From: Rhizobium sp. Root1203
Lineage (GTDB): Bacteria; Pseudomonadota; Alphaproteobacteria; Rhizobiales; Rhizobiaceae
Direction of reading: 5' to 3'
NCBI RefSeq assembly: GCF_001424945.1
Contig: NZ_LMCW01000034.1
Location: 153,831-217,830, forward strand
DNA length: 64,000 bases
A program made the position numbers and the translations under genes. Below are positions 1 through 64,000 of the stretch, in pieces (position 1 is the stretch's first letter; the number at the start of each line of letters is the position of its first letter). Under the pieces are notes generated by a model that was not told the DNA's origin, ran no database searches, and saw only the letters and a program-made list of their open reading frames with translations.

Positions 1-3000
1 AGCGAGCCGTCGATGAGGCGGCCGTAGAGATCGCGGATTTCAAGGCCGAGCTGACGCTGCCCGAAATACCAGTCCCCCGGATTCGGAGGCTCGTAGCGGG
101 TCAGATTGAGAATGCCGACATCGACAGCGGCAACCGTCACATAGGCGTCCTCGTTGGTACCGGCGCCTGCAACAGCAAGAGTGATGGGCAGCGGTCCGCG
201 CGGCAGCATCTTTTCAGGCGCGCCGATTTTGACCTGCAGCGCGCGGTCGGCCGGATCGACCTTCAGCCATTTGACGCCGATCGCGCGCATCGGCATGTGG
301 CTGTCCTGGGCATTGCCCGGGCGAAACAGGGTCGCCGTGACGTAAGCGCCGGCACCCCAGTCCGCGGTGACCGGGATATCCACCTCGCCGCCCTTGTCTC
401 CGATCGCAGCATTCTGGACGGCAACGAGTGTCTCCGTGCCCGCCACGATCATTAGTTCGCCGGCATATCGCGACGAAACCTTCAGCTTCGCCGTCTCACC
501 CACCTTGTAGCTTTCCTTGTCGAGCGCGATCTCCAGCCCGTCGGGCGTTTCCGTCGACGTTGCCTGGACGAACCAGCCGGCATCGAATTCGACGCTCGAC
601 GTCGGGCCGTCGGCCTCGGTGCTTTCGACCTCCAGCCGGTAGCGACCCCATCCGACGGGCGAAGAGATCTTGCCTCCGTCCATGCTCAAGTCGACATTGC
701 CGTTCGCAACCTGCTCTGCAGTGTAGACCGGCTCGTATTTCCACGCTGTCCCGTCGCGATACCATTGGTAATCGCGGTTGAGTTTGTAGAGCTTCCAGCG
801 AAGCCCTTTCATCTCTTCCTTCTGACCGTCTGCGCTGACGCCGATGGCTGTGAACTTGGCGATCGAGTTTTCGCCGAGATCGCCGGCAAACTCTGGCTTG
901 ATTCCAATCATCGGTCCCTGGTTCTTCACCGGAATGACCAGCGAACGCTCGATGGCACGGCCGCCTGTTTCCTGCATCCTGATATAGACAGTGGCGTTGA
1001 GAAGCTGCGTCGTCGCCGGCAGATCGCCGACTGTCAGGTCGGTGACGCCCTCACCGTTCTCGTCGAGTTCCGGCAGTCCTTCGATCGACTGGCGCGAATC
1101 CTCGCTTGCCTCTTCATCGGCAAGACCGAAGAAATATCCCGGAAAGGCCTCGCTCTGGCGCGTTGGCTTGATGACCACGTCGCCTTCAAGGGTCAGGCCG
1201 GCGGCTGGCGCACCGTAGAGATATTTCCCGCTGATATTGACCGTCGCCGGTGTCTCAGGGCCGATGACTTTGGCCTCGGTCTTGAGTTCCATATCAGTAC
1301 GATCCGGCACAAAATCGTCGACGAGGAAGCTCTTCGTCGCGATCGGAGAGCTCTTCGGATCGGTATGGACGTTCATCGTCCAGGTGCCGCGCATCGCATT
1401 GGCCTGAACGTCGAAATCGAACGCGTAGCCGCCGATGTTACTGGTCTGCCGCACGATCCGACGATCCTCGACGCCGTCCGGACGCAGGAAGATGAAGGTG
1501 AGCGGAAGGTTGTCAATCGCATTGCCATCGGTGTCGCGGGCAAGGGCGGCTGCATGAACCGTCTCGCCCGCGCGGTATATGCCACGCTCGGTCCAGGTCA
1601 GAACGTCGATTGCTCCAGGCGAGCTGCGGCCGGTAACGCCGCGGTCCGAAAGGTCGAAGCCGGCGCGGGTCATGTCGAGGAAGACGTAGTCGGACGCCCC
1701 GTTCCTTGCCGTGATCACGGCCGGCGTCAGCGCCGAGGTGCCGCGGATCAGCCCCGCCGTGAAGGTCGCGCGGCCGTCTTCGTCCGTCGTGGCCGTTCCA
1801 AGCACCTCATTGTTCTTTGCCAGCAGCTGAAGCTCTACGCCGGCCATCGGCTTGGCCGAAGCCAGCGAACGCGCAAACACGTTGAGGCCATCCGTACCGG
1901 CGTAGGTCGTGACGCCGATGTCCGACACGACGAACCATTGGGTTGCCTGGGCGTTCCAATCCTGATCCGGCGCGTTCGGTGCGGTTGCCGTCAGCACATA
2001 AACGCCGGGCTTTCGCTCCGGCAGCGCCTCGTCCACCGGGAAGCTGGTGACCACATCCTTGTTCAGGTCGTTGGCGATATCGATCGTGCCCTGCCAGACC
2101 AGCTCGCCGCTGTCATCCTCGATGCGTTGCGCACTGTAGCCGTCGAGCTGGGTGAGAAACTGCGAGCTCGTCAGCAACGGGGCGATACCCCGATCGCCAA
2201 TGCGGTAAAGCTTGAGATTGGATGACGCCATATTGACGGAAACGATCGGAATTCCACGCCTGGCCGTCGACGGCAGGACAAAGCTGTCGCCGGTGAAACG
2301 CACGCTCGCAGTGCGATCCTTGACATAAATATCGAGGCTAACCGGAGCTTCCAGAACTTCATCGACGGAAGAAGGCAGGCCGGTGCGGAAGGCTATCTTG
2401 TAGTTTTCCCCGTGCGTCAGGCCCTCGACGCAGATCTGCTTGTCCTTGGTTTCAAGGGCTTTTGGAGCGGCACCGTTGAGGGTCACGAACGGCGTGTAGT
2501 CGGTCGTCTTGACGAGCGAATCGGAGAACGTGACACAGGCACGGGGCGTTGCGCTGTCAGCGTCGACCGTATGCTCCGTAATGCGAAAACCCTGCGTGGA
2601 TTTCAGCTGGAGGAAAGCGGCCTGGACTTCCCTGTAGTTCACAAGTGCGAGGCTTGCCTTGTAGGAATTGAGGGCCGCACGATAGTTCGTATTCTTCTCA
2701 AGGGCAGCCGCAAGCACTGCGAGCGCGTCGGCGCGACTGGTCGCAGTTCGGGTTAGATCGTAGCCATTGAGCGCAGCAAGCACGGCCTGAGCGTAGATGT
2801 CACTGCCGCTGTTGGCGTCGGTTTTGACAAAGCTGTCGCCCGCGCGCGCCGTTTCCAGCCACAGGTCGGCACTCTCCGGCGTCAGCGCCAGTGCGCTGCG
2901 GAACGATTTCAACGCATCGACAACATTGCCGGCAGTCAGATCGATACGCGCGTTGGCAATGAGGCTGTCGGCACTCTGGCCCTGCTGGTCCTCGGCAACT

Positions 3001-3401
3001 TCGAGGTTCGCCTTGTCGTCGCGCGCCTGCTGGAGGACATCGCCTGAGAGGAACGCAACACGCGGGGCGGCGCCGATATCCGGCTCCTGCTCCTTCGCGG
3101 TCGAAATAATTTTACCAGCAATCGCGCCGGGGAAAGCGTTCATCGTCTTGAAATCGGACTTCAGAAAACACCATTTTGCGGTCGGATTGTAGGTGAATGC
3201 CTTGCAGACCTTGTCGCCGATGCAGCTCGCCTTGCACTGCTCCAGCGTCACGTTTTGCTCGGTGCGCAGATCGAAGCCGAAATAATCGGCATCCCGTACG
3301 GTCTGGATCTCCCGTTTCGTCTCTGCTGCGTGAGCCGCAACCCCTGCAAACAAGGTCGAAAGAGTAACGGCGACAGCCGCGAAAAACACGCGTGCAGACA
3401 T
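1..3401 (-). CDS. Alpha-2-macroglobulin family protein (YfhM-like), 3' end outside window
   Basis: Translating the minus strand from the ATG at 3401 gives 1,133 open codons running off the left edge. The protein starts with a signal peptide (residues 1 to about 25, ending AAHAAE) followed by a Cys-rich PAN/Apple-type segment (about residues 40-75, motifs EQCKASC and WCFLK), then a helical TPR-like stretch (about 130-230) and long beta-rich repeats typical of bacterial alpha-2-macroglobulins. The family is thought to trap periplasmic proteases, often together with a PBP1C peptidoglycan glycosyltransferase, which would lie beyond the left edge. There is no lipobox Cys after the signal, so this is probably a soluble periplasmic form, unlike the E. 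coli lipoprotein. The thioester region is not in the window. Start supported by a G-rich ribosome site (GGGGGG) just upstream. Confidence 0.88.
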   Translation of the reverse strand, partial: MSARVFFAAVAVTLSTLFAGVAAHAAETKREIQTVRDADYFGFDLRTEQNVTLEQCKASCIGDKVCKAFTYNPTAKWCFLKSDFKTMNAFPGAIAGKIISTAKEQEPDIGAAPRVAFLSGDVLQQARDDKANLEVAEDQQGQSADSLIANARIDLTAGNVVDALKSFRSALALTPESADLWLETARAGDSFVKTDANSGSDIYAQAVLAALNGYDLTRTATSRADALAVLAAALEKNTNYRAALNSYKASLALVNYREVQAAFLQLKSTQGFRITEHTVDADSATPRACVTFSDSLVKTTDYTPFVTLNGAAPKALETKDKQICVEGLTHGENYKIAFRTGLPSSVDEVLEAPVSLDIYVKDRTASVRFTGDSFVLPSTARRGIPIVSVNMASSNLKLYRIGDRGIAPLLTSSQFLTQLDGYSAQRIEDDSGELVWQGTIDIANDLNKDVVTSFPVDEALPERKPGVYVLTATAPNAPDQDWNAQATQWFVVSDIGVTTYAGTDGLNVFARSLASAKPMAGVELQLLAKNNEVLGTATTDEDGRATFTAGLIRGTSALTPAVITARNGASDYVFLDMTRAGFDLSDRGVTGRSSPGAIDVLTWTERGIYRAGETVHAAALARDTDGNAIDNLPLTFIFLRPDGVEDRRIVRQTSNIGGYAFDFDVQANAMRGTWTMNVHTDPKSSPIATKSFLVDDFVPDRTDMELKTEAKVIGPETPATVNISGKYLYGAPAAGLTLEGDVVIKPTRQSEAFPGYFFGLADEEASEDSRQSIEGLPELDENGEGVTDLTVGDLPATTQLLNATVYIRMQETGGRAIERSLVIPVKNQGPMIGIKPEFAGDLGENSIAKFTAIGVSADGQKEEMKGLRWKLYKLNRDYQWYRDGTAWKYEPVYTAEQVANGNVDLSMDGGKISSPVGWGRYRLEVESTEADGPTSSVEFDAGWFVQATSTETPDGLEIALDKESYKVGETAKLKVSSRYAGELMIVAGTETLVAVQNAAIGDKGGEVDIPVTADWGAGAYVTATLFRPGNAQDSHMPMRAIGVKWLKVDPADRALQVKIGAPEKMLPRGPLPITLAVAGAGTNEDAYVTVAAVDVGILNLTRYEPPNPGDWYFGQRQLGLEIRDLYGRLIDGS

Positions 3402-3565
3402 AGTGCCCCCCAAGATGCTGGCGCTGGATCACGTCACTCTCCGGTCTCCCGTTCCGCTTGTCAACTCGGCGCATGAGCTGCGCGGCAACTAACCCTGTTC
3501 CTTATCGGAACGCCAGGAAACAACCTCGTGACAGGTACCGCATCACCTGGAGGCAATCCGTTGAC

Positions 3566-3588
3566 GTTAAACATTTTTTAATGTTAAC
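3566..3588. promoter_or_regulatory. Inverted repeat upstream of the receiver-domain gene
   Basis: The sequence GTTAAACATT (3566-3575) faces AATGTTAAC (3580-3588), an imperfect dyad with one bulged base, directly after a TTGACG (3561-3566) that could serve as a -35 element. It lies in the AT-rich gap between the divergent alpha-2-macroglobulin gene and the receiver gene at 3684. It could be an operator; no specific regulator is recognised. Confidence 0.3.
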
Positions 3589-3683
3589 AACACCTTACGT
3601 CGAAACAAATCTGCATCGCGGTGGAACATATCTGCTACGGACCCGTTATGTGATCGAGTTCTTTCGAATGAAAGGCGAGAACT

Positions 3684-4094
3684 GTGATTGGTACGAGCGT
3701 AGAGCGTAATCCAGCGGATAGGGCTGCCGAAAAGCACCGGGTCTTGATCGTCGAGGACGAGCTGTTCATCGCCCTCGATCTTGAGGCGACGGTCAAGGCC
3801 ATGGGCTTTGATGTCGCCGGGCTTGCATCGGGAAAGGACCAGGCGTTGGAACTGGCACCGGCAGCCGACATCGCATTTGTCGACGTCAATCTTTCCGATG
3901 GTCCGACGGGTCCGGAGATCGGCCGCCGTCTGGTGGAGGAATACGGCGTTACCGTCGTCTTCATGACCGGCAATCCGGAGGCGGTTGCCGGCCAGCTGCA
4001 AGGGGCATTGGGGGTCGTCACAAAGCCGGCAATGCCGTCGGTCGTGGAGAGATCGCTGAAGCGCGCCGCGGAAGCACGCCGCAGGTGCGGCTAA
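3684..4094 (+). CDS. Single-domain response regulator (receiver protein)
   Basis: A 136-residue protein consisting essentially of one CheY-like receiver domain. The acidic pocket is VEDE (E24, D25), the phospho-acceptor is D67 (FVDVN), the switch Thr is T95 (MTGN) and the conserved Lys is K114 (TKP). No output domain follows, so it probably acts through protein-protein contacts, for example in a phosphorelay. No histidine kinase is next to it. The start is a GTG with AAGGCGAG upstream. It is convergent with the HupE-like gene, 53 bp away. Confidence 0.82.
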   Translation: MIGTSVERNPADRAAEKHRVLIVEDELFIALDLEATVKAMGFDVAGLASGKDQALELAPAADIAFVDVNLSDGPTGPEIGRRLVEEYGVTVVFMTGNPEAVAGQLQGALGVVTKPAMPSVVERSLKRAAEARRRCG

Positions 4095-4147
4095 GAGATC
4101 GCTTCTCCCCCGAGCTGAAAAGCCCGCCTTTTCGCGGACCGCCCGTT

Positions 4148-4750
4148 TCAGATGAGGCCTGCCAGAAGGCTGACGCCTGCCAGCGCTGCTATGCCGCCTG
4201 CCGCGCGCGTGGCAAATGTGCCAGAGCGACCGCCGACTTTGCCGATCAGAGAGCCGATCGCAAGACCCGCAACATGAAGCGCTGCGGTCGCCATCATGAA
4301 GCCGGCCGCATACGCCAGGCCGGCTGCGGCTGCTGGCATTTCAGCACCGTGAGCGTGACCGTGAGCGATCGCGAACAACCCGACGATGCCTGCAGCAATT
4401 GCGACGGGAGCCCTGATACCAAGCGCGACGATCGCCCCCAAAATGATGACCGACAGCGCGATGCCAATCTCGACAAAAGGAATGGCGACACCCGTCATGC
4501 CGAGTACGCCGCCTCCGGCCATCACCAGAACAAAGGTCGTCGGCACAACCCAGACGGCGCGGCCGCCAAGCTGCCAGGCAAGAACGCCGACCATGACCAT
4601 GGCGAGCACATGGTCCAGGCCGGAAAGCGGATGGCTGAAACCATGAACGAAGCCGAATGTATCCCCAACGCCGGTGTGGGCAAAAGCAAGCGACGGAGCA
4701 AGGAAAAGAGCCGCGAGCGCGGCGCCGAATTTAACGCTTTTTGTAAACAT
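4148..4750 (-). CDS. HupE/UreJ family membrane protein
   Basis: A 200-residue polytopic inner-membrane protein. The true start is the ATG at 4750 (MFTKSVKFGAALA), giving a cleavable signal ending in SLAFA, so that the mature protein begins with His. The N-terminal His-rich motif (HGFSHPLSGLDHVLAM) and a second cluster (AHGHAHG) are hallmarks of the HupE/UreJ family, linked to nickel or other metal uptake. Roughly six hydrophobic segments follow. No hydrogenase or urease genes are in the window; the neighbours are copper-handling genes, so copper or a related metal is plausible here, by inference. Confidence 0.8.
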   Translation of the reverse strand: MFTKSVKFGAALAALFLAPSLAFAHTGVGDTFGFVHGFSHPLSGLDHVLAMVMVGVLAWQLGGRAVWVVPTTFVLVMAGGGVLGMTGVAIPFVEIGIALSVIILGAIVALGIRAPVAIAAGIVGLFAIAHGHAHGAEMPAAAAGLAYAAGFMMATAALHVAGLAIGSLIGKVGGRSGTFATRAAGGIAALAGVSLLAGLI

Positions 4751-4869
4751 GTGGGCCCCTTTAAATGTGCAATGTCGCCTCGGAACGTGACACGGCAGAC
4801 CGGCCCGATAAAGAGAAAAAGTGCGCACTACCGTCATTTGACGTAGGTGCTGTGGGTACGGAAATTGGG

Positions 4870-5760
4870 TCAGACCGGCGCCAACGTGCCGAACCATGCA
4901 ACGAGCGCGACGACAGCTACGCCGAGGCATAGCTCGGCTATGGTTGCGAGCTTCAGCGCAAGCAGAGACCGACTGAGGCCAAGGCGAGGCACAATCACGT
5001 ATCGGTTGACGATCGCGAGGGTCACCATGACGCCGACCAGCCCGATCTTTGCGGCAAGCAGCACCTGATAGGTGCGAGACCAATCCGACGGGACGCCTCC
5101 GACGATCAGCATCGTATTGGCGGTCCCCGACAGAAGGACAAGCGCGACAGCAACGTGCCCCGCTGTGGAAAATCGTGTCAACGCCGGCCGGGCTTCATGT
5201 TGCCACTTGGTATCGTGAAGCAATGGCAGAACGGCGAGAACCGGCACAAGAGCGCCAAGCCATGCACCGCCCGACAGCAGATGAAGGGCATCGTTCGCCC
5301 GATGGAGGACCCGCAACCAGCCACTGTTCATCGCCGCATGGCCGCTTATCGCGAGCGTGAGCACCAGTAGCCCGGCGCAAACGGCTCGCGCCGGCGGCCG
5401 GTGCCTGCCTGGCAGTGCAAACGTAGCGATGAGCAGGGCACTGAGACAGGCCTGTGCCAGCCACGCCCGACCCACACCGGTATCAAGCACAACGGTTTGC
5501 AGCACGCTTGACGAAAGGGCATCGCGCCATCCGTCGCCTATCGCCGCCGCCCGCAATGGAAGCATCCCGGCCGTCGTCGCGATAACCGTCAAGACCGCAA
5601 CGTTGCGCGACACGCGAAGCCGGTGATCCAACAGCTGCGACAACCGTGCCGGCACGAGGCAGGCGAGATAGACCGACACACCCCACAGGAAGAGACCTGC
5701 GCCGTCGAACAGGAAGCGGCACAGGATCAGGCCATGGTCCCCATCAAAGGTCACGGTCAA
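4870..5760 (-). CDS. copD: CopD-family copper resistance membrane protein
   Basis: A 296-residue multi-pass membrane protein (about eight hydrophobic segments) of the CopD family, which is proposed to move copper across the inner membrane together with periplasmic CopC. Family-typical features include the LHRANDALHLLSGGAWLG segment with conserved His, and a C-terminal region rich in small residues ending in AWFGTLAPV. It follows copC after 2 bp, so the two are clearly co-transcribed. The start is either the TTG at 5760 or an in-frame GTG at 5754; neither has a strong ribosome site, which suggests coupling to copC translation. Confidence 0.83.
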   Translation of the reverse strand: MTVTFDGDHGLILCRFLFDGAGLFLWGVSVYLACLVPARLSQLLDHRLRVSRNVAVLTVIATTAGMLPLRAAAIGDGWRDALSSSVLQTVVLDTGVGRAWLAQACLSALLIATFALPGRHRPPARAVCAGLLVLTLAISGHAAMNSGWLRVLHRANDALHLLSGGAWLGALVPVLAVLPLLHDTKWQHEARPALTRFSTAGHVAVALVLLSGTANTMLIVGGVPSDWSRTYQVLLAAKIGLVGVMVTLAIVNRYVIVPRLGLSRSLLALKLATIAELCLGVAVVALVAWFGTLAPV

Positions 5761-5762
5761 CG

Positions 5763-6131
5763 TCAGGGCTTGACGACAAAATCAAGGGCGCCCTTGGTCT
5801 TGTGGCCATCGGTCGAAAGCACGTGCCACTCCACCGTGTAGCGGCCGGCATCGAGCTTCTCAGTCACGGGTAGTGTCAGCGTCTTGCCCTCGTCCAGCAG
5901 TCTTGCGTCGCCGACTTTGACCGCAGCCTTGCCGGGCCCAACGATGGAAATTCCTGAGAATTTGAGTTCCAGTTCCTCGGAAAAGCGCAAATCGATCTCG
6001 GTCGGTGCGATTGCGACCGTCGCCTTGTCGGCAGGAACGCTGGCGGTGAGGTGTGCGTGTGCCAGCGCCTGGCCGCAAAGGCCGAGGGATATCGCAGCGC
6101 AGATGACGGAAAGGCGGGTGAATTCATGCAT
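5763..6131 (-). CDS. copC: CopC-type periplasmic copper-binding protein
   Basis: A 122-residue secreted beta-sandwich protein. After a signal peptide ending QALA the mature protein starts HAHL, giving the N-terminal His of the CopC copper site; a second conserved part is the STDGHK motif near the C-terminus. The ATG at 6131 has a clear AGGAGA site, so upstream in-frame codons are not used. It lies between pcuAC-like and copD genes on the same strand. Copper loading is established for the family; the order of transfer among these neighbours is inference. Confidence 0.88.
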   Translation of the reverse strand: MHEFTRLSVICAAISLGLCGQALAHAHLTASVPADKATVAIAPTEIDLRFSEELELKFSGISIVGPGKAAVKVGDARLLDEGKTLTLPVTEKLDAGRYTVEWHVLSTDGHKTKGALDFVVKP

Positions 6132-6189
6132 GAGGATGTCTCCTGGGGATACGGGAAACGCGCGGAACGTCCGGTGGACGGGAATGGTC

Positions 6190-6735
6190 CTATTGCGGCT
6201 TGGACATATCCATGCCGCCCATGTCCGTGTGATCCATATTCTTGTGATCCATGGTCGAGTGGTCACCGCCCCCGCTTGGTCCGCCTGCGTTGCCGACGGA
6301 AAATTCCACGTCGACGGCACCTGCCTTTTCGAAGGTCAACGTTGCCTTGATCATCTCGCCTGCCTTGAAGGGCTGCGTCACGCTCATGAACATGATGTGA
6401 TAACCGCCTGGCTTGAGCTCGACCGTCTTGCCGGCGGGAACCACGAGGCCGCCACTCACCGGCCGCATCGTCATGACGCCACCATCGACGCTCATCAGGT
6501 GAACCTCGGCCGACGCTGCCCGATCGGAGGACACGCTGACCAGCCTGTCGTCTGTCGACCCGTTGTTGGTGATGTTCATGTAGCCGCCACCGACTTTTGC
6601 ACCGGGGACCATAGCGCGCGCATGCGGGTGGCCGATCTCGATGTCACCCGCCTTGAAGCCGTGAGCGGTTGAGAACGTGGCAAACAGACCTGCAAACAAC
6701 AGGCTGGCTATTGGGATAATGAACTTTTTCATCAT
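6190..6735 (-). CDS. PCu(A)C-family periplasmic copper chaperone
   Basis: A 181-residue secreted protein starting at the tandem ATGATG (6735), preceded by AAGGAG. Signal peptide about residues 1-24, then the PCuAC fold with its copper-site His and Met residues (GHPHARAM, AEVHLM, GGYHIMFM). PCuAC proteins deliver Cu(I) to cytochrome c oxidase or buffer periplasmic copper. The C-terminal tail (last ~30 residues) is unusually rich in Met, His and Asp, repeating MDH and MDM, and probably forms an extra Cu(I) site. copC begins 58 bp downstream. Confidence 0.88.
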   Translation of the reverse strand: MMKKFIIPIASLLFAGLFATFSTAHGFKAGDIEIGHPHARAMVPGAKVGGGYMNITNNGSTDDRLVSVSSDRAASAEVHLMSVDGGVMTMRPVSGGLVVPAGKTVELKPGGYHIMFMSVTQPFKAGEMIKATLTFEKAGAVDVEFSVGNAGGPSGGGDHSTMDHKNMDHTDMGGMDMSKPQ

Positions 6736-6772
6736 GGTTGCTCCTTGCGGGGACGACGCTTCGTCTGACCGC

Positions 6773-6786
6773 GCACGACGTCGTGC
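6773..6786. promoter_or_regulatory. Perfect 14-bp palindrome upstream of the PCuAC gene
   Basis: GCACGAC followed directly by GTCGTGC is a perfect dyad, 38 bp upstream of the PCuAC start in the 181-bp gap after the DUF2946-like gene. Position and symmetry fit an operator for the copper cluster. It does not match a CueR or CopY site that I know, so the regulator is unassigned. Confidence 0.3.
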
Positions 6787-6916
6787 CAGCGTGGCGACGG
6801 CCTTCGGTGCGGGACGAGATTTGACATGACTATGATCTGAATTGGGCCGAACGCGACACAGCAAGGCGAAGCGCTGGAATGGCGACAAGCGTCACGACAT
6901 CTGTCGGAACGCAGGT

Positions 6917-7321
6917 TCAAGCAAAAGCGGGATTTCGCGGGGGCGCCCTTGCGCCTCTGCTGCGAGGAAATAATTGCCGGTGAAAGACAAGGACCTCGAC
7001 CCGTGACGCATCGGTTGCCTTGATCAGAAGACGCTCGATGCCGCCGGAACCGGGAGCATGCAACAGGACCGAGGAACTTATCCGGCAGGCTTCGCACTTG
7101 GCGGCATGGAATTGATCATGCGTGTGCTTTCCATCGACCTTGCCGGCAATGCAGATGACGGGCAACGTGCCGTCGGGAAGAACGTATTCTGCAAACTCGG
7201 GAGCGATGAAAGTGCCGTTGGCGAAGGCGGGGGCCTGATGAGCAAAGCCGACGAACAGCAGAGCGATGGCGCAAGTCATGCGCACCAGCCACTGAGCTGC
7301 GTTCGTTCTTCCGGCTGTCAC
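6917..7321 (-). CDS. Small secreted DUF2946-like protein
   Basis: About 134 residues from a GTG at 7321, chosen because GAGG sits 5 nt upstream and because the protein then opens with a signal peptide (residues 1 to about 33, ending in PAFA). The mature part carries CIAG, a His pair (KHTHDQFH) and a KCEAC motif, so metal or thiol chemistry is likely. DUF2946-like proteins often accompany copper and TonB-linked metal genes. It is the first gene of the minus-strand copper cluster. Family assignment is by resemblance and remains tentative. Confidence 0.6.
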   Translation of the reverse strand: MTAGRTNAAQWLVRMTCAIALLFVGFAHQAPAFANGTFIAPEFAEYVLPDGTLPVICIAGKVDGKHTHDQFHAAKCEACRISSSVLLHAPGSGGIERLLIKATDASRVEVLVFHRQLFPRSRGARAPPRNPAFA

Positions 7322-7505
7322 CTTGTCCTCACCGTCTCTCGGTTCCGCTGTCTGTACGGAGGATTCCACTAAACTGCAATGCGGCAATTTAGGCAACTCG
7401 CACAAGCCAGACCAACCCTGCAACGACGAGATGTGGCACGGCGTACCCACAGGCGCGGCAGCCGATCGGGGGTTCCGGTTTCATTAGTGGAACCCGCGAA
7501 AACGT

Positions 7506-8381
7506 TTATTGGGCCACCATTACCGACCCGTCCTCCCAAACGTTTCCGCTCCAGACATTGCCTTCGCCGCCCGGATCGAACGACGTCGTGGGGCCGTATG
7601 ACCCACATTTTCCATTGGGGCCCCGTGTCCAGACATTGCCTGTCACGACGATAAACGTTGGATTGCTGCCAAAGGGCTTTCCCGGGTTGTATCCGAATGA
7701 TGTGCAATAGCCACCCGGTGTGGCGAGAAACAGGTTGCGCTCAAACGTGAACCGCGTGAGCACGGCAAAGTCGCCATAAATCTGGGCACTGCCCGAGCAG
7801 CCACCTTCCTTGTCGTCTTCAACGTCGCAAACAATGGTATTGTGCCGAAGTGTCACATCATGCCAGCCGTTGGACAAGAAACCGCCGAGATGCTGCGGCT
7901 GGCCGGGTTGAAGATATTGTCCGTGGAGCCAGGAATCCTCGATGAGGCAATTGGGCGTGCACTGGATGCTCGTTTGCCCGCCCCTCACGTCGACGCGCCG
8001 CGCGGTGACGTCTGAAAAGCCTATGGCTGGTCCCTTCCATCTGCCCCCGTCGACAAGGCTGTCTTCAATCGTAAGCGAAGCGCCCGGAGTGTCGACTTCG
8101 ATCCGTCCCGTGGTGCTACGCGTAATCCGCACGCCCGGTGCCTTCACAAACAGGTCGCACTCTACCGAACGGGCATCAATGACCGTGTTCGGCTCGGTTA
8201 TATCGCATGGTCCGTCATATGGCGCGAGAACGGTTCCCTTCGGGACGCCGGTATTGCCGGGTCCAGGGAAGCTGCTCAAGTCAACAGGTATCGGGGGAAC
8301 CTCGCTTGACTGAACGGCATCCGGACCCAGCGCAATCAACAGCGAAGCCGCGACGGCCGGCCAGCTCGAAAGTGCGGTCAA
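7506..8381 (-). CDS. Secreted right-handed beta-helix protein
   Basis: A 291-residue secreted protein starting at a TTG at 8381, which is well supported by AGGAGG 8 nt upstream. After the signal peptide come short hydrophobic/Asn/Gly-rich coils typical of a parallel beta-helix (for example GRIEVDTPGASLTIEDS, TLRHNTIVCDVEDD, FERNLFLATPGG). Several Cys are spaced so that they could form disulfides. Beta-helix proteins of this kind bind or cleave polysaccharides, but no pectate-lyase or other catalytic signature could be fixed. It lies at the left edge of the EPS region, same strand as the two glycosyltransferases upstream, so an EPS-related role is inferred. Confidence 0.72.
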   Translation of the reverse strand: MTALSSWPAVAASLLIALGPDAVQSSEVPPIPVDLSSFPGPGNTGVPKGTVLAPYDGPCDITEPNTVIDARSVECDLFVKAPGVRITRSTTGRIEVDTPGASLTIEDSLVDGGRWKGPAIGFSDVTARRVDVRGGQTSIQCTPNCLIEDSWLHGQYLQPGQPQHLGGFLSNGWHDVTLRHNTIVCDVEDDKEGGCSGSAQIYGDFAVLTRFTFERNLFLATPGGYCTSFGYNPGKPFGSNPTFIVVTGNVWTRGPNGKCGSYGPTTSFDPGGEGNVWSGNVWEDGSVMVAQ

Positions 8382-8439
8382 TGGTCTGGCCTCCTACCCG
8401 GTAAGGCGCTTGTCGCATTTTCTATGATCGCTTGGCTGC

Positions 8440-9381
8440 TCATCGGGAAGACGCATCCCCATCGGGGCCAAGCGGCAGCATCTCCCGGTTCCACCGGCCG
8501 CTTAAACTCGCGGCGTCCGCACCAAATGCCAGCGCGAGCATGATCCAGGCTCTGTAACTACGAACAAGCACTACCCCTGCAAACGCGAGTGCGCGAGCGC
8601 GCAAGCCCTTCAGCCGATCCGAACGGCCAATTCGGATCACCTCTGCAGCAGGCGAGACGGCAACCGCCCCGGCGCGCAAAATCCAAAGTGGCCACCAGCC
8701 CCGCCGCGCCTGAATGCGCGCAAAATCGTGCGCTGTATGCCGGTCCCATTTTCGAGCAAGTTCGCCAAGGGTCCTGCGAGCCGGGTGATAGACGACCATC
8801 GTCGGGCAATAATGTGTTCGAAAACCTTGCCGCAGTGCCCGCTGGCCCCAATCCCGATCCTCGGCGACGTCGATTCCGCCAAATGGACCGACTGCGCCAA
8901 AAACCTTTGCACGCATCGCAAGGTTGCCGGTGCCCGTAAATCCCTGCTTGGCGATATACTCCTTCATGCGATAGGCGAATACACTCTCATAGGCTTCCAG
9001 CAGTGTCAGCCGGCCAGGGTTTTCACATGCGATCCGTACATCGCCTCCCAGGACATCCGTTTCGGCATCCGCCGTAAATCGATGCTCGATTTCAGACAGC
9101 CAGCCCTTGCCCGCAACGCAGTCGGCGTCGATGAACGCCAGGATATCACCGGACGCATGCGCTACCCCGCGATTGCGTGCCGGCCCCGGACCTGGAACCG
9201 GCTCGGACAAAAGAGCGACGGCGGGAAACTTGGAGCAAATCTCGAACGGTGGAGCTTTGGAACCGTTGTCGACGACGATGATTTCCGCTGCCTGCTGCGT
9301 CCCTGTCTGGGAAGCCAGGGATGTCAGGCACACTCTCAGCGCCTCTGCCTGATCAAGATGCGGGATAATGACGCTGATCAT
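8440..9381 (-). CDS. Glycosyltransferase family 2 protein
   Basis: A 313-residue inverting GT-A enzyme. It opens directly with the family core (MISVIIPHLDQAEAL), has the nucleotide-binding DNGSKAPPF region and the DxD-like AFIDADCV motif near residue 85, and an acceptor region with ED (VAEDRDWGQRAL). Hydrophobic C-terminal segments may anchor it to the membrane. The ATG at 9381 overlaps the end of the preceding glycosyltransferase by 29 bp, indicating coupled translation. Substrate unknown; probably adds a sugar to the EPS repeat unit. Confidence 0.85.
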   Translation of the reverse strand: MISVIIPHLDQAEALRVCLTSLASQTGTQQAAEIIVVDNGSKAPPFEICSKFPAVALLSEPVPGPGPARNRGVAHASGDILAFIDADCVAGKGWLSEIEHRFTADAETDVLGGDVRIACENPGRLTLLEAYESVFAYRMKEYIAKQGFTGTGNLAMRAKVFGAVGPFGGIDVAEDRDWGQRALRQGFRTHYCPTMVVYHPARRTLGELARKWDRHTAHDFARIQARRGWWPLWILRAGAVAVSPAAEVIRIGRSDRLKGLRARALAFAGVVLVRSYRAWIMLALAFGADAASLSGRWNREMLPLGPDGDASSR

Positions 9382-10576
9382 TGACGTCCAATCTCCGTCG
9401 AAATAGATCGCGGTAAGCACCGAGATACCGATGAGCTTCGCCCGTCCAGCGAAATTTTCGCTCGGCCACCGCACGCCCGGCCGAGCCCATCTGCAGGCGT
9501 CGTTCCGGATCGTCGACGAGTTCCAGAATGCCATCCGCGAGCGCTTGGGGCGAATGCTCGGAGACGACGAGGGCGGCGTTTCCGGCATCGCTGGTTGCCT
9601 GGCGCAGATTGAACTGAACGAACGGCAGGCCCAGCATCATGTACTCGAACACCTTGTTCATGGAGAGCTTGTCGTTGAAGTCGTTCGGCGGATCGGGAAT
9701 GATCCCGAGATTGAGCGCCGAAAGATGGGCCATAAGCGGCTGGCCGCTGAGATAGCCGGTGAAACGCACCGTGTCGCCAAGTTTGAGGTCTTCGGCCATC
9801 GCCTTCAGGCGCCCGAACTCCGGCCCGTCGCCGATAATCAGGCAATTGATGTCGTTGCGCTTTCGCACATGCACGATGTCTGCGACCGCCTTCACCAGGG
9901 TCTCGACGCCGTCCTGCGCGCCCATGATCCCGATGTAACCGATGAGATGCTTTCCCGGTACAATCAGGGACTGATCCGCGTCGGTCAGCCGAAATCGGGA
10001 TGCCTCCGGGTAGCTCTTGACCACAACGACACGGTCCGGATCCATGCCCCCGCGGGCGACGGCAATGTCGCGAAAGGTTTCATTGGTGGCTATGCTGGTG
10101 TCTGCAGCGCGAAAAGTCTGGCGTTCGAAGAACTGAAGCAGCTTGTGAAAGAAGTCCTTTCGCCCGAACTTGCTGACATAGAGCTCTGGGCTCAGGTCGT
10201 GGTGATCGAATACAAAGTAAGTTCCAAACAGCAATTTGTGGACCAGGGCCACCAGGAACATCAGGTCCGGCGGGTTGCATGCCTGGATCGCGTCGATCGG
10301 CTGCCGGCGCCGAACGCGAAACGAGAGATGGAGTTGGTGAAACAGCGCGAAACAATACTCTCGGAAGTACCCAGCAGCGGAATCGGCCTCCCGGAGGGGA
10401 TGCCGATAGATATGAATGCCGTTCAATACTTCGTAAGCCTGATCGTGTCCTTTTCCCATAGGGCAAATGACCGAAACCTCGTAGCCACCCTCATTCAGCG
10501 CCTGTGCTTCCTGCCAGACCCGACGATCGAAGGGGACGGGCAGGTTCTCAACCAAAATTAGAATGTGATTTCTCAT
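9353..10576 (-). CDS. Glycosyltransferase family 4 protein
   Basis: About 407 residues of a GT-B retaining glycosyltransferase. The N-terminal domain has FDRRVWQEAQAL, typical of this family; the C-terminal domain carries LIGYIGIMGAQDGVETL, the nucleotide-binding IIGDGPEFGRLKAMA and the MNKVFEYMMLGLPFVQF motif with the catalytic-site Glu. The ATG at 10576 is preferred over a GTG 36 nt upstream because GGGAGG lies 11-12 nt before it. It is first of a two-gene unit with the GT2 gene and is divergent from the acyltransferase module. Confidence 0.85.
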   Translation of the reverse strand: MRNHILILVENLPVPFDRRVWQEAQALNEGGYEVSVICPMGKGHDQAYEVLNGIHIYRHPLREADSAAGYFREYCFALFHQLHLSFRVRRRQPIDAIQACNPPDLMFLVALVHKLLFGTYFVFDHHDLSPELYVSKFGRKDFFHKLLQFFERQTFRAADTSIATNETFRDIAVARGGMDPDRVVVVKSYPEASRFRLTDADQSLIVPGKHLIGYIGIMGAQDGVETLVKAVADIVHVRKRNDINCLIIGDGPEFGRLKAMAEDLKLGDTVRFTGYLSGQPLMAHLSALNLGIIPDPPNDFNDKLSMNKVFEYMMLGLPFVQFNLRQATSDAGNAALVVSEHSPQALADGILELVDDPERRLQMGSAGRAVAERKFRWTGEAHRYLGAYRDLFRRRLDVNDQRHYPAS

Positions 10577-10792
10577 AGAAATGGCCGCCTCCCAAGCTCG
10601 TGTATTCGACACGAAGAGGCCTGACCATACGACCGCGCAATCGTAACCCTCAAGTTAGCAAACGGGATAAGCAATAGACCTTTTGTGTAACTACCTTCCA
10701 ATCGCAATTATGGCTAAAGATACCTACACTAATACTTGTGCCAATGCTTGCGAGCATATGTTTTAGCGTGATTGCGAAGGAATTGGTGGGCT

Positions 10793-11680
10793 GTGTCAAA
10801 CTCTGATTTCAAAGCGACAGACGGGGCTGTCGTGATCCGGCCGATTGCTCCCGGCGACGTTCCCGCGGTTGCGAATTTTCTTCATGCCGAGTTGAACGGC
10901 AGGCTTTCGCCGTCGACCTGGGCGGCCGCGATCCAGCCGTCCTGGCAATCGATTTCCCCCAATCATGGCTTCATGCTTGTGGGCGAGAACCGCATTCTCG
11001 GCGTCTATGTCGCGTTCTATTCAAAGCGCCGTATCGGCGACCAGGAAGAGAATTTCTGCAACCTCGCCGCATGGTGTGTTCTCGAGGCTTACCGTTTCCA
11101 CGGACTGAAGCTTCTGAAAGCTCTGCTCGACCAGCACGGCTACACTTTCACCGACCTGTCGCCAAGCGGCAGCGTGGTTCCACTGAACGCACGCCTGAAC
11201 TTCCAGCATCTGGACACCGCGGCAGCGCTGGTACCCAATTTGCCGCTGCCGCGATGGGGAAGCGGAGTTCGCATCGTTTCCGAGGCGTCAACGATCGGCT
11301 CTTGCCTCAAGGGGCGCGATCTCGAGATCTATCGGGATCACGCGCGCGCCCCGGCAGCACATCATCTTGTCGCACTTCGGGGCGACCAGCACTGCTACGT
11401 CATGTTTCGAAGGGACCGACGCAAGCAGTTGCCCCTGTTTGCGTCTATCCTGCATATCGGCAATCCTGAATTTTTCCAGGCGATTGCAGGCCATGTCTAC
11501 AGTTGCCTGCTGACCCGCTTTGGAATTATGGCGACTTTGATCGAGAACCGTCAGGGCGTTTCACCTCCAGGTCTGTCGATCGCACTTCGGTCTCCGCGAC
11601 CAAAGATGTTTCGCAGCAGCCGGCTTGTCCCGGGCGACGTAGACTATCTCTACAGTGAACTGACGTGCGTGCCTTGGTAG
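10793..11680 (+). CDS. GNAT-like acyltransferase of the ligase/decarboxylase/ACP module
   Basis: About 295 residues. The N-terminal half looks like a GNAT fold (VVIRPIAPGDVPAVANFL opening, then the central sheet through GVYVAFYSKRR); the C-terminal half is unassigned. The start is probably the GTG at 10793; a TTG 21 nt upstream is an alternative. The next gene begins 17 bp after its stop, and ligase, decarboxylase and ACP follow on the same strand. A natural role, inferred from this context, is to move an ACP-bound or CoA-bound acyl/aminoacyl group onto a sugar. No close family was recognised. Confidence 0.6.
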   Translation: MSNSDFKATDGAVVIRPIAPGDVPAVANFLHAELNGRLSPSTWAAAIQPSWQSISPNHGFMLVGENRILGVYVAFYSKRRIGDQEENFCNLAAWCVLEAYRFHGLKLLKALLDQHGYTFTDLSPSGSVVPLNARLNFQHLDTAAALVPNLPLPRWGSGVRIVSEASTIGSCLKGRDLEIYRDHARAPAAHHLVALRGDQHCYVMFRRDRRKQLPLFASILHIGNPEFFQAIAGHVYSCLLTRFGIMATLIENRQGVSPPGLSIALRSPRPKMFRSSRLVPGDVDYLYSELTCVPW

Positions 11681-11697
11681 TAGGGAGTAAGGTGTTC

Positions 11698-13287
11698 ATG
11701 CGATCAGCAACCAGGACAAATCTGTCACATCTGCTTCGTCACGGGGCATTGCAGCATCCTGCCGCGCCTGCATTGACATACAAGGACACGACATGCAGCT
11801 ACATCGAACTGTGGCAGCGGGTTTGTGGGTTTGCATCGGCTCTTGCGGCAATCGGGCTGCAGCGCGACGATCGCGTCGCCATTTTTCTTGAAAAGCGTAT
11901 CGAGACCGTCGTCGCGATATTCGGCACGACGGCGGCGGATTGCGTCACGGTTCCGGTGAACCCGTTACTTCGGCCTCAGCAGGTCGCCTACATCCTCGCC
12001 GACTGCAATGTCCGCCTGTTGGTGACGTCGACGGATCGTTGGGCACAGCTGCGCGAGTACCTTGCCGGCAACGACGGGCTTGAGCACGTTGTGCTGGTGG
12101 ATCAGGAGACGGCCGAGACTGACCGGCCTGATGGCGGCGTTCGTCAGACGCGTGGCTGGACTCCGATGTTCTCCGGCGCCACTGGAGAAATTCCCAAAAT
12201 TGCTTCCGTCGATTGCGATATGGCGGCAATTCTCTACACCTCAGGAAGCACAGGCAAGCCGAAGGGCGTTGTGCTTAGCCACCGGAACATGATCGTCGGC
12301 GCGGAAAGCGTCAGCGACTATCTCGAAAACGGTCCGCACGATACAATCCTTTCCGTATTGCCATTGAGCTTCGATGCGGGCCTGAGCCAACTGACGACCG
12401 GGTTCAATTCGGGCGCGCATGTCGTATTGCTCAATTATCTCTTGCCCGGCGACGTCGTACGATTGTGCGAGAAACATCGCGTCACAGGCATTACCGGCGT
12501 GCCTCCTTTCTGGATTCAGATCGCAGCCCTGACCTGGCCCCCAGAGGTGGCAGCAAGATTGCGCTATTTCGCAAATACAGGCGGAAGAATGCCGAAGGCA
12601 ACGCTTGAACGTCTGCGGGTCCAGTTCCCACAGGCAATGCCATTTCTCATGTACGGGCTGACCGAAGCCTTTCGCTCGACCTATCTCGATCCCGCGGAAA
12701 TCGACCGTCGTCCGGATTCGATCGGCAAGGCCATCCCGAATGCCGAGGTCCTGGTTGTCAGGCCAGACGGTACGCGATGCGATCCGGGCGAACCCGGCGA
12801 GCTTGTGCATCGGGGGCCCCTGGTCGCAATGGGCTACTGGAACGACCCCCTGCGAACGGCCGAACGTTTCCGACCGCTGCCTGGAGCCAACGCGAGCTGG
12901 AGGCCGCCCGAGATTGCAGTTTTCTCCGGCGATACCGTCGTCGCCGACGATGAAGGGTTCCTGTTCTTCGTCGGGCGCCGCGACGAGATGATCAAGACCT
13001 CCGGCTATCGGGTGAGCCCGACCGAGATCGAAGAGGTAGCCTACGCCAGCGGTCTTACGCGCGACGCCGTTGCTCTCGGGATAGACGACGAAGCATTGGG
13101 CCAACGCATTGTGCTCATTGCCAGTCCGATGACGAATTCGCTCGACGTCGGCGCTTTGCTGACGGCGTTCAAGCGACGTCTGCCGCAATACATGGTGCCG
13201 TCCCAGGTTATCGAGATGACGGCAATTCCAACCAATCCGAACGGGAAATTCGATCGGGTTCTTTTACGGGAGCAATTGAGGTCGTGA
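11698..13287 (+). CDS. AMP-forming acyl/aryl ligase, exosortase-A-associated type
   Basis: A 529-residue adenylate-forming enzyme. The core motifs are present in order: YTSGSTGKPKG (P-loop), YGLTEAFRST, SGDTVVADDEG with GRRDEMIKTSGYRVSP, and the C-terminal NPNGKFDR with the catalytic Lys. It resembles the acyl-CoA ligase family usually found in exosortase-A (PEP-CTERM) loci next to a PLP decarboxylase, which is exactly the neighbour here. It should activate a carboxylic acid, probably loading it on the ACP at 14568. The ATG at 11698 is preferred over an upstream in-frame start because AAGG lies 5 nt before it. Its stop overlaps the next start by 4 nt. Confidence 0.85.
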   Translation: MRSATRTNLSHLLRHGALQHPAAPALTYKDTTCSYIELWQRVCGFASALAAIGLQRDDRVAIFLEKRIETVVAIFGTTAADCVTVPVNPLLRPQQVAYILADCNVRLLVTSTDRWAQLREYLAGNDGLEHVVLVDQETAETDRPDGGVRQTRGWTPMFSGATGEIPKIASVDCDMAAILYTSGSTGKPKGVVLSHRNMIVGAESVSDYLENGPHDTILSVLPLSFDAGLSQLTTGFNSGAHVVLLNYLLPGDVVRLCEKHRVTGITGVPPFWIQIAALTWPPEVAARLRYFANTGGRMPKATLERLRVQFPQAMPFLMYGLTEAFRSTYLDPAEIDRRPDSIGKAIPNAEVLVVRPDGTRCDPGEPGELVHRGPLVAMGYWNDPLRTAERFRPLPGANASWRPPEIAVFSGDTVVADDEGFLFFVGRRDEMIKTSGYRVSPTEIEEVAYASGLTRDAVALGIDDEALGQRIVLIASPMTNSLDVGALLTAFKRRLPQYMVPSQVIEMTAIPTNPNGKFDRVLLREQLRS

Positions 13288-14510
13288 GTTCGCACCCATC
13301 CATTGCCATGTTCGAGGCGGTGCAAAGCTGCCTGGCCGTCGGCGGCATTTCCCTCGATCGACTTGCGGAGCGTGTCGGCAGCACGCCGTTCTTCGCCTAC
13401 GATCGCAGGCTTATCACCTCGCGGGTGGGCTACCTCCGCTCCATGCTGCCTGCCGACGTCAAGTTGAGTTACGCGGTCAAGGCCAATCCCATGCCTGCAG
13501 TCGTCCAGCATCTGGCCGGTCTTGTCGATGCCCTTGACGTTGCTTCGGCCTTTGAGATGAAGACCGCACTCGATACACCGATGACGGCCTCGCACGTGAG
13601 CTTCGCAGGGCCCGGAAAGACAACTTCGGAACTCATTCAAGCCGTCGCGGCCGGCGTGACCATCGAGATGGAATCGTCCAACGAAGCCGCCCGCGTCGCC
13701 GCAATCGGACACCGGCTTGGCATCCGGCCAAGAGTGGCCTTGCGGGTCAATCCCGATTTTCAAGTCAAGGGCTCCGGCATGCGCATGGGGGGAGGCCCCC
13801 AGCAATTCGGCATCGACGTCGAGGAAATTCCGGCGCTCCTGGGGGAACTCGCCGCTGCGGACCTGGAGCTTCTCGGGTTTCACGTCTTTGCCGGCTCCCA
13901 GAACCTCCACGCCGATATCCTGTGCGAAGCCCTATCGAGGAACGTCGCCCTTCTGCAGCGGCTCGCCGGTGACTGCAAGTGGCCGGTTCGTTATCTCAAT
14001 CTCGGAGGCGGATTTGGAATTCCCTATTTCGAGAAAGACCATCCTCTGGATCTCCTTCCGGTCGGTCAAAGGCTCGAAGCGCTGATGGAGACCGAGATTC
14101 GTCCCAATCTGCCCGACGCCCGCGTCGTCATCGAGCTCGGTCGATATATCGTCGGCGAATCCGGTGTCTATGTAACGCGCGTCGTCGACCGCAAGGTGTC
14201 CCGTGGACGCATCTATCTGGTGGTCGACGGAGGACTTCATCATCAGTTGGCCGCTTCGGGCAATTTCGGCCAGGTCATTCGCCGCAACTATCCGATTGTG
14301 GTTGGGAATAGGATAGGCGAGACCGAGCTGGAAAACGTCTCCGTAGTCGGCTGCCTATGTACGCCACTCGACCTGCTGGGGGACAACGTGATGCTTCCAC
14401 ACGCAGAAATCGGGGATTTTATCGTCATCTTTCAAGCCGGCGCTTACGGTCTGACCGCCAGCCCGACCGCATTTCTTGGACATCCGCTGCCGCCGGAAGT
14501 CCTGGTGTAG
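13284..14510 (+). CDS. PLP-dependent decarboxylase, diaminopimelate/ornithine decarboxylase fold
   Basis: A 408-residue fold-type III PLP enzyme related to diaminopimelate decarboxylase. The PLP lysine lies in LSYAVKANPMP; the phosphate-binding glycine motif is LGGGFGIPYF; the C-terminal active-site Cys/Asp lie in VVGCLCTPLDLL. It matches the decarboxylase that accompanies the exosortase-A-associated ligase. The GTG start overlaps the ligase stop (GTGA), so the two are translationally coupled. Housekeeping lysine synthesis is unlikely because of the EPS context; a likely job is to convert an amino acid to an amine or beta-amino acid used to decorate the polysaccharide. Substrate is unknown. 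Confidence 0.83.
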   Translation: MSSHPSIAMFEAVQSCLAVGGISLDRLAERVGSTPFFAYDRRLITSRVGYLRSMLPADVKLSYAVKANPMPAVVQHLAGLVDALDVASAFEMKTALDTPMTASHVSFAGPGKTTSELIQAVAAGVTIEMESSNEAARVAAIGHRLGIRPRVALRVNPDFQVKGSGMRMGGGPQQFGIDVEEIPALLGELAAADLELLGFHVFAGSQNLHADILCEALSRNVALLQRLAGDCKWPVRYLNLGGGFGIPYFEKDHPLDLLPVGQRLEALMETEIRPNLPDARVVIELGRYIVGESGVYVTRVVDRKVSRGRIYLVVDGGLHHQLAASGNFGQVIRRNYPIVVGNRIGETELENVSVVGCLCTPLDLLGDNVMLPHAEIGDFIVIFQAGAYGLTASPTAFLGHPLPPEVLV

Positions 14511-14567
14511 AGCGTGAGCGGCGAAGGTTCCGTGTTTCAACATATTGGGAATATTGAGAGGGGTATC

Positions 14568-14825
14568 ATGAATTCGTCAACACTCGAAGCTGTGAAAGAT
14601 GTCATCGTAGAAACGCTCGGGATCGAGGATCGGGGCCGGATCGAAGGGGCCGCAACACCGCTGTTCGGCAACATACCCGAACTCGATTCCTTTGCTGTGT
14701 TGAGCCTGGCCGCCGCCATTGAATCGCGCTTCGGATTTCAGATCGACGACAGCGATTTCACCGGCGAACTCTTCGAAACCGTGGGCTCTCTGGCTCAGTT
14801 CGTAGATCGAAACCGGCTTCACTAG
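14568..14825 (+). CDS. Acyl carrier protein
   Basis: An 85-residue acidic four-helix carrier protein. The phosphopantetheine Ser is S41 in PELDSFAVLSL, a DSF variant of the usual DSL. The ATG at 14568 has GAGAGGGG upstream; a longer reading from 14514 is unsupported. It follows the decarboxylase by 57 bp and completes the acyltransferase-ligase-decarboxylase-ACP group. It is probably a dedicated carrier rather than the fatty-acid ACP. No phosphopantetheinyl transferase is nearby. Confidence 0.85.
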   Translation: MNSSTLEAVKDVIVETLGIEDRGRIEGAATPLFGNIPELDSFAVLSLAAAIESRFGFQIDDSDFTGELFETVGSLAQFVDRNRLH

Positions 14826-14876
14826 AAATCGCTTCGAAATGCATGCAAGGCGCCGAATTCCAGCAGGGGGCTGCAG

Positions 14877-15839
14877 ATGGTGAACAGTCAAAAGGACGGG
14901 CAGGATCCGCTTGAGGCGGAGGTCGGTCAGGCGGCCGGAGTGGCGGTCGTCATTGTTGCATTCAACAGCGCAAGTGCCTTGCCGCCGCTGCTGGATTCGC
15001 TGCCGGCGGGTTTGAACGGTGTCGAGCGCTTTGAGGTGATCGTCGTCGACAACGATTCTCGGGACGGGTCCGCCGAGATCGCCGAGGCCCATTTCCTCAA
15101 CCCAACCGTTATCCGGATGGGTCGCAATGCAGGATACGCCGCAGCCATCAACGCGGCCGCGGCGACAGTACAGCCTGATTGCCATCTTCTTATCCTCAAT
15201 CCCGACCTCCGGCTGTATCCCGATGCGGCAAGACCGCTGCTGGAGCGCGCGGCCACGCCATCGACCGGCGTCGCCGTTCCCTTGAACTACACCGAGGATG
15301 GACACATCGATCCTACCCTGCGACGCGAACCTTCCGTGCTCACTGCTTGGGCAGATGCCCTGTTGGGCGGGCCGCTAGCGGGACGGATCGGTCTGGGAGA
15401 GGTCATAACCGGTGCCGAGCGATATGATCGCCGCGGTTCGGTGGAGTGGGCAACCGGTTCGGCCCTGCTCGTTTCCGCCCGGGCGCGACGCATTGTTGGC
15501 GAATGGGACGAAACGTTCTTCCTCTACAGCGAGGAGGTGGATTATCTCCGACGCGTCCGGGAAGCAGGCTTCGATGTCATCTACGAGCCCCTATCTCACG
15601 TCATGCATGAAAGCGGGGGAAGCGGCAGGAACGCCCGACTTTACGCGCTGATGACCGCCAACAGGATCCGCTACTTTGGCCGTCACCACGGCGTAGTGCA
15701 GACGGCATTGTTCAGGCTCGCGATTGCTGTCGGTCAGGCTATGCGGTGCTGGCGGGGATCGTGGCATCGGGCAGCGTTGTCATGTGCCTTGAAACCGCTG
15801 AGACCAGCTGCAGATTTTATGATGGGTTCGCGGAGTTGA
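14877..15839 (+). CDS. Glycosyltransferase family 2 protein (rhamnosyltransferase-like)
   Basis: A 320-residue GT2 enzyme with AVVIVAFNSASALPPLL at the N-terminus, VIVVDNDSRDGSAEI, the DxD-like LILNPDLRLYPDA and an acceptor-side YSEEVDYLRRVREAG motif. This layout is common in rhamnosyltransferases of O-antigen and EPS loci, though the donor cannot be fixed from sequence. It starts 51 bp after the ACP and is followed after 3 bp by the polysaccharide deacetylase, so it belongs to the same transcript. Confidence 0.83.
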   Translation: MVNSQKDGQDPLEAEVGQAAGVAVVIVAFNSASALPPLLDSLPAGLNGVERFEVIVVDNDSRDGSAEIAEAHFLNPTVIRMGRNAGYAAAINAAAATVQPDCHLLILNPDLRLYPDAARPLLERAATPSTGVAVPLNYTEDGHIDPTLRREPSVLTAWADALLGGPLAGRIGLGEVITGAERYDRRGSVEWATGSALLVSARARRIVGEWDETFFLYSEEVDYLRRVREAGFDVIYEPLSHVMHESGGSGRNARLYALMTANRIRYFGRHHGVVQTALFRLAIAVGQAMRCWRGSWHRAALSCALKPLRPAADFMMGSRS

Positions 15840-15842
15840 ACG

Positions 15843-16520
15843 ATGCAGACGACGAAACGCCGGATAATCAACTTCCACGGGATCGGAGAGCACACGCAGC
15901 CACTTGAACCGGGCGAAGCGGACTATTGGCTCGGTCTGGATCGGTTTTGCTATGTCCTCGATCGTATCGCAGCTCATCCCGACCGCGAACTGCTGTCCAT
16001 AACGTTCGATGACGGCAATATCTCCGACATTCTCCTTGCTGCCCCACAGCTCATGAAACGGGGTCTTGATGCAGAGTTCTTCGTGCTGACAGGCCGCATA
16101 GGTCGGGCCGGATCGGTGGGAGCGGACGATATCCGTTCACTCATGTCCATGGGAATGCGCATCGGCAGCCATGGCATCGATCATCGTGATTGGTCCAAAC
16201 TTCCTGCGAAAGACCTGGACAATGAACTAAACACCTCCAAAAAGGTGGTTGAGGAGATATGCGGGTGCACCGTTCGATCCGCCGCGATCCCCTTCGGGCG
16301 GTACAACGCAAGGGTCCTGTCGATGCTGCGCAACGCCGGCTATGAAGCCGCCTATTCAAGCGACAAGGGAAGCGCCGATACTCTTTCGTTCCTGAAGCCG
16401 CGCACGTCGATCAGGCACGACACGACGGACGGCATGCTCGGACGGATACTCGCCGGGCATATGCCTGCCCTGAGCCGAATTCGCAGGGCTGCAGGCATGA
16501 CGATGAAGGTTTCGACCTAG
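15843..16520 (+). CDS. Polysaccharide deacetylase (NodB-type)
   Basis: A 225-residue carbohydrate esterase family 4 enzyme. The metal site is visible as LLSITFDDGN (Asp pair) and IGSHGIDHRDW (H-x3-H), followed by the RSAAIPFGRYN motif of the substrate groove. No signal peptide is evident, so it may act in the cytoplasm on lipid-linked intermediates or precursors, removing N- or O-acetyl groups. It is last of the plus-strand run that starts at 10793. The opening INFHGIG is unusual for the family. Confidence 0.82.
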   Translation: MQTTKRRIINFHGIGEHTQPLEPGEADYWLGLDRFCYVLDRIAAHPDRELLSITFDDGNISDILLAAPQLMKRGLDAEFFVLTGRIGRAGSVGADDIRSLMSMGMRIGSHGIDHRDWSKLPAKDLDNELNTSKKVVEEICGCTVRSAAIPFGRYNARVLSMLRNAGYEAAYSSDKGSADTLSFLKPRTSIRHDTTDGMLGRILAGHMPALSRIRRAAGMTMKVST

Positions 16521-16576
16521 GCACGGCCCGTCTGGAACCATCGTCGGGATTGTTGCCAATCGACGTTGCGCCGCCC

Positions 16577-18043
16577 TTATCTCCAGGTACCGACGATCTG
16601 CATGACCTTTCTGGATGCCCGCCTCGGATTTCTGATCGCCTCTCTGGCAGGGCGCAAAAGGTCCCGGTAGTTGCCGTACTTGTTTATCGGGATCTCCGAT
16701 ATTTCCTTCCACAGAGTTTCAATTGCCTTGAAGTACACCTCGCCTTTCCGCCTCATCGCAGGCGGCAGCGAAAGCATATCGACGTAGTTCGCTCTGGATA
16801 TCATGGGATGTATCTCGTGTTGCTCCGGCTTCACATAGGAATCGCAGAAGCCCCATGCGCTCATTCGCAGTTCGAGATAGGCAAGGTCCAATATAAACAA
16901 AGCGTCGAAATGCGAAATGGGCGCAAGCCAGGCTTCCACCGCCTGTATCACCTCGTCATTCTGCGGCAGCTTCAACCTGGTTACCAGACCTTTCGCGTCG
17001 ATCGCCGTGTCATGCTCCGCATTCAACCAAAGGAAACCTCGGCCGACTTCCCCCCCAAGGCCGCCTATGAAGTATCGTCCTTCCAGAGGCTTGACGCTTG
17101 GATGCATCTTGACGTTGTTGCCGCCAACACAATGCCCGGCTCTAAATCTCCAGAGGTCAGCTTCCTCCGGCGTGGCTTCGCGGTAGGGGAGAAGCTCGTG
17201 CCGCAAGCCAAACTGGCGTGCCAGCCGGGTCGCGCAGGCGACATCCACATCGGCGGTCGGTGCTGCAACTGTTACAAAGGAAAGATTGGCAAGCAGATGC
17301 CGCGAGCACGCCAGCAGCAGGCGGGAGTCGTTGCCTGCTGTCAGGGCAACACTGGTTTTTCCTGCACCGGCGAGGATCGCAATCGTTTGAGAGACGCGCT
17401 CGCAAATCCGCGCGCAAGACGCCGTGGGATCCGCGGAAATCTCGACTGGGGCGAGGGGCCAGTGACGTTTCGCAGTCCAGGTGTCCAAGTCTAGATAGTG
17501 ATTGCAGAGGAGCCGGGAGATTCCTTCGTGCGCCGTCAGGCCCGCCGTAAACCAGCCGGCATTGTCGACGTCGAGCGATTTGTAGAGCTTTGCCCGAAAT
17601 CGCTCCTGATATCCGACTGCGTCAAGCAGAACCGCAGCAGTCGCACCGGCAACCTTCGCCTGCTGATCGTAGACGACGGAGAGGGTGCCGTCTGCATCGA
17701 GATAGATGCGGCGTAATCCAAGAGCGCTGAGGACGAACAGAAAGCTTCCCGTCAGGCGGTAGATGCACGTCTCGATGAGACCATCGAGTGCTTGCACGTC
17801 ATCGAGTTTTCGATCGATGCGATATTGACCCTCGACGATAGCGCCTCGGTCGACATCGATAGGAGTTCCGAAAAGGAGACCGATCGACGTTCCGTCCTTG
17901 TCCAGAACGGGGACGACATTTATTCCCGGGGCCAGGTTCAGGACGAGACCATCGAGCTGCCGTTGTCGCCAGCCGCTGGGGCATGGCCCGGCGCCGGTAG
18001 AAATGACGAATTGCCCATCACGGTTGTCAAGTCCCGACAGCAT
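16577..18043 (-). CDS. Asparagine-synthase-like PP-loop ATPase without a glutaminase domain
   Basis: A 488-residue protein whose centre carries a PP-loop (VALTAGNDSRLLLA, a variant of SGGxDS), as in the ATP-pyrophosphatase half of asparagine synthetase B. The N-terminal Cys2 nucleophile needed for glutamine hydrolysis is absent. Such proteins occur in EPS and S-layer loci, where they may amidate a uronic acid or attach an amine. The ATG at 18043 is chosen over a TTG 48 nt upstream because AAGGA precedes it at good spacing. It is convergent with the deacetylase and divergent from the Wzy-like gene. Confidence 0.72.
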   Translation of the reverse strand: MLSGLDNRDGQFVISTGAGPCPSGWRQRQLDGLVLNLAPGINVVPVLDKDGTSIGLLFGTPIDVDRGAIVEGQYRIDRKLDDVQALDGLIETCIYRLTGSFLFVLSALGLRRIYLDADGTLSVVYDQQAKVAGATAAVLLDAVGYQERFRAKLYKSLDVDNAGWFTAGLTAHEGISRLLCNHYLDLDTWTAKRHWPLAPVEISADPTASCARICERVSQTIAILAGAGKTSVALTAGNDSRLLLACSRHLLANLSFVTVAAPTADVDVACATRLARQFGLRHELLPYREATPEEADLWRFRAGHCVGGNNVKMHPSVKPLEGRYFIGGLGGEVGRGFLWLNAEHDTAIDAKGLVTRLKLPQNDEVIQAVEAWLAPISHFDALFILDLAYLELRMSAWGFCDSYVKPEQHEIHPMISRANYVDMLSLPPAMRRKGEVYFKAIETLWKEISEIPINKYGNYRDLLRPAREAIRNPRRASRKVMQIVGTWR

Positions 18044-18296
18044 TTCTTGTTCCTTGGACGAGGATTGCCTTGGCGGCTTGACGGCACCCAAAGCGAGCCT
18101 GTCAAGCTTATCCGATAGTATTCAAGTAAGTAAGCGCCGCCAGGATCGTCTATTTGGACGAAACCAGGTATGTCGGAAGGATTAATCGCAGTTCGAGCTG
18201 GTTTTGGATATTGTCGCCTGGAACCATTTCTTTCGAGTCTCTCTGAGAGAGGTTGGAGAATTATGAAATAGGGCAATTCCGCCAGCGTGTCCGGAC

Positions 18297-19751
18297 ATGA
18301 CGATGTCTAAGTATCAGGCAGCCAGCAGACAACCGCTCTATCGAGCCGCGGCTGGCGGACGTGCAGCTTCAAGCCTGCCGAACGCCAGGAGCGATCGACG
18401 ACGCCTTGACCCGGGCAAGCAATCGGTCATTGCGCCATCCGGTGGTCTACCCATTGCAATCAAGTTGTTTCTGATCGGACTGGTGATCCCGTGGATCGTG
18501 CCTTTGGGCCCACTCAATCTCTCGGCCTATCGGATTGTCCTCATCGTCGCTCTGTTGCCTTGCATCACGATGTGGGCCCAGGGGAAGATCGGGCCCGTCC
18601 GGATCGCCGACATCGGACTCCATCTCTACAGTATCTGGGCGGCCCTCGCGCTCGCCGTCATTCACGGGATAGGACCTGCGCTTCAATCGGGTGGTATGCT
18701 GTTTATCGAAGGGACGGGCGCGTATTTGCTGGCGCGCTGCTACATTCGCACCGCCAGCGATTTTCGCAGCATGATCATATTTGTCATCAAGCTGATGATG
18801 TGTCTTCTGCCATTTGCCCTCTATGAATGGATGACTGGCGAAAAGCCTTTGCTGGCAGCGTTCGGGACGATCTTTCCAACCGTCGAAGTGACGAAAATGG
18901 TTCCGCGAATGGGCCTCTGGCGGGTACAGGGCCCATTCAGTCATTCCATTCTGTTCGGTGTCTTTTGCGGCAGCATGCTTTCCTTGACCAGCCTTGTGGC
19001 CAGCAAGAAGTCGTCCACACGCGCACTCCTCGTTTGCCTGGTCGGCGGGACCGCTGTTCTATCGATGTCGTCGGCCCCGATAGCCGGCGTGGCTTTCCAG
19101 ATCGCGCTGCTAACGTGGAACAGGATCCTCCGCAACTTTAGGGGTCGATGGAAACTGCTGTGGATATTGGCGTTCATCGGTTACCTTGTCGTCGAATTCG
19201 GATCCAATCAGACGCCGGTCCAGTTTTATGTTTCGCACTTCACCTTCGAACAACAGACCGGGTGGTATCGTATCTGGATCTGGGACTACGGTTCCGCGTC
19301 CGTTTCCAACCATCCGCTCTTTGGAATCGGACTTGGAGACTGGGCGCGCCCGAACTGGATGGCGAGTGACAGTGTCGACAATTTCTGGCTGCTCACCGCC
19401 ATGCGGTACGGGCTCCCCGCCTTCCTGCTGATGTCTCTGTCCTGGCTCTCCCTGTGGATCGCCGTAGCGCGAAGGAAGGGCCTCGATCGTACCCTCCGCT
19501 CCTACCGGACCGCCTATCTCATTTGTATGGCAACCTTCGTGTTCGTCGGCTCGACCGTGCATTTCTGGGGCGCCACCTATGCATGGTTTTTCTTCCTGGG
19601 AGGCTCGGGTGTCTGGCTGCTGGACGCCGATGCTGGTCGGAAGGAGGATCCAGTGCCATCGGGTTCGATCCGCGACCGCCTGTCCGCGAAGCCCGCATCG
19701 AGGCGCCAAGGTCGGGCCGCGCTGCCGCAGGCGGGCGGATTGTCGGCTTGA
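18297..19751 (+). CDS. Wzy-like polysaccharide polymerase / O-antigen ligase family
   Basis: A 484-residue polytopic inner-membrane protein with about ten hydrophobic segments and one long periplasmic loop in the second half (about residues 300-360, including TGWYRIWIWDYGSAS and HPLFGIGLGDWARP). The GIGxGxW type motif after a conserved HPxFG is seen in O-antigen ligase/polymerase family proteins. It probably polymerises lipid-linked repeat units in the periplasm. The N-terminal 50 residues are basic and polar, longer than usual. Two ATGs (18297 and 18303) are possible starts. Confidence 0.78.
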   Translation: MTMSKYQAASRQPLYRAAAGGRAASSLPNARSDRRRLDPGKQSVIAPSGGLPIAIKLFLIGLVIPWIVPLGPLNLSAYRIVLIVALLPCITMWAQGKIGPVRIADIGLHLYSIWAALALAVIHGIGPALQSGGMLFIEGTGAYLLARCYIRTASDFRSMIIFVIKLMMCLLPFALYEWMTGEKPLLAAFGTIFPTVEVTKMVPRMGLWRVQGPFSHSILFGVFCGSMLSLTSLVASKKSSTRALLVCLVGGTAVLSMSSAPIAGVAFQIALLTWNRILRNFRGRWKLLWILAFIGYLVVEFGSNQTPVQFYVSHFTFEQQTGWYRIWIWDYGSASVSNHPLFGIGLGDWARPNWMASDSVDNFWLLTAMRYGLPAFLLMSLSWLSLWIAVARRKGLDRTLRSYRTAYLICMATFVFVGSTVHFWGATYAWFFFLGGSGVWLLDADAGRKEDPVPSGSIRDRLSAKPASRRQGRAALPQAGGLSA

Positions 19752-19941
19752 CCCGACCCGACATGACCAGGCTGCTTCAAACTCCTTCCGAAGATTCAAG
19801 ATTACTGGCGTCGCCGCCAAGTGTTGCAAGTAAGTAATCATAACGGTGTACGAAATACTCCAGCGCATACCACTGTTTGCCGTCGTTCCCTCCGCCGCGA
19901 AAGCTGGCAGAATGAATATTCTCGAATGGTGATGAGTGTTG

Positions 19942-22900
19942 ATGATGTTTAAGATGCGCGTCAAGGATAACAAGTTTCTCGGAGTTTTCGGTGGTGCGAG
20001 CAGCGTTTATGTCACCTCCGATGCTTGGCGTAGCAATGCAGTGCCGGTCGTTTCGACGCCCGGGGGCGACGGGTTCAAAGCAACAAACTCCGTATTTCAA
20101 GCGTCGGGGAGTATTGAACCAACGACACCTGCAACAATACTTCGCCAGGACGCGCAATCCTCCTATGCGGCAGCCGATTTTACAACAACAGCCATGCTTC
20201 CGTCCGCCGCGACTGCGACGACGCCTGCGCCCACGCCGGCACGAAAGGTCCTTTCCGTGGAGGAGCCCTCGATCCCGGTCCAATCGAGCGCGTTGACGGG
20301 TAGCAGCACCGTCGGCGGGGTTGAGGCCGTGCAATCCGTCAACGTCGGTTCGTCGCTCGACGCCCCGGCGCCAACCGTTTCGTCGGTCATGCGGCTCGCC
20401 TCAGCCGGGACGGCCGAAGCCGCGTTGGATGCAACTGTAACGGAGCCTGAGGCCCCGGTGTTTACGACGGCCGCGGCCCCCGCGACGGCCCCTGCAGCCG
20501 CCCTCGCGGCGACGCCCAACAAGATTGCCGACGAAAACAAAAAAAAGGGCAACCCGCGCAGCGAGTGGGCTATCGAGGGCGACGGCGACGGCAGCATTCA
20601 GGGCTTTGCAACCGAAATCAGCACCAACATTGGCCAGACCGTCGATTTCAAGATTGCGACGGATTCGACACATTATCGCATAGACATATACCGTATGGGT
20701 TACTACGGCGGCGACGGTGCGCGCAAGGTCGCCTCGATCGACAAGTCGTTGACAACAGCGCAGATCCAGCCACATCCAATCGTCGATATGTCGCTCGGGC
20801 TGATCGACTGCGGCAACTGGTCGGTGTCCGCGAGCTGGGAAATTCCGGGGGATGCGGTTTCAGGCGTCTACTTTGCCAAGCTCGTTCGCGAGGACGGCAC
20901 GGAGGGAGCCAGTATCATCCCGTTTGTCGTGCGTGACGATGCTTCGACGAGCGATATCGTCTTCCAGACGTCGGATACGACCTGGCAGGCCTACAATGCC
21001 TGGGGCGGAGCCAGCCTCTACTATGGTGAGGTCCCTGTAGACCCCGCCGACATGATCGGTTACCTGCCGCCCAACTGCAGTTGTGGATTGACGGCGATCG
21101 GACGCGCCTCCGCCGTCAGCTACAACCGCCCGATCATCACCAACACAAGCCCCATCGGAGGGACGCACGATTTCATTTTCGGCGCGGAACAGCCTGCAAT
21201 CGAGTGGCTTGAGCAGAATGGGTATGACGTTTCCTATATATCCGGCGTCGATGCGACCCGGAGCGGGAATCTGTTGCTCAACCATCAAGCCTACCTTTCG
21301 GTGGGACATGACGAGTACTGGTCCGCCGAGCAAAGAAGCAACGTCGAAGCAGCGCGCGACAGCGGCGTCAACCTTGCGTTCTGGAGCGGCAACGAAGTCT
21401 ATTGGAAGGTTCGCTGGGAAACCAGCATCGACGGCAACGGTACGCCCTATCGCACCATGGTTTGCTACAAGGAAACCTGGGGCACCAGCAGTGATCCGAG
21501 CGCAATCGGCACGGGCACATGGCGTGACCCCCGCTACGCGGATCCGGGACAGCAGCCCGAGAACGCGCTGACCGGAACGATGTTTACGGTGGACAGCTAT
21601 CGTGCCGACAGCATTTCCATTCCCTACGACTATTCCAACCTTCGGTTCTGGCGGAATACCGACGTCGCAAACCTGCAGCCCGGCGAATCCTACAATCTGG
21701 TGAAGAACCTCCTCGGCTACGAATGGGATTCCGACGTCGAGAACGGCTTCAGGCCTGCCGGGCTTATCAATCTGTCGCTCTCGACAATAGCGGTCGACAG
21801 CTATCTGTTCGACTACGGCACCACAGTTGGAAGCAACACCGCGACACATAGTCTGACCATGTACCGTGCAGAAAGCGGCGCGCTTGTTTTCGGCGCCGGA
21901 ACCGTATTCTGGTCATGGGGATTGAGTTCGAACCACGAAGGAGCCGAAACGCCCACGGACCCGAACGTTCAGCAAGCCATGGTCAACATGTTCGCCGACA
22001 TGGGCATCCAGCCGACCACGCTGGTTGCCAGTCTTGCCCTTGCCGCCCAATCGACGGACACGCTCAAGCCGACGTCGAGCATTACATCACCCACGGTCGG
22101 CGGCAGCTTTCTCGAAGGGCAGCACGTCACGATAACCGGCACGGCCCAGGATTTCGGTGGCGGCATTATCGCGGGCGTCGAAATCTCGACCGACGGTGGT
22201 CAACGCTGGTACAAGGCAACAGGCAAGGAGACCTGGAGCTACAACTGGGTCGTTCAGGCAAGCGGTACCTACACGATCATGTCGCGCGCCGTCGACGACA
22301 GCGTCAACATGGAAACGCCATCCACAGGCAAGCAGGTTACCGTCAACCTGCCCACAACGGCCAGCCTTTGGACGCTCGCTGCGACGCCCGCCACTGAGAC
22401 CGCGATCGATCGCGATGGCGTGGAACTCGGCGTTCGCTTTCAGTCCACAACCGGCGGCTCTGTTCAGGGAATTCGCTTCTACAAGGGATTCTACAATATC
22501 GGGGAGCACGTCGTCAGTCTTTGGAAGGCGGACGGAACGCTGCTCGCGACCGGCATTTCCACCGGCGAGTCCCTTTCAGGCTGGCAGACCGTCATGTTCT
22601 CCAGCCCGATCGCAATTACCGCCGGAACGACCTATGTCGCTTCCTATCACAGCAACGGCTTCTACTCGGTGACCGACAACTACTTCGGCGCCACCTACAG
22701 CAACGGCCCCCTTAAGGCTGTCGACGGCGGCGGCGCGTATATCTACAGCGCCAACGCCGGCACGTTCCCGGGCAACAGCCCCGCGGGCGCCAATTACTGG
22801 GTCGACGTCGTTTTCGACGCCGGGGTGAACAATGCGCCGGTTGCAACAGATGACAGCGGCTACACGGTCGCCCGCAACGGGACGTTTACGATATCGGTTG

Positions 22901-25179
22901 CGGCGCTTGTCGCCAACGATACAGATGCCAATGGCGACGCCCTGACGATTACTGCCGTCGGAAACGCGCTGCACGGTTCGGTAACGTTGAATGCGCAGAC
23001 CGGGGCTGTCATCTTCACTCCGGATGCAAGTTATGCCGGCCCGGCGAATTTCAGCTATACGCTCTCCGACGGTCGCGGCGGCACCGCTCAGGGCAATGTC
23101 AGCCTGTCGGTAGAAGAGGGCCCCTCAGGTGTAAGCCTGTTTCAGCCGGACGACGGGCCAGCCAATGCCGGCTTCAACGAGAATGCTCCGCTGGAACTTG
23201 GCATGAAGTTCGTTTCGTCCGCCAGCGGCGCGGTCACCGGCATCCGTTTCTACAAGGCCGCAGGCGACACCGGTGCGCACACCGGCTCCATCTGGACGTC
23301 CGATGGCTCCCTGCTGGGCACGGTCGCATTTTCAAGCGAATCCCTCAATGGATGGCAGACTGCGACGTTCACCAGCCCCATCCAGCTCACGGCCGGCGTA
23401 ACCTACGTCGCTTCCTATCATACGACTGGTTCCTACGTCGCGACGGCAAACTACTTCACGACCGCGCATGCAAACGGTCCGCTGACTGCCCTCTCTGCCG
23501 CCTCCAGTGGCGGCAACGGCGTGTTTTCCTATGGGTCCAATACAACGTTCCCGACATCCAACTATCAGGCAGCGAACTACTGGGTGGACGTCGTCTTCAA
23601 TCAGTCGACCGTCAACGCGGTTCCGGTCGCGGCCAATGACAACGGGTTTGTTGCATATTCCAACACCGCTCTGTCGATCGCTGCCTCTGCCCTCCTTGCA
23701 AACGATACAGATGCGGACGGCGATGTTCTTTCCATTACAGGGGCCAGCGGCGCAACGCACGGCACGGTGACGTTCGACAGCCAGACCAATACGGTCATCT
23801 TCACGCCGACGAACGGCTATACCGGCGTCGCCAATTTTTCCTATAGCGTTTCGGATGGCCGTGGCGGCACGTCGTCAGCTTCCGTGAGCCTGACCGTCGG
23901 CTCGCAGGCAAGCGGCGCGGGCCTGTTTTCGTCCTCCGACGCGCCCAGCGTACCATCCGGGAGCGATTCCAGTTCGGTCGAGCTCGGCGTGAAGTTCTTG
24001 GCCTCTGCCGGCGGTGCCATCACAGGGCTTCGATACTACAAGAGCGCGCTGGATACGGGCGCACATGTCGGTTCTCTATGGAGCAGCACGGGGCAGCTGC
24101 TAACATCCGCGACATTTTCGAACGAGACGGCCAGCGGTTGGCAGACAGTGACCTTCTCACAGCCAATCACGATCACGGCGGGAGCGACCTATGTCGCGAG
24201 CTATCATTCCAACGGCTTCTACGCCGCAACGCCGAACTACTTCACCAGCGATCATTCGAGCGGGGCATTGACCGCGCCGAGTGGGGCGAACGGTGTCTAC
24301 GCGTATGGAGCCGGAAGCCTGTTTCCAAGCGCGAGCTACAATTCGACCAACTACTGGGTCGACGTGCTCTACCAGGGCGGCTCGCAAAACACTGCACCGG
24401 TTGCGGCCAACGATCCAGGCTATTCCACCGCCATTGGAACGCCGATATCCATTCAGGCTTCGGCATTGCTTGCCAATGACAGCGATCCCGATGGTGACAC
24501 CATCTCGATCACCGGCGTCAGCGGCGGTGTCAACGGCACTGCAACCTTTGACAGCCAGTCGAACACGATCACGTTCACGCCGACGGCTGGCTATTCCGGC
24601 GCTGCGAGCTTCTCCTATACAATCGCCGATGCGGCGGGAGCGACGGCCTCGGCCCAGGTTTCCGTGGCGGTCAACAACCAGGGCGGCGAGCAGAACGTCT
24701 TTGCTGCCGGCTCGACCCCGACGATCGTCTCGGTCAACGACAACTCGCCTGTCAATCTCGGGATGAAATTTGAGGCCGACACGGCAGGCTGGATCACCGG
24801 CATTCGCTTCTACAAGGGCGATACCAACACAGGTTCGCATACCGGATACCTCTGGACATCGACCGGGACACTGCTTGCAAGCGCCACCTTCTCGAACGAA
24901 ACGACGAGCGGCTGGCAGTCGGTCAATCTGTCTACGCAGGTCGAGATCGATGCCGACACGACGTATGTCGTCTCCTATAGCACCAACGGCAACTACTCGG
25001 CGACGGCTGGCTACTTCGATGCCGAAACATCCAACGGCAATTTGCAGGCTCTGTCGTCAGCCCTGAGCGGCGGCAACGGTGTCTATGCCTATGGCTCGAG
25101 CGGGCTCTTCCCGACCAGCACCTACAACAACACGAACTACTACGTAGACGTGGCCTTCAAGCCGCAACTCGCAGCCTAA
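19942..25179 (+). CDS. Giant secreted protein: dimethylformamidase-like domain plus DUF4082 and cadherin-like repeats
   Basis: About 1,745 residues. Layout (approximate): 1-200 Ala/Thr/Pro-rich, no clear Sec signal; 205-690 a domain like the beta (large) subunit of N,N-dimethylformamidase, with the conserved GHDEYWS (H456-W460) and GNEVYWKVR (N484-W488) motifs; 711-803 an Ig-like domain; then four DUF4082 domains starting near 814, 1064, 1326 and 1584, separated by three cadherin-like domains starting near 963, 1225 and 1483. The known dimethylformamidase uses a mononuclear iron held by two Tyr and one Glu; the Tyr and Glu in the motifs here are candidates. No RTX repeats are seen. The type I secretion pair downstream is the likely exporter. 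The start could be ATG 19942 or 19945; ribosome site is weak. Confidence 0.82.
22378..25170 (+). repeat. Alternating DUF4082 / cadherin-like repeat array in the giant exoprotein
   Basis: The 3' half of the gene is a protein-level repeat of about 250-260 residues: each unit has a DUF4082 domain (recognisable by GIRFYK, GxHxGxLW, SGWQTxxF, TYVASYH, YWVDVVF) followed by a cadherin-like domain (APVAxxDxGY, ALLANDxDxDGD, FTPxxGYxGxAxFSY). Four DUF4082 and three cadherin-like copies are present, ending on DUF4082. The copies are diverged at the DNA level, so this is an old tandem duplication rather than a recent one. Confidence 0.85.
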
Positions 25180-25189
25180 TGGATTGAGC

Positions 25190-26413
25190 ATGGAACGGAC
25201 GATGGGCGATGGAAGGCTTCCGGTAACCGTCTTGGCGGGTTTTCTCGGCGCCGGCAAGACGACGATCCTCAACCACGTGCTGCGCAATCGCGAGGGACGT
25301 CGCGTCGCGGTGATCGTCAACGACATGAGTGAGATCAACATCGATGCAGACCTTGTCCGGGACGGCGGCGCCAATCTGTCGCGGACAGACGAGACGCTGG
25401 TAGAGTTCACCAACGGCTGCATCTGTTGTACGCTTCGCGACGATCTTCTCGGCGAAGTCCGACGGCTCTCTGCCGAGGGACGCTTCGACTACCTGCTCAT
25501 CGAGGGAACGGGGATCGCCGAACCGCTGCCGATCGCGGCGACCTTTTCGTTCCGCGACGAGAGGGGCGCAGCGCTCTGCGACATCGCCCGACTGGATACG
25601 ATGGTTTCCGTCGTCGATGCCGCAAATCTGCTGTCCGACTTCTCCAGCGCGGATTTTCTCAGAGATCGGGGCGAGACGCGAGACGCCGATGACCGGCGTA
25701 CCCTGGTCGACCTCCTCGTCGAGCAGATCGAGTTCGCCGATGTCGTCGTCATCAACAAGATCTCGGACGTAAACGCCGATATGCGATCCGCCGTCCGTCG
25801 GATCGTTGCCGCACTCAATCCCGATGCCCGCGTCGTCGAGACTGATTTCGGCCATCTGCCGCTCGCCTCCATTCTCGACACGCACCTGTTCAGCGAGGCA
25901 AAGGCCGCCAGGCATCCGTTGTGGCACAAGGAACTGTACGGTTGGGGGGACCATGTCCCCGAGACGGAGGAGTACGGCATTGCCAGCTTCGTCTACCGCG
26001 CCCGGCGGCCGTTCGACCCTTGGAAGCTCGAGATGGTACTTTCGCTGGATTGGCCCGGTCTCATTCGCGCCAAGGGCCACTTCTGGCTCGCAACCCGACC
26101 GGACGAAATAGGCCTGTTGTCGATTGCGGGCGTCCAACGCACCCTCGGAACCAAGGGATTCTGGTGGGCGACCGTTCCCAAGGCACAGTGGCCCCGATAT
26201 CCGCAGTTCCGGCAGCAGCTTGATCGGCACTGGCACGAGGTCTGGGGCGATCGCCGGCAGGAACTCGTATTCATCGGCGCCGGGCTCGATGAGCAGGCGA
26301 TCTGTGCGGCTCTGGACGATTGCCTCATCGGCGAAGAGGCGCGCTTCGATCGGCAGCTGGCGCAAGGCCTGCACGATCCGTTTCCGGCGTGGCAACACGC
26401 GCACACGGCATGA
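25190..26413 (+). CDS. COG0523 (CobW/P47K family) metallochaperone GTPase
   Basis: About 407 residues. Walker A is GFLGAGKTT (G17-T25), the metal-binding CxCC is GCICCT (C77, C79, C80), and the NKxD-type guanine motif is VVVINKISD. The C-terminal CobW domain follows (from about residue 265). Family members insert or deliver metals (Zn, Co, Fe), including the activators of nitrile hydratases. The gene begins 10 bp after the giant exoprotein and is followed by the type I secretion genes, so it may metallate that exoprotein; this is inference. ATG at 25190 chosen; a later ATG at 25202 is possible. Confidence 0.87.
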
Positions 26414-26447
26414 CTGACTTTGAACCCAGAAAGCAGAGGGGCCTATT

Positions 26448-26753
26448 ATGAGCAATGAACTCTACGCAGACGGCATCGGCGAAATCACGGTAACCGGCAC
26501 AATCGTCAGGATCGATATGATGTCGCTCTCCGCCACCGAACGCGATGCGGGCAACAATCCCGTCCCGGTGTTTCGCCAACGCATAATCATGCCGGTGGAC
26601 GCTTTCGCCAATGCGGTCGACCTGATGCAGAAGGCTCTTGTCGGGTTGGTCGAAGCGGGAGCCGTACGCCGCATCGGCGATATTCAGCCGCCGATCAATG
26701 ATGCAGCTCAACCGGCCAATGCGCCTGCCAACGCATCGCCGAATTTCAACTAG
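26448..26753 (+). CDS. Small conserved-looking protein between metallochaperone and exporter
   Basis: A 101-residue soluble protein with a good ribosome site (AGAGGGG) before ATG 26448. The first 75 residues look like a compact alpha/beta domain (EITVTGTIVRIDMMSLS, then FRQRIIMPVDAFANAVDLMQKAL), with a weak resemblance to DUF3467-type proteins; the last 20 are a Pro/Ala/Asn tail. Its position 34 bp after the GTPase and 31 bp before the ABC exporter suggests a chaperone or accessory of the secretion unit, but no function is established. Confidence 0.65.
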   Translation: MSNELYADGIGEITVTGTIVRIDMMSLSATERDAGNNPVPVFRQRIIMPVDAFANAVDLMQKALVGLVEAGAVRRIGDIQPPINDAAQPANAPANASPNFN

Positions 26754-26784
26754 CCACACGTTATCGCAAGGGTGGGCCACGCGT

Positions 26785-28923
26785 ATGTTTTTGCACACCA
26801 ATCTACACTGCCTTGCTCTCGTCGCCCGTCATCACGGTGTCGATCTCTCACCCGAGCGGCTCCAGCATGATTATGCCGTTTCGGACGAGCCGGTTGCCGT
26901 GCGCCAGCTTCTGCGGATGGCCAAGGACGCCGGCCTGCGCGCCAGGCACGTCGACCTGACGTGGCGATCCCTGTTTGAACTGGGCAATGCCTACCCAGTG
27001 CTGGCCGAACTCGAAAACGGCAACTGGATCGTCATTGCCGGCACAGCTGCCGGCGATGACGGCGAGCGGGTCCGTGTGCTCGATCCGCTGGCCCAGCGCC
27101 CGGATTTCATCTTCTTGGACGAAGAGCAATTCTCCAGATCATGGCGCGGCTCCGTGATCCTCATGAAGCGCAACTACAAGATGAAGGACGACGACCAGCC
27201 CTTTGGCTTTCGCTGGTTCATTCCCGAAGTCATCCGGCAGCGCAGCTTCTTCCGCGACGTCGCACTGGCCGCCTTCGTTCTCTACGGGCTCGGCCTGACG
27301 ACGCCGATGTTTTTCCAGCTCGTGATCGACAAGGTTCTGGTGCACCAGAGCTACGCGACACTGACGGTTCTGACGATCGGCATTGCCATTGCCCTGATCT
27401 TTGACGCCACCTTCAGCTTTCTGCGCCGCTATCTCCTGCTCTACGCAACAAACAGGATCGACATCAGAATAGCCACGCGGACATTCGGGCATCTCCTGAA
27501 CCTGCCGATCTCGCTGTTCGAGCAGGCGTCGGCAGGGGTTATCGTCAAGCATATGCAGCAAACCGGCCGCATTCGCGAGTTCTTGACGGGTCGCCTGTTC
27601 CTGACGCTTCTCGACGGTCTGTCACTTCTGGTCTTCATTCCGATCCTGCTGCTCTACAGTGTCAAACTTACGCTCGTCGTGCTCGGCTTCGCCGCCCTTG
27701 TCGGGCTCGTGGTCATGATGCTCGTTGGCCCTTTCCAGCGGCGCTTGCAGGCGCTCTACCTGGCTGAGGGAGACAAGCAGGCGCTGCTCGTGGAAACCGT
27801 TCACGGCATGCGCACCGTCAAGTCGCTCGCCCTGGAGCCGCGCCAGCGCAAGGTGTGGGACGATTGTTCCGCCCAGGCAATTTCCGTGCGTTTCCGTGTT
27901 GAAAAGATCTCGACCGTCGCACAATCACTGACCGGGCTCCTCGAGAAGCTGATGAGCGTTGCAATCATCGGCCTGGGCGCCCTTGACGTCTTTAGCGGCG
28001 CCATGACGGTCGGTGCCCTCGTTGCCTTCAACATGTTGGCCGGCCGGGTATCCGGGCCGCTGGTCCAGATCGTCACCATGGTCCACGAATATCAGGAGGT
28101 GGCGCTTTCCGTTCGCATGCTGGGCGAAATCATGAACCAGCGCCCGGAACAATTTGGTCGCGGCAGAGGCATCCGGCCACAGCTCAAAGGGCGCATCGAG
28201 TTCGACAAAGTGAGCTTCCGCTACGGTCCCGACGGCCCGCCGGCTCTCGACGACGTCTCCTTCGCAGTTCCAGCAGGATCGGTCTTCGGGATCGTCGGCA
28301 AGAGCGGTTCGGGCAAGACGACGATCACCAGGCTTATCCAGGGGCTCTACCAAAGCCAGCAGGGGCTGGTGCGGATCGACGGATACGACAGCCGCGAGAT
28401 CGACCTCGTTCATCTCCGGAGCAGCATCGGCGTCGTGCTCCAGGACAGCTTTCTCTTCCGCGGCACGGTGCGCGAAAACATAGCGGCGGCAAAGCCGGAT
28501 GCCAGTATCGAGGAGATCGTCGAAGCCGCACGCATCGCCGGCGCCGAAGAGTTCATCGAGCGTCTTCCGCGCGGCTTCGAAACCATGCTGGAAGAGAACG
28601 CGTCCAACCTCTCCGGCGGTCAGAAACAGCGCCTGGCAATCGCACGTGCGCTCATAACCGACCCCAAGCTTCTAATCTTTGACGAGGCTACAAGCGCACT
28701 CGATCCGGATAGCGAAGCGATCATACGGCAAAATCTCAGCCAGATCGCGGCGGGCCGGACGGTTGTCATCGTTTCGCATCGCCTGTCGACACTCGTCGAT
28801 TCCGACGCGATCCTCGTCGTGGAACGTGGGAAAATCGCTGATATCGGTCGCCATGACCAGCTCGTGTCGCGCTGCATGACGTATCGACACCTCTGGTCGC
28901 AGCAGATGAGGCAGGTAGCATGA
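26785..28923 (+). CDS. Type I secretion ABC transporter (HlyB family)
   Basis: A 712-residue exporter: N-terminal peptidase-C39-like domain (about 1-125), six-helix membrane domain (about 150-440) and C-terminal ATPase with Walker A GKSGSGKT (from G505), signature LSGGQKQR and Walker B LLIFDEATSALD. The C39 domain has Thr at the place of the catalytic Cys, so it is a non-cleaving C39-like domain as in HlyB, expected to bind unfolded substrate rather than remove a double-Gly leader. The ATG at 26785 matches the HlyB N-terminus. It overlaps hlyD by 4 nt (ATGA). Confidence 0.92.
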   Translation: MFLHTNLHCLALVARHHGVDLSPERLQHDYAVSDEPVAVRQLLRMAKDAGLRARHVDLTWRSLFELGNAYPVLAELENGNWIVIAGTAAGDDGERVRVLDPLAQRPDFIFLDEEQFSRSWRGSVILMKRNYKMKDDDQPFGFRWFIPEVIRQRSFFRDVALAAFVLYGLGLTTPMFFQLVIDKVLVHQSYATLTVLTIGIAIALIFDATFSFLRRYLLLYATNRIDIRIATRTFGHLLNLPISLFEQASAGVIVKHMQQTGRIREFLTGRLFLTLLDGLSLLVFIPILLLYSVKLTLVVLGFAALVGLVVMMLVGPFQRRLQALYLAEGDKQALLVETVHGMRTVKSLALEPRQRKVWDDCSAQAISVRFRVEKISTVAQSLTGLLEKLMSVAIIGLGALDVFSGAMTVGALVAFNMLAGRVSGPLVQIVTMVHEYQEVALSVRMLGEIMNQRPEQFGRGRGIRPQLKGRIEFDKVSFRYGPDGPPALDDVSFAVPAGSVFGIVGKSGSGKTTITRLIQGLYQSQQGLVRIDGYDSREIDLVHLRSSIGVVLQDSFLFRGTVRENIAAAKPDASIEEIVEAARIAGAEEFIERLPRGFETMLEENASNLSGGQKQRLAIARALITDPKLLIFDEATSALDPDSEAIIRQNLSQIAAGRTVVIVSHRLSTLVDSDAILVVERGKIADIGRHDQLVSRCMTYRHLWSQQMRQVA

Positions 28924-30329
28924 CCGCGCGCGCCGAAAAACCAAGGGAAAACCTGCCGGTCCCGGCCACGCGGCAGCGAACCGACCTCACGGCCAGACGC
29001 TCGTTCTCGCCCGTGATCGCCGAGTTCCAATCGGATGCGGTCGAACTCGAAGAGCGTGCACCGCCCAGAATAGCGCGCATGACCCTATACTGTGTCACGG
29101 CTTTGATCGTTTCGGCGGTCGTATGGGCTTCAGTATCGTCCATCGATGAGGTTGTGATCGCGCCGGGCAAACTGGTCACCACCCAGCCCACGATTGTCGT
29201 TCAGCCTCTCGAGACATCGATCATTCGAACGATCGACGTAACCGCAGGTGAAGTGGTTCGCGCCGGCCAGACGCTTGCGACCCTTGACGCGACGTTCAGC
29301 CAGGCGGACGTCGACCAGCTGGCTGCGAAATTCGCAGCTCTCGACGCACAGGTGAAGCGCATCGAAGCGGAGCTCGCTGGCTCCGACTATTCAACAATGG
29401 CAGGCGCCACCTCGAACGAGATACTGCAGGTGCAGTTGTTCGCGCAACGCCGCGCGTTCTACATGGCACAGCTGCAGAATTTCGAGCAGCAGATCGCCGG
29501 CCAGGCGGCGTCGCTTGCGGCCAGCAAGAGCCAGGAGGCAGTGCTGGTCGACCGCCGGGAAAACCTGTCGCGAATTGAGAGCGCGCGCGAGCGCCTCTAC
29601 AATCGCGAGAGCGGATCTCTGATCACCCTGCTCGGGTCTCGCGATGCGCGTCTCGACGTCGAAGCGGCGCTGACGGCGGTAAAGGGCCGGGCGGACGAGG
29701 CCGAGCACGCCCACGCAAAGCTGCAGGCCGACCGCCAGGCGTTTATCGAGGACTTTCGCCGCGCCCTGATGGAGCAGCTCGTGGATCTTCGCAGCCAGCG
29801 CGATACAGCCGGGGAAGAACTGAAGAAAATGGAACTTCGGCGCAACATGGTTGCTCTTACTGCGCCGGCCGATGCTGTTGTCCTCGACCTTGCCCAACGC
29901 TCTGTTGGATCGGTCGTAAAGGAAGCGGAACCGATCGTAACCCTTGTGCCCCTCAACGTTCCGCTGGAAGCGGAGGTCTCGATCAATTCACGCGACATCG
30001 GGCGAATTGCGAACGACAAGGAGGCGCGGGTCAAGTTCGACGCCTATCCCTTCCAGAAGTATGGCACCGCTTCGGGCACGGTCCGGACCGTCAGCCGCGA
30101 TACGTTCACCCCGTCGCAACAGGATGCAGCGGCGAACCAATCCAGTTCCCCGTACTTCAAGGCCCGAATCCTGCTCTCTGACACGCGGCTCGGCACGGCA
30201 AGCGACCCGGTTCGACTGCTTCCGGGGATGGCAGTCTCGGCCGAGATCATGGTCGGACGCCGGACGGTGATGTCCTATTTCCTTTATCCGCTGCTGAAGG
30301 GCCTGGACACGGCAATCCGGGAACCGTAG
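28920..30329 (+). CDS. HlyD-family type I secretion membrane-fusion protein
   Basis: A 469-residue periplasmic adaptor: cytoplasmic N-terminus of about 55 residues, one membrane helix (about 57-78), a barrel-sandwich half (GKLVTTQPTIVVQPLE), a long coiled-coil hairpin (about 135-310, Gln/Ala/Glu-rich) and the returning lipoyl/beta-barrel part with APADAVVLDLAQRSVGSVV. It joins the ABC exporter to an outer-membrane TolC. No TolC gene is in the window. It overlaps the ABC gene by 4 nt and ends the operon that begins with the giant exoprotein. Confidence 0.92.
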   Translation: MTARAEKPRENLPVPATRQRTDLTARRSFSPVIAEFQSDAVELEERAPPRIARMTLYCVTALIVSAVVWASVSSIDEVVIAPGKLVTTQPTIVVQPLETSIIRTIDVTAGEVVRAGQTLATLDATFSQADVDQLAAKFAALDAQVKRIEAELAGSDYSTMAGATSNEILQVQLFAQRRAFYMAQLQNFEQQIAGQAASLAASKSQEAVLVDRRENLSRIESARERLYNRESGSLITLLGSRDARLDVEAALTAVKGRADEAEHAHAKLQADRQAFIEDFRRALMEQLVDLRSQRDTAGEELKKMELRRNMVALTAPADAVVLDLAQRSVGSVVKEAEPIVTLVPLNVPLEAEVSINSRDIGRIANDKEARVKFDAYPFQKYGTASGTVRTVSRDTFTPSQQDAAANQSSSPYFKARILLSDTRLGTASDPVRLLPGMAVSAEIMVGRRTVMSYFLYPLLKGLDTAIREP

Positions 30330-30523
30330 CCAGCCGGCTTTGTGAACGCCCGCGAATTCGGCTCCGTGAGCATTTCGAAAGCTGACGGCTTGCATCCCGT
30401 TCGAGCCGAGCCGCCGGCTTCCGATCACCCTCAAATGGGGTCGGCGTTTCAACACCGGGACGCAGAGTATGTTTTCCGATACGCCACGCGCGCCGGCCCT
30501 CTGGATATCGGGGTTCGGGATGC

Positions 30524-31516
30524 TCAGATCACTCTGGCAGCGCCCAGCGCGGACCGCAGAAGGCGCCACGCGCGCGGTCCTATCGTTCTGTTGAGCAGAA
30601 GCCTGACCCAGGAACTGGTGTGCCAAACGCCAGGGTAGAGTTCCTTTGCGAGTTCCGCCAATCGACGGGAGGTCTCCATATCCCCTTCGTTAAACGCTTC
30701 ACTCGCCTGATAGGCCGCGTTGCGTCCGAGGGATTGAAACAGGATTTGCTGGAAGGGAGCGGCGTTTGGCAGCTTTGCCGCGCTATGCTCGAGAAAATGC
30801 TCGATGGCGGCGCGTCTTTGCTGCACATCCGGGAGACGCGCGGACGAATAGGATCGTGACATATTCTGCGAATGCATCCGATAGACCGCCTGCGTGGCAT
30901 TTACGAAGCCAGCGGGACCTTCCGCCGCCAGGCGCAGCCACATCGCCATGTCGCCGGCATGGGGCAGGGCGTGACAATATCCCCCAACTTGCTTCTGGGC
31001 GCTCGTCCGGACCACTGCTGTCGGCGTGGGAACAATGTTCTGGCCCCTCATCGCCTTTACAAAATCCAGACATGGCAGAACGGCAGTCTCTGCCGAAAAG
31101 CTGCTGCCGAAAGGCTCGAGCGCCTGCCGCACGTTATCGTCGGAGAGCAAGACGGCATTTCCAAAGACGAAGCTCATCTCTGGATTCGTCTTGAAGAGCT
31201 GCGAGGCGCGCGCCAAAGCTCCGGGGGCCAGATAGTCGTCGGCGGACAACAGCAGGAAGAGATCTCCGGATGCCCATTCGATCCCTTCGTTATAGGTCGT
31301 GATATGTCCCTGGTTGGCTGCATGCCGCCGGAATTCAATCCTCTCATCCTGTGCCGCGAGTTGTTTTCCAACTTCAGCCGTGTTGTCGGGTGAACAATCG
31401 TCCAGAATCAAGACGCGGACATCCACGTTCTCCTGCGAAAGAACGCTTTCGACGCACTCTCTCAGGAAGTTCCCGTACCGATAACATGGAATTGCTACAT
31501 CGACGGTTGTTGTCAC
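30524..31516 (-). CDS. Glycosyltransferase family 2 protein
   Basis: A 330-residue GT2 enzyme with VDVAIPCYRYGNFL, VLILDDCSPDNTAEV, and the DxD-equivalent LLLSADDYLAPGAL. The GTG at 31516 is the likely start because GAGG lies 5 nt upstream; a longer reading from a TTG at 31558 has no such site. It lies 43 bp after the preceding glycosyltransferase on the same strand. Donor and acceptor unknown; EPS assembly is the likely role. It is convergent with the type I secretion operon. Confidence 0.84.
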   Translation of the reverse strand: MTTTVDVAIPCYRYGNFLRECVESVLSQENVDVRVLILDDCSPDNTAEVGKQLAAQDERIEFRRHAANQGHITTYNEGIEWASGDLFLLLSADDYLAPGALARASQLFKTNPEMSFVFGNAVLLSDDNVRQALEPFGSSFSAETAVLPCLDFVKAMRGQNIVPTPTAVVRTSAQKQVGGYCHALPHAGDMAMWLRLAAEGPAGFVNATQAVYRMHSQNMSRSYSSARLPDVQQRRAAIEHFLEHSAAKLPNAAPFQQILFQSLGRNAAYQASEAFNEGDMETSRRLAELAKELYPGVWHTSSWVRLLLNRTIGPRAWRLLRSALGAARVI

Positions 31517-31559
31517 GGTTTCCTCGGGAGTTGGTCGGTGGAACACATGCCTGTCCAAG

Positions 31560-32879
31560 CTAGGTTTGCTGTTGCGTCTTCAGGGCGCGACGCAGCGCCG
31601 AGTCGATTGCTGCCCCCGCGACGTCCCAGGAGGTGGAGGCAACGCTTTCGGCTGCTTGCCTGGATTCCGTTTCGAAGTCCGGCATGGTCACAACAGCCTC
31701 CAATGCATCGGCAAGCGCATGGGGAAGCAGGGGAGCGTATCGCACGTGTGGGTTGTCCAACACCAGGCGGTTGTGATCGGCGTCATTGACGACCGGTATG
31801 CAACCGCATGCAAGCATTTCGTGTGGAACCAGCGACACGTTGGTAAGAGACAGAGTCAAACCCGCAAAGCACTGATTGTAGATATCCGCCAGCTTCTCCG
31901 GGGAGACCAACCCATGGTTCGTGAACTTGAAGGGAAGGGCGCCAAGTTCCTCCCCGAAGAGATGAAGTTCGATATGCGGGCAACGCTTGGCGAAAAGCTC
32001 AAGAGCGAGCAGACCGAGCTCGACCGCCCGGCGCGGTGTTCCCGCACGCGCATAAAACGCCACACCCTTTCGCTTGGAAGATGCGTCAAAGCGGTATCGG
32101 CTGGTATCGCATCCAAACGGAAACCAATCCGATGTCATGCCGAACTCACAGGCGAGCTTCTCGGTCAGCCAACGACCTGCCGTGATCCCGTGAAAGCCCA
32201 TTCGATACGTATTTTCGGCCAGCACGCTGTTGGTGCCGACCGGATAAAAAGACGGTTCGTAATCCTGGACAAAATAGAAACGCTTTCCGGCTGAGCGCAT
32301 ATTGAACACCGCATAGGCCGACGGCCAGTGGGTCGCGACCACGGCGTGCGCGTCTTCGATCTCGGGTCCGACCTTTCCGATCTTGCAGGTGATACCATAA
32401 TGGAGCCGGGCAACCTTTTCATAATACTGGTGATCGCCGCCATACGGATCGTAGAAATACACCCGGTTATCGTAGCCTATCTGCTGAAGGTACTGAATCA
32501 TCCGGAATATGGTCGTGTGGCCGCCCGATCCGGGGCCTGCGGGCCCCACTATCCAGTTGATTGAAATGGGTGAGCCCTCTGCGAGCGCCGGAATATTGGT
32601 CATTGCCGGCTGCGTAAAATCCGCCCGCAGCACGTCCTCCGGGAAGACATGCCAGGTAAAGCCTTTCGGCTTTATCCAGTCGGACAATTTTGATCTCACC
32701 CGCGTCGCAAAGACGCCGGACCCGTCCCGCAACAGAATGTGCCTGAGCTGTCGAGCGCGGCGATCGAGCTGGATGTAAACTCGCCCCAGGGTCATTGCTA
32801 CCCGCATTGGCTGCCTCGCACGTTTATCGGGCGCCGCAGCAGCCATGGTCTTGATCGGCAACAGATCCATCCCCTTCAT
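31560..32879 (-). CDS. GT-B glycosyltransferase, WsaF-like
   Basis: Up to 439 residues. The glycan/nucleotide-binding folds are visible: SINWIVGPAGPGSGGHTTIFRM in the N-terminal half and, later, GVAFYARAGTPRRAVELGLLAL and the SLTNVSLVPHEMLACGCIPVV motif that ends with the catalytic-site Glu. This pattern fits the rhamnan-synthesis WsaF-like branch of GT4 enzymes. The start is uncertain: the ATG at 32879 lacks a good ribosome site, and ATG 32870 or the internal MRVAMTLG are alternatives. First gene of a two-gene minus-strand unit. Confidence 0.8.
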   Translation of the reverse strand: MKGMDLLPIKTMAAAAPDKRARQPMRVAMTLGRVYIQLDRRARQLRHILLRDGSGVFATRVRSKLSDWIKPKGFTWHVFPEDVLRADFTQPAMTNIPALAEGSPISINWIVGPAGPGSGGHTTIFRMIQYLQQIGYDNRVYFYDPYGGDHQYYEKVARLHYGITCKIGKVGPEIEDAHAVVATHWPSAYAVFNMRSAGKRFYFVQDYEPSFYPVGTNSVLAENTYRMGFHGITAGRWLTEKLACEFGMTSDWFPFGCDTSRYRFDASSKRKGVAFYARAGTPRRAVELGLLALELFAKRCPHIELHLFGEELGALPFKFTNHGLVSPEKLADIYNQCFAGLTLSLTNVSLVPHEMLACGCIPVVNDADHNRLVLDNPHVRYAPLLPHALADALEAVVTMPDFETESRQAAESVASTSWDVAGAAIDSALRRALKTQQQT

Positions 32880-33204
32880 GTCGGAGGCTCAGCGTTTGTC
32901 GCTGGTCCACACCGGCGGCATGAGTTCCTTCTCCTGCCACAGTAAGCCGTCGCGCTGCGACCACCACAAGAGAAACTCTTACCTTTCGACAAATATAACT
33001 TCATAAAATACTTTAGCAATGCAGTAGGAAGCCGCAAATCTACAAAGACGAATACGCCTTTCGATTGATTGTCTACCGCATTTTGATTCCTTTACTCTCA
33101 CACCAAAAAGCTTTCTTTTGAACTCGAAAGAAAGTTTGGGAGCCGTGTTTTAGCTCACCAAGTCTAACCGACAGTGCGTCGACTAGGAACAGGGGCGTTA
33201 CAGT
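32880..33204. promoter_or_regulatory. Divergent intergenic region with a hairpin before the amino-sugar operon
   Basis: A 325-bp gap between the divergent WsaF-like gene and the amino-sugar operon. The middle (about 32980-33060) is AT-rich, which suits divergent promoters, although no clear -35/-10 pair stands out. A perfect 8-bp inverted repeat, CTTTCTTT (33111-33118) and AAAGAAAG (33127-33134) with an 8-nt loop, lies about 70 bp before the first plus-strand gene. It may be an operator or a leader hairpin. I see no ORF of note in the gap. Confidence 0.4.
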
Positions 33205-33711
33205 ATGATCGCGCAAAGCGTTACATTGGGCGACGGCGTCGTAATCCACCATCCGGATCTTGTAAATCTCTATGGCTGCTCGATCGGCGCTGGAACGCGC
33301 GTCGGCACTTTCGTCGAAATACAGAAGAACGCGACGATAGGGCAAAACTGCAAGATTTCCAGCCACTCGTTCGTTTGCGAAGGCGTGACGATTGAGGACG
33401 GTGTCTTTGTCGGCCATGGCGTCATGTTTACCAATGATCTCAATCCCCGCGCGGTCACTCCGGACGGATCCCTGCAAGCCGATGGCGATTGGGCTGTCGT
33501 GCCGACGCTCGTCAAGCGCTTCGCCTCCATCGGCAGCAACGCCACGATCGTCGCGGGTGTGACGATCGGTGAGGGCGCGCAAGTCGGCGCCGGGGCGGTG
33601 GTCACCAAGGACGTTCCTGCCTACGCAATCGTCGTTGGCGTGCCGGCAGTGGTTATCGGGCGCGCCAAGGATGCGCCGGTCGAAGTTTTATCATCTGGGA
33701 GAGCACGATGA
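33205..33711 (+). CDS. Left-handed beta-helix N-acetyltransferase (WlbB/WbpD-like)
   Basis: A 168-residue hexapeptide-repeat acyltransferase: repeated [LIV]G-x4 turns throughout (VTLGDGVVIHH, GCSIGAGTRVGTFVEI, NATIGQNCKIS, VTIEDGVFVGHG, ASIGSNATIVAGVTIGEGAQVGAGAVVTKDV). The pattern and size fit enzymes that N-acetylate a 3-amino sugar nucleotide. Gfo/Idh oxidoreductase and aminotransferase genes follow directly, as in Wlb/Wbp pathways for UDP-2,3-diacetamido uronic acids. It overlaps the next gene by 4 nt. First gene of a six-gene operon. Confidence 0.86.
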   Translation: MIAQSVTLGDGVVIHHPDLVNLYGCSIGAGTRVGTFVEIQKNATIGQNCKISSHSFVCEGVTIEDGVFVGHGVMFTNDLNPRAVTPDGSLQADGDWAVVPTLVKRFASIGSNATIVAGVTIGEGAQVGAGAVVTKDVPAYAIVVGVPAVVIGRAKDAPVEVLSSGRAR

Positions 33712-34745
33712 TTGGAGTTGCCGTCGTTGGCTATGGTTATTGGGGGCCGAACCTGGTCCGCAATTTTGCAGAAACGCCCGGCTCTCAGCTGGTCTGGGTC
33801 TGCGATCTCAAAAAGGATCGGCTTGGTGCCGTCCAGTTGCGCTATCCCACAGTCCAGATCACGGACGACTTCGACGAAGTCCTGCGCGATCCGCGCGTCC
33901 ATGCGATCGCGATCGCGACGCCCGTCTCGGCACATTACAGGCTTGCGATGAAGGCGATGATGGCCGGCAAACATGTCTTCGTTGAAAAACCGATGGCCTC
34001 GACTTCGGAAGAAGCCCGCCGAATGGTGGAGGAAGCCGCGCGCAGGGGCCTCATCCTGGCGGTGGACCACACCTTCATCCACACCGGTGCCGTGCGCAAG
34101 ATGCGCGAGATCATCGAAAACGGTCTTGGCGACGTCTACTACTACGACTCGGTGCGCGTGAACCTCGGCCTCTTCCAGCATGACGTCAGTGTCGTCTGGG
34201 ACCTCGCAGTGCATGACCTGTCCATCATGGATTATGTCCTGCCGGAAAAGCCGGTGGCCGTCTCGGCAACCGGCATGGGCCACGTGGTCGGCGAACCCGA
34301 GAACATCGCCTATCTTACGCTCTTCTTCGAAAGCAAGTTGATCGCGCATATCCACGTGAACTGGCTGGCGCCCGTGAAGGTCCGCCGAACCCTCGTCGGC
34401 GGAAGCAACAAGATGATCGTTTATGACGATCTCGAGCCGAGCGAAAAGATCAAGGTCTACGACAAGGGCATAACCTTGACCGGCGACGCCGAACAGAACG
34501 GCGAAAAGGTGTTCGAGATGCGCGTCGGCTACCGCACCGGAGACATGTACGCTCCACAGCTCGATATGACCGAAGCGCTCGGTCGCGAATTGAAGCAGTT
34601 CATCGATTGCGTCGCCACGAACACGCAGCCGCTCGCGGACGGCCATGCCGGGCTGCGGGTCGTGCGAATTCTTGAGGCAGCGACGCAATCGCTGGCCCAG
34701 CGCGGCCGCGTGGTCGAACTGGAACAGGCGAGGTTGATTGCATGA
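33708..34745 (+). CDS. Gfo/Idh/MocA-family sugar-nucleotide oxidoreductase (WlbA/WbpB-like)
   Basis: A 345-residue NAD-dependent enzyme. The Rossmann motif is VAVVGYGYWGPNLVRNF at the N-terminus; the family EKP motif (HVFVEKPMAST) follows at about residue 95, and the catalytic-site region includes WDLAVHDLSIMDYVL with its conserved Asp/His. The expected reaction is oxidation of the C3 hydroxyl of a UDP-sugar (UDP-GlcNAcA in Wlb/Wbp pathways) to give the ketone used by the aminotransferase. Overlaps its two neighbours by 4 nt each (ATGA). Confidence 0.87.
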   Translation: MIGVAVVGYGYWGPNLVRNFAETPGSQLVWVCDLKKDRLGAVQLRYPTVQITDDFDEVLRDPRVHAIAIATPVSAHYRLAMKAMMAGKHVFVEKPMASTSEEARRMVEEAARRGLILAVDHTFIHTGAVRKMREIIENGLGDVYYYDSVRVNLGLFQHDVSVVWDLAVHDLSIMDYVLPEKPVAVSATGMGHVVGEPENIAYLTLFFESKLIAHIHVNWLAPVKVRRTLVGGSNKMIVYDDLEPSEKIKVYDKGITLTGDAEQNGEKVFEMRVGYRTGDMYAPQLDMTEALGRELKQFIDCVATNTQPLADGHAGLRVVRILEAATQSLAQRGRVVELEQARLIA

Positions 34746-35848
34746 TTCCGCTGCTCGACTTGAAGGCCCAATATGCGTCGATCAAGGACGATGTGGACGC
34801 CGCCGTTCTTCGCGTGCTCGCTTCAGGCCACTATGTTCTCGGCGAGGAAGTCGCTCGGTTCGAGGAGGAGTTCGCTGCGTACTGCGGGACCAAACACGCG
34901 ATCGCCGTCAACACCGGCACGAGCGCCTTGCATCTTTCCCTGCTTGCTGCAGGCGTCGGCGCGGGCGACGAAGTCGTCACTGTTTCGCTCACCTTCGTCG
35001 CAACCACAGCGGCGATCTGCTACACCGGTGCACGACCCGTTTTCGTGGACGTGGAGCCAACGACGCTCACCATGGATCCGGCCAAGCTCGAAGCTGCGAT
35101 AACGCGCAAGACCAAGGCTATCGTACCCGTGCATCTCTACGGTCAGATGGCCGATATGGATGCAATCAAGGCGATTGCAGACAAGTACAGTCTTCCGATC
35201 ATCGAGGATGCGTGCCAGGCCCACGGCGCCGAATATAAGGGACGACGGGCGGGAAGCATCGGGCTGTCCGGCAGCTTCAGCTTCTACCCAGGCAAGAACC
35301 TGGGCGCTTGCGGCGAAGGCGGCATCATTGTGACGAACGATGACGAGCAGGCGAAAACCATGCGCATGCTGCGCGATTGGGGCCAGCAACAGCGCTATCA
35401 CCACGTCATGAAAGGCTTCAACTACCGGATGGATGAGATCCAGGGCGCAATCCTTCGGATCAAGCTCCGGCATCTGGAGGACTGGACGGAGGCTCGGCGC
35501 GTTCGCGCGGCGCGCTATTCTGCTTTGTTGGCCGGCTCCAGAAGCGTGCGGGCGCCGACGGCCGCGAACGATCGCCGTCACGTGTACCATGTGTATGCGG
35601 TGAGAAGTCGAGACCGCGACCAACTTCAGCAATCGCTCCGCGCCGATGGCATTCACACCGGGTTGCACTACCCCGTCCCGGTTCATCTTCAGGAGGCTCA
35701 TGCGGATCTCGGCTACAAGATTGGCGATTTCCCGGTCTCCGAAGCCGCCGCGCTCGAGGTGCTATCGCTTCCGATCTATCCGGAGCTGACGATGCGGCAG
35801 GTCGAACAGGTCGTCGCCGCCGTGGAGCAGGATGCCTATGTCAATTGA
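34742..35848 (+). CDS. DegT/DnrJ/EryC1 sugar aminotransferase (WlbC/WbpE-like)
   Basis: A 368-residue PLP aminotransferase. The PLP lysine lies in SFSFYPGKNLGACGEGG; the family start IPLLDLKAQYASIK and the NTGTSALHLSLLAAG loop are present. It should transaminate the 3-keto sugar nucleotide made by the upstream oxidoreductase, the amine then being acetylated by the enzyme at 33205. Its end overlaps the next gene by 17 bp. Together the three genes make a complete 3-acetamido sugar cassette; the UDP-GlcNAc 6-dehydrogenase it would need is not in the window. Confidence 0.89.
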   Translation: MIPLLDLKAQYASIKDDVDAAVLRVLASGHYVLGEEVARFEEEFAAYCGTKHAIAVNTGTSALHLSLLAAGVGAGDEVVTVSLTFVATTAAICYTGARPVFVDVEPTTLTMDPAKLEAAITRKTKAIVPVHLYGQMADMDAIKAIADKYSLPIIEDACQAHGAEYKGRRAGSIGLSGSFSFYPGKNLGACGEGGIIVTNDDEQAKTMRMLRDWGQQQRYHHVMKGFNYRMDEIQGAILRIKLRHLEDWTEARRVRAARYSALLAGSRSVRAPTAANDRRHVYHVYAVRSRDRDQLQQSLRADGIHTGLHYPVPVHLQEAHADLGYKIGDFPVSEAAALEVLSLPIYPELTMRQVEQVVAAVEQDAYVN

Positions 35849-36554
35849 TGTCACGTCTGCCGCCCGGCTTGTCAAAGCCATGCACGGTCGCCAGGACCTT
35901 CCATCCGATCCGGACTATCAGCTCGCGTTGGCCAACGAGCTCAAACAGTCCTATGGGCCTGCCGGCCTCATCGAGCTCTACGCCCGTTTCACCACCGGCG
36001 ACGGCTTTGTCGACGCATTCATGCGTAAAGTCATCTGGAAAAGTCTGGCGCGCGCATGCGGCTCCGGGCTGCAGGTCGGGAGTGGCGTTGGGTTCAAGCA
36101 TCCCGAAACCTTTGAGATCGGCAGCGGTGTCTTCATCGGCGCCCAAGCATACATTCAAGGCAGATACGATGGGACGTGCAGGATCGGCGACAATGTCTGG
36201 ATCGGTCCGCAGGCCTATTTCGACGCCCGCAACCTGATCCTGGAGGAATGCGTCGGCTGGGGACCCGGGGCAAAGATCCTTGGATCAAGCCACACCGCCC
36301 TGCCGGTCGATGTGCCGATCATCCGCACGGATCTGGAGATCAAGCCGGTTCGCGTCGGCGCGTGGGCAGACATCGGCACAAACGCCACGATCCTGCCGGG
36401 CGTTACGATCGGCAAGGGTGCGATCGTCGGCGCCGGAGCCGTGGTCACGTCTGACGTCGAACCTTTTTCCGTCGTCGCCGGCGTGCCGGCCAGATTCATC
36501 CGGTGGCGCGAAGATTGCGACCCGTCAACAGCGGAGAGGCCTGAAAAGCCATGA
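35832..36554 (+). CDS. Second left-handed beta-helix acyltransferase
   Basis: A 240-residue protein: about 60 helical N-terminal residues followed by a hexapeptide-repeat domain (VGSGVGFKHPETFEIGSGVFIGAQAYI, then TNATILPGVTIGKGAIVGAGAVVTSDV). It is longer and distinct from the enzyme at 33205, more like maltose/galactoside-type O-acetyltransferases with a long loop (SSHTALPVDVPIIRTD). The target may be a sugar hydroxyl or a second amino group. The start is ATG 35832 (GGAG 5 nt upstream); ATG 35838 is possible. It overlaps the aminotransferase by 17 bp and the epimerase by 4 bp. Confidence 0.8.
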   Translation: MPMSIDVTSAARLVKAMHGRQDLPSDPDYQLALANELKQSYGPAGLIELYARFTTGDGFVDAFMRKVIWKSLARACGSGLQVGSGVGFKHPETFEIGSGVFIGAQAYIQGRYDGTCRIGDNVWIGPQAYFDARNLILEECVGWGPGAKILGSSHTALPVDVPIIRTDLEIKPVRVGAWADIGTNATILPGVTIGKGAIVGAGAVVTSDVEPFSVVAGVPARFIRWREDCDPSTAERPEKP

Positions 36555-37525
36555 AAGACAAGCGTATTCTGATCACCGGTGGCGCCGGCCTGATCGGCTC
36601 ACACATAGCCGATCTCGTTGCACAGGAAGGACCACGCGAAATCGTGGTTCTTGACAACTTCGTGCGTGGCCGACGCGAAAACCTGGCTCAGGCCATCCAG
36701 TCGGCGCCGGTGACGATCGTCGAAGGGGACATCCGCGACAGACCGCTTCTCAAGGACGTGGTCCAGGGCATCGATGTCGTCTTTCATCAGGCAGCCATCA
36801 GAATCACACAATGTGCCGAAGAACCGCGCCTCGCCTTCGACGTTCTGGCGGGCGGTACCTTCGATGTGCTCGAGGCTTCCGTGCAGGCGGGCGTTTCAAA
36901 GATCGTGGCGGCCTCGTCTGCCTCCGTGCTGGGTCTTGCTGAAACGTTCCCGACGACCGAGGACCATCATCCCTACAACAACCGCACGATCTACGGCGCC
37001 GCCAAGGCTTTCAACGAAGGTCTGCTGCGCAGTTTTGCCGAGATGTACGGCCTGCGTTACGTCGCGCTCCGCTACTTCAATGTCTACGGACCGCGTATGG
37101 ACGTACACGGGGCCTACACAGAGGTCCTGATCCGCTGGATGGAGCGCATTGCCAGCGGCTTGCCGCCCATCATCCTCGGCGACGGTACCCAGACCATGGA
37201 TTTCGTTCACGTCCGCGACATCGCCCGCGCCAACCTGCTCGCGGCAAAGTCGGATGCCACTGACGAAGTTTTCAATGTCGCAAGCGGCGAGGAAACAAGC
37301 CTGCGCCAGCTGGCAGAGTTGCTGACCCATGTCATGGGCGCATCCTTGGAACCCCAATTCGGCCCCGCACGGAAGGTGAATGCCGTGCCACGTCGTCTGG
37401 CGTCAACGGCCAAGGCAGAGGCGCTTCTCGGTTTCAAGTCTGAGATCACCATGGAAGAGGGGCTTCGCGATCTCGTCGCGTGGTGGCGACAGGAGAAGGT
37501 TCTGAACGCGGGAGAGGCGGCATGA
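36551..37525 (+). CDS. NAD-dependent sugar epimerase/dehydratase (extended SDR)
   Basis: A 324-residue extended short-chain dehydrogenase. The Rossmann motif is ITGGAGLIGSHIA near the N-terminus; the catalytic Tyr/Lys pair is in TIYGAAKAF (YxxxK); the NVYGPRM motif follows. It resembles UDP-glucose/UDP-GlcNAc 4-epimerases. It should supply an epimerised or keto sugar nucleotide, perhaps the substrate of the aminotransferase next to it. Overlaps with both neighbours are 4 nt. Confidence 0.86.
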   Translation: MKDKRILITGGAGLIGSHIADLVAQEGPREIVVLDNFVRGRRENLAQAIQSAPVTIVEGDIRDRPLLKDVVQGIDVVFHQAAIRITQCAEEPRLAFDVLAGGTFDVLEASVQAGVSKIVAASSASVLGLAETFPTTEDHHPYNNRTIYGAAKAFNEGLLRSFAEMYGLRYVALRYFNVYGPRMDVHGAYTEVLIRWMERIASGLPPIILGDGTQTMDFVHVRDIARANLLAAKSDATDEVFNVASGEETSLRQLAELLTHVMGASLEPQFGPARKVNAVPRRLASTAKAEALLGFKSEITMEEGLRDLVAWWRQEKVLNAGEAA

Positions 37526-38703
37526 GCCAGATTCCCGTCGCCAGGCCCGTTCTTGACGAACGGGAGGTCGAAGCGGTCCGCCGCGTGATCCTGTCCGGCT
37601 GGGTCACGCAAGGCCCGGAAGTCGCAGCCTTCGAAGAAGAGTTTGCCGATTTTGTCGGTGCGGCACACGCCTGTGCTGTTTCCAACTGCACGACCGCGCT
37701 TCACCTTGCCTTGATGGCCGTGGGCGTCTCCGCCGGCGACGAAGTGATCACCGTCAGTCACTCGTTCATCGCAACGGCAAATGCGATCCGCTATTGCGGC
37801 GCGATCCCGGTGTTCGTCGATATCGAACGGGACGGCTTCAACATCGATCCCGATCTGATCGAGGCGGCGATCACGCCGAGGACGAAGGCAATCCTGTGCG
37901 TGCATCAGCTCGGCATGCCTTGCGATCTGTCCCGCATCGTCGAGATAGGCAGCCGTCGCTCGATACCGGTTATCGAGGATGCGGCCTGCGCCACCGGCAG
38001 CGAGATACTCTGGAAGGGCCGGTGGGAAAAAATAGGCAAGCCGCATGGCGACATCGCCTGCTTCTCCTTCCATCCGCGCAAGGTCGTAACAACCGGTGAC
38101 GGCGGTATGCTGACAACGGCGAATCCGGATTACGATCGAAAGTTTCGGCTGTGGCGGCAGCATAGCATGAGCGTCAACGATACGGTTCGGCATGGCTCGA
38201 AGCAGGTGATTTTCGAAAGCTACCCCGAACTCGGCTACAACTACCGCCTGACCGACATGCAGGCCGCGGTGGGCCGAGAGCAGTTGAAGCGTCTGCCGGA
38301 GATCGTTGCACGCAGGCGCGAGATTGCCGAGCAGTATGGCAGACATCTCTCCGCGATCGCGGGCATGAGGTCGCCCGTGGAGCCACACTGGGCACGCAGC
38401 AATTGGCAGAGCTATTGCATCGGGTTGCCTGATCGATGGGAACAGCCGGCATTCATGCAGGCGATGCTGGATCGTGGCGTTTCGACCCGACGGGGCATCA
38501 TGAACAGCCACCTCGAGAAAGCCTACACTGGAACAACCTCGCACCGGATCGCGAGCGGCCTTGTGAACAGCGTCAGGGCTCAGAATGAGACTGTCATCCT
38601 TCCCCTTTTCATGCAGATGACCGATGTCGAGATCTTGCAGATCGTCGAGGCCATCCAGGAGGGGCCCGGCTTTGCTGATCTCGCGACGGCCGCGGTGGGA
38701 TGA
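37522..38703 (+). CDS. Second DegT/DnrJ/EryC1 sugar aminotransferase
   Basis: A 393-residue PLP aminotransferase, distinct from the one at 34742. The PLP lysine lies in ACFSFHPRKVVTTGDGG, and the N-terminal VSNCTTALHLALMAVG loop is present. The ATG at 37522 (GGGAGAGG upstream) overlaps the epimerase stop by 4 nt; a longer reading from 37480 is unsupported. With the SDR and the acyltransferase at 35832 it looks like a second amino-sugar cassette, perhaps for a 4-amino sugar. Last gene of the six-gene operon. Confidence 0.87.
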   Translation: MSQIPVARPVLDEREVEAVRRVILSGWVTQGPEVAAFEEEFADFVGAAHACAVSNCTTALHLALMAVGVSAGDEVITVSHSFIATANAIRYCGAIPVFVDIERDGFNIDPDLIEAAITPRTKAILCVHQLGMPCDLSRIVEIGSRRSIPVIEDAACATGSEILWKGRWEKIGKPHGDIACFSFHPRKVVTTGDGGMLTTANPDYDRKFRLWRQHSMSVNDTVRHGSKQVIFESYPELGYNYRLTDMQAAVGREQLKRLPEIVARRREIAEQYGRHLSAIAGMRSPVEPHWARSNWQSYCIGLPDRWEQPAFMQAMLDRGVSTRRGIMNSHLEKAYTGTTSHRIASGLVNSVRAQNETVILPLFMQMTDVEILQIVEAIQEGPGFADLATAAVG

Positions 38704-39065
38704 CTGACCCATGCGCAGTCGGCTCGAACCCTGCCCGGCGCCTGCGCTGGTCCCGGAGAAACGCATCGATTGCATCCAAAACATACAGGTATTGGCACGG
38801 AATCTTCCGATTTTGACGGTCTCACAGCCGAAACGCGGTCAACATCGGCTCGTCGGCGAGCCGAGGCTTCACCAAATGGAATTTTGGTTTTCTCAAATCA
38901 TGCAACCTGGACTCAGTATTCCCCAAAAAAATGAGGCTTCTCGTGCCTACCGCTTTTTGAGTAGGCACCGAACTATTAGGGCGAGTTTATTGGGGTGCAA
39001 CTTGCTGTAGGATGGTTAACAGCGATTGGAAGTGGTTAGACATAACCCAAACGACGGAGAGCGAC
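38704..39065. other. Intergenic region with a GC-rich hairpin
   Basis: A 362-bp gap after the amino-sugar operon. It contains TCGGCTCG (38845-38852) paired with CGAGCCGA (38857-38864) around the loop TCGG: a perfect 8-bp stem. There is no T-run after it, so it may be a weak or Rho-assisted terminator for the operon. The right part (from about 38880) is more AT-rich and probably holds the promoter of the Hint-domain gene, but I cannot name a clear one. No ORF seems real here. Confidence 0.35.
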
Positions 39066-39974
39066 ATGTCATCGATGGATCGGCAAGAAATACCCCTTAA
39101 CCGTGCACGGCGGCATTTCCTTGGCGCGGCGGCTGCCGCTGGCGCGCGATGTGCAGGTATTGCGGCTGTAACGATGGCCGTTGCCTCTTCGCCCGCGCAC
39201 GCCTTGGGACACAACTGGGGCCGGCGCGGCGGCCGTGGCGGTGGCGGTGGTGGAAGTAGTGGCGGCGGTGGTGGTGGCGGTGGCCACAGCGGAGGCGGCG
39301 GTGGCGGTGGCTATGACAGCGGCGGAGGCGCGAACTGCCTCCTCGGCGGGACGTTGATTATGACCCCGACGGGTGAGATGTCGATCGAAAACCTTCGCAT
39401 TGGCGACCTTGTTGACACCGTGTCCGGTGGACCCAAACCGATCCGCTGGATCGGCCGCCAAACCTTCAGGACGAGCCGTGCTTCGTGGTCCGATAGCGTC
39501 ATGTCGATCCGCATTTCGCGGAACGCTCTGGACGACGGCATGCCGAGCAGGGATCTGTATGTTTCGCCTGGCCACTCCCTTTATCTCGACGGCGTCCTGA
39601 TCCGTGCCAACGACCTCGTGAATGGCAGGTCGATCGAGCGTGCGCTGCCGGCAGGCAGGGAAACAATCGAATATTACAATATTCTGCTCGACAGCCATGA
39701 TGTCGTTATAGCTGAGGCTACGCCAGTGGAGACATTCCAACTTCGTGGCGACGACTACGAGAAGTTTGAAAACTTTGTCGAGCTTGAGCGCCTCTACCCC
39801 GCTGCCAAACCCCGCATGGCACCGTTCGCACCGGTTGTGGGCGAAGAAAGCGGCCGGCAGCACCTGAAAGCCCTGTTGTTGCTCAGTGTCTCACGGATCA
39901 TTCCAGCACGAGATCCCTTCAAGGATGTCACCAACCGAATTGCGGCTCGCATTGGAGAAATGGCTGAGATCTAG
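39066..39974 (+). CDS. Tat-exported Hint-domain protein with a glycine-rich spacer
   Basis: A 302-residue protein. A twin-arginine type signal (RRHFLGAAAAAGA, R15-R16) ends around SPAHA, residue 46. A Gly-rich spacer (about 50-85, runs of Gly interrupted by Ser, His and Tyr) leads to a Hint domain beginning at Cys91 (NCLLGGTLIMTPTGEMSIENLRIGDLV) and continuing through SPGHSLYLDGVLIRANDLV. Hint domains are the self-splicing/cleaving fold of inteins and hedgehogs; this type is widespread in alphaproteobacteria, usually at the C-terminus of exported proteins. ATG 39066 has GGAGAG upstream. Function in the EPS region is unknown. Confidence 0.83.
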   Translation: MSSMDRQEIPLNRARRHFLGAAAAAGARCAGIAAVTMAVASSPAHALGHNWGRRGGRGGGGGGSSGGGGGGGGHSGGGGGGGYDSGGGANCLLGGTLIMTPTGEMSIENLRIGDLVDTVSGGPKPIRWIGRQTFRTSRASWSDSVMSIRISRNALDDGMPSRDLYVSPGHSLYLDGVLIRANDLVNGRSIERALPAGRETIEYYNILLDSHDVVIAEATPVETFQLRGDDYEKFENFVELERLYPAAKPRMAPFAPVVGEESGRQHLKALLLLSVSRIIPARDPFKDVTNRIAARIGEMAEI

Positions 39975-40010
39975 GGTACGGAACCCGATCGGCCGCAGTA
40001 GCCTGACAAC

Positions 40011-40038
40011 TCAATCCTTCTTGTGAAAGGAGGATTGA
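40011..40038. terminator. Bidirectional terminator between the Hint gene and the flippase
   Basis: A 12-bp stem (40011-40022 with 40027-40038; outer 8 bp TCAATCCT/AGGATTGA perfect, one G-T pair inside) closed by a 4-nt loop, followed by ATTACTTTT. It lies between the ends of the convergent Hint-domain and Wzx-like genes. Confidence 0.75.
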
Positions 40039-40136
40039 ATTACTTTTCCTCGTTTGGAACCTCATCGCCGCGCCCAGGTCGCTCTGGTGCGCGGTGCTTT
40101 CGTGTTCGTGTTCGTGTTGCGCAATGGGCTCGCGTG

Positions 40137-41663
40137 TCACGATCCAGCGTCGGCCTGCGCGGATCGAAACAGCCACACTCGGACGAATGCCGGAAAAACT
40201 TCCCGCGGCAACAGCTCAATCAGCATCTTGAGGGAATAGAGCCCAGTTGCCGCGGTCGCCAGCGAACCGATCGCAACTGCCTGCCACAGCTGTAGACACT
40301 GGAAGGCCAGGAAGACCAACGCCGAGACGGGAAGGTAGATCAGTATGAGGACTCGATTGGTCGTGGACCAACGGAAACCCGTATAACGTCGGGCAATCCA
40401 ATAGATCAGAAGACCATGCCATACATAGAGCCCGAAAAACGCAGCGCCGGCGCCGACGGACCCGAATGTCTTTACGAACAGCCAAGCTAGCCCCACATGC
40501 ACTAAGCTCGCTGCCACTTCCGTCCAGAAGAAGATCTTCTGCGCGCCCTTTGCCAACACGATGAAACCGATCGGCCACGCAATGATCCGGAGCATCATTC
40601 CAAGGCAGATCCAGCGCAAAAGGTCGACGGCGGCGTAGAACTCGGACGAATAAAAGACGTGCATCACCACCGGAGCAAGCGTGAGCGTGGCAAGCAAACC
40701 GGGGCCAGCGAGCAAGACACTGACCTGCGTTTGCTCGTTGACGAGCCGGTTGCATTCGACGTTGTCGCTGATTATGCCGGTCAGGCGCGGATAGAAATCT
40801 GTGCCCATTGCCTGGAGAATGAAGCCTGCATACAGCCCTCCGAGCGACCAGGCGGCTTGATATAGACCGGCGGCCGCGATGCCTTCCGCATCCAATACGA
40901 TGATGCGTATGGCGTAGGCGCTGCCGAACGTCAGAAATGCGCTTGCCATGAATGTGAAGCCGAGCCTGAACAGCCCCCGGGCTTCCGTGCCGAGTTGCCG
41001 GAGCGATATCCGGCATGGCTCAATCATGATCTTGCGGCTGTACCACCATGAGGTCAGGAGCGTCGTCGCCGCCACGCAGACAAGGGAGGGGACGATGCCT
41101 TTTTCGCCATAGACGTAGATGATCGGGATGCCGATTGCCGTGCTGACGAACGCGCCGATGACGTTGATGCGAGCAAGGCTGGCAATGTCCCGCATACCTT
41201 GCAGGAGGGCCGCTTGCCCCCCGGACATGACCTGAAAAAAGATCATTGCCGACAGCAACACGATGGCACCGGTATGCTGATCGTCGCCAAACGTCAGTCT
41301 CGCGATCGGCGCGGCCAGGCACGCCATCAAAACCGTGCCCAGTATGCCGAGGAGCACCGACAGTCGCCGCAGCGCCGTAGCCGTACGCGCTATCGCGCCG
41401 GCATCTTTCGTACCCGCGGCTTCGGCGACCTGGCGCACGCCACTGGCATTCAACCCCATGCCGGCAATGGTATGGCCGATATCGGCAGTCGCGCTGTACA
41501 GCCCCATCAGTCCGACGCCTTCGGGCCCCAAAAGAACTGCCATCGCCTTGCTGCGGACGATAGCAAACCCGACGTTCACGATCGACGATCCGCCGATCAC
41601 CATCGTTGACTTGAGGATCTGAGTATAACTCTGTCTGCTCGCTGGGTTTGGCTGTGAGACCAT
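40137..41663 (-). CDS. Wzx-like polysaccharide flippase
   Basis: A 508-residue inner-membrane protein with about 12-14 hydrophobic segments, of the MOP/polysaccharide-transport superfamily. It opens with a typical KSTMVIGGSSIVNVGFAIVRSKAMAVLLGPEGVGLMGLY stretch (segments 1-2) in the pattern of O-antigen translocases. It should flip undecaprenyl-linked repeat units to the periplasm for the Wzy-like polymerase. The ATG at 41663 has AGGA 4 nt upstream. The ExoF-like gene lies 107 bp upstream on the same strand. Confidence 0.87.
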   Translation of the reverse strand: MVSQPNPASRQSYTQILKSTMVIGGSSIVNVGFAIVRSKAMAVLLGPEGVGLMGLYSATADIGHTIAGMGLNASGVRQVAEAAGTKDAGAIARTATALRRLSVLLGILGTVLMACLAAPIARLTFGDDQHTGAIVLLSAMIFFQVMSGGQAALLQGMRDIASLARINVIGAFVSTAIGIPIIYVYGEKGIVPSLVCVAATTLLTSWWYSRKIMIEPCRISLRQLGTEARGLFRLGFTFMASAFLTFGSAYAIRIIVLDAEGIAAAGLYQAAWSLGGLYAGFILQAMGTDFYPRLTGIISDNVECNRLVNEQTQVSVLLAGPGLLATLTLAPVVMHVFYSSEFYAAVDLLRWICLGMMLRIIAWPIGFIVLAKGAQKIFFWTEVAASLVHVGLAWLFVKTFGSVGAGAAFFGLYVWHGLLIYWIARRYTGFRWSTTNRVLILIYLPVSALVFLAFQCLQLWQAVAIGSLATAATGLYSLKMLIELLPREVFPAFVRVWLFRSAQADAGS

Positions 41664-41770
41664 CGGTTCCTGCTAAACTGGAGGCTGGTGAGATCTGCGG
41701 ATCTGTTCTGCAGCCAGGATCAACGCCTCGTCTGTCGCTGGCCTCGTGGTACAACGGCAATCTCGACCTA

Positions 41771-43075
41771 TCATTGGCTGGCCTGATCCGTATGCGTGGC
41801 GCCTGGGGGCGCAGCCTGGCCGATGGGCGTGGCGTCTTGTGTCGCCTTCCGTGATACCTTGATGACATCGCCCGGCAGCAAAGCGGTGGTCTCGGAAGCG
41901 CCGATCTCCTCCATGTTTCCGCCGTCTCGCCGCACTATGGTAAAGGTGAGGGCGGGCTTTTCACCCTGGCGCTGCGAACCTGCGAGAGCGGACAGGTTGT
42001 CCAGCATCAGTTTCTGGCTGGTCTCCCGTTTTACCTTCAATTGCACAAGCAGGGCCCGTTCGGATTGCAGCTCGGATGCGACCTGGGTTTGACGTTCGTC
42101 GTAGAGGGCCTGGAGGTCTCGTGTCGTCTGGCTGATGCTTTGCCGGGCCCGCATGATGGCCGTCGTTATATCCAGCTTGTCATCCTGATAGCTTCGCAGA
42201 GAGCGCTCGACCTCGCCTTGTCGCGTTGCGACAACCGCACCCTTGGCAACCAGCATGGCGGTGCTGTCGACCTGCTGCTGTATGGATTTTATGTTCGCGT
42301 CCATGCTCTTTGTCTTCTCATCGAGGACATGGATTTCTTCGCCCAGAAGATCGCGAAGTTCCATCAGCGACTTGGACTTTCGCTCCAGCAAGTTCGCCCG
42401 CGCCGCAAAGATCACCTGCTCCTGGCTGTAGATGGCGGCGGTAAACTGGTCGGTGCTGGCCGGCTGCTTCACAAATTCGAGTGCTTTGGCCCCGGACATC
42501 TCTGCCTGCAGCCGCTCGATCTTGGTGCTGCTCCGTATAATGGAATCGTCCAGTTCCTTCAGTTCACCCAGCAGCTTTGTAACATCTGCCGAATTCTCGA
42601 ACGCGACGGTCGGCCGAAGCTCGCCGCCGCTCATTGCGAAGGCCTGCAGGACGGTTAGCCCGGTGCTGAATTTGTATTCCCCGGGCCGGGTGACCTCACC
42701 CACGACGTACACCGGCGAATACTCGAGAATTTCAACCGCGGCCATCGGCGCATCGACCAAGCCTATCTTGTCCTTGAGGCGCTTGGCGATTTCGGCGGCA
42801 AGTCCGGTGTTGTCAAGGTCGCCGACCGGAACACTTCCCAGAACCGGCATGGACAGCGTACCGGCGTCGGACACTGTAAATTCGCCGCCGAGGGATCCCC
42901 ACTGCTCGTAGAGGCCCTTCGTGGGCATCCACTGCACAACTGTCAGCTTGATTTTGGTGTGCGGAGGGAGGGGGGCACTATCGGCGGTCCCCGGTACCAC
43001 CGTGGCTCCAAGTGCAATCAATCCCAGCCACCCTGGATGCAAGGTACGCCGACGGACACCGAGTGATACGCGCAT
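41771..43075 (-). CDS. ExoF-like polysaccharide export protein
   Basis: A 434-residue secreted protein. After the signal peptide (about 1-32) comes a polysaccharide-export (Wza-type) domain (LTVVQWMPTKGLYEQWGSLGGEFTV to the SLBB-like PVYVVGEVTRPGEYKF), then a long coiled coil (about 160-350) and a C-terminal second SLBB-like stretch with LLPGDVIKV. This length and coiled-coil insert match S. meliloti ExoF rather than short Wza. It likely forms the outer-envelope part of the exporter with the Wzz-like protein encoded divergently. ATG 43075 has GGAG 6 nt upstream. Confidence 0.86.
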   Translation of the reverse strand: MRVSLGVRRRTLHPGWLGLIALGATVVPGTADSAPLPPHTKIKLTVVQWMPTKGLYEQWGSLGGEFTVSDAGTLSMPVLGSVPVGDLDNTGLAAEIAKRLKDKIGLVDAPMAAVEILEYSPVYVVGEVTRPGEYKFSTGLTVLQAFAMSGGELRPTVAFENSADVTKLLGELKELDDSIIRSSTKIERLQAEMSGAKALEFVKQPASTDQFTAAIYSQEQVIFAARANLLERKSKSLMELRDLLGEEIHVLDEKTKSMDANIKSIQQQVDSTAMLVAKGAVVATRQGEVERSLRSYQDDKLDITTAIMRARQSISQTTRDLQALYDERQTQVASELQSERALLVQLKVKRETSQKLMLDNLSALAGSQRQGEKPALTFTIVRRDGGNMEEIGASETTALLPGDVIKVSRKATQDATPIGQAAPPGATHTDQASQ

Positions 43076-43583
43076 ATATGTCTCCAGCACGCCGATTTAC
43101 TTGCCGATCGCTAGCGTCATAATGAGACCCGTAATAAAAACAAAACTACAACCAGACTACACTAGTATCAACTGCGGAAAGATCGTCATATATTACATCA
43201 TCGATGACCAATTATCGAATATTGTATGGTGCAAAGGCAAGTACACTGACCCTAGCAAAATTGATGAGGCGCGTGGAATGCGCCGGCAATTTGCGGCAGA
43301 TTCGCTTCGTAGCGATCTGAAGCACGTTCATAAGGGGTTTTCCGAGGATCTCGGGCGGTTGCGGGAGCCGCCGGAGGCTTGACGCCGCCGCCGGCAACCG
43401 CTGCGCGATATTCGGCGATAGTCTCAAAGCAAAGCGCGCAGGCAACGCACGATGTACTTAGCCAAATGTACTAGCAATCCCTGCTTCACATCCACTATCG
43501 ATGAACTACCCTCCTCGCGCGAACTCAATATAGATGGCAGCTTAGAAACACACCCTCAGGGTCTTAATTTCGGTGATCGCGTA
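43076..43583. promoter_or_regulatory. Divergent promoter region of the export genes
   Basis: A 508-bp region between the ExoF-like and Wzz-like genes. It is strongly AT-rich from about 43110 to 43260, in contrast to the rest of the locus, as expected for divergent promoters. The heptamer ATGTACT is repeated 14 bp apart (43452 and 43466). The frame of the Wzz-like gene is open back to 43452 but without a ribosome site, so I treat this part as leader. Confidence 0.4.
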
Positions 43584-45122
43584 ATGGGCGCCATGGATGT
43601 CAGCTTCTACCTGTCACTATTTCTTCGGAGGCTTCCATATTTTGTGGCGATCGTCTGCCTGTCGACGACAGTTGCGATCGTCGTCGCGTTGTTGCTGCCG
43701 CGCGAGTATCAGTCTACTGCCAAGATCCTGGTCGAGGCCCCGCAAATCCCCGCCGAGTTGGTCAGATCGACGGTGTCCACAAGCTCATTGCAGCAGCTAC
43801 AGATCATTCAGCAGCAGATAACGACGCGGGAGAACCTGCTGGCGCTGGCTGCGAAACTCAACATATATGCCGACGACAAATCACAGCCGTCGGGAGATGC
43901 GATCGTCAGGGATATGCAGTCCCGTATCACGTTCACCGAATTGCCGTTGGGCACCGGCGACGGTGCAACGGTTTTCAGCGTCTCGTTCGACGCCGGCACG
44001 CCTGCGCTGGCCGCGAAAGCTGCCAATGAGCTCGCCTCGTTGATCCTCTCGCGCAACCAGCGTCAGCGAACGGACCGATCAGGCGATACGCTGCAGTTTT
44101 TCAACGACGAAGTGAAGAGGCTTGATTCCGAGTTGAATCGGACGGAGGCAGGCCTTCTCAAGTTCAAGAACGAAAACAGAGACAGCCTGCCGGAAAGCCT
44201 TGGATTTCGGCGTCAACAACAGAGCAGCCAACAAGAGCGGCTGATATCGCTGGAGCGTGAAGAAGCAGATCTTCGCGCCAGGCGCAGCATGCTCATCGAG
44301 AGCTATCGAGCAACCGGTCAGTATGCGAATGCTCCGATCAGTGCCGAACAGCAAATGCTGCAGGACTTGAACAAAGCACTGGCCGAGCAACTTGCAATAT
44401 TCTCGGAAACGAGCCCGAACATTGTTGCTCTTCGGGCTCGAATTGCGGCGTTGCGCGCGAAAGACGGATCGATGAAGAGCGATCGCTCCGCTGAAAAGTC
44501 CATTTCCACCGGGTTCGACATGCAGCTGGCCGACATCAATGAGCGCCTTGAGATCATCGGCCGCGAGAGGACGTCACTGATGCAGAGCATCGCCGACCTC
44601 ACCAAATCCGTCAGCGAAACGCCAGCGACCGACATTCAATTGAATGCGATCGAGCGAACCCTCGCAAACATCCAGACGCAATATAACACTGCCATTGCCA
44701 GACGCGCTGAAGCCTCGCTCGGAAACCAGATCGAAGTACGCTCGGATGGCGGGCGATTTTCGCTGCTGGAACCTGCCACACCGCCGGAGAACGCACTGCG
44801 TTCGCGCCGTCGCTTGATCGTCGGTGTGGGCGCGGTGGGGGGAATTGCCCTTGGCCTCGCGTTCATTGCTCTTTTGGAAATGCTGAACAAGACCATTCGC
44901 CGGCCTTCGGAGCTGACTCAACTCCTGCAGCGCCAGCCTCTGGCCGTGATCCCTTACGTTGTTGCGCCCTTCGAAGCACGGGCGGCTCCGGTCAAGCGAG
45001 GGCTTGCGGCAGCGTTATCGGCAACGGCCATTCCCGCCTCGTTGCTCGTCGTCCATTATTTCTACATGCCATTGGGTACGGCATTCCAAAAGCTGCTGTC
45101 GGGCTTCACGAGGAGCGGCTAG
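43584..45122 (+). CDS. Wzz/GumC-type chain-length and export protein
   Basis: About 512 residues. Two membrane helices (about 17-39 and 413-433) flank a periplasmic domain with a long coiled coil (about 150-390), the layout of polysaccharide co-polymerases. It lacks a fused C-terminal kinase; that function is supplied by the next gene. It should set chain length and link the polymerase to the ExoF-like exporter. Start taken as ATG 43584 (MGAMDVSFYLSLF), with GGTGAT upstream; ATG 43593 is an alternative. Confidence 0.84.
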   Translation: MGAMDVSFYLSLFLRRLPYFVAIVCLSTTVAIVVALLLPREYQSTAKILVEAPQIPAELVRSTVSTSSLQQLQIIQQQITTRENLLALAAKLNIYADDKSQPSGDAIVRDMQSRITFTELPLGTGDGATVFSVSFDAGTPALAAKAANELASLILSRNQRQRTDRSGDTLQFFNDEVKRLDSELNRTEAGLLKFKNENRDSLPESLGFRRQQQSSQQERLISLEREEADLRARRSMLIESYRATGQYANAPISAEQQMLQDLNKALAEQLAIFSETSPNIVALRARIAALRAKDGSMKSDRSAEKSISTGFDMQLADINERLEIIGRERTSLMQSIADLTKSVSETPATDIQLNAIERTLANIQTQYNTAIARRAEASLGNQIEVRSDGGRFSLLEPATPPENALRSRRRLIVGVGAVGGIALGLAFIALLEMLNKTIRRPSELTQLLQRQPLAVIPYVVAPFEARAAPVKRGLAAALSATAIPASLLVVHYFYMPLGTAFQKLLSGFTRSG

Positions 45123-45182
45123 TTGAGGCGGTGTGCTATGATGAATAGGAACTTTCTTGGGACAACAGTGGAGGCGTGAACA

Positions 45183-45974
45183 GTGGAACACTTTCCCTTA
45201 CCGGCTCGGAGTCTGGATACGCCGCGGGATAGAGATCGGACGCAAGCCATGCGGTCAAGGGAGGAGGAGAACCAGATAACCTGGACGGAACTGCCGCCGC
45301 TCAAGATCGATCCCGATGCCATAGCTCGAAACCGCATCGTTACCGCGAACCGTTCGGACATAGCTCACGTTGCATTCGACATGATGCGAACGAAACTATT
45401 GCAGAGTCTGAGACAGAACAACTGGAAATCCGTTGCCATCACGTCACCGACGCCTGCCTGCGGGAAGACGTTCACGGCCGTGAACCTCGCATTCAGTCTC
45501 GCCAACCAACCGGATTGCCGAACATTGTTGCTCGATCTCGATTTGAGGCGACCGCAGGTCGGCAAAACGCTCGGTATCAAGAACGCAGGATCGATGGAGA
45601 GTTTCCTGCGCAGGGAGATCGAGTGCGATGACGTCTTTATGCGCTACGGGGATAACCTGGCCATTGCGCCAAACAGGCAGCCTGCCCAGTATTCGGCGGA
45701 ACTCCTGCAAAGTACGACGACCGCCGAGGCGCTGCTGGAAATGCGGCAGAGAATGAGCCCGGACATCATCCTTTTCGATCTTCCACCAATGCTTTCAACG
45801 GACGATGTATTGGCATTCCTGCCGAATGTGGACTGCGTGGTCCTGGTTGCCGCAGCCGAACACAGCACCCTCAGCGAAGTGGATGTGTGTGAGCAAAGCC
45901 TGGCGGAAAAGACCAATGTCCTTGGTGTTGTTCTGAACAGATGCCAGTACAGCGCGGAGAAGTATGGCTACTGA
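45183..45974 (+). CDS. CpsD/CapB-family tyrosine kinase (P-loop ATPase)
   Basis: A 263-residue cytoplasmic BY-kinase. Walker A is TSPTPACGKTF (K95), Walker A' is LLLDLDLRRPQ and Walker B is DIILFDLPP. It is encoded separately from its membrane partner at 43584, as in Gram-positive CapA/CapB pairs. The C-terminus ends QYSAEKYGY, so only three Tyr are available for the usual autophosphorylation cluster. The GTG at 45183 has GGAGG 8 nt upstream. It controls polymer export or length in known systems. Confidence 0.86.
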   Translation: MEHFPLPARSLDTPRDRDRTQAMRSREEENQITWTELPPLKIDPDAIARNRIVTANRSDIAHVAFDMMRTKLLQSLRQNNWKSVAITSPTPACGKTFTAVNLAFSLANQPDCRTLLLDLDLRRPQVGKTLGIKNAGSMESFLRREIECDDVFMRYGDNLAIAPNRQPAQYSAELLQSTTTAEALLEMRQRMSPDIILFDLPPMLSTDDVLAFLPNVDCVVLVAAAEHSTLSEVDVCEQSLAEKTNVLGVVLNRCQYSAEKYGY

Positions 45975-45996
45975 CTACAGGCTTTGTGGCCATTCG

Positions 45997-46500
45997 CTAT
46001 TGCCTGCGCAGATTGATCTCGCTCGTCACGACCTGCCGGCCGGATTCGGGATCCCTGTCCACGGTCCTGATACGGATGGAATTGTCGCCGACGCGCTGGA
46101 TCGTCATGTTCGCGGTGCGATCGCCATTGATGAGCTTGGACCACCGCACGGCAAGATTGATCGCGTCGCCGCTACGCCCTCCGCTAAGAGCCGAAACGCC
46201 GCCTGACGGACCAATGTAGCGCCCGGCATACTGGTTGCCAGCCGCCGTCAGCTGTGCCGAGACCTCCCGCGACAGAACGATCATTCCACGGCATATGCCG
46301 GTCATCGACAGTGCTTCGCCGTTCGATTTCGACTGAAAACTGCAGTCGAGATTAATGGGGGACGAGCTGGTGGTCCGCTTCATCATGCCGCCGCCGGCCC
46401 ACTGGCCGGCAAGCGATTTCAGAAAAGGCGCCTCGTTTGCACCCGCATTGGTCACGCCAGCGAGGAATGCCGCGAGCGCAGTCACGCATAAGCTCTTCAT
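45997..46500 (-). CDS. Small secreted protein of unknown function
   Basis: A 167-residue protein starting at ATG 46500 (GGAGG 4-5 nt upstream), with a signal peptide (about 1-22). The mature domain begins APFLKSLAGQWAGGGMM and has two Cys (LDCSFQSKS, GICRGMI) that may form a disulfide; it looks like a small beta-barrel, calycin-like fold. I recognise no function. It is convergent with the kinase gene (22 bp apart). Confidence 0.7.
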   Translation of the reverse strand: MKSLCVTALAAFLAGVTNAGANEAPFLKSLAGQWAGGGMMKRTTSSSPINLDCSFQSKSNGEALSMTGICRGMIVLSREVSAQLTAAGNQYAGRYIGPSGGVSALSGGRSGDAINLAVRWSKLINGDRTANMTIQRVGDNSIRIRTVDRDPESGRQVVTSEINLRRQ

Positions 46501-46505
46501 GACAT

Positions 46506-46525
46506 CCTCCAGATGGCGCATCTGG
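46506..46525 (-). promoter_or_regulatory. Hairpin adjoining the ribosome site of the 46500 gene
   Basis: CCAGATG (46509-46515) and CATCTGG (46519-46525) form a perfect 7-bp stem with a 3-nt loop. Read on the minus strand, the last bases of the stem are the first bases of the GGAGG ribosome site, so folding of the mRNA could partly mask it. Confidence 0.35.
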
Positions 46526-46583
46526 CAAGAATGCATAACACAGCATAAAGTTCCCGGAGGTGAACTGAGCCGGCACTGTTTCG

Positions 46584-47351
46584 TCAGGCGACGGTGAGGT
46601 CGAGACGAGATTTTCCGTCGAGGACAATTTCGATGGTGCCCGGTGAAGCCAGTTCGATGGCTCCGCAAAGCGTACCGGTGGTGATCAGGGCACCGCTCTT
46701 CAGCGACGTGTGAGGGCGGAGCCTGTCATTGGCGTAGTCCAGCAGCCATTCCATCACATCGCCCTTCGGATGCTGCGCCGGGCCATCATAGATCGATTGA
46801 CCGTTGAACGTGACGCTGAGCGGCGTGTTCGTGATGGTCTCAATAACTCTCTTCGGCAAAACCGGACCGAGGACGTAACCCCTGTTGCCGAGGCGGTCTG
46901 CAAGAAAGAGCAGGAAGGAGAGCTTGCCGCTTTCTGCGACGCTGCTCGCCAGGAGCTCGGCGCCGAGATACGCCTCGGAGATCGCCTCCGTAATGTCGGC
47001 GCGCGTATAATTTCCGTCAACGCGCACCGGCAGGTCCTTGCCGAGGCGCACTGCTATTTCCGCCTCGAACTTCATGCCCGGCCTCCAGGCGATGGTTGCT
47101 CCGGACGAGGCCTCAACATATGGATTGAGCGGCGCGGTCACCGGCTGGCCGTCGGGCGACGCCGTCACTTTCCAGGCAGGCACGGAGATCCGCTCTTCCG
47201 CCACCAGAAAGTTTTGTGCGTCCATCGCGTCCTGCAACGTCGGTGGCAACGCAAAGTCCGCCGTGGGTGCCGTCTTGTCGGCCTTCTGGAGACTATGAAG
47301 GCGTGCTGCCAGAGCCCGCGGATCGAAATCCTTGGCCGAAGAAACTCCCAT
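46584..47351 (-). CDS. 2-keto-4-pentenoate hydratase family (MhpD-like) enzyme
   Basis: A 255-residue enzyme of the fumarylacetoacetase-like fold. Visible features are the metal-site region KFEAEIAVRLGKDLP, the conserved GAELLAS segment and the C-terminal SGALITTGTLCGAIELASPGT with its Gly-rich turn. Members hydrate 2-hydroxypentadienoates in aromatic catabolism or act on 2-keto acids. It follows rhaK by 81 bp on the same strand and may be read as the distal gene of the rha operon. ATG 47351 has GAGG upstream. Substrate unclear. Confidence 0.78.
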   Translation of the reverse strand: MGVSSAKDFDPRALAARLHSLQKADKTAPTADFALPPTLQDAMDAQNFLVAEERISVPAWKVTASPDGQPVTAPLNPYVEASSGATIAWRPGMKFEAEIAVRLGKDLPVRVDGNYTRADITEAISEAYLGAELLASSVAESGKLSFLLFLADRLGNRGYVLGPVLPKRVIETITNTPLSVTFNGQSIYDGPAQHPKGDVMEWLLDYANDRLRPHTSLKSGALITTGTLCGAIELASPGTIEIVLDGKSRLDLTVA

Positions 47352-47432
47352 GTCGTATTTTCCTCACCTGAACTTAAAACACCACACTATCGGCATTCGT
47401 AGATCGGGCAAAGTCTAGATCGGGAAAGACTG

Positions 47433-48809
47433 CTATGCCATCCCCACATACCACCGATCCCGGTAGAGCCGGAGGCCGGCTATGTCGGAAGGGGCGAAGT
47501 ACTTCTCGGCACCGGGTACAGGCCTGACGCCGGCCAGAAGTGCCGCACCGGCGCTGGTGCCTGTCGAGCCCGGAACGGCAATCACGTCACGGCTCGTGAG
47601 GGAAGCGAGGCTGGTGAGGTAGGTCTCGTTGAGGGAAAAAGGGCCTTCGACGATGATCGGCCCCTTGGCCCCGATCAGGTCAAGACACGCTTCGGTCATC
47701 AGTGCGAGATAGAGGCAGGCGGCTCCATATCGCTCTTGCGACGTCGCTGCGTCAGCGTTGATCCAACGCCGCTCCCTGCCAGGGAACGGACCGGAGCCTG
47801 GGGCGACGTTCGGCAGCAGCATGATGCCTTTTTCGATCGCCGGCGCGATCGTTGCAGTCGCTTCATCCTTCGGCACGGGCCCGATCTCGGCGGACAGAAT
47901 TTCAAATTCGCGCCCCCCCATAAAGCGTGACGAGGGCACCGCGCGGCCGTAGGCGTCGACGTTCGCCAGCGTATCACGCTTTGGATCGAGATGATCGAGA
48001 TCGCCGCCGACGCCGAAATTGATCACCCAGGTACCGGTCGAGACAACGGCGAAGGGCGCCTCCCGATTGACGAGGTGCGGCAACAGAGACGCGTTGGAAT
48101 CGTGGATGCCGCAATAGACCGGTACCGGCGCTGCAAGGCCGATCTCCGTGGCGATCGTGGGCAGGAGCGGACCGAGAGCGTCGAAGGCCGAGCGTATCGG
48201 TGCCATCAGCCCGCGAATGTCGAGCCTGTCGACAAGGCTCGAATATGTCGACGCCCGAGGGTTCCAGAGATCGGTATGGCAGCCGAGCGACGTCAGCTCG
48301 TTGGCCGGAACGCCGGTCAGCCGCGCCGCCCAGTATTGTGGATAGGTGACGATGGTCGCGACCTTGGCGAACTGTTCCGGGAATACTGTCTGCTGGTAGT
48401 GCAGCTGGGCGCCGATATTCAGTCCCATCGACTGGCGCGGCGAGTAGGTCTCCTCAAACGGCGGACGCAGATCAGTGTAGGCGTCGACGATCGACTGCGG
48501 GTACTCATGCTCGTAGTCCAGGACCGGCATCGCCAACGCGCCGCTCGCGTCAAGCAATGCCGCAGAGGCGCCGTGCGTGGTAATCGAGATGGCATCGAAG
48601 CCTGGCAATGCAGCAAAGCGCTTGAATGCGTCGAGCGCAAACGCCCATAGCGCATCGATGTCGTAGTGAGGGTAGGGCTGTGCCGCGACGACAGTGTTCG
48701 GCGTCTTGACGACGGCGATTTCCGCTCCGGTCGCACCATCAAGCACGACCACCTTGGCGTTTGTCTTGCCGATGTCGAGAACGGCGATGCGGCGATGCTG
48801 CGAGGTCAT
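47433..48809 (-). CDS. rhaK: L-rhamnulose kinase-like FGGY carbohydrate kinase
   Basis: A 458-residue FGGY-family kinase. The N-terminal phosphate motif is [14 protein letters not shown], the sugar-side [11 protein letters not shown] loop is central, and [14 protein letters not shown] is the ATP-domain motif. In R. leguminosarum the rhizobial RhaK phosphorylates rhamnulose and is also needed for the Rha ABC transporter to work. ATG 48809 overlaps the rhaU stop by 4 nt. Last of the core rhaRSTPQUK unit. Confidence 0.9.
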
Positions 48810-49126
48810 GGCATGTGAAAGACGGTAACGAGATCGCTCTGCACAGGAGATTGATCCGGGTTGGTCACCATGATGTCGGCCATATGGGCCCACCATTTCT
48901 TCATGACGGGATGCTCCGGCAGGCTGGCCATCGTGTTGTCGGTCGTGCGCGTCAACACACCGAACAAGGTGTTGGTTTCGCGGTCCAGATGGATCGAGTA
49001 GTCGCTGGCGCCGGCCTGGTGCAGGAGGTCGACCAGTTCCGGCCAGATCTCGTCGTGCCGCTTCCTGTACTCGGCCTCCATGCCGGGATTGAGCCTCATC
49101 TTGAAGGCGTGTTTTTCGACTGTCAT
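48806..49126 (-). CDS. rhaU: L-rhamnose mutarotase
   Basis: A 106-residue dimeric alpha/beta barrel protein of the RhaM/RhaU family. Conserved features are [23 protein letters not shown] at the N-terminus (His and Trp of the active site), [14 protein letters not shown], and [11 protein letters not shown] with its Trp pair. It interconverts the anomers of L-rhamnose so that the isomerase receives the right form. It overlaps rhaQ and rhaK by 4 nt each. Confidence 0.93.
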
Positions 49127-50136
49127 TTTGCGCTCATGGCTTTGATACGGCGGGCGATGATCGGGATCGCAATGGTAACGATCAGAAGCAAGCCGATGAA
49201 GATCGACATCACGATGCCCGGGACGTTCAAGAGACCGAGCCCGAAGGTGACGAGGCCCATCACGAAGGCTGCGATGACCACCCCGCCGATCTTGCCGGAC
49301 CCGCCGAGGATCGAGACCCCGCCGAGAACCACCATGGTGACGACCTCGAGTTCCCACCCCTGGGCGATCGAGGGACGCGTGGACCCGAGACGCGATGTCA
49401 GGCAGACCGCGGCGATACCGCTCATCACCCCGGTCAGCATGAAGAGAATGAACTTAACGCGCTCGACAGGGATGCCAGAGAACCGTGCGGCAAAGTCATT
49501 GTTGCCGATCGTATAGACCTGGCGGCCGAAATTGGTAGCGTGCAGCAGGATCGCAAAAAGGATCGCCAGCACGATGAAAAGGACGAACTCGAACGAGAAG
49601 ACCCAGACGACATAGCCCTGGCCGAAGAACGCGAAGTCTTCGGGATAGCCGCCATAGGCCTGATCGCCGAGCACGATGTAGGAGATGCCCCGGAAAAGGC
49701 TCATCGTACCGATCGTGACGACGATCGACGGAAGCTTCAGCACGGATACGAGGAAACCGTTGAACATGCCGCAGAGAAGTCCGACGCCGATCCCGATGGC
49801 GACGAGGCCCGGAGCCCCGACGCCGACCTGAGCCGCCGCACCCATCGCCGTGGAGGCAAGTGCGATGATGGCTGCGACCGAAAGGTCGATTTCACCTGCA
49901 ATGACGAGCAGCGCCATGGCAAAGGCGATCATCGCCTTTTCGGTGAAGTTGAAGGTCGCGTCCGAAAGGTTCCAGGCATCGAGAAAGTACGGAGATGCGA
50001 AGGAGTTGAAGATGAAGATAACGACGGCGACGCCGAACAGCAGGACTTCCCAGCTCGCCATGATGCGCTTGAACGGCGTGCCAAGGCGATCCGGTATGAC
50101 GCGCTTTTCGCTCAGTGTGGAAACGATGGGACTCAT
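49123..50136 (-). CDS. rhaQ: Rhamnose ABC transporter permease (second)
   Basis: A 337-residue permease of the sugar (RbsC/BPD_transp_2) family, about ten membrane helices. It has the family's [20 protein letters not shown] and [19 protein letters not shown] motifs, the latter facing the ATPase. With RhaP it forms the membrane pore. The ATG at 50136 overlaps the rhaP stop by 4 nt. Confidence 0.92.
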
Positions 50137-51134
50137 GCGGCCACCTCTGCTTGGGTCTCTGTGGCGGCCTTGTCGCGCAGGATGATGCGGCCGCGGTTGC
50201 GCTCGCGCCTGGCATTGAAGACGACGGCCAGAATGATGACAGTGCCCGAGATTGCCATCTGGGTGAACGGCGAGATACCGATCACCGGAAGAGCATTCTT
50301 GATCACGCCGAGGAACAGCGCCCCGAGAACGGTGCCGATCACCGAGCCGACGCCGCCGGCAATCGAAATTCCGCCGATCACGCACGCCGCGACGCTGTCG
50401 AGTTCGAAGCCATTGGCAATATCGACATAGGCGACGGCATAGCGCGAGACCCAGAGATAGCTCGCAAGCCCGGCGAGTGCGCCCGACAGGACGAAAGCGA
50501 GAAACTTCGTCCAGCCGACATCGATGCCGGCATAGACGGCAGCCGTCGGGTTACCGCCCGCCGCATAGGTCGAGCGGCCGAACTGGGTATACTTCAACAG
50601 CACGTAGATCAGTGCGACGATGATGATCGCGGCCCAGCTGAGCACCGGCATGCCAAGGACGACAGTGCGCGGCACGTTGAGGAAGATCGGCGTCATCTGG
50701 TGTGCATTGACCCATTCGCCGCCCGACAGCACGAAGGCCATGCCGCGGTAGATGGTGAGCGTTCCGAGCGTGACGACGATAGGCGGGATTTCCAGCGCCC
50801 AGACGAGGAAGCCGTTGATCGCGCCGAGAAAGGCGCCGATCAAAACGGCTGCGAGGATCAAAACGACGAGCGGAAGGTCTGGATAGTGCGCGTTCATCAT
50901 GGCAATCGCCATGCCGGTAAATGCAAGGTTTGCCGCCACCGAAAGGTCGATCGATTTCGTCAGGATGACGGTCATCTGCGCCAGCGCCAGGATGATCAGG
51001 ATCGAGGTATCGTTGAAGATGCCGGCGAGATTTCCGGGCGTTGCAAAGCCCTGGGCGCGCGTCGAAAAGACCGCGATCATCACCGCGATGATGATGAAGA
51101 GCAGCGTTTCGCGTTTTTTCAGGAGTCTGGACAT
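50133..51134 (-). CDS. rhaP: Rhamnose ABC transporter permease (first)
   Basis: A 333-residue permease of the same family as RhaQ, with the TKSIDLSVAANLAFTGMAIA helix and GGISIAGGVGSVIGTVLGALFLG near the C-terminus. The ATG at 51134 has GAGG 8 nt upstream; it lies 10 bp after rhaT. Confidence 0.92.
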   Translation of the reverse strand: MSRLLKKRETLLFIIIAVMIAVFSTRAQGFATPGNLAGIFNDTSILIILALAQMTVILTKSIDLSVAANLAFTGMAIAMMNAHYPDLPLVVLILAAVLIGAFLGAINGFLVWALEIPPIVVTLGTLTIYRGMAFVLSGGEWVNAHQMTPIFLNVPRTVVLGMPVLSWAAIIIVALIYVLLKYTQFGRSTYAAGGNPTAAVYAGIDVGWTKFLAFVLSGALAGLASYLWVSRYAVAYVDIANGFELDSVAACVIGGISIAGGVGSVIGTVLGALFLGVIKNALPVIGISPFTQMAISGTVIILAVVFNARRERNRGRIILRDKAATETQAEVAA

Positions 51135-51144
51135 CGGGGATACC

Positions 51145-52680
51145 TCAAGCATTGCCGGTTGCGGCGCGAACTAGCGTTTCCGGCGTCAGTGTCTCGCGCT
51201 CGAAAAGACCGGCGGAAAGTCCCTCCTTCATCACCAGCACCCGATCCGACATGCCGATGATCTCGGGCAGTTCGGAGGAGATCATGATGATCGAGAGGCC
51301 CTCGGCGGCAAGTTCGCTGATGAAGCCGTGGACGGCGGCCTTGGAACCGATGTCTATGCCCTTGGTCGGTTCGTCGAGAATGATGACCTTGGGCATCGTC
51401 GCCAGCCACTTTCCGATGACGACCTTCTGCTGGTTGCCGCCCGAAAGCGTACCGACCGGAACCGAGAGGGCTGCCGCGCGCAGGTCGAGGCGCTCGGCAT
51501 ATTTGCGGGCGAGCGCGAATTCGTTGGCCGCCTTCAGGAAACCCTTGCGCGACGTACGCCCGAGCGATGGCAGCGTCATGTTCTGGTAGATCGGCATCGG
51601 AAGCGCCAGCCCGTGGCGGCCGCGCTCTTCAGGCACATAAACGATGCCGGCCCGGATCGCGTCGAGCGGCGAGTTGATGGCGATGTGCTTCCCGTCCAGC
51701 GTCAGTTTGCCCGAAAGCGGCTTGGTGATGCCGAAGAGGGACTGGCAGAGCTCGGATCGGCCGGCGCCGATGAGGCCGTAAATGCCGAGGATCTCACCCT
51801 TGCGCAGCGTCAGGGAGATGTCACGGAATTCGGTCTGGTGACAGTATTTCTCGACCTGAAGCACCGGCGCACCGATGGCAACGTCGACTTTCGGGAAGGC
51901 GTTCTCGACGTCGCGACCGACCATCATGCGGACGATTTCGTCCTGCGGTGTCGACTTGAGGTTACCGTGACCTACGGCGCGGCCGTCGCGGAAGACTGCG
52001 AAATTGTCAGCAATCTCGTAGAGCTCGTCGAACTTATGGCTGATGAACAGGATCGCCTTTCCCTGGGCCTTCAACCCTTCGACGATGCGGAAGAGATCGT
52101 CGATTTCCTTCCGAGAAAGGGCTGCGGTCGGCTCATCCATGATGACGATGCGGGCCTCGATCGAAAGGGCGCGGGAAATCGCCACGAGGTGGCGCTGCGC
52201 TATCGAGAGGTCCTTCAGGCGGATCGTCGGGTCGATATTGCTTTCAAGCGATGTCAGGAGTGACTTGGCACGGCTGTTCATCAGCGCCCAGTCGATGGTG
52301 CGGAATTTGGTGCGTGGCGCATGACCGAGGAAAATATTCTCGGCGACCGTCAGCTCGTCGAAGAGGACCGTCTCCTGGTGTATCGCCGTCACGCCCGCGT
52401 CGATTGCCGCTTGCGCGCTGGAGAACGTCGTCGGCTTGCCATCAACGATGATCTCGCCCTCGTTTGGGCGGTAGATACCGGTCAGGATCTTAACAAGCGT
52501 CGATTTGCCCGCGCCGTTTTCGCCGATCAGCGCGGTGACTTTGCCCGGATAGAGAGCGATGCTGACGTTGTCGAGCGCCTTCACACCGGGGAAGATCTGT
52601 GAAATGCCACGCATTTCCAGAATGGCGGGCGCATCGTCGGTATGAGTGCCCGCGACGGGTTGTTGAAGGGCAGTGTTCAT
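51145..52680 (-). CDS. rhaT: Rhamnose ABC transporter ATPase (double-domain)
   Basis: A 511-residue sugar-transport ATPase with two ABC modules in one chain, as in RbsA. The first has GENGAGKSTL, LSIAQRHLV and VIMDEPTAAL; the second has a degenerate Walker A (GLIGAGRSEL), a good signature (LSGGNQQKV) and IILDEPTKGID. It powers L-rhamnose import with RhaP, RhaQ and RhaS. The start lacks a strong ribosome site and follows the stem-loop at 52709, so expression may be lower than rhaS. Confidence 0.93.
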   Translation of the reverse strand: MNTALQQPVAGTHTDDAPAILEMRGISQIFPGVKALDNVSIALYPGKVTALIGENGAGKSTLVKILTGIYRPNEGEIIVDGKPTTFSSAQAAIDAGVTAIHQETVLFDELTVAENIFLGHAPRTKFRTIDWALMNSRAKSLLTSLESNIDPTIRLKDLSIAQRHLVAISRALSIEARIVIMDEPTAALSRKEIDDLFRIVEGLKAQGKAILFISHKFDELYEIADNFAVFRDGRAVGHGNLKSTPQDEIVRMMVGRDVENAFPKVDVAIGAPVLQVEKYCHQTEFRDISLTLRKGEILGIYGLIGAGRSELCQSLFGITKPLSGKLTLDGKHIAINSPLDAIRAGIVYVPEERGRHGLALPMPIYQNMTLPSLGRTSRKGFLKAANEFALARKYAERLDLRAAALSVPVGTLSGGNQQKVVIGKWLATMPKVIILDEPTKGIDIGSKAAVHGFISELAAEGLSIIMISSELPEIIGMSDRVLVMKEGLSAGLFERETLTPETLVRAATGNA

Positions 52681-52708
52681 CAGCGTTTACCAGCGTTCAT
52701 TGGAAATC

Positions 52709-52730
52709 CCCGGCGGCCTGAACCGCCGGG
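52709..52730 (-). promoter_or_regulatory. Intercistronic stem-loop between rhaS and rhaT
   Basis: CCCGGCGG (52709-52716) and CCGCCGGG (52723-52730) form a perfect 8-bp stem with a 6-nt loop, 21 bp after the rhaS stop. No T-run follows on the minus strand, so it is more likely a 3' stabiliser or partial attenuator, favouring rhaS over rhaT, than a full terminator. Confidence 0.6.
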
Positions 52731-52751
52731 TTTTGCTTGGATGAGCCAGGC

Positions 52752-53747
52752 TCAGAACACCTTCGAGAACTGGTCGATGTTCGAAGCGTTGTAGACGAAG
52801 GGGTCGGACATGGCGGCTTCGCCCTTGTCGTCGATCTTGATCTTGCCCATGCGGCCGGCTTCGATTTCGGTGCCGGGTTCGCCGGTCGCGTCACCCGTTA
52901 CGAGATGGTAGGCGATCTGCGTTGCGGAGTAGCCGAGATCGATCGGGTTCCAGATGGCGAATTCCTTCGTCGCGCCGGACTTGATCGCACCGGCCATTTC
53001 AGACGGCAGGCCGAGACCCGTCACGTAGACCTTGCCGACGAGGCCCTTGTCCTCGACGACCTTGGACGCTGCCAGAACGCCCACCGTCGTCGGAGCGACG
53101 ATGACCTTGACATTGGGGTTCGACTTCAGGAGGCCTTCAGCTTCGCGATAGGACTTGTCCGATAGGTCGTCGCCGTACACTGTCGTGACGAGGTTCAGAC
53201 CCGGGAAATCCGTGAGCTGCTTCTTCATCTGGTCGATCCAGATGTTCTGGTTCGTCGAGGTCGTCGTTGCCGACAGGATGGCGAAGTCGCCCTTGCCGCC
53301 TTCGAGATGATCCTTGGCGAGCGTCAGGCACATCTTGCCGATCAGTTCGTTGGACGACGGGTTCAGCTGCAGGATGCGGCCGTCCTTGTTGACGCCAGAA
53401 TCCCAGGAGATGACCTTGATGCCGCGCTGCTTGGCCTTCTTCAGAGCCGGAATGACGGCGTCCGGGTCGTTGGCAGAGATGGCAATGGCGTCAACGCCCT
53501 GGGCGATCAGCGAGTTGATGACTTCGATCTGGCCCTCGGCCGTCGTCGAGGTCGGACCCGTGTAGATCACTTCGACGCCGCCGAGTTCTTTGGCAGCTTC
53601 CTGTGCGCCCTTGTTGGCGGCTTCAAAGAAGCCGTTGCCGAGAGACTTCACGACCAGGCCGATCTTGATGTCCTTGGCGCTTGCAGCGCCCGCCATCAAG
53701 GCGACGGCAAACGCGACGCCTACTGCCAGTGTCTTTGCGAGTTTCAT
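52752..53747 (-). CDS. rhaS: Rhamnose ABC transporter substrate-binding protein
   Basis: A 331-residue periplasmic binding protein of the sugar/LacI-like class. Signal peptide about 1-24 (ends GAASA), then KDIKIGLVVKSLGNGFFEA and the ligand-loop regions such as ISWDSGVNKDG and AIWNPIDLGYSA. The ATG at 53747 is preceded by a strong GGAGG. It follows rhaR by 51 bp. The neighbouring catabolic genes assign the ligand as L-rhamnose. Confidence 0.93.
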   Translation of the reverse strand: MKLAKTLAVGVAFAVALMAGAASAKDIKIGLVVKSLGNGFFEAANKGAQEAAKELGGVEVIYTGPTSTTAEGQIEVINSLIAQGVDAIAISANDPDAVIPALKKAKQRGIKVISWDSGVNKDGRILQLNPSSNELIGKMCLTLAKDHLEGGKGDFAILSATTTSTNQNIWIDQMKKQLTDFPGLNLVTTVYGDDLSDKSYREAEGLLKSNPNVKVIVAPTTVGVLAASKVVEDKGLVGKVYVTGLGLPSEMAGAIKSGATKEFAIWNPIDLGYSATQIAYHLVTGDATGEPGTEIEAGRMGKIKIDDKGEAAMSDPFVYNASNIDQFSKVF

Positions 53748-53798
53748 TGTATCATCCTCCCACGTTGATAAGACTTGACTACATCCTGCCGACGCCAC

Positions 53799-54608
53799 TC
53801 AGGCGACCGACGAGGAATCCTCCTTCGCTTGCGAGACCGTGCTCGCAATCACGAGCTTGATGCCCGCATCTTCGATCATCCGGACGGAATCCTCGGGAAT
53901 TCCGTCGTCTGTGATGATTGCAGAAACGCGGTCGAGCGGACACAGAATGAGGCTCGACCGCCGGCGAAACTTGCTGGAATCGACCATGACGACCAGTTCG
54001 TCGGCCTGATGCATCAGCTTCTGTTCGCTTTGAATGATCTGCGCGTCGGCTTCCATGATGCCGAGCGGACCGACGCCCTGCGCGCCGATGAAGAAGCGGC
54101 GGGCGTAGAAATTGCGGATCGCGTCATTGTCGAAAGGCGACAGGATCAGGCTCTGCTCGCGATAGATCACACCGCCTGGAACCGTCACCGTATTCTTGGA
54201 ATGCTTGACGAGATGCTCGGCGATGGCAAACGAGTTTGTCATCACCTGCATCCGGTGCGCGGCCATGAAATGTACCATCTGGAAGGTGGTGGTTCCACCG
54301 TTGATGATGATCGCATCGCCCGGATCGCAAAGATCGACGGCTGCTCGCGCGATTGATCGTTTCTTGTCGATGTTGACGGATTCTGAAACCCGGAACGGGC
54401 GACCTGCAAGATTGCCGAGCTGCGGCGGATGCACGGCTTCCGCCCCGCCGCGGACGCGCCGGATCTTTCCCTGCACATGGAGGGCCGCGATGTCACGCCG
54501 GATCGTCGCCTCGGAAGCCTCTGTCAGTTCGGAAATATCCTGAATCGTGACGACAGACTTTTCCTGAACGGCGCTCAATATGATGCGATGGCGTTCACGT
54601 TCGTGCAT
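53799..54608 (-). CDS. rhaR: DeoR-family regulator of rhamnose catabolism
   Basis: A 269-residue DeoR-type regulator. The helix-turn-helix is SVVTIQDISELTEASEATIRRDIAAL, followed by the KIRRVRGGAE wing; the C-terminal half is the sugar-phosphate-isomerase-like effector domain (IINGGTTTFQMVHFM, GAQGVGPLGI and DDGIPED). It is the first gene of the rhaRSTPQUK unit. It is probably a repressor binding the paired operators at 54651-54721, released by a phosphorylated rhamnose intermediate (inference from the family). Confidence 0.92.
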   Translation of the reverse strand: MHERERHRIILSAVQEKSVVTIQDISELTEASEATIRRDIAALHVQGKIRRVRGGAEAVHPPQLGNLAGRPFRVSESVNIDKKRSIARAAVDLCDPGDAIIINGGTTTFQMVHFMAAHRMQVMTNSFAIAEHLVKHSKNTVTVPGGVIYREQSLILSPFDNDAIRNFYARRFFIGAQGVGPLGIMEADAQIIQSEQKLMHQADELVVMVDSSKFRRRSSLILCPLDRVSAIITDDGIPEDSVRMIEDAGIKLVIASTVSQAKEDSSSVA

Positions 54609-54626
54609 GGGGTTCCTCCTAATTTG

Positions 54627-54746
54627 CTTATTTCGCAGTTGCTACAATGTGTCAATCAAAAACGATCAAGAAACCTCATATTGCGCTGCACAATTATTGA
54701 TTTTGATCGTTTTCGATTGACAATGTTCGTTTTGATGAGCGATACC
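54627..54746. promoter_or_regulatory. Divergent rhaR/rhaD promoters with paired RhaR-type operators
   Basis: GTCAATCAAAAACGATCAA (54651-54669) is the reverse complement, at 18 of 19 positions, of TTGATCGTTTTCGATTGAC (54703-54721). The arm centres are 52 bp apart, about five helical turns. Each arm runs into TTGACA: plus strand 54717-54722 with a poor -10 (GATACC, 18-bp spacing) towards rhaD, and minus strand 54650-54655 with AATAAG (54627-54632, 17-bp spacing) towards rhaR. AT-rich repeats of this kind are typical DeoR-family operators. Overlap with both -35 elements suggests repression of both units. Confidence 0.75.
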
Positions 54747-54805
54747 GTCATCACAAAGGGGCGCAATCCGTTCGCGCTTCCAAGAAATCTACATGGGAGG
54801 ATGAC

Positions 54806-56902
54806 ATGGCGGCAACCGTCCGGCTTCTGGAAAATCGTTGGGACGATTCATACGCGGCAGGCCTCGATGAGCCTGGCAAGCTGCTCTATCGCTCGAATCT
54901 GCTGGGCGCGGACAAGCGCATCACCAACTATGGCGGCGGCAACACCTCCGCAAAGGTCATGGAGATCGATCCGCTGAACGGCGAAAAGGTCAAGGTCCTC
55001 TGGGTTAAGGGTTCGGGCGGCGATGTCGGCACGATCAAGCTCGACGGGTTTGCGACGCTCTACCAGGACAAGCTCGATTCTCTGAAGGGCATCTACAAGG
55101 GCGTCGAAGACGAGGACCGCATGGTCGGTTTCCTCCCGCATTGCACATATAATCTCAACGGCCGCGCCGCATCGATCGACACGCCGCTGCATGGCTTCGT
55201 GCCCTTCACACATGTCGACCATATGCATCCGGATGCAATCATCGCGATTGCCGCCTCGAGAAATTCGAAGGAATTGACCCAGCAGATCTTCGGAGACGAT
55301 ATCGGCTGGCTGCCGTGGCGGCGTCCCGGCTTCCAGCTCGGTCTCGATCTCGAAGCGTTCGTCAAGGCAAATCCTGCCGCAAAGGGCGTCGTGCTCGAAA
55401 GCCACGGTCTCTTCACCTGGGCGAACGATGCCAAGGCCTGCTACGAGCTGACGCTCGACATCATCAACAAGGCGATCATCTGGTTTGCGGAGAAGACCGA
55501 AGGCAAGACAATCTTCGGCGGCGCCATCAAACAGAGCCTGGCCGCTTCCGAACGTCGTGCAATCGCTGCCCGCCTGATGCCTGAGATCCGCGGCCGCATC
55601 GGCAAGGCGGAGCGCAAGCTCGGCCACTTCGACGACCAGGACGCCGTTCTCGAATTCGTCAATTCCAGGGACCTGCAGCCGCTGGGTGCGCTCGGCACCA
55701 GCTGCCCGGACCACTTCCTGCGCACCAAGATTCGCCCGCTGATCGTCGATTTCGACCCGGCGAAGCCGGATGTCGATGCAATCGTCGCCGGTCTCGACAA
55801 GGCGCTCGAGGATTATCGCGCCGACTACGCTCGCTACTACAACGACTGCAAGCATGCAAACTCACCTGCCATGCGAGACGCGAACCCGGTCATCTTCCTT
55901 GTTCCGGGCGTCGGCATGCTGTCGTTCGCCCGCGACAAGGCCACCGCCCGCATCGCCAGCGAGTTCTATGTCAACGCCATCAACGTCATGCGCGGTGCCT
56001 CGACGGTTTCCGAATATCAGGGCCTGCCTGAGCAGGAAGCCTTCGACATCGAGTATTGGCTGCTCGAAGAAGCAAAGCTGCAGCGCATGCCCAGGCCGAA
56101 GAGCCTTGCGGGCAAGGTCGCCTTGGTCACCGGCGGTGCCGGCGGCATCGGTCGCGCAACGGCGGCCCGACTGATCGGCGAGGGTGCATGCGTGGTCCTG
56201 GCCGATATCGACCAGGATGCACTGAACGCCACGCAACAGGACTTCGCCAAGCAGTTCGGCGCCGACGCCGTTCGCAGTGTCAAGCTCGACGTCACCAAGG
56301 AAGACGCGGTGATTTCGTCCTTCGCGGAAGCCTGCGTCGAATTCGGGGGTGTCGATATCCTCGTGTCGAACGCCGGCATTGCCTCCTCGGCTCCGATCGA
56401 AAGCACCGAGCTTTCCATGTGGAACAAGAACATGGACATTCTGGCAACCGGCTACTTCCTCGTGTCGCGCGAAGCGTTCCGCCTGTTTCGAAAGCAGAAT
56501 CTCGGCGGCAACGTCGTTTTCGTCGCCTCCAAGAACGGTCTCGCCTCCTCGCCGAACGCCGCAGCCTATTGCACGGCCAAGGCTGCCGAAATCCATCTGG
56601 CCCGTTGCCTGGCACTCGAGGGTGCCGAAGCAGGCATTCGCGTCAACACCGTCAATCCGGATGCGGTTCTTCGCGGCTCGAAGATCTGGAGCGGCGAGTG
56701 GCGCGAACAGCGTGCGGCATCGTCCAAGATCGAGATCGACGAGCTGGAGGAGCATTACCGGAAGCGTTCGATGCTGAAGCTCAATGTCTTCCCCGAGGAC
56801 ATCGCCGAAGCGATCTACTTCCTGGCATCGGACCTGTCGGCAAAGTCCACCGGCAACATCATCAATGTCGATGCCGGCAACGCGCAAAGTTTCCCCCGGT
56901 AA
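54806..56902 (+). CDS. rhaD: Bifunctional rhamnulose-1-phosphate aldolase / alcohol dehydrogenase
   Basis: A 698-residue fusion. Residues 1 to about 425 form a class II aldolase/adducin-type domain with NYGGGNTSAK and the metal-binding HVDHMH; residues about 430-698 form a short-chain dehydrogenase with TGGAGGIG (442-449) and the catalytic Y588/K592 in AAYCTAKAA. The aldolase half splits rhamnulose-1-phosphate to DHAP and L-lactaldehyde; the dehydrogenase half is expected to oxidise lactaldehyde. ATG 54806 has GGGAGGA upstream. First gene of the divergent rhaDI unit. Confidence 0.94.
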   Translation: MAATVRLLENRWDDSYAAGLDEPGKLLYRSNLLGADKRITNYGGGNTSAKVMEIDPLNGEKVKVLWVKGSGGDVGTIKLDGFATLYQDKLDSLKGIYKGVEDEDRMVGFLPHCTYNLNGRAASIDTPLHGFVPFTHVDHMHPDAIIAIAASRNSKELTQQIFGDDIGWLPWRRPGFQLGLDLEAFVKANPAAKGVVLESHGLFTWANDAKACYELTLDIINKAIIWFAEKTEGKTIFGGAIKQSLAASERRAIAARLMPEIRGRIGKAERKLGHFDDQDAVLEFVNSRDLQPLGALGTSCPDHFLRTKIRPLIVDFDPAKPDVDAIVAGLDKALEDYRADYARYYNDCKHANSPAMRDANPVIFLVPGVGMLSFARDKATARIASEFYVNAINVMRGASTVSEYQGLPEQEAFDIEYWLLEEAKLQRMPRPKSLAGKVALVTGGAGGIGRATAARLIGEGACVVLADIDQDALNATQQDFAKQFGADAVRSVKLDVTKEDAVISSFAEACVEFGGVDILVSNAGIASSAPIESTELSMWNKNMDILATGYFLVSREAFRLFRKQNLGGNVVFVASKNGLASSPNAAAYCTAKAAEIHLARCLALEGAEAGIRVNTVNPDAVLRGSKIWSGEWREQRAASSKIEIDELEEHYRKRSMLKLNVFPEDIAEAIYFLASDLSAKSTGNIINVDAGNAQSFPR

Positions 56903-56952
56903 TGCACGGCTTTTCCGGCTGAAGCGCGGGCGCGCCCAGCAACGATTGGAGA

Positions 56953-56983
56953 CCTCATTCCTGTGCTTGTCACAGGGATGAGG
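56953..56983 (+). promoter_or_regulatory. Stem-loop between rhaD and rhaI
   Basis: CCTCATTCCTGTG (56953-56965) and CACAGGGATGAGG (56971-56983) form a 13-bp stem with one T-G pair and a 5-nt loop, 50 bp after the rhaD stop. There is no T-run, so it should not stop transcription fully; an mRNA-processing or stabilising role, or a short dispersed palindromic repeat, is more likely. Confidence 0.6.
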
Positions 56984-57042
56984 TAACGACATAGCCAAGC
57001 AGGCTCTGGAGCCGCGGGCGAACGTTTATACGGGAGGAACAA

Positions 57043-58335
57043 ATGACCGAATTCAAAATCGCGCAGGACCTGATTGCGCAGGAAAACGACAAGCGCGCAT
57101 CTGCCCAGAAATCCGACTACGAAGCGCTCGGCGCAAATCTGTCGCGCCGCGGTGTCGATATCGAGGCGATCACGCGCAGGGTCTCGGAATTCTTCGTCGC
57201 TGTACCCTCATGGGGCGTCGGAACGGGTGGGACGCGTTTTGCTCGCTTCCCCGCCAGCGGCGAGCCGCGCGGTATTTTCGACAAGCTGGACGACTGCTCC
57301 GTCATCAACGAGCTGACGCGTGCGACCCCGAATGTCTCGCTGCATATTCCGTGGGACAAGATGGACCCCCGGGAGCTCAAGGCGAAGGGCGATGCACTCG
57401 GCCTCGGCTTTGACGCTATGAACTCCAACACCTTCTCGGACGCACCGGGCCAAGCGCACTCCTACAAGTACGGCTCGCTCAGCCACACCGACGCGGCGAC
57501 GCGGGCTCAGGCTGTCGAACACAACATCGAATGCATCGAGATCGGCAAGGCGATCGGCTCGAAGGCGCTGACCGTCTGGGTCGGCGATGGCTCGAACTTC
57601 CCCGGCCAGACCAACTTCACGAGGTCCTTCGAACGTTATCTCGCGGCAATGGGCGACATCTACAAAGCGCTCCCGGATGACTGGAAGCTGTTTTCCGAGC
57701 ACAAGATGTACGAGCCGGCATTTTATTCGACCGTCGTTCAGGACTGGGGCACGAACTACCTGATCGCCCAGACGCTTGGACCCAAGGCGCACTGCCTTGT
57801 CGACCTCGGCCATCATGCTCCCAACACCAACATCGAAATGATCGTCGCCCGGCTGATCCAGTTCGGCAAGCTCGGCGGCTTCCACTTCAACGATTCGAAG
57901 TATGGCGACGACGACCTCGATGCCGGATCCATCGATCCCTACCGGCTGTTCCTGGTATTCAACGAGCTGGTCGACGCCGAACAGCGCGGTGTCAACGACT
58001 TCAATCCGGCCCACATGATAGACCAGTCGCACAACGTGACCGACCCAATCGAAAGCCTGATCAACAGCGCCAACGAAATCCGCCGCGCCTACGCGCAGGC
58101 GTTGATCGTCGATCGAAAGACGCTCGCGGGCCACCAGGACGGAAACGACGCGCTGATGGCGACCGAGACGTTGAAGCGTGCCTACCGCACCGACGTCGAG
58201 CCGATCCTCGCCGAAGCCCGTCGCAGGGCCGGGGGCGCGATCGATCCGGTTGCGACGTACCGAGCAAGCGGCTACCGCGCAAAGGTGTCGGCGGAGCGTC
58301 CGGCATCGGTCGCAGGGAGCGGCGGCATCATCTGA
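57043..58335 (+). CDS. rhaI: L-rhamnose isomerase (rhizobial/Pseudomonas type)
   Basis: A 430-residue TIM-barrel isomerase converting L-rhamnose to L-rhamnulose. Metal-site features are HKMYEPAFYSTVV, VDLGHHAPNTNIE and FHFNDSKYGDDDLDAG. The length matches the ~430-residue L-rhamnose isomerases (P. stutzeri type) rather than E. coli RhaA. ATG 57043 has a strong GGGAGGA site. It follows rhaD by 140 bp with a stem-loop between them and is followed by a terminator. Confidence 0.93.
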   Translation: MTEFKIAQDLIAQENDKRASAQKSDYEALGANLSRRGVDIEAITRRVSEFFVAVPSWGVGTGGTRFARFPASGEPRGIFDKLDDCSVINELTRATPNVSLHIPWDKMDPRELKAKGDALGLGFDAMNSNTFSDAPGQAHSYKYGSLSHTDAATRAQAVEHNIECIEIGKAIGSKALTVWVGDGSNFPGQTNFTRSFERYLAAMGDIYKALPDDWKLFSEHKMYEPAFYSTVVQDWGTNYLIAQTLGPKAHCLVDLGHHAPNTNIEMIVARLIQFGKLGGFHFNDSKYGDDDLDAGSIDPYRLFLVFNELVDAEQRGVNDFNPAHMIDQSHNVTDPIESLINSANEIRRAYAQALIVDRKTLAGHQDGNDALMATETLKRAYRTDVEPILAEARRRAGGAIDPVATYRASGYRAKVSAERPASVAGSGGII

Positions 58336-58356
58336 GCCTCCCAAGGCACATTCCGC

Positions 58357-58384
58357 AGGGCCGCTGCTGACACGCAGCGGCCCT
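58357..58384. terminator. Bidirectional terminator after rhaI
   Basis: AGGGCCGCTGC (58357-58367) and GCAGCGGCCCT (58374-58384) form a perfect 11-bp stem with a 6-nt loop, followed by TTGCGTT. It lies between the convergent rhaI and AhpD-like genes. Confidence 0.8.
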
Positions 58385-58392
58385 TTGCGTTC

Positions 58393-58851
58393 CTACGGCC
58401 TCCATTCGCCGGCGATCTGCCGCGTTGCGATGTTCAGCCTGTTCCAGACATTGATGTTGGCGATGGCGATGACCAGGGCAGCGAGGCTCTTGCCGTCGAA
58501 ATGCCGCGTTGCCTCGTCCCAGACGTCGTCCGGTACCGGATCGGCCCGATCGTTGACGCGTGTCACCGCCTCCGTCAGCGCCAATGCCGCCCGCTCTGCC
58601 TCGGTGAAGTAGGGCGTGTCGCGCCAGGCGCTGACGGCAAACAGCCGCTCGTCCGTCTCGCCTGCCTTCCTGGCAATGCGCGGGTGCCCGTCGATGCAGA
58701 CGCTGCAGCCGTTGATCTGGCTGGCGCGCAAATTGACCAGCTCCAGAAGGAGCGGCGAGAGACCAGTCTTGGCAGGTACGCTACCCAACGCCATCAGCGC
58801 CTGCATCGCTTCTGGAATGACGACGGCCGGATTGCCCATTCTTGCTTGCAT
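58393..58851 (-). CDS. Carboxymuconolactone decarboxylase / AhpD-like protein
   Basis: A 152-residue all-helical protein with the AhpD-type redox motif CSVC followed by DGH (residues about 55-62). Family members are alkylhydroperoxidase-like reductases. Divergent from an ECF41-type sigma gene, 113 bp away, which is the typical neighbour of such proteins, so this is probably its regulated target. ATG 58851 has AAGGAG upstream; the longer frame from 58878 is unsupported. Confidence 0.88.
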   Translation of the reverse strand: MQARMGNPAVVIPEAMQALMALGSVPAKTGLSPLLLELVNLRASQINGCSVCIDGHPRIARKAGETDERLFAVSAWRDTPYFTEAERAALALTEAVTRVNDRADPVPDDVWDEATRHFDGKSLAALVIAIANINVWNRLNIATRQIAGEWRP

Positions 58852-58881
58852 CGTGTGTCTCCTTGAGGTTTTTTCCAAAAT

Positions 58882-58927
58882 GACGCCACCGGCGGTGCTT
58901 TGTCACATCGGCTGGCTTTCGTTCGTC
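58882..58927. promoter_or_regulatory. ECF41-type promoter, possibly bidirectional
   Basis: On the plus strand TGTCACA (58901-58907) is followed after exactly 16 bp by CGTC (58924-58927), matching the ECF41 target promoter (TGTCACA, 16 bp, CGTC) described for this sigma group, and pointing at the sigma gene. On the minus strand the same -35 reads TGTGACA (one mismatch) and CGTC (58885-58882) follows after 15 bp, pointing at the AhpD-like gene, with ATG 31 bp further. The near-palindromic -35 could therefore serve both genes. Confidence 0.72.
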
Positions 58928-58964
58928 ATCCAGTTGACGGATCAGATTGGAGGAATGTGACGGG

Positions 58965-59840
58965 ATGAACGAGAAAGATTGGCTTGCCCTCGAATTCGAG
59001 ACAAAGAGGCAGCACCTCGCGGCGGTCGCCTACCGCATGCTGGGATCGCGCGCCGAGGCAGATGACGCCGTGCAGGAGGCGTGGCTGCGGCTCGGCCGCT
59101 CGGACATTGCTGAGATCGACAATATCGGCGGCTGGCTGACGACCGTCGTTGCACGTATCTGCCTGGACATGCTGCGGTCCAGGAAGAGCCGGCGCGAGGA
59201 GCCGCTCGATCTGCCTGTTCATGGCAGGATCGCCGACACCGCAAGGAGCATGGATCCGGAGCGCGAGCTAACCCTCGCCGACTCGGTCGGCGTGGCACTG
59301 CTCGTCGTGCTTCAGACGCTGGCGCCCGCCGAGCGGGTCGCCTTCGTGCTGCACGACATGTTCGATCTGCCTTTCGATGAAATCGCGCCGATCATTCGCC
59401 GGTCATCCGCCGCAACCCGGCAGCTCGCCAGCCGGGCGCGTAGAAGAGTACAGGGTAAAAGCGAGATGCCGGAAGCCGAGCTCGCCCAGAAGCGCAAGGT
59501 CGTGAGCGCCTTCCTGGCCGCCTCGCGCACCGGCGATCTCCAGGCGCTGCTTGCCGTGCTCGATCCGCAGGTCGTCTTCACCCCGGACGCAACCGCCATG
59601 GGCCTGGGGGCAACCGGGGCGCTTCGCGGCGCGCCTGCTGTGGCCGAGACTTTCAAGGGGAGGGCGCAGGGCGCCCGGCCGGCCCTGGTGGACGGCGAAT
59701 TGGGCCTCGTCGTCTCCCTCCACGGGAAACTGCGGGTTGTCCTGCTGCTTGCATTCGATGGCAACCGGATTTCCGCCATCGATGCCGTCGCCGATCCTGA
59801 ACACCTGGGCGGGATGACCTTCGCACTGCTTGAGGGTTGA
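58965..59840 (+). CDS. ECF41-type RNA polymerase sigma factor with SnoaL-like C-terminal domain
   Basis: About 291 residues. Sigma region 2 lies at about 15-90 (AVAYRMLGSRAEADDAVQEAWLRL, then NIGGWLTTVVARICLDMLR), region 4 at about 105-165 (LAPAERVAFVLHDMFDLPFDEIA), and the last ~120 residues form a SnoaL-like extension with a VADPEHL ending similar to the NPDKL motif of ECF41 factors. In that group the extension controls the sigma activity itself, with no separate anti-sigma factor; none is seen here. ATG 58965 has GGAGG upstream. Confidence 0.9.
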   Translation: MNEKDWLALEFETKRQHLAAVAYRMLGSRAEADDAVQEAWLRLGRSDIAEIDNIGGWLTTVVARICLDMLRSRKSRREEPLDLPVHGRIADTARSMDPERELTLADSVGVALLVVLQTLAPAERVAFVLHDMFDLPFDEIAPIIRRSSAATRQLASRARRRVQGKSEMPEAELAQKRKVVSAFLAASRTGDLQALLAVLDPQVVFTPDATAMGLGATGALRGAPAVAETFKGRAQGARPALVDGELGLVVSLHGKLRVVLLLAFDGNRISAIDAVADPEHLGGMTFALLEG

Positions 59841-59871
59841 TCCGATCGATGTTGCGGTGGCTGATACAGGA

Positions 59872-59903
59872 AGAGCCGCCGCTTATGTCAGCGGCGGCTC
59901 TTA
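59872..59903. terminator. Bidirectional terminator after the ECF41 gene
   Basis: AAGAGCCGCCGCT (59872-59884) and AGCGGCGGCTCTT (59891-59903) form a perfect 13-bp stem with a 6-nt loop, between the convergent sigma and 69-residue protein genes. Confidence 0.85.
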
Positions 59904-59928
59904 CAGGGGCAGGGAAATGCCTAAAAGC

Positions 59929-60138
59929 TCAGCAGAAGCTGCAGGTCGCACCTGGATTGCCGGTAACTGCGTTTATGAACTTGCCCACGGGCGAAATACG
60001 CTGTTCGCGTTTGACCGCAGCCGTCTCGAGGAGTCGCTTGAAATCGTCAAGCTTCACGCCGTCGGCGCGCATCACCATGGCGATCAGGGGGTCGCGAAGC
60101 GCTTCGGATATCGTCAGGTCGTCTCTGGTCTTGCTCAT
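59929..60138 (-). CDS. Small hypothetical protein with C-terminal Cys pair
   Basis: A 69-residue basic, helical protein (MSKTRDDLTISEALRDPLIA...), start ATG 60138 with a strong AGGAGG upstream. The C-terminus ends ATCSFC, so the last residue and one three before it are Cys. No function recognised. It is divergent from the TetR gene, and the paired operators at 60225-60264 could act on both. Confidence 0.7.
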   Translation of the reverse strand: MSKTRDDLTISEALRDPLIAMVMRADGVKLDDFKRLLETAAVKREQRISPVGKFINAVTGNPGATCSFC

Positions 60139-60224
60139 GGCTCTTTCCTCCTTTCGTGGGCAGAAGCCCGTGTTCCGCTCCCGCTGCACTGCTCTCTCGG
60201 CATTGACTTTCGCAAGGAGTGGTG

Positions 60225-60264
60225 TTACCGGTAAGTAACAATGCATTTGTTACCGATCGGTCAC
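60225..60264. promoter_or_regulatory. Double TetR-type operator
   Basis: TTACCGGTAA (60225-60234) is a perfect palindrome; TTACCGATCGGTCA (60250-60263) is a near-perfect one with the core ACCGATCGGT. Both share the TTACCG half-site, 25 bp apart. They lie just before the TetR start and about 90-125 bp upstream of the divergent 69-residue gene: a likely autoregulatory operator pair. Confidence 0.65.
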
Positions 60265-60268
60265 ATGG

Positions 60269-60892
60269 ATGTCAAGGACATTGTCCTCAAAAAAATCAGA
60301 AACTTCGAACGCGCTCCTCCCTGCGAATACAGACGAAAAGATTCCCCCGCGGGAGCGAATTGTCTCGACCGCTGCGGAGCTGTTTCGCGAGCACGGCATT
60401 CGCGGGATTGGCGTTGACGCCATTGCGGATGCGGCGCTGACCAACAAGATGACGCTTTACCGTCACTTCGGTTCCAAGGACGAACTCGTGTGCGAGACGT
60501 TGCGCCGGGCCTCGGAAAAAGCCGAGGCGATCTGGCGTGACCTGGAGACCGCCCATCCGGGCGAGCCGCGCGCGCAGTTGATAGCCTGGGTGGACGCCCG
60601 TACGCAAAGCCTTTGCGGCCAGCATGTCGGCTGCGACCTCGCAAACGCTGCCATCGAGCTCAAGGGCGAGGGGCATCCGGCCTACAGTGTCATCGAGCAC
60701 CACAAGGCCGAGCAACGCGACAAGCTGGAGGCTCTCTGTCTCGCGGCCGGTGCGCGCGAACCCCAGCTCCTTGCCGATACTTTGACACTGCTCCTGGAAG
60801 GAGCACGCGTGACGCGGCAGGCAATGGGCAATGACAACTGCTGCAACCATTTTTCCAAGGCCTGCAGCGCCGCAATCACGGCTTTTGCCTGA
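60269..60892 (+). CDS. TetR-family transcriptional regulator
   Basis: A 207-residue regulator. The TetR N-terminal domain is RERIVSTAAELFREHGIRGIGVDAIADAAL followed by TNKMTLYRHFGSKDELV (about residues 27-75); the rest is a helical ligand domain with several Cys (SLCGQHVGCDL, DNCCNHF). No ribosome site precedes ATG 60269, and the operator abuts it, so the message may be leaderless or a later start may be used. The regulated target is probably itself and the divergent small gene. Confidence 0.87.
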   Translation: MSRTLSSKKSETSNALLPANTDEKIPPRERIVSTAAELFREHGIRGIGVDAIADAALTNKMTLYRHFGSKDELVCETLRRASEKAEAIWRDLETAHPGEPRAQLIAWVDARTQSLCGQHVGCDLANAAIELKGEGHPAYSVIEHHKAEQRDKLEALCLAAGAREPQLLADTLTLLLEGARVTRQAMGNDNCCNHFSKACSAAITAFA

Positions 60893-60971
60893 GGCCACCC
60901 CCTCCCCGCGGGGAACCTTACCGCTTCGGACTCGTTTGCCCATCATGTGGACGCAAGATTGAAGCACTGAC

Positions 60972-61160
60972 ATGAACTACGTCTATCTCCACCGGCTATA
61001 TGCCAAGCGCGCTGAACTCGAAGCAAAGCTCGAACTTTACGATGCACGCGATTGCTTCGGCGACGAAGATGTCAACGACGGCACCGACCGTGAGATTCGC
61101 GAGCGGATCAACGAGATTTCGGCGGAGATCGAAGTGCTCGAGCATTCTTCTGCCAGCTAG
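60972..61160 (+). CDS. Small coiled-coil hypothetical protein
   Basis: A 62-residue, strongly charged, helical protein (MNYVYLHRLYAKRAELEAKLEL then a second helix REIRERINEISAEIEVLE), a probable coiled coil. The ribosome site is weak. Its TAG stop shares CTAG with the stop of the convergent DUF1810 gene. It could be real but is not assured. Confidence 0.5.
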   Translation: MNYVYLHRLYAKRAELEAKLELYDARDCFGDEDVNDGTDREIRERINEISAEIEVLEHSSAS

Positions 61161-61594
61161 TTGGAAGCGTCGAGCAACTGAATCGTGCGGGCGTCGAACT
61201 GTCCTTCGTAGAACTGATCGATCACCTTGTGAAAGGGTGATCCGTAGTCGCTGATCGCCGAAAAGAGCGTCATCGACGATCGCAGCTTGAGGTCGTCGGG
61301 TGAACCGAAAATCTCGTTCGCAGATCGATCCCTGACGGCCAGCACCGCGTCGACGCATCGCCGAAGGCGACTGCCGAGAATGGGGTCGGCAAGGTAGCGC
61401 GAGGCCTCTTCCACCGAGCGAATGGCATATTTTTCTGCCATAACGGACGAACCGAGGCCGGCGATCTGGGGAAAGATGAACCACATCCAGTGGGACCGTT
61501 TGCGGCCAGCCGCCAATTCTGCGAGGGCCTTGTCATAGATGACGTTCTGGGCATCAATGAAACGATCAAGTTCATAGTCGATGTCAGCAGACAT
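61157..61594 (-). CDS. DUF1810 family protein
   Basis: A 145-residue soluble protein. Family hallmarks are RKRSHWMWFIFPQIAGLG near residue 35 and the MTLFSAIS segment near residue 108. Function of the family is unknown. ATG 61594 has GGAGG 7 nt upstream. Its stop overlaps that of the 62-residue gene by 3-4 nt. Confidence 0.88.
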   Translation of the reverse strand: MSADIDYELDRFIDAQNVIYDKALAELAAGRKRSHWMWFIFPQIAGLGSSVMAEKYAIRSVEEASRYLADPILGSRLRRCVDAVLAVRDRSANEIFGSPDDLKLRSSMTLFSAISDYGSPFHKVIDQFYEGQFDARTIQLLDASN

Positions 61595-61666
61595 GGCTGT
61601 ACCTCCGCTGCGTCAACTATATCGGCAAAGGAATTTGTCCATGCCCCCGATTGGCGGAGTGCACAC

Positions 61667-61975
61667 TCAGCAGGATTTGTCGGCGTAGGGACTATGTTCC
61701 CGGCAATAGTCAAGCGCGGGAAGCGATTGCGAGATCGAACTCACCGTTTCGGTGTCCACCCCCGTTGGCATCGAGCCACCGATATGGGCGGTCAAACCTG
61801 CAATGCCCAGGAGGAGCAAAGCGCCGACGACCAGGAACCGCTCGGAGACGGATGGTCGGTGCGCGCTGACATGTTCGGCGTATTCGCGTTCGCCCATGCC
61901 GTTCAATTCTTCGTCCGTCGCGTGATGCTGCACCGTGTCGCCGCGGGCAACGCTCCAAGTGTCGTCATGTGTCAT
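61667..61975 (-). CDS. Small single-pass membrane protein
   Basis: A 102-residue protein with about 45 polar N-terminal residues, one membrane helix (about 50-68, FLVVGALLLLGIAGLTAHIG) and a short exported tail that carries two Cys (DYCREHS, KSC). ATG 61975 has AGGAG upstream. No family recognised. It lies 72 bp upstream of the DUF1810 gene on the same strand and may be its operon partner. Confidence 0.7.
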   Translation of the reverse strand: MTHDDTWSVARGDTVQHHATDEELNGMGEREYAEHVSAHRPSVSERFLVVGALLLLGIAGLTAHIGGSMPTGVDTETVSSISQSLPALDYCREHSPYADKSC

Positions 61976-62198
61976 TGTCCTACTCCTGCAAGCTGCGTGC
62001 GCGCGGCGAAGGCAAATCTTTGCACCGGCGGCTCCTGCACGCCAGCAGCATGTGTGTTTGCGTTCGCTCAAGTTGAAGGCCGGATGCGCAAACGCAGTGT
62101 TCATAAAATCGAACCAATCGGTTTGATGTGACTTTAAGGGCTTGGCTCTTCGATAAAATTCGGCTTAGGTCGAACACCATCCAGATCGCGGTTACCCC

Positions 62199-63569
62199 AT
62201 GAAAAAATCATTCGGCGTGATGTCCGTCGCGCAACTTTCCGTCCTCATCCAGACTGCAGCCGTCGATCCTGTTGATGTGGTCGAAGACGTTCTCGGCGGG
62301 ATCGAAGCCTATGCCGACCAGACCGTCTTCACCGCACTCTTCAAGGAGCGGGCGATCGAAGAGGCGAAAGCATCCTCCGCCCGGCTGAAAGCGGGCCGTT
62401 CACGCGGCATGCTGGACGGTATTCCGATCGCCTGGAAGGACCTTTTCGATATCGAAGGGCGCGCCACGACGGCCGGCTCCACAGTGCTCGTCAAAGACCC
62501 GCCGGCAAAGGCGGATGCGGATGTCGTCGCTGCCCTGCAGCAGGCCGGGATGGTCTCCATCGGCTGCACCAGCATGAGCGAATTCGCCTTTTCAGGTCTC
62601 GGGATAAACCCACACTACGGCACGCCGCATAATCCGCACGGCACGGACGCGCCTCGCATTCCCGGCGGCTCGTCCTCCGGCGCAGGCGCCGCTGTCGCAG
62701 CGGGCCTGGTGCCGGTGGCCATGGGGACGGATACCGGCGGTTCCGTGCGCATTCCTGCCGCCTTCAACGGTATCATCGGCTACAAGGCGACGCGTGGACG
62801 TTACCCCATGGGAGGTGTCTATCCGCTCGCAAAAAGCCTCGATTCGCTCGGTCCGCTCTGCCGGACAGTTCAGGATGCCGTCTGGATCGATGCCGCGATG
62901 CGCGGATTGACGGCTCCGAGCATTGCGCGTGGCACCATCAGTGGGCTCGACGTTGTGATCCCTGACAACGTCGTATTCGACGGTGCGGAGGCCGGCGTCG
63001 TTGCGGCCTTCGAGACGGCGGTCGAATGGCTGATCGCCGAAGGCGTCTCCGTGAGCCGCGTCACCATGCCCGCCTTCGACGAGATTCTCGCATTGATGGC
63101 GAAGCACGGCTCACTGGTGACCGCAGAGGCCTTCGCCCTGCATCGCGAACGGCTGGCGGGACCCGAGGCTGCAGAAATGGACCGTCGGGTCGTGGTCCGG
63201 ACACGGCTCGGCGAAAAGATCACCCTGTCCGACTACCTCGCAATTCTCGACGCGCGCGAGCGACTGACCGCAGACGTCGAGCGCATTGTCGGAGACAGTT
63301 TCGTCGCCTTTCCGTCGGTTGCCCATGTGGCGCCGCCGATCGCGCCGCTTGAGGCTGACGACGAGCTCTTCTTCGCGACCAACGGCAAGACGCTGCGCAA
63401 TACGATGCTCGGCAATTTTCTCGATTGGTGCGGGGTGTCGATCCCTTGCGGTACGGGTGACGCGGATATGCCGGTCGGCTTCCTGCTTTCGGCCTCGCGG
63501 GGGCGCGACGAAGCGCTGCTCAGTGCGGCGCTTTCGACAGAGGCCACCATTCGGGGAGATTTCGTTTGA
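62199..63569 (+). CDS. Amidase (amidase signature family)
   Basis: A 456-residue amidase. The Ser-cisSer-Lys triad is seen as K80 (AWKDLF), the Ser cluster S158-S160 in GGSSSGAGAAV, and the nucleophile S182 in DTGGSVRIPA. The substrate is unknown. The gene stands alone on the plus strand and is followed by a TIM-barrel isomerase 51 bp downstream. ATG 62199 lacks an obvious strong ribosome site. Confidence 0.9.
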   Translation: MKKSFGVMSVAQLSVLIQTAAVDPVDVVEDVLGGIEAYADQTVFTALFKERAIEEAKASSARLKAGRSRGMLDGIPIAWKDLFDIEGRATTAGSTVLVKDPPAKADADVVAALQQAGMVSIGCTSMSEFAFSGLGINPHYGTPHNPHGTDAPRIPGGSSSGAGAAVAAGLVPVAMGTDTGGSVRIPAAFNGIIGYKATRGRYPMGGVYPLAKSLDSLGPLCRTVQDAVWIDAAMRGLTAPSIARGTISGLDVVIPDNVVFDGAEAGVVAAFETAVEWLIAEGVSVSRVTMPAFDEILALMAKHGSLVTAEAFALHRERLAGPEAAEMDRRVVVRTRLGEKITLSDYLAILDARERLTADVERIVGDSFVAFPSVAHVAPPIAPLEADDELFFATNGKTLRNTMLGNFLDWCGVSIPCGTGDADMPVGFLLSASRGRDEALLSAALSTEATIRGDFV

Positions 63570-63620
63570 AGTTCCAAGGCGTTGTTGCCTAGATAGCTGC
63601 GCCGCGAGGAGGAGTCTGGC

Positions 63621-64000
63621 ATGACTGAGATTTTGGAAAACGGACGGTTCGCTGTCTCGACGTGGTCGTTGCACCGGCTTCTGGGCGCGACCTATCCCTA
63701 TAGTCCCGATCCCGACAAAAGCGCCGAGCGCAAGGAGCCCTACGGCAAGGGCAGCGCCGCACTTCTCGAGGTTCCGGCGCAGCTCTGCGATCGCGGTATC
63801 GGCCGCCTCGAAATCTGCTCGTTCCACCTGCCTGAGCTCGATCGCGGATACCTCGCGGAGCTGCGTTTGGCGCTCGACACTGCAGGCATCATGCTCCAGA
63901 CGCTGCTTGTCGAGGACGGCGATCCGAGCCATCAGCCGAACGCCGAGCGCGACACCCACTGGATCGCCGGCTGGGTGGAGATTGCCGCGGCACTCGGCGC
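63621..64000 (+). CDS. Sugar phosphate isomerase/epimerase (TIM barrel), 3' end outside window
   Basis: The frame is open for 126 codons to the window edge. The N-terminus (GRFAVSTWSLHRLLG, then RGIGRLEICSFHLPEL) has the typical look of the xylose-isomerase-like TIM barrel family, with the conserved Glu in LEICSFH. ATG 63621 has GAGGAGGAG upstream. Role cannot be assigned from this part; the amidase just before it may be its partner. Confidence 0.8.
   Translation, partial: MTEILENGRFAVSTWSLHRLLGATYPYSPDPDKSAERKEPYGKGSAALLEVPAQLCDRGIGRLEICSFHLPELDRGYLAELRLALDTAGIMLQTLLVEDGDPSHQPNAERDTHWIAGWVEIAAALG

Follow-up and report, generated by a model that had tools for sequence, protein, structure and literature searches.

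A conserved face-to-face pair of ECF41-type promoter-like sites between divergent sigma factor and CMD/AhpD-like genes in Rhizobium sp. Root1203

INTRODUCTION

The ECF41 promoter and the COE partners of ECF41 sigma factors were described by Wecke 2012 (PMC3426412). In the available text of that study, a WLPEP linker is given as characteristic of ECF41, three conserved motifs are assigned to the C-terminal extension, and no anti-sigma gene is reported next to ECF41 genes. Its Table 4 covers 55 divergent ECF41 loci, with the motif ahead of the sigma gene in 36 and ahead of the partner gene in 41. Divergent loci thus often carry the motif before both genes, and a motif facing the sigma gene is therefore not new in itself. 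For the RpoE9 promoter of S. meliloti (SMb20029), a transcription start has been mapped 9 nt after CGTC (PMC6180224 Table 1; PMC3616915, as far as their accessible text goes). The accessible parts of PMC1557990 and PMC3420878 contain nothing further on the promoter.

Bidirectional promoters have been described for sigma70. In the available text of these reports, opposite-strand starts lie 7 to 25 bp apart and one binding event blocks the other (PMC12825309, PMC10268837). The sigma70 bidirectional promoters tested had low basal activity, and at basal strength there was little competition (PMC12825309, available text).

Here we analyze a 64,000-nt stretch of the genome of Rhizobium sp. Root1203 (contig NZ_LMCW01000034.1), referred to below as the window. 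The region between an ECF41-type sigma gene and its CMD/AhpD-like neighbor is, judged from its sequence, quite likely an ECF-type bidirectional promoter.

RESULTS

Two facing promoter-like sites occupy the intergenic region. The CMD/AhpD-like gene and the sigma gene are divergent and separated by a gap of 113 bp; the sigma start codon at 58965 was picked from an alignment with relatives. A preliminary description of this DNA had noted TGTCACA-N16-CGTC on the plus strand, facing the sigma gene. This site is confirmed at 58901-58927, with its CGTC 37 bp ahead of the sigma ATG, and all 80 of the relatives scanned (the best 80 of 309, without an anchor) have it too, differing by no more than one mismatch. 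A second near-consensus candidate promoter, CGTCACA-N16-CGTC on the minus strand (58962-58936), lies within the stretch covered by that description and was overlooked there. The two sites point at each other and together form a dyad of the general form TGTCACA-N16-CGTC-N8-GACG-N16-TGTGACx.

The best 80 of 309 relatives and the window make up 81 loci, in 70 of which CMD directly adjoins the sigma gene and is divergent from it. Counts out of 70, below and in the following list, refer to these divergent loci. They were anchored on the sigma-side motif, and the sigma-side figures are conditional on that anchor. The features are as follows.

58901 to 58962: face-to-face ECF41-type promoter dyad of 62 bp, TGTCACA-N16-CGTC-N8-GACG-N16-TGTGACG, proposed from sequence, conservation and a blind pattern search
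58901 to 58907, plus strand: sigma-facing -35, TGTCACA, exact in 65/70 loci
58924 to 58927, plus strand: sigma-facing -10, CGTC, in 70/70 loci (anchored on the motif)
58936, plus strand: predicted transcription start of the sigma gene, the ninth base after CGTC (S. meliloti SMb20029 rule; a purine at this base in 47 of 53 distinct canonical ECF41 sites)
58956 to 58962, minus strand: CMD-facing -35, CGTCACA, a little ahead of the sigma start codon (conservation)
58936 to 58939, minus strand: CMD-facing -10, CGTC, found at N8 in 69/70 loci
58927, minus strand: predicted transcription start of the CMD gene by the same +9 rule, with a leader of about 76 nt
58949 to 58954, plus strand: likely sigma ribosome-binding site, GGAGGA, within the spacer of the CMD promoter (sequence)
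58965 to 59840, plus strand: ECF41-type sigma gene, 291 aa, with sigma2, sigma4 and a C-terminal NTF2/SnoaL-like domain
58393 to 58851, minus strand: CMD/AhpD-like gene, 152 aa, with a CSVC (CxxC) motif (Pfam CMD)
58882 to 58885, minus strand: CGTC proposed as a -10 in the preliminary description; CGTC recurs before CMD

The two predicted opposite-strand starts, 58936 and 58927, are 9 bp apart. GACG at N8 was present in none of the 53 distinct canonical ECF41 sites.

Turning to the surroundings, the pair is preceded by rhamnose catabolism genes on the plus strand (54806-58335), comprising an aldolase/dehydrogenase-like ORF assigned by eye and rhaI (NCBIfam). On the other side, next to a TetR gene, the minus strand encodes a 69-aa protein with a CSFC end and no Pfam match (59932-60138).

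The geometry of the pair is conserved. Among the 70 divergent loci drawn from the best 80 of 309 relatives plus the window, 68 have a facing site at exactly N8 that departs from the motif in no more than 1 of 11 positions. One locus had the site at N9 (L080) and another at N8 with 2 mismatches (L081); none of the 70 had it at any other center length from 3 to 13 bp. For a given facing 11-mer, the chance of matching with at most one mismatch is about 34 in 4^11 (arithmetic for even base composition). Across all 81 loci the N9 center occurs in two, L078 and L080. L078 is filed as a Chloroflexi MAG and encodes a rhizobial-type sigma factor of 63% identity, with a glyoxalase-type gene in place of CMD; its placement reflects either misbinning or transfer. 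The closest sigma factor among the best 80 of 309 relatives is that of Rhizobium sp. Root1220, at 80% identity.

The CMD-side -35 is less exact than the sigma-side one. At N8 it reads TGTCACA in 23 of the 70 loci, begins with G or C in 42 and is otherwise changed in 5. In 29 nonredundant loci the sigma elements hold a mean of 1.95 bits and the CMD elements 1.61, compared with 1.17 bits for the spacers and 0.28 for the 40 bases ahead of the dyad. The stretch between dyad and CMD changes in length and content from locus to locus, and the dyad is constant.

A natural split subclade separates the two halves. CMD is no longer adjacent to the sigma gene in ten loci (L027, L028, L029, L032, L036, L038, L042, L043, L046 and L054). 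In L028, genes for a HAD hydrolase and a RibD_C protein (Pfam) lie between the two; ORFs with the same starts were recognized by eye in the split loci other than L046 and L054, whose neighbors were viewed in part, and L032, L036 and L038 contain one more oxidoreductase-like ORF. On the sigma side of these loci the CMD-facing -35 is destroyed in 10/10. Ahead of the moved CMD, a second CGTC-N8-GACG core is present in 10/10, the sigma-facing -35 is absent in 10/10, and the CMD-facing site is kept with at most one mismatch in 9/10 (2 mismatches in L036), about 100 nt ahead of the ATG where measured. The ten loci form one clade nested among dyad loci (support 98 in a quick tree with long branches). 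The simplest reading of these sequences is one duplication followed by opposite -35 losses, and such a history would assign each promoter to its gene.

In a wider sample, facing pairs were seen in the window's sigma clade alone. This sample comprised 104 loci (L098-L201), of which four repeat one place and three (L191, L194 and L198) seem to duplicate loci of the 80-relative set; partial matches in G093 and G027 were left out. The rows divide into 93 canonical ECF41 and 11 of the window's sigma clade. Of the canonical rows, 38 have CMD in tandem upstream, 7 downstream and 4 divergently; in 44, none adjoins the sigma gene by the CMD profile. No facing pair was found within 350 bp ahead of sigma in any of the 93, and the face-to-face geometry as a general ECF41 trait was thus not borne out. 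The four divergent canonical loci (L115, L132, L134 and L190) have back-to-back sites, as does L200 of the window's clade, where CGTCACG-N16-CGTC with a variant -35 was recognized by eye on both strands. Interlocking is therefore dispensable for divergent control.

Eight of the 11 window-clade rows carry the facing pair, neither side of which has more than one mismatch. The CMD side is weakened in L197 (2 mismatches), and L158 retains the CMD promoter alone; the pair can therefore separate. In a quick tree with a long-branch warning, which included L068 with its short frame of 174 aa, 22 canonical rows chosen from the 93 fell across one branch from the window's clade with support 100. L226, basal in the tree, has a tandem CMD-sigma operon. 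The face-to-face form is thus limited, in this sample, to the window's clade and probably has a single origin there. A separate feature of five of the loci (L132, L134, L174, L177 and L179) is CGTC-N8-ATG ahead of sigma; by the 9-nt rule their sigma mRNA should be leaderless, starting on the A of the ATG.

At up to 2 mismatches, a blind DNA search returns to the same gene pair. The 62-bp dyad was used as a gene-free DNA pattern on 199 genomes of the same family, allowing at most 3 mismatches in 22 positions. There were 18 matching places in 17 genomes, and the reversed control pattern gave 0 matches in these 199 genomes at every mismatch level. Sixteen of the places (15 plus the window) have no more than 2 mismatches; all of them lie between this sigma gene and CMD, ending 0-2 bp ahead of the sigma start with CMD on the opposite side; G417 and G475, among the 15, seem to duplicate loci of the 80-relative set. 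One of the two places with 3 mismatches (L228) has neither gene, and the other was outside the gene check. A perfect 16-bp palindromic core, CGTCATGGCCATGACG, is present in 6 of the 15 blind-search loci checked. A class-wide search found the dyad in the window alone among 289 genomes, a set in which the order is thinly sampled (three genomes besides the window).

In L227 / L238 (G611), the sigma gene is split into two reading frames and the dyad is perfect (0/22 mismatches). A blastn search with 171 bp of the region returned 123 plasmid records, all from Rhizobium, and in 113 of them the match spans 80% or more of the query. Plasmid pRL11 of R. johnstonii 3841 carries the pair as RL_RS31870 (CMD) and RL_RS31875 (sigma), with the dyad (L055), and rhaI adjoins it there too.

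By its letters alone the motif is unremarkable in the genome, and the case rests on conservation. TGTCACA-N14-18-CGTC has a single match in the window (58901-58927), with 0.14 expected. Three window sites on both strands match the N16 motif with at most one mismatch, whereas 12 random windows gave a mean of 0.9; the sites described here, 58901(+) and 58962(-), account for two of them. Genome-wide (6.7 Mb, 69 contigs) there were 7 exact N15-17 matches versus 5 for the reversed control, and use of the motif as a genome-wide regulon marker was rejected on these numbers. One exact match elsewhere in the genome (L002, contig C1; spacer 17) has a long plus-strand ORF beginning about 77 nt downstream; the site may be a further target or a chance match. 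None of the remaining five lies clearly ahead of a gene by a rough ORF check.

The sigma factor is of the ECF41 type. Pfam analysis placed Sigma70_r2 and Sigma70_r4_2 above cut-off and gave no match to SnoaL. The best sequence match was SigJ (PDB 5xe7, E 7.9e-43), and the best fold matches of the structural model included SigJ 5xe7, SigG1 7qh5 and NTF2-like folds. Residues 171-290 were modeled with block pLDDT values of 77-96; the overall pTM of 0.56 leaves the relative placement of the domains unsure. The model thus indicates a large C-terminal NTF2/SnoaL-like extension, as in ECF41, and the TGTCACA-N16-CGTC promoter sequence and COE neighbor typical of that group are also present.

In an alignment of 28 of the 81 sigma proteins, the WLPEP motif of the sigma2-sigma4 linker was absent and VHGRIADTA or VPEPV-like sequences were found instead. 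DGGGK and NPDKL, which we take to be motifs of the ECF41 C-terminal extension, were as such absent in this alignment. The NCBIfam SigJ score was 241.7 bits, under the cut-off of 271, and the quick tree of long branches with 22 canonical rows did not support a position inside canonical ECF41. With no WLPEP and a score below the SigJ cut-off, the protein is therefore labeled ECF41-type, apparently a sister clade, and not filed as ECF41 proper; the preliminary designation as an ECF41 sigma factor was right as to type.

DISCUSSION

Sequence and conservation show that there are two promoter-like sites, that their geometry is fixed and to which gene each of them belongs. From these we infer recognition by the sigma factor of the window, the start sites and mutual exclusion, in the following manner. 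RNA polymerase with the window sigma factor would bind the 62-bp dyad facing either one way or the other. Bound at the left -35/-10, it would start near 58936 and produce the sigma mRNA, a positive autoregulation; bound at the right -35/-10, it would start near 58927 and produce the CMD mRNA. With the N8 center, both predicted starts would coincide with the G of a GACG, the complement of the opposite -10, and polymerase on either promoter would cover the elements of the other. The two starts should therefore exclude each other, and sigma feedback would compete with its own target. Autoregulation had been suggested from the plus-strand site alone; its conservation (80/80 of the best 80 of 309 relatives) supports this, in agreement with the counts in the available text of Wecke 2012 (PMC3426412).

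A more far-reaching reading, which we put forward tentatively as somewhat short of an even bet, is a self-competing ECF switch. With each -10 at the opposite start, a polymerase making sigma would make no target enzyme, and feedback would be limited by DNA geometry without an anti-sigma factor; one subclade would have become uncoupled through dyad duplication and opposite -35 losses.

It is rather unlikely, though worth serious consideration, that these are two independent sigma promoters brought to face each other through compaction, both working and interlocked without regulatory meaning. The intergenic space is short (113 bp), the N9 center is tolerated in two of the 81 loci, and competition at sigma70 promoters is weak at low activity (PMC12825309, available text). 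The dyad loci also appear to share a common origin, and N8 may therefore be in part inherited compaction. Against this, the dyad stays constant while the stretch leading to CMD varies in length and content, and the CGTC-N8-GACG core is kept in all ten moved copies after loss of the sigma-facing -35, which a recent duplication could explain too.

An improbable model is that of the preliminary description. There a single near-palindromic -35 (58901-58907) would serve both strands, paired with one -10 at 58924-58927 (+) and another at 58882-58885 (-). Its minus-strand match, TGTGACA-N15-CGTC, can be read at 58907-58882, and some kin have it as well. An exact CGTC at a spacing of 15-17 is, however, present in just 13 of the 70 divergent loci among the best 80 of 309 relatives plus the window (spacer 15 in 9, spacer 16 in 4). 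The spacing varies between 6 and 24 bp, 12 being the commonest value (26/70), and it was on this variability that we rejected the model. Moreover, L027 and L043 keep the CGTC despite loss of that -35, position 4 of the minus-strand -35 is G and not the consensus C in every anchored locus, and no conserved -35 is seen ahead of the CGTC (0.02-0.20 bits per column, -22 to -17). One point does favor the model: of the 77 loci with a CMD match, 76 have a CGTC 27-66 nt ahead of the CMD ATG, against about 0.11 in shuffled leaders. The +9 rule would also give CMD a short leader, of about 22 nt. Considered as a third promoter, this extra CGTC has no -35 that we could find and no fixed distance to the dyad.

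The face-to-face reading thus retains one part of the earlier proposal of a single element driving both genes: both promoters would lie in one compact element, as two complete facing promoters in place of a shared back-to-back -35. Its predicted sigma start, 58936, falls in the range of 58930-58940 expected earlier for the plus strand, and its CMD start, 58927, departs from the 58870-58880 expected for the minus strand.

Very improbably, the plus-strand site alone is a promoter and the minus-strand site is sequence constrained by the sigma translation start. The minus-strand -35 does touch the sigma start region, and the spacer of that site contains the likely ribosome-binding site. However, in all ten loci where CMD has moved, the facing -35 is lost from beside a sigma gene that is itself retained together with its ATG, and the site accompanies CMD instead. 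We give least credence to the dyad as an operator for another dimeric regulator: it has dyad symmetry and, in 6 of 15 blind-search loci, the perfect core, but the 22 positions of its pattern amount to the published ECF41 promoter written twice (PMC3426412, available text), and in the split subclade the halves separate together with their genes.

The closest described systems are the divergent ECF41 sigma/COE loci, which share the promoter, a partner of the CxxC carboxymuconolactone decarboxylase family and, often, the motif before both genes. The available text of PMC3426412 gives no relative placing of the promoters, whereas those of the window face each other across a constant 8 bp; the window's sigma clade also lacks WLPEP, unlike the ECF41 of Wecke. 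The interlocked geometry and the duplication with opposite losses were not described in the abstracts and text passages searched. M. tuberculosis SigJ (5xe7) is the best sequence and fold match and likewise has a C-terminal SnoaL-like domain, but it shares 33-35% identity with the window's protein in fold alignments. The SMb20029-rpoE9 locus of S. meliloti has the same promoter and partner type, with a single target; it differs, in the accessible text, in being a tandem CMD-sigma operon with one promoter (PMC6180224, PMC3616915).

In its symmetry the dyad resembles the prokaryotic bidirectional promoters of Warman, Grainger and colleagues (PMC12825309, PMC10268837), and the predicted start distance of 9 bp falls within their 7-25 bp. 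According to their available text, those promoters center on a shared symmetrical -10, whereas the dyad would consist of two complete ECF -35/-10 sets, with separate CGTC -10s 8 bp apart, ahead of the sigma gene and its likely target; in 6 of the 15 blind-search loci checked, however, the 16-bp core spanning both -10s is itself a perfect palindrome. The dyad offers a small, strongly conserved candidate case for an alternative sigma factor, with near-consensus elements on both sides and the split subclade as a natural control, in which one can ask whether polymerase exclusion restrains a positive feedback loop.
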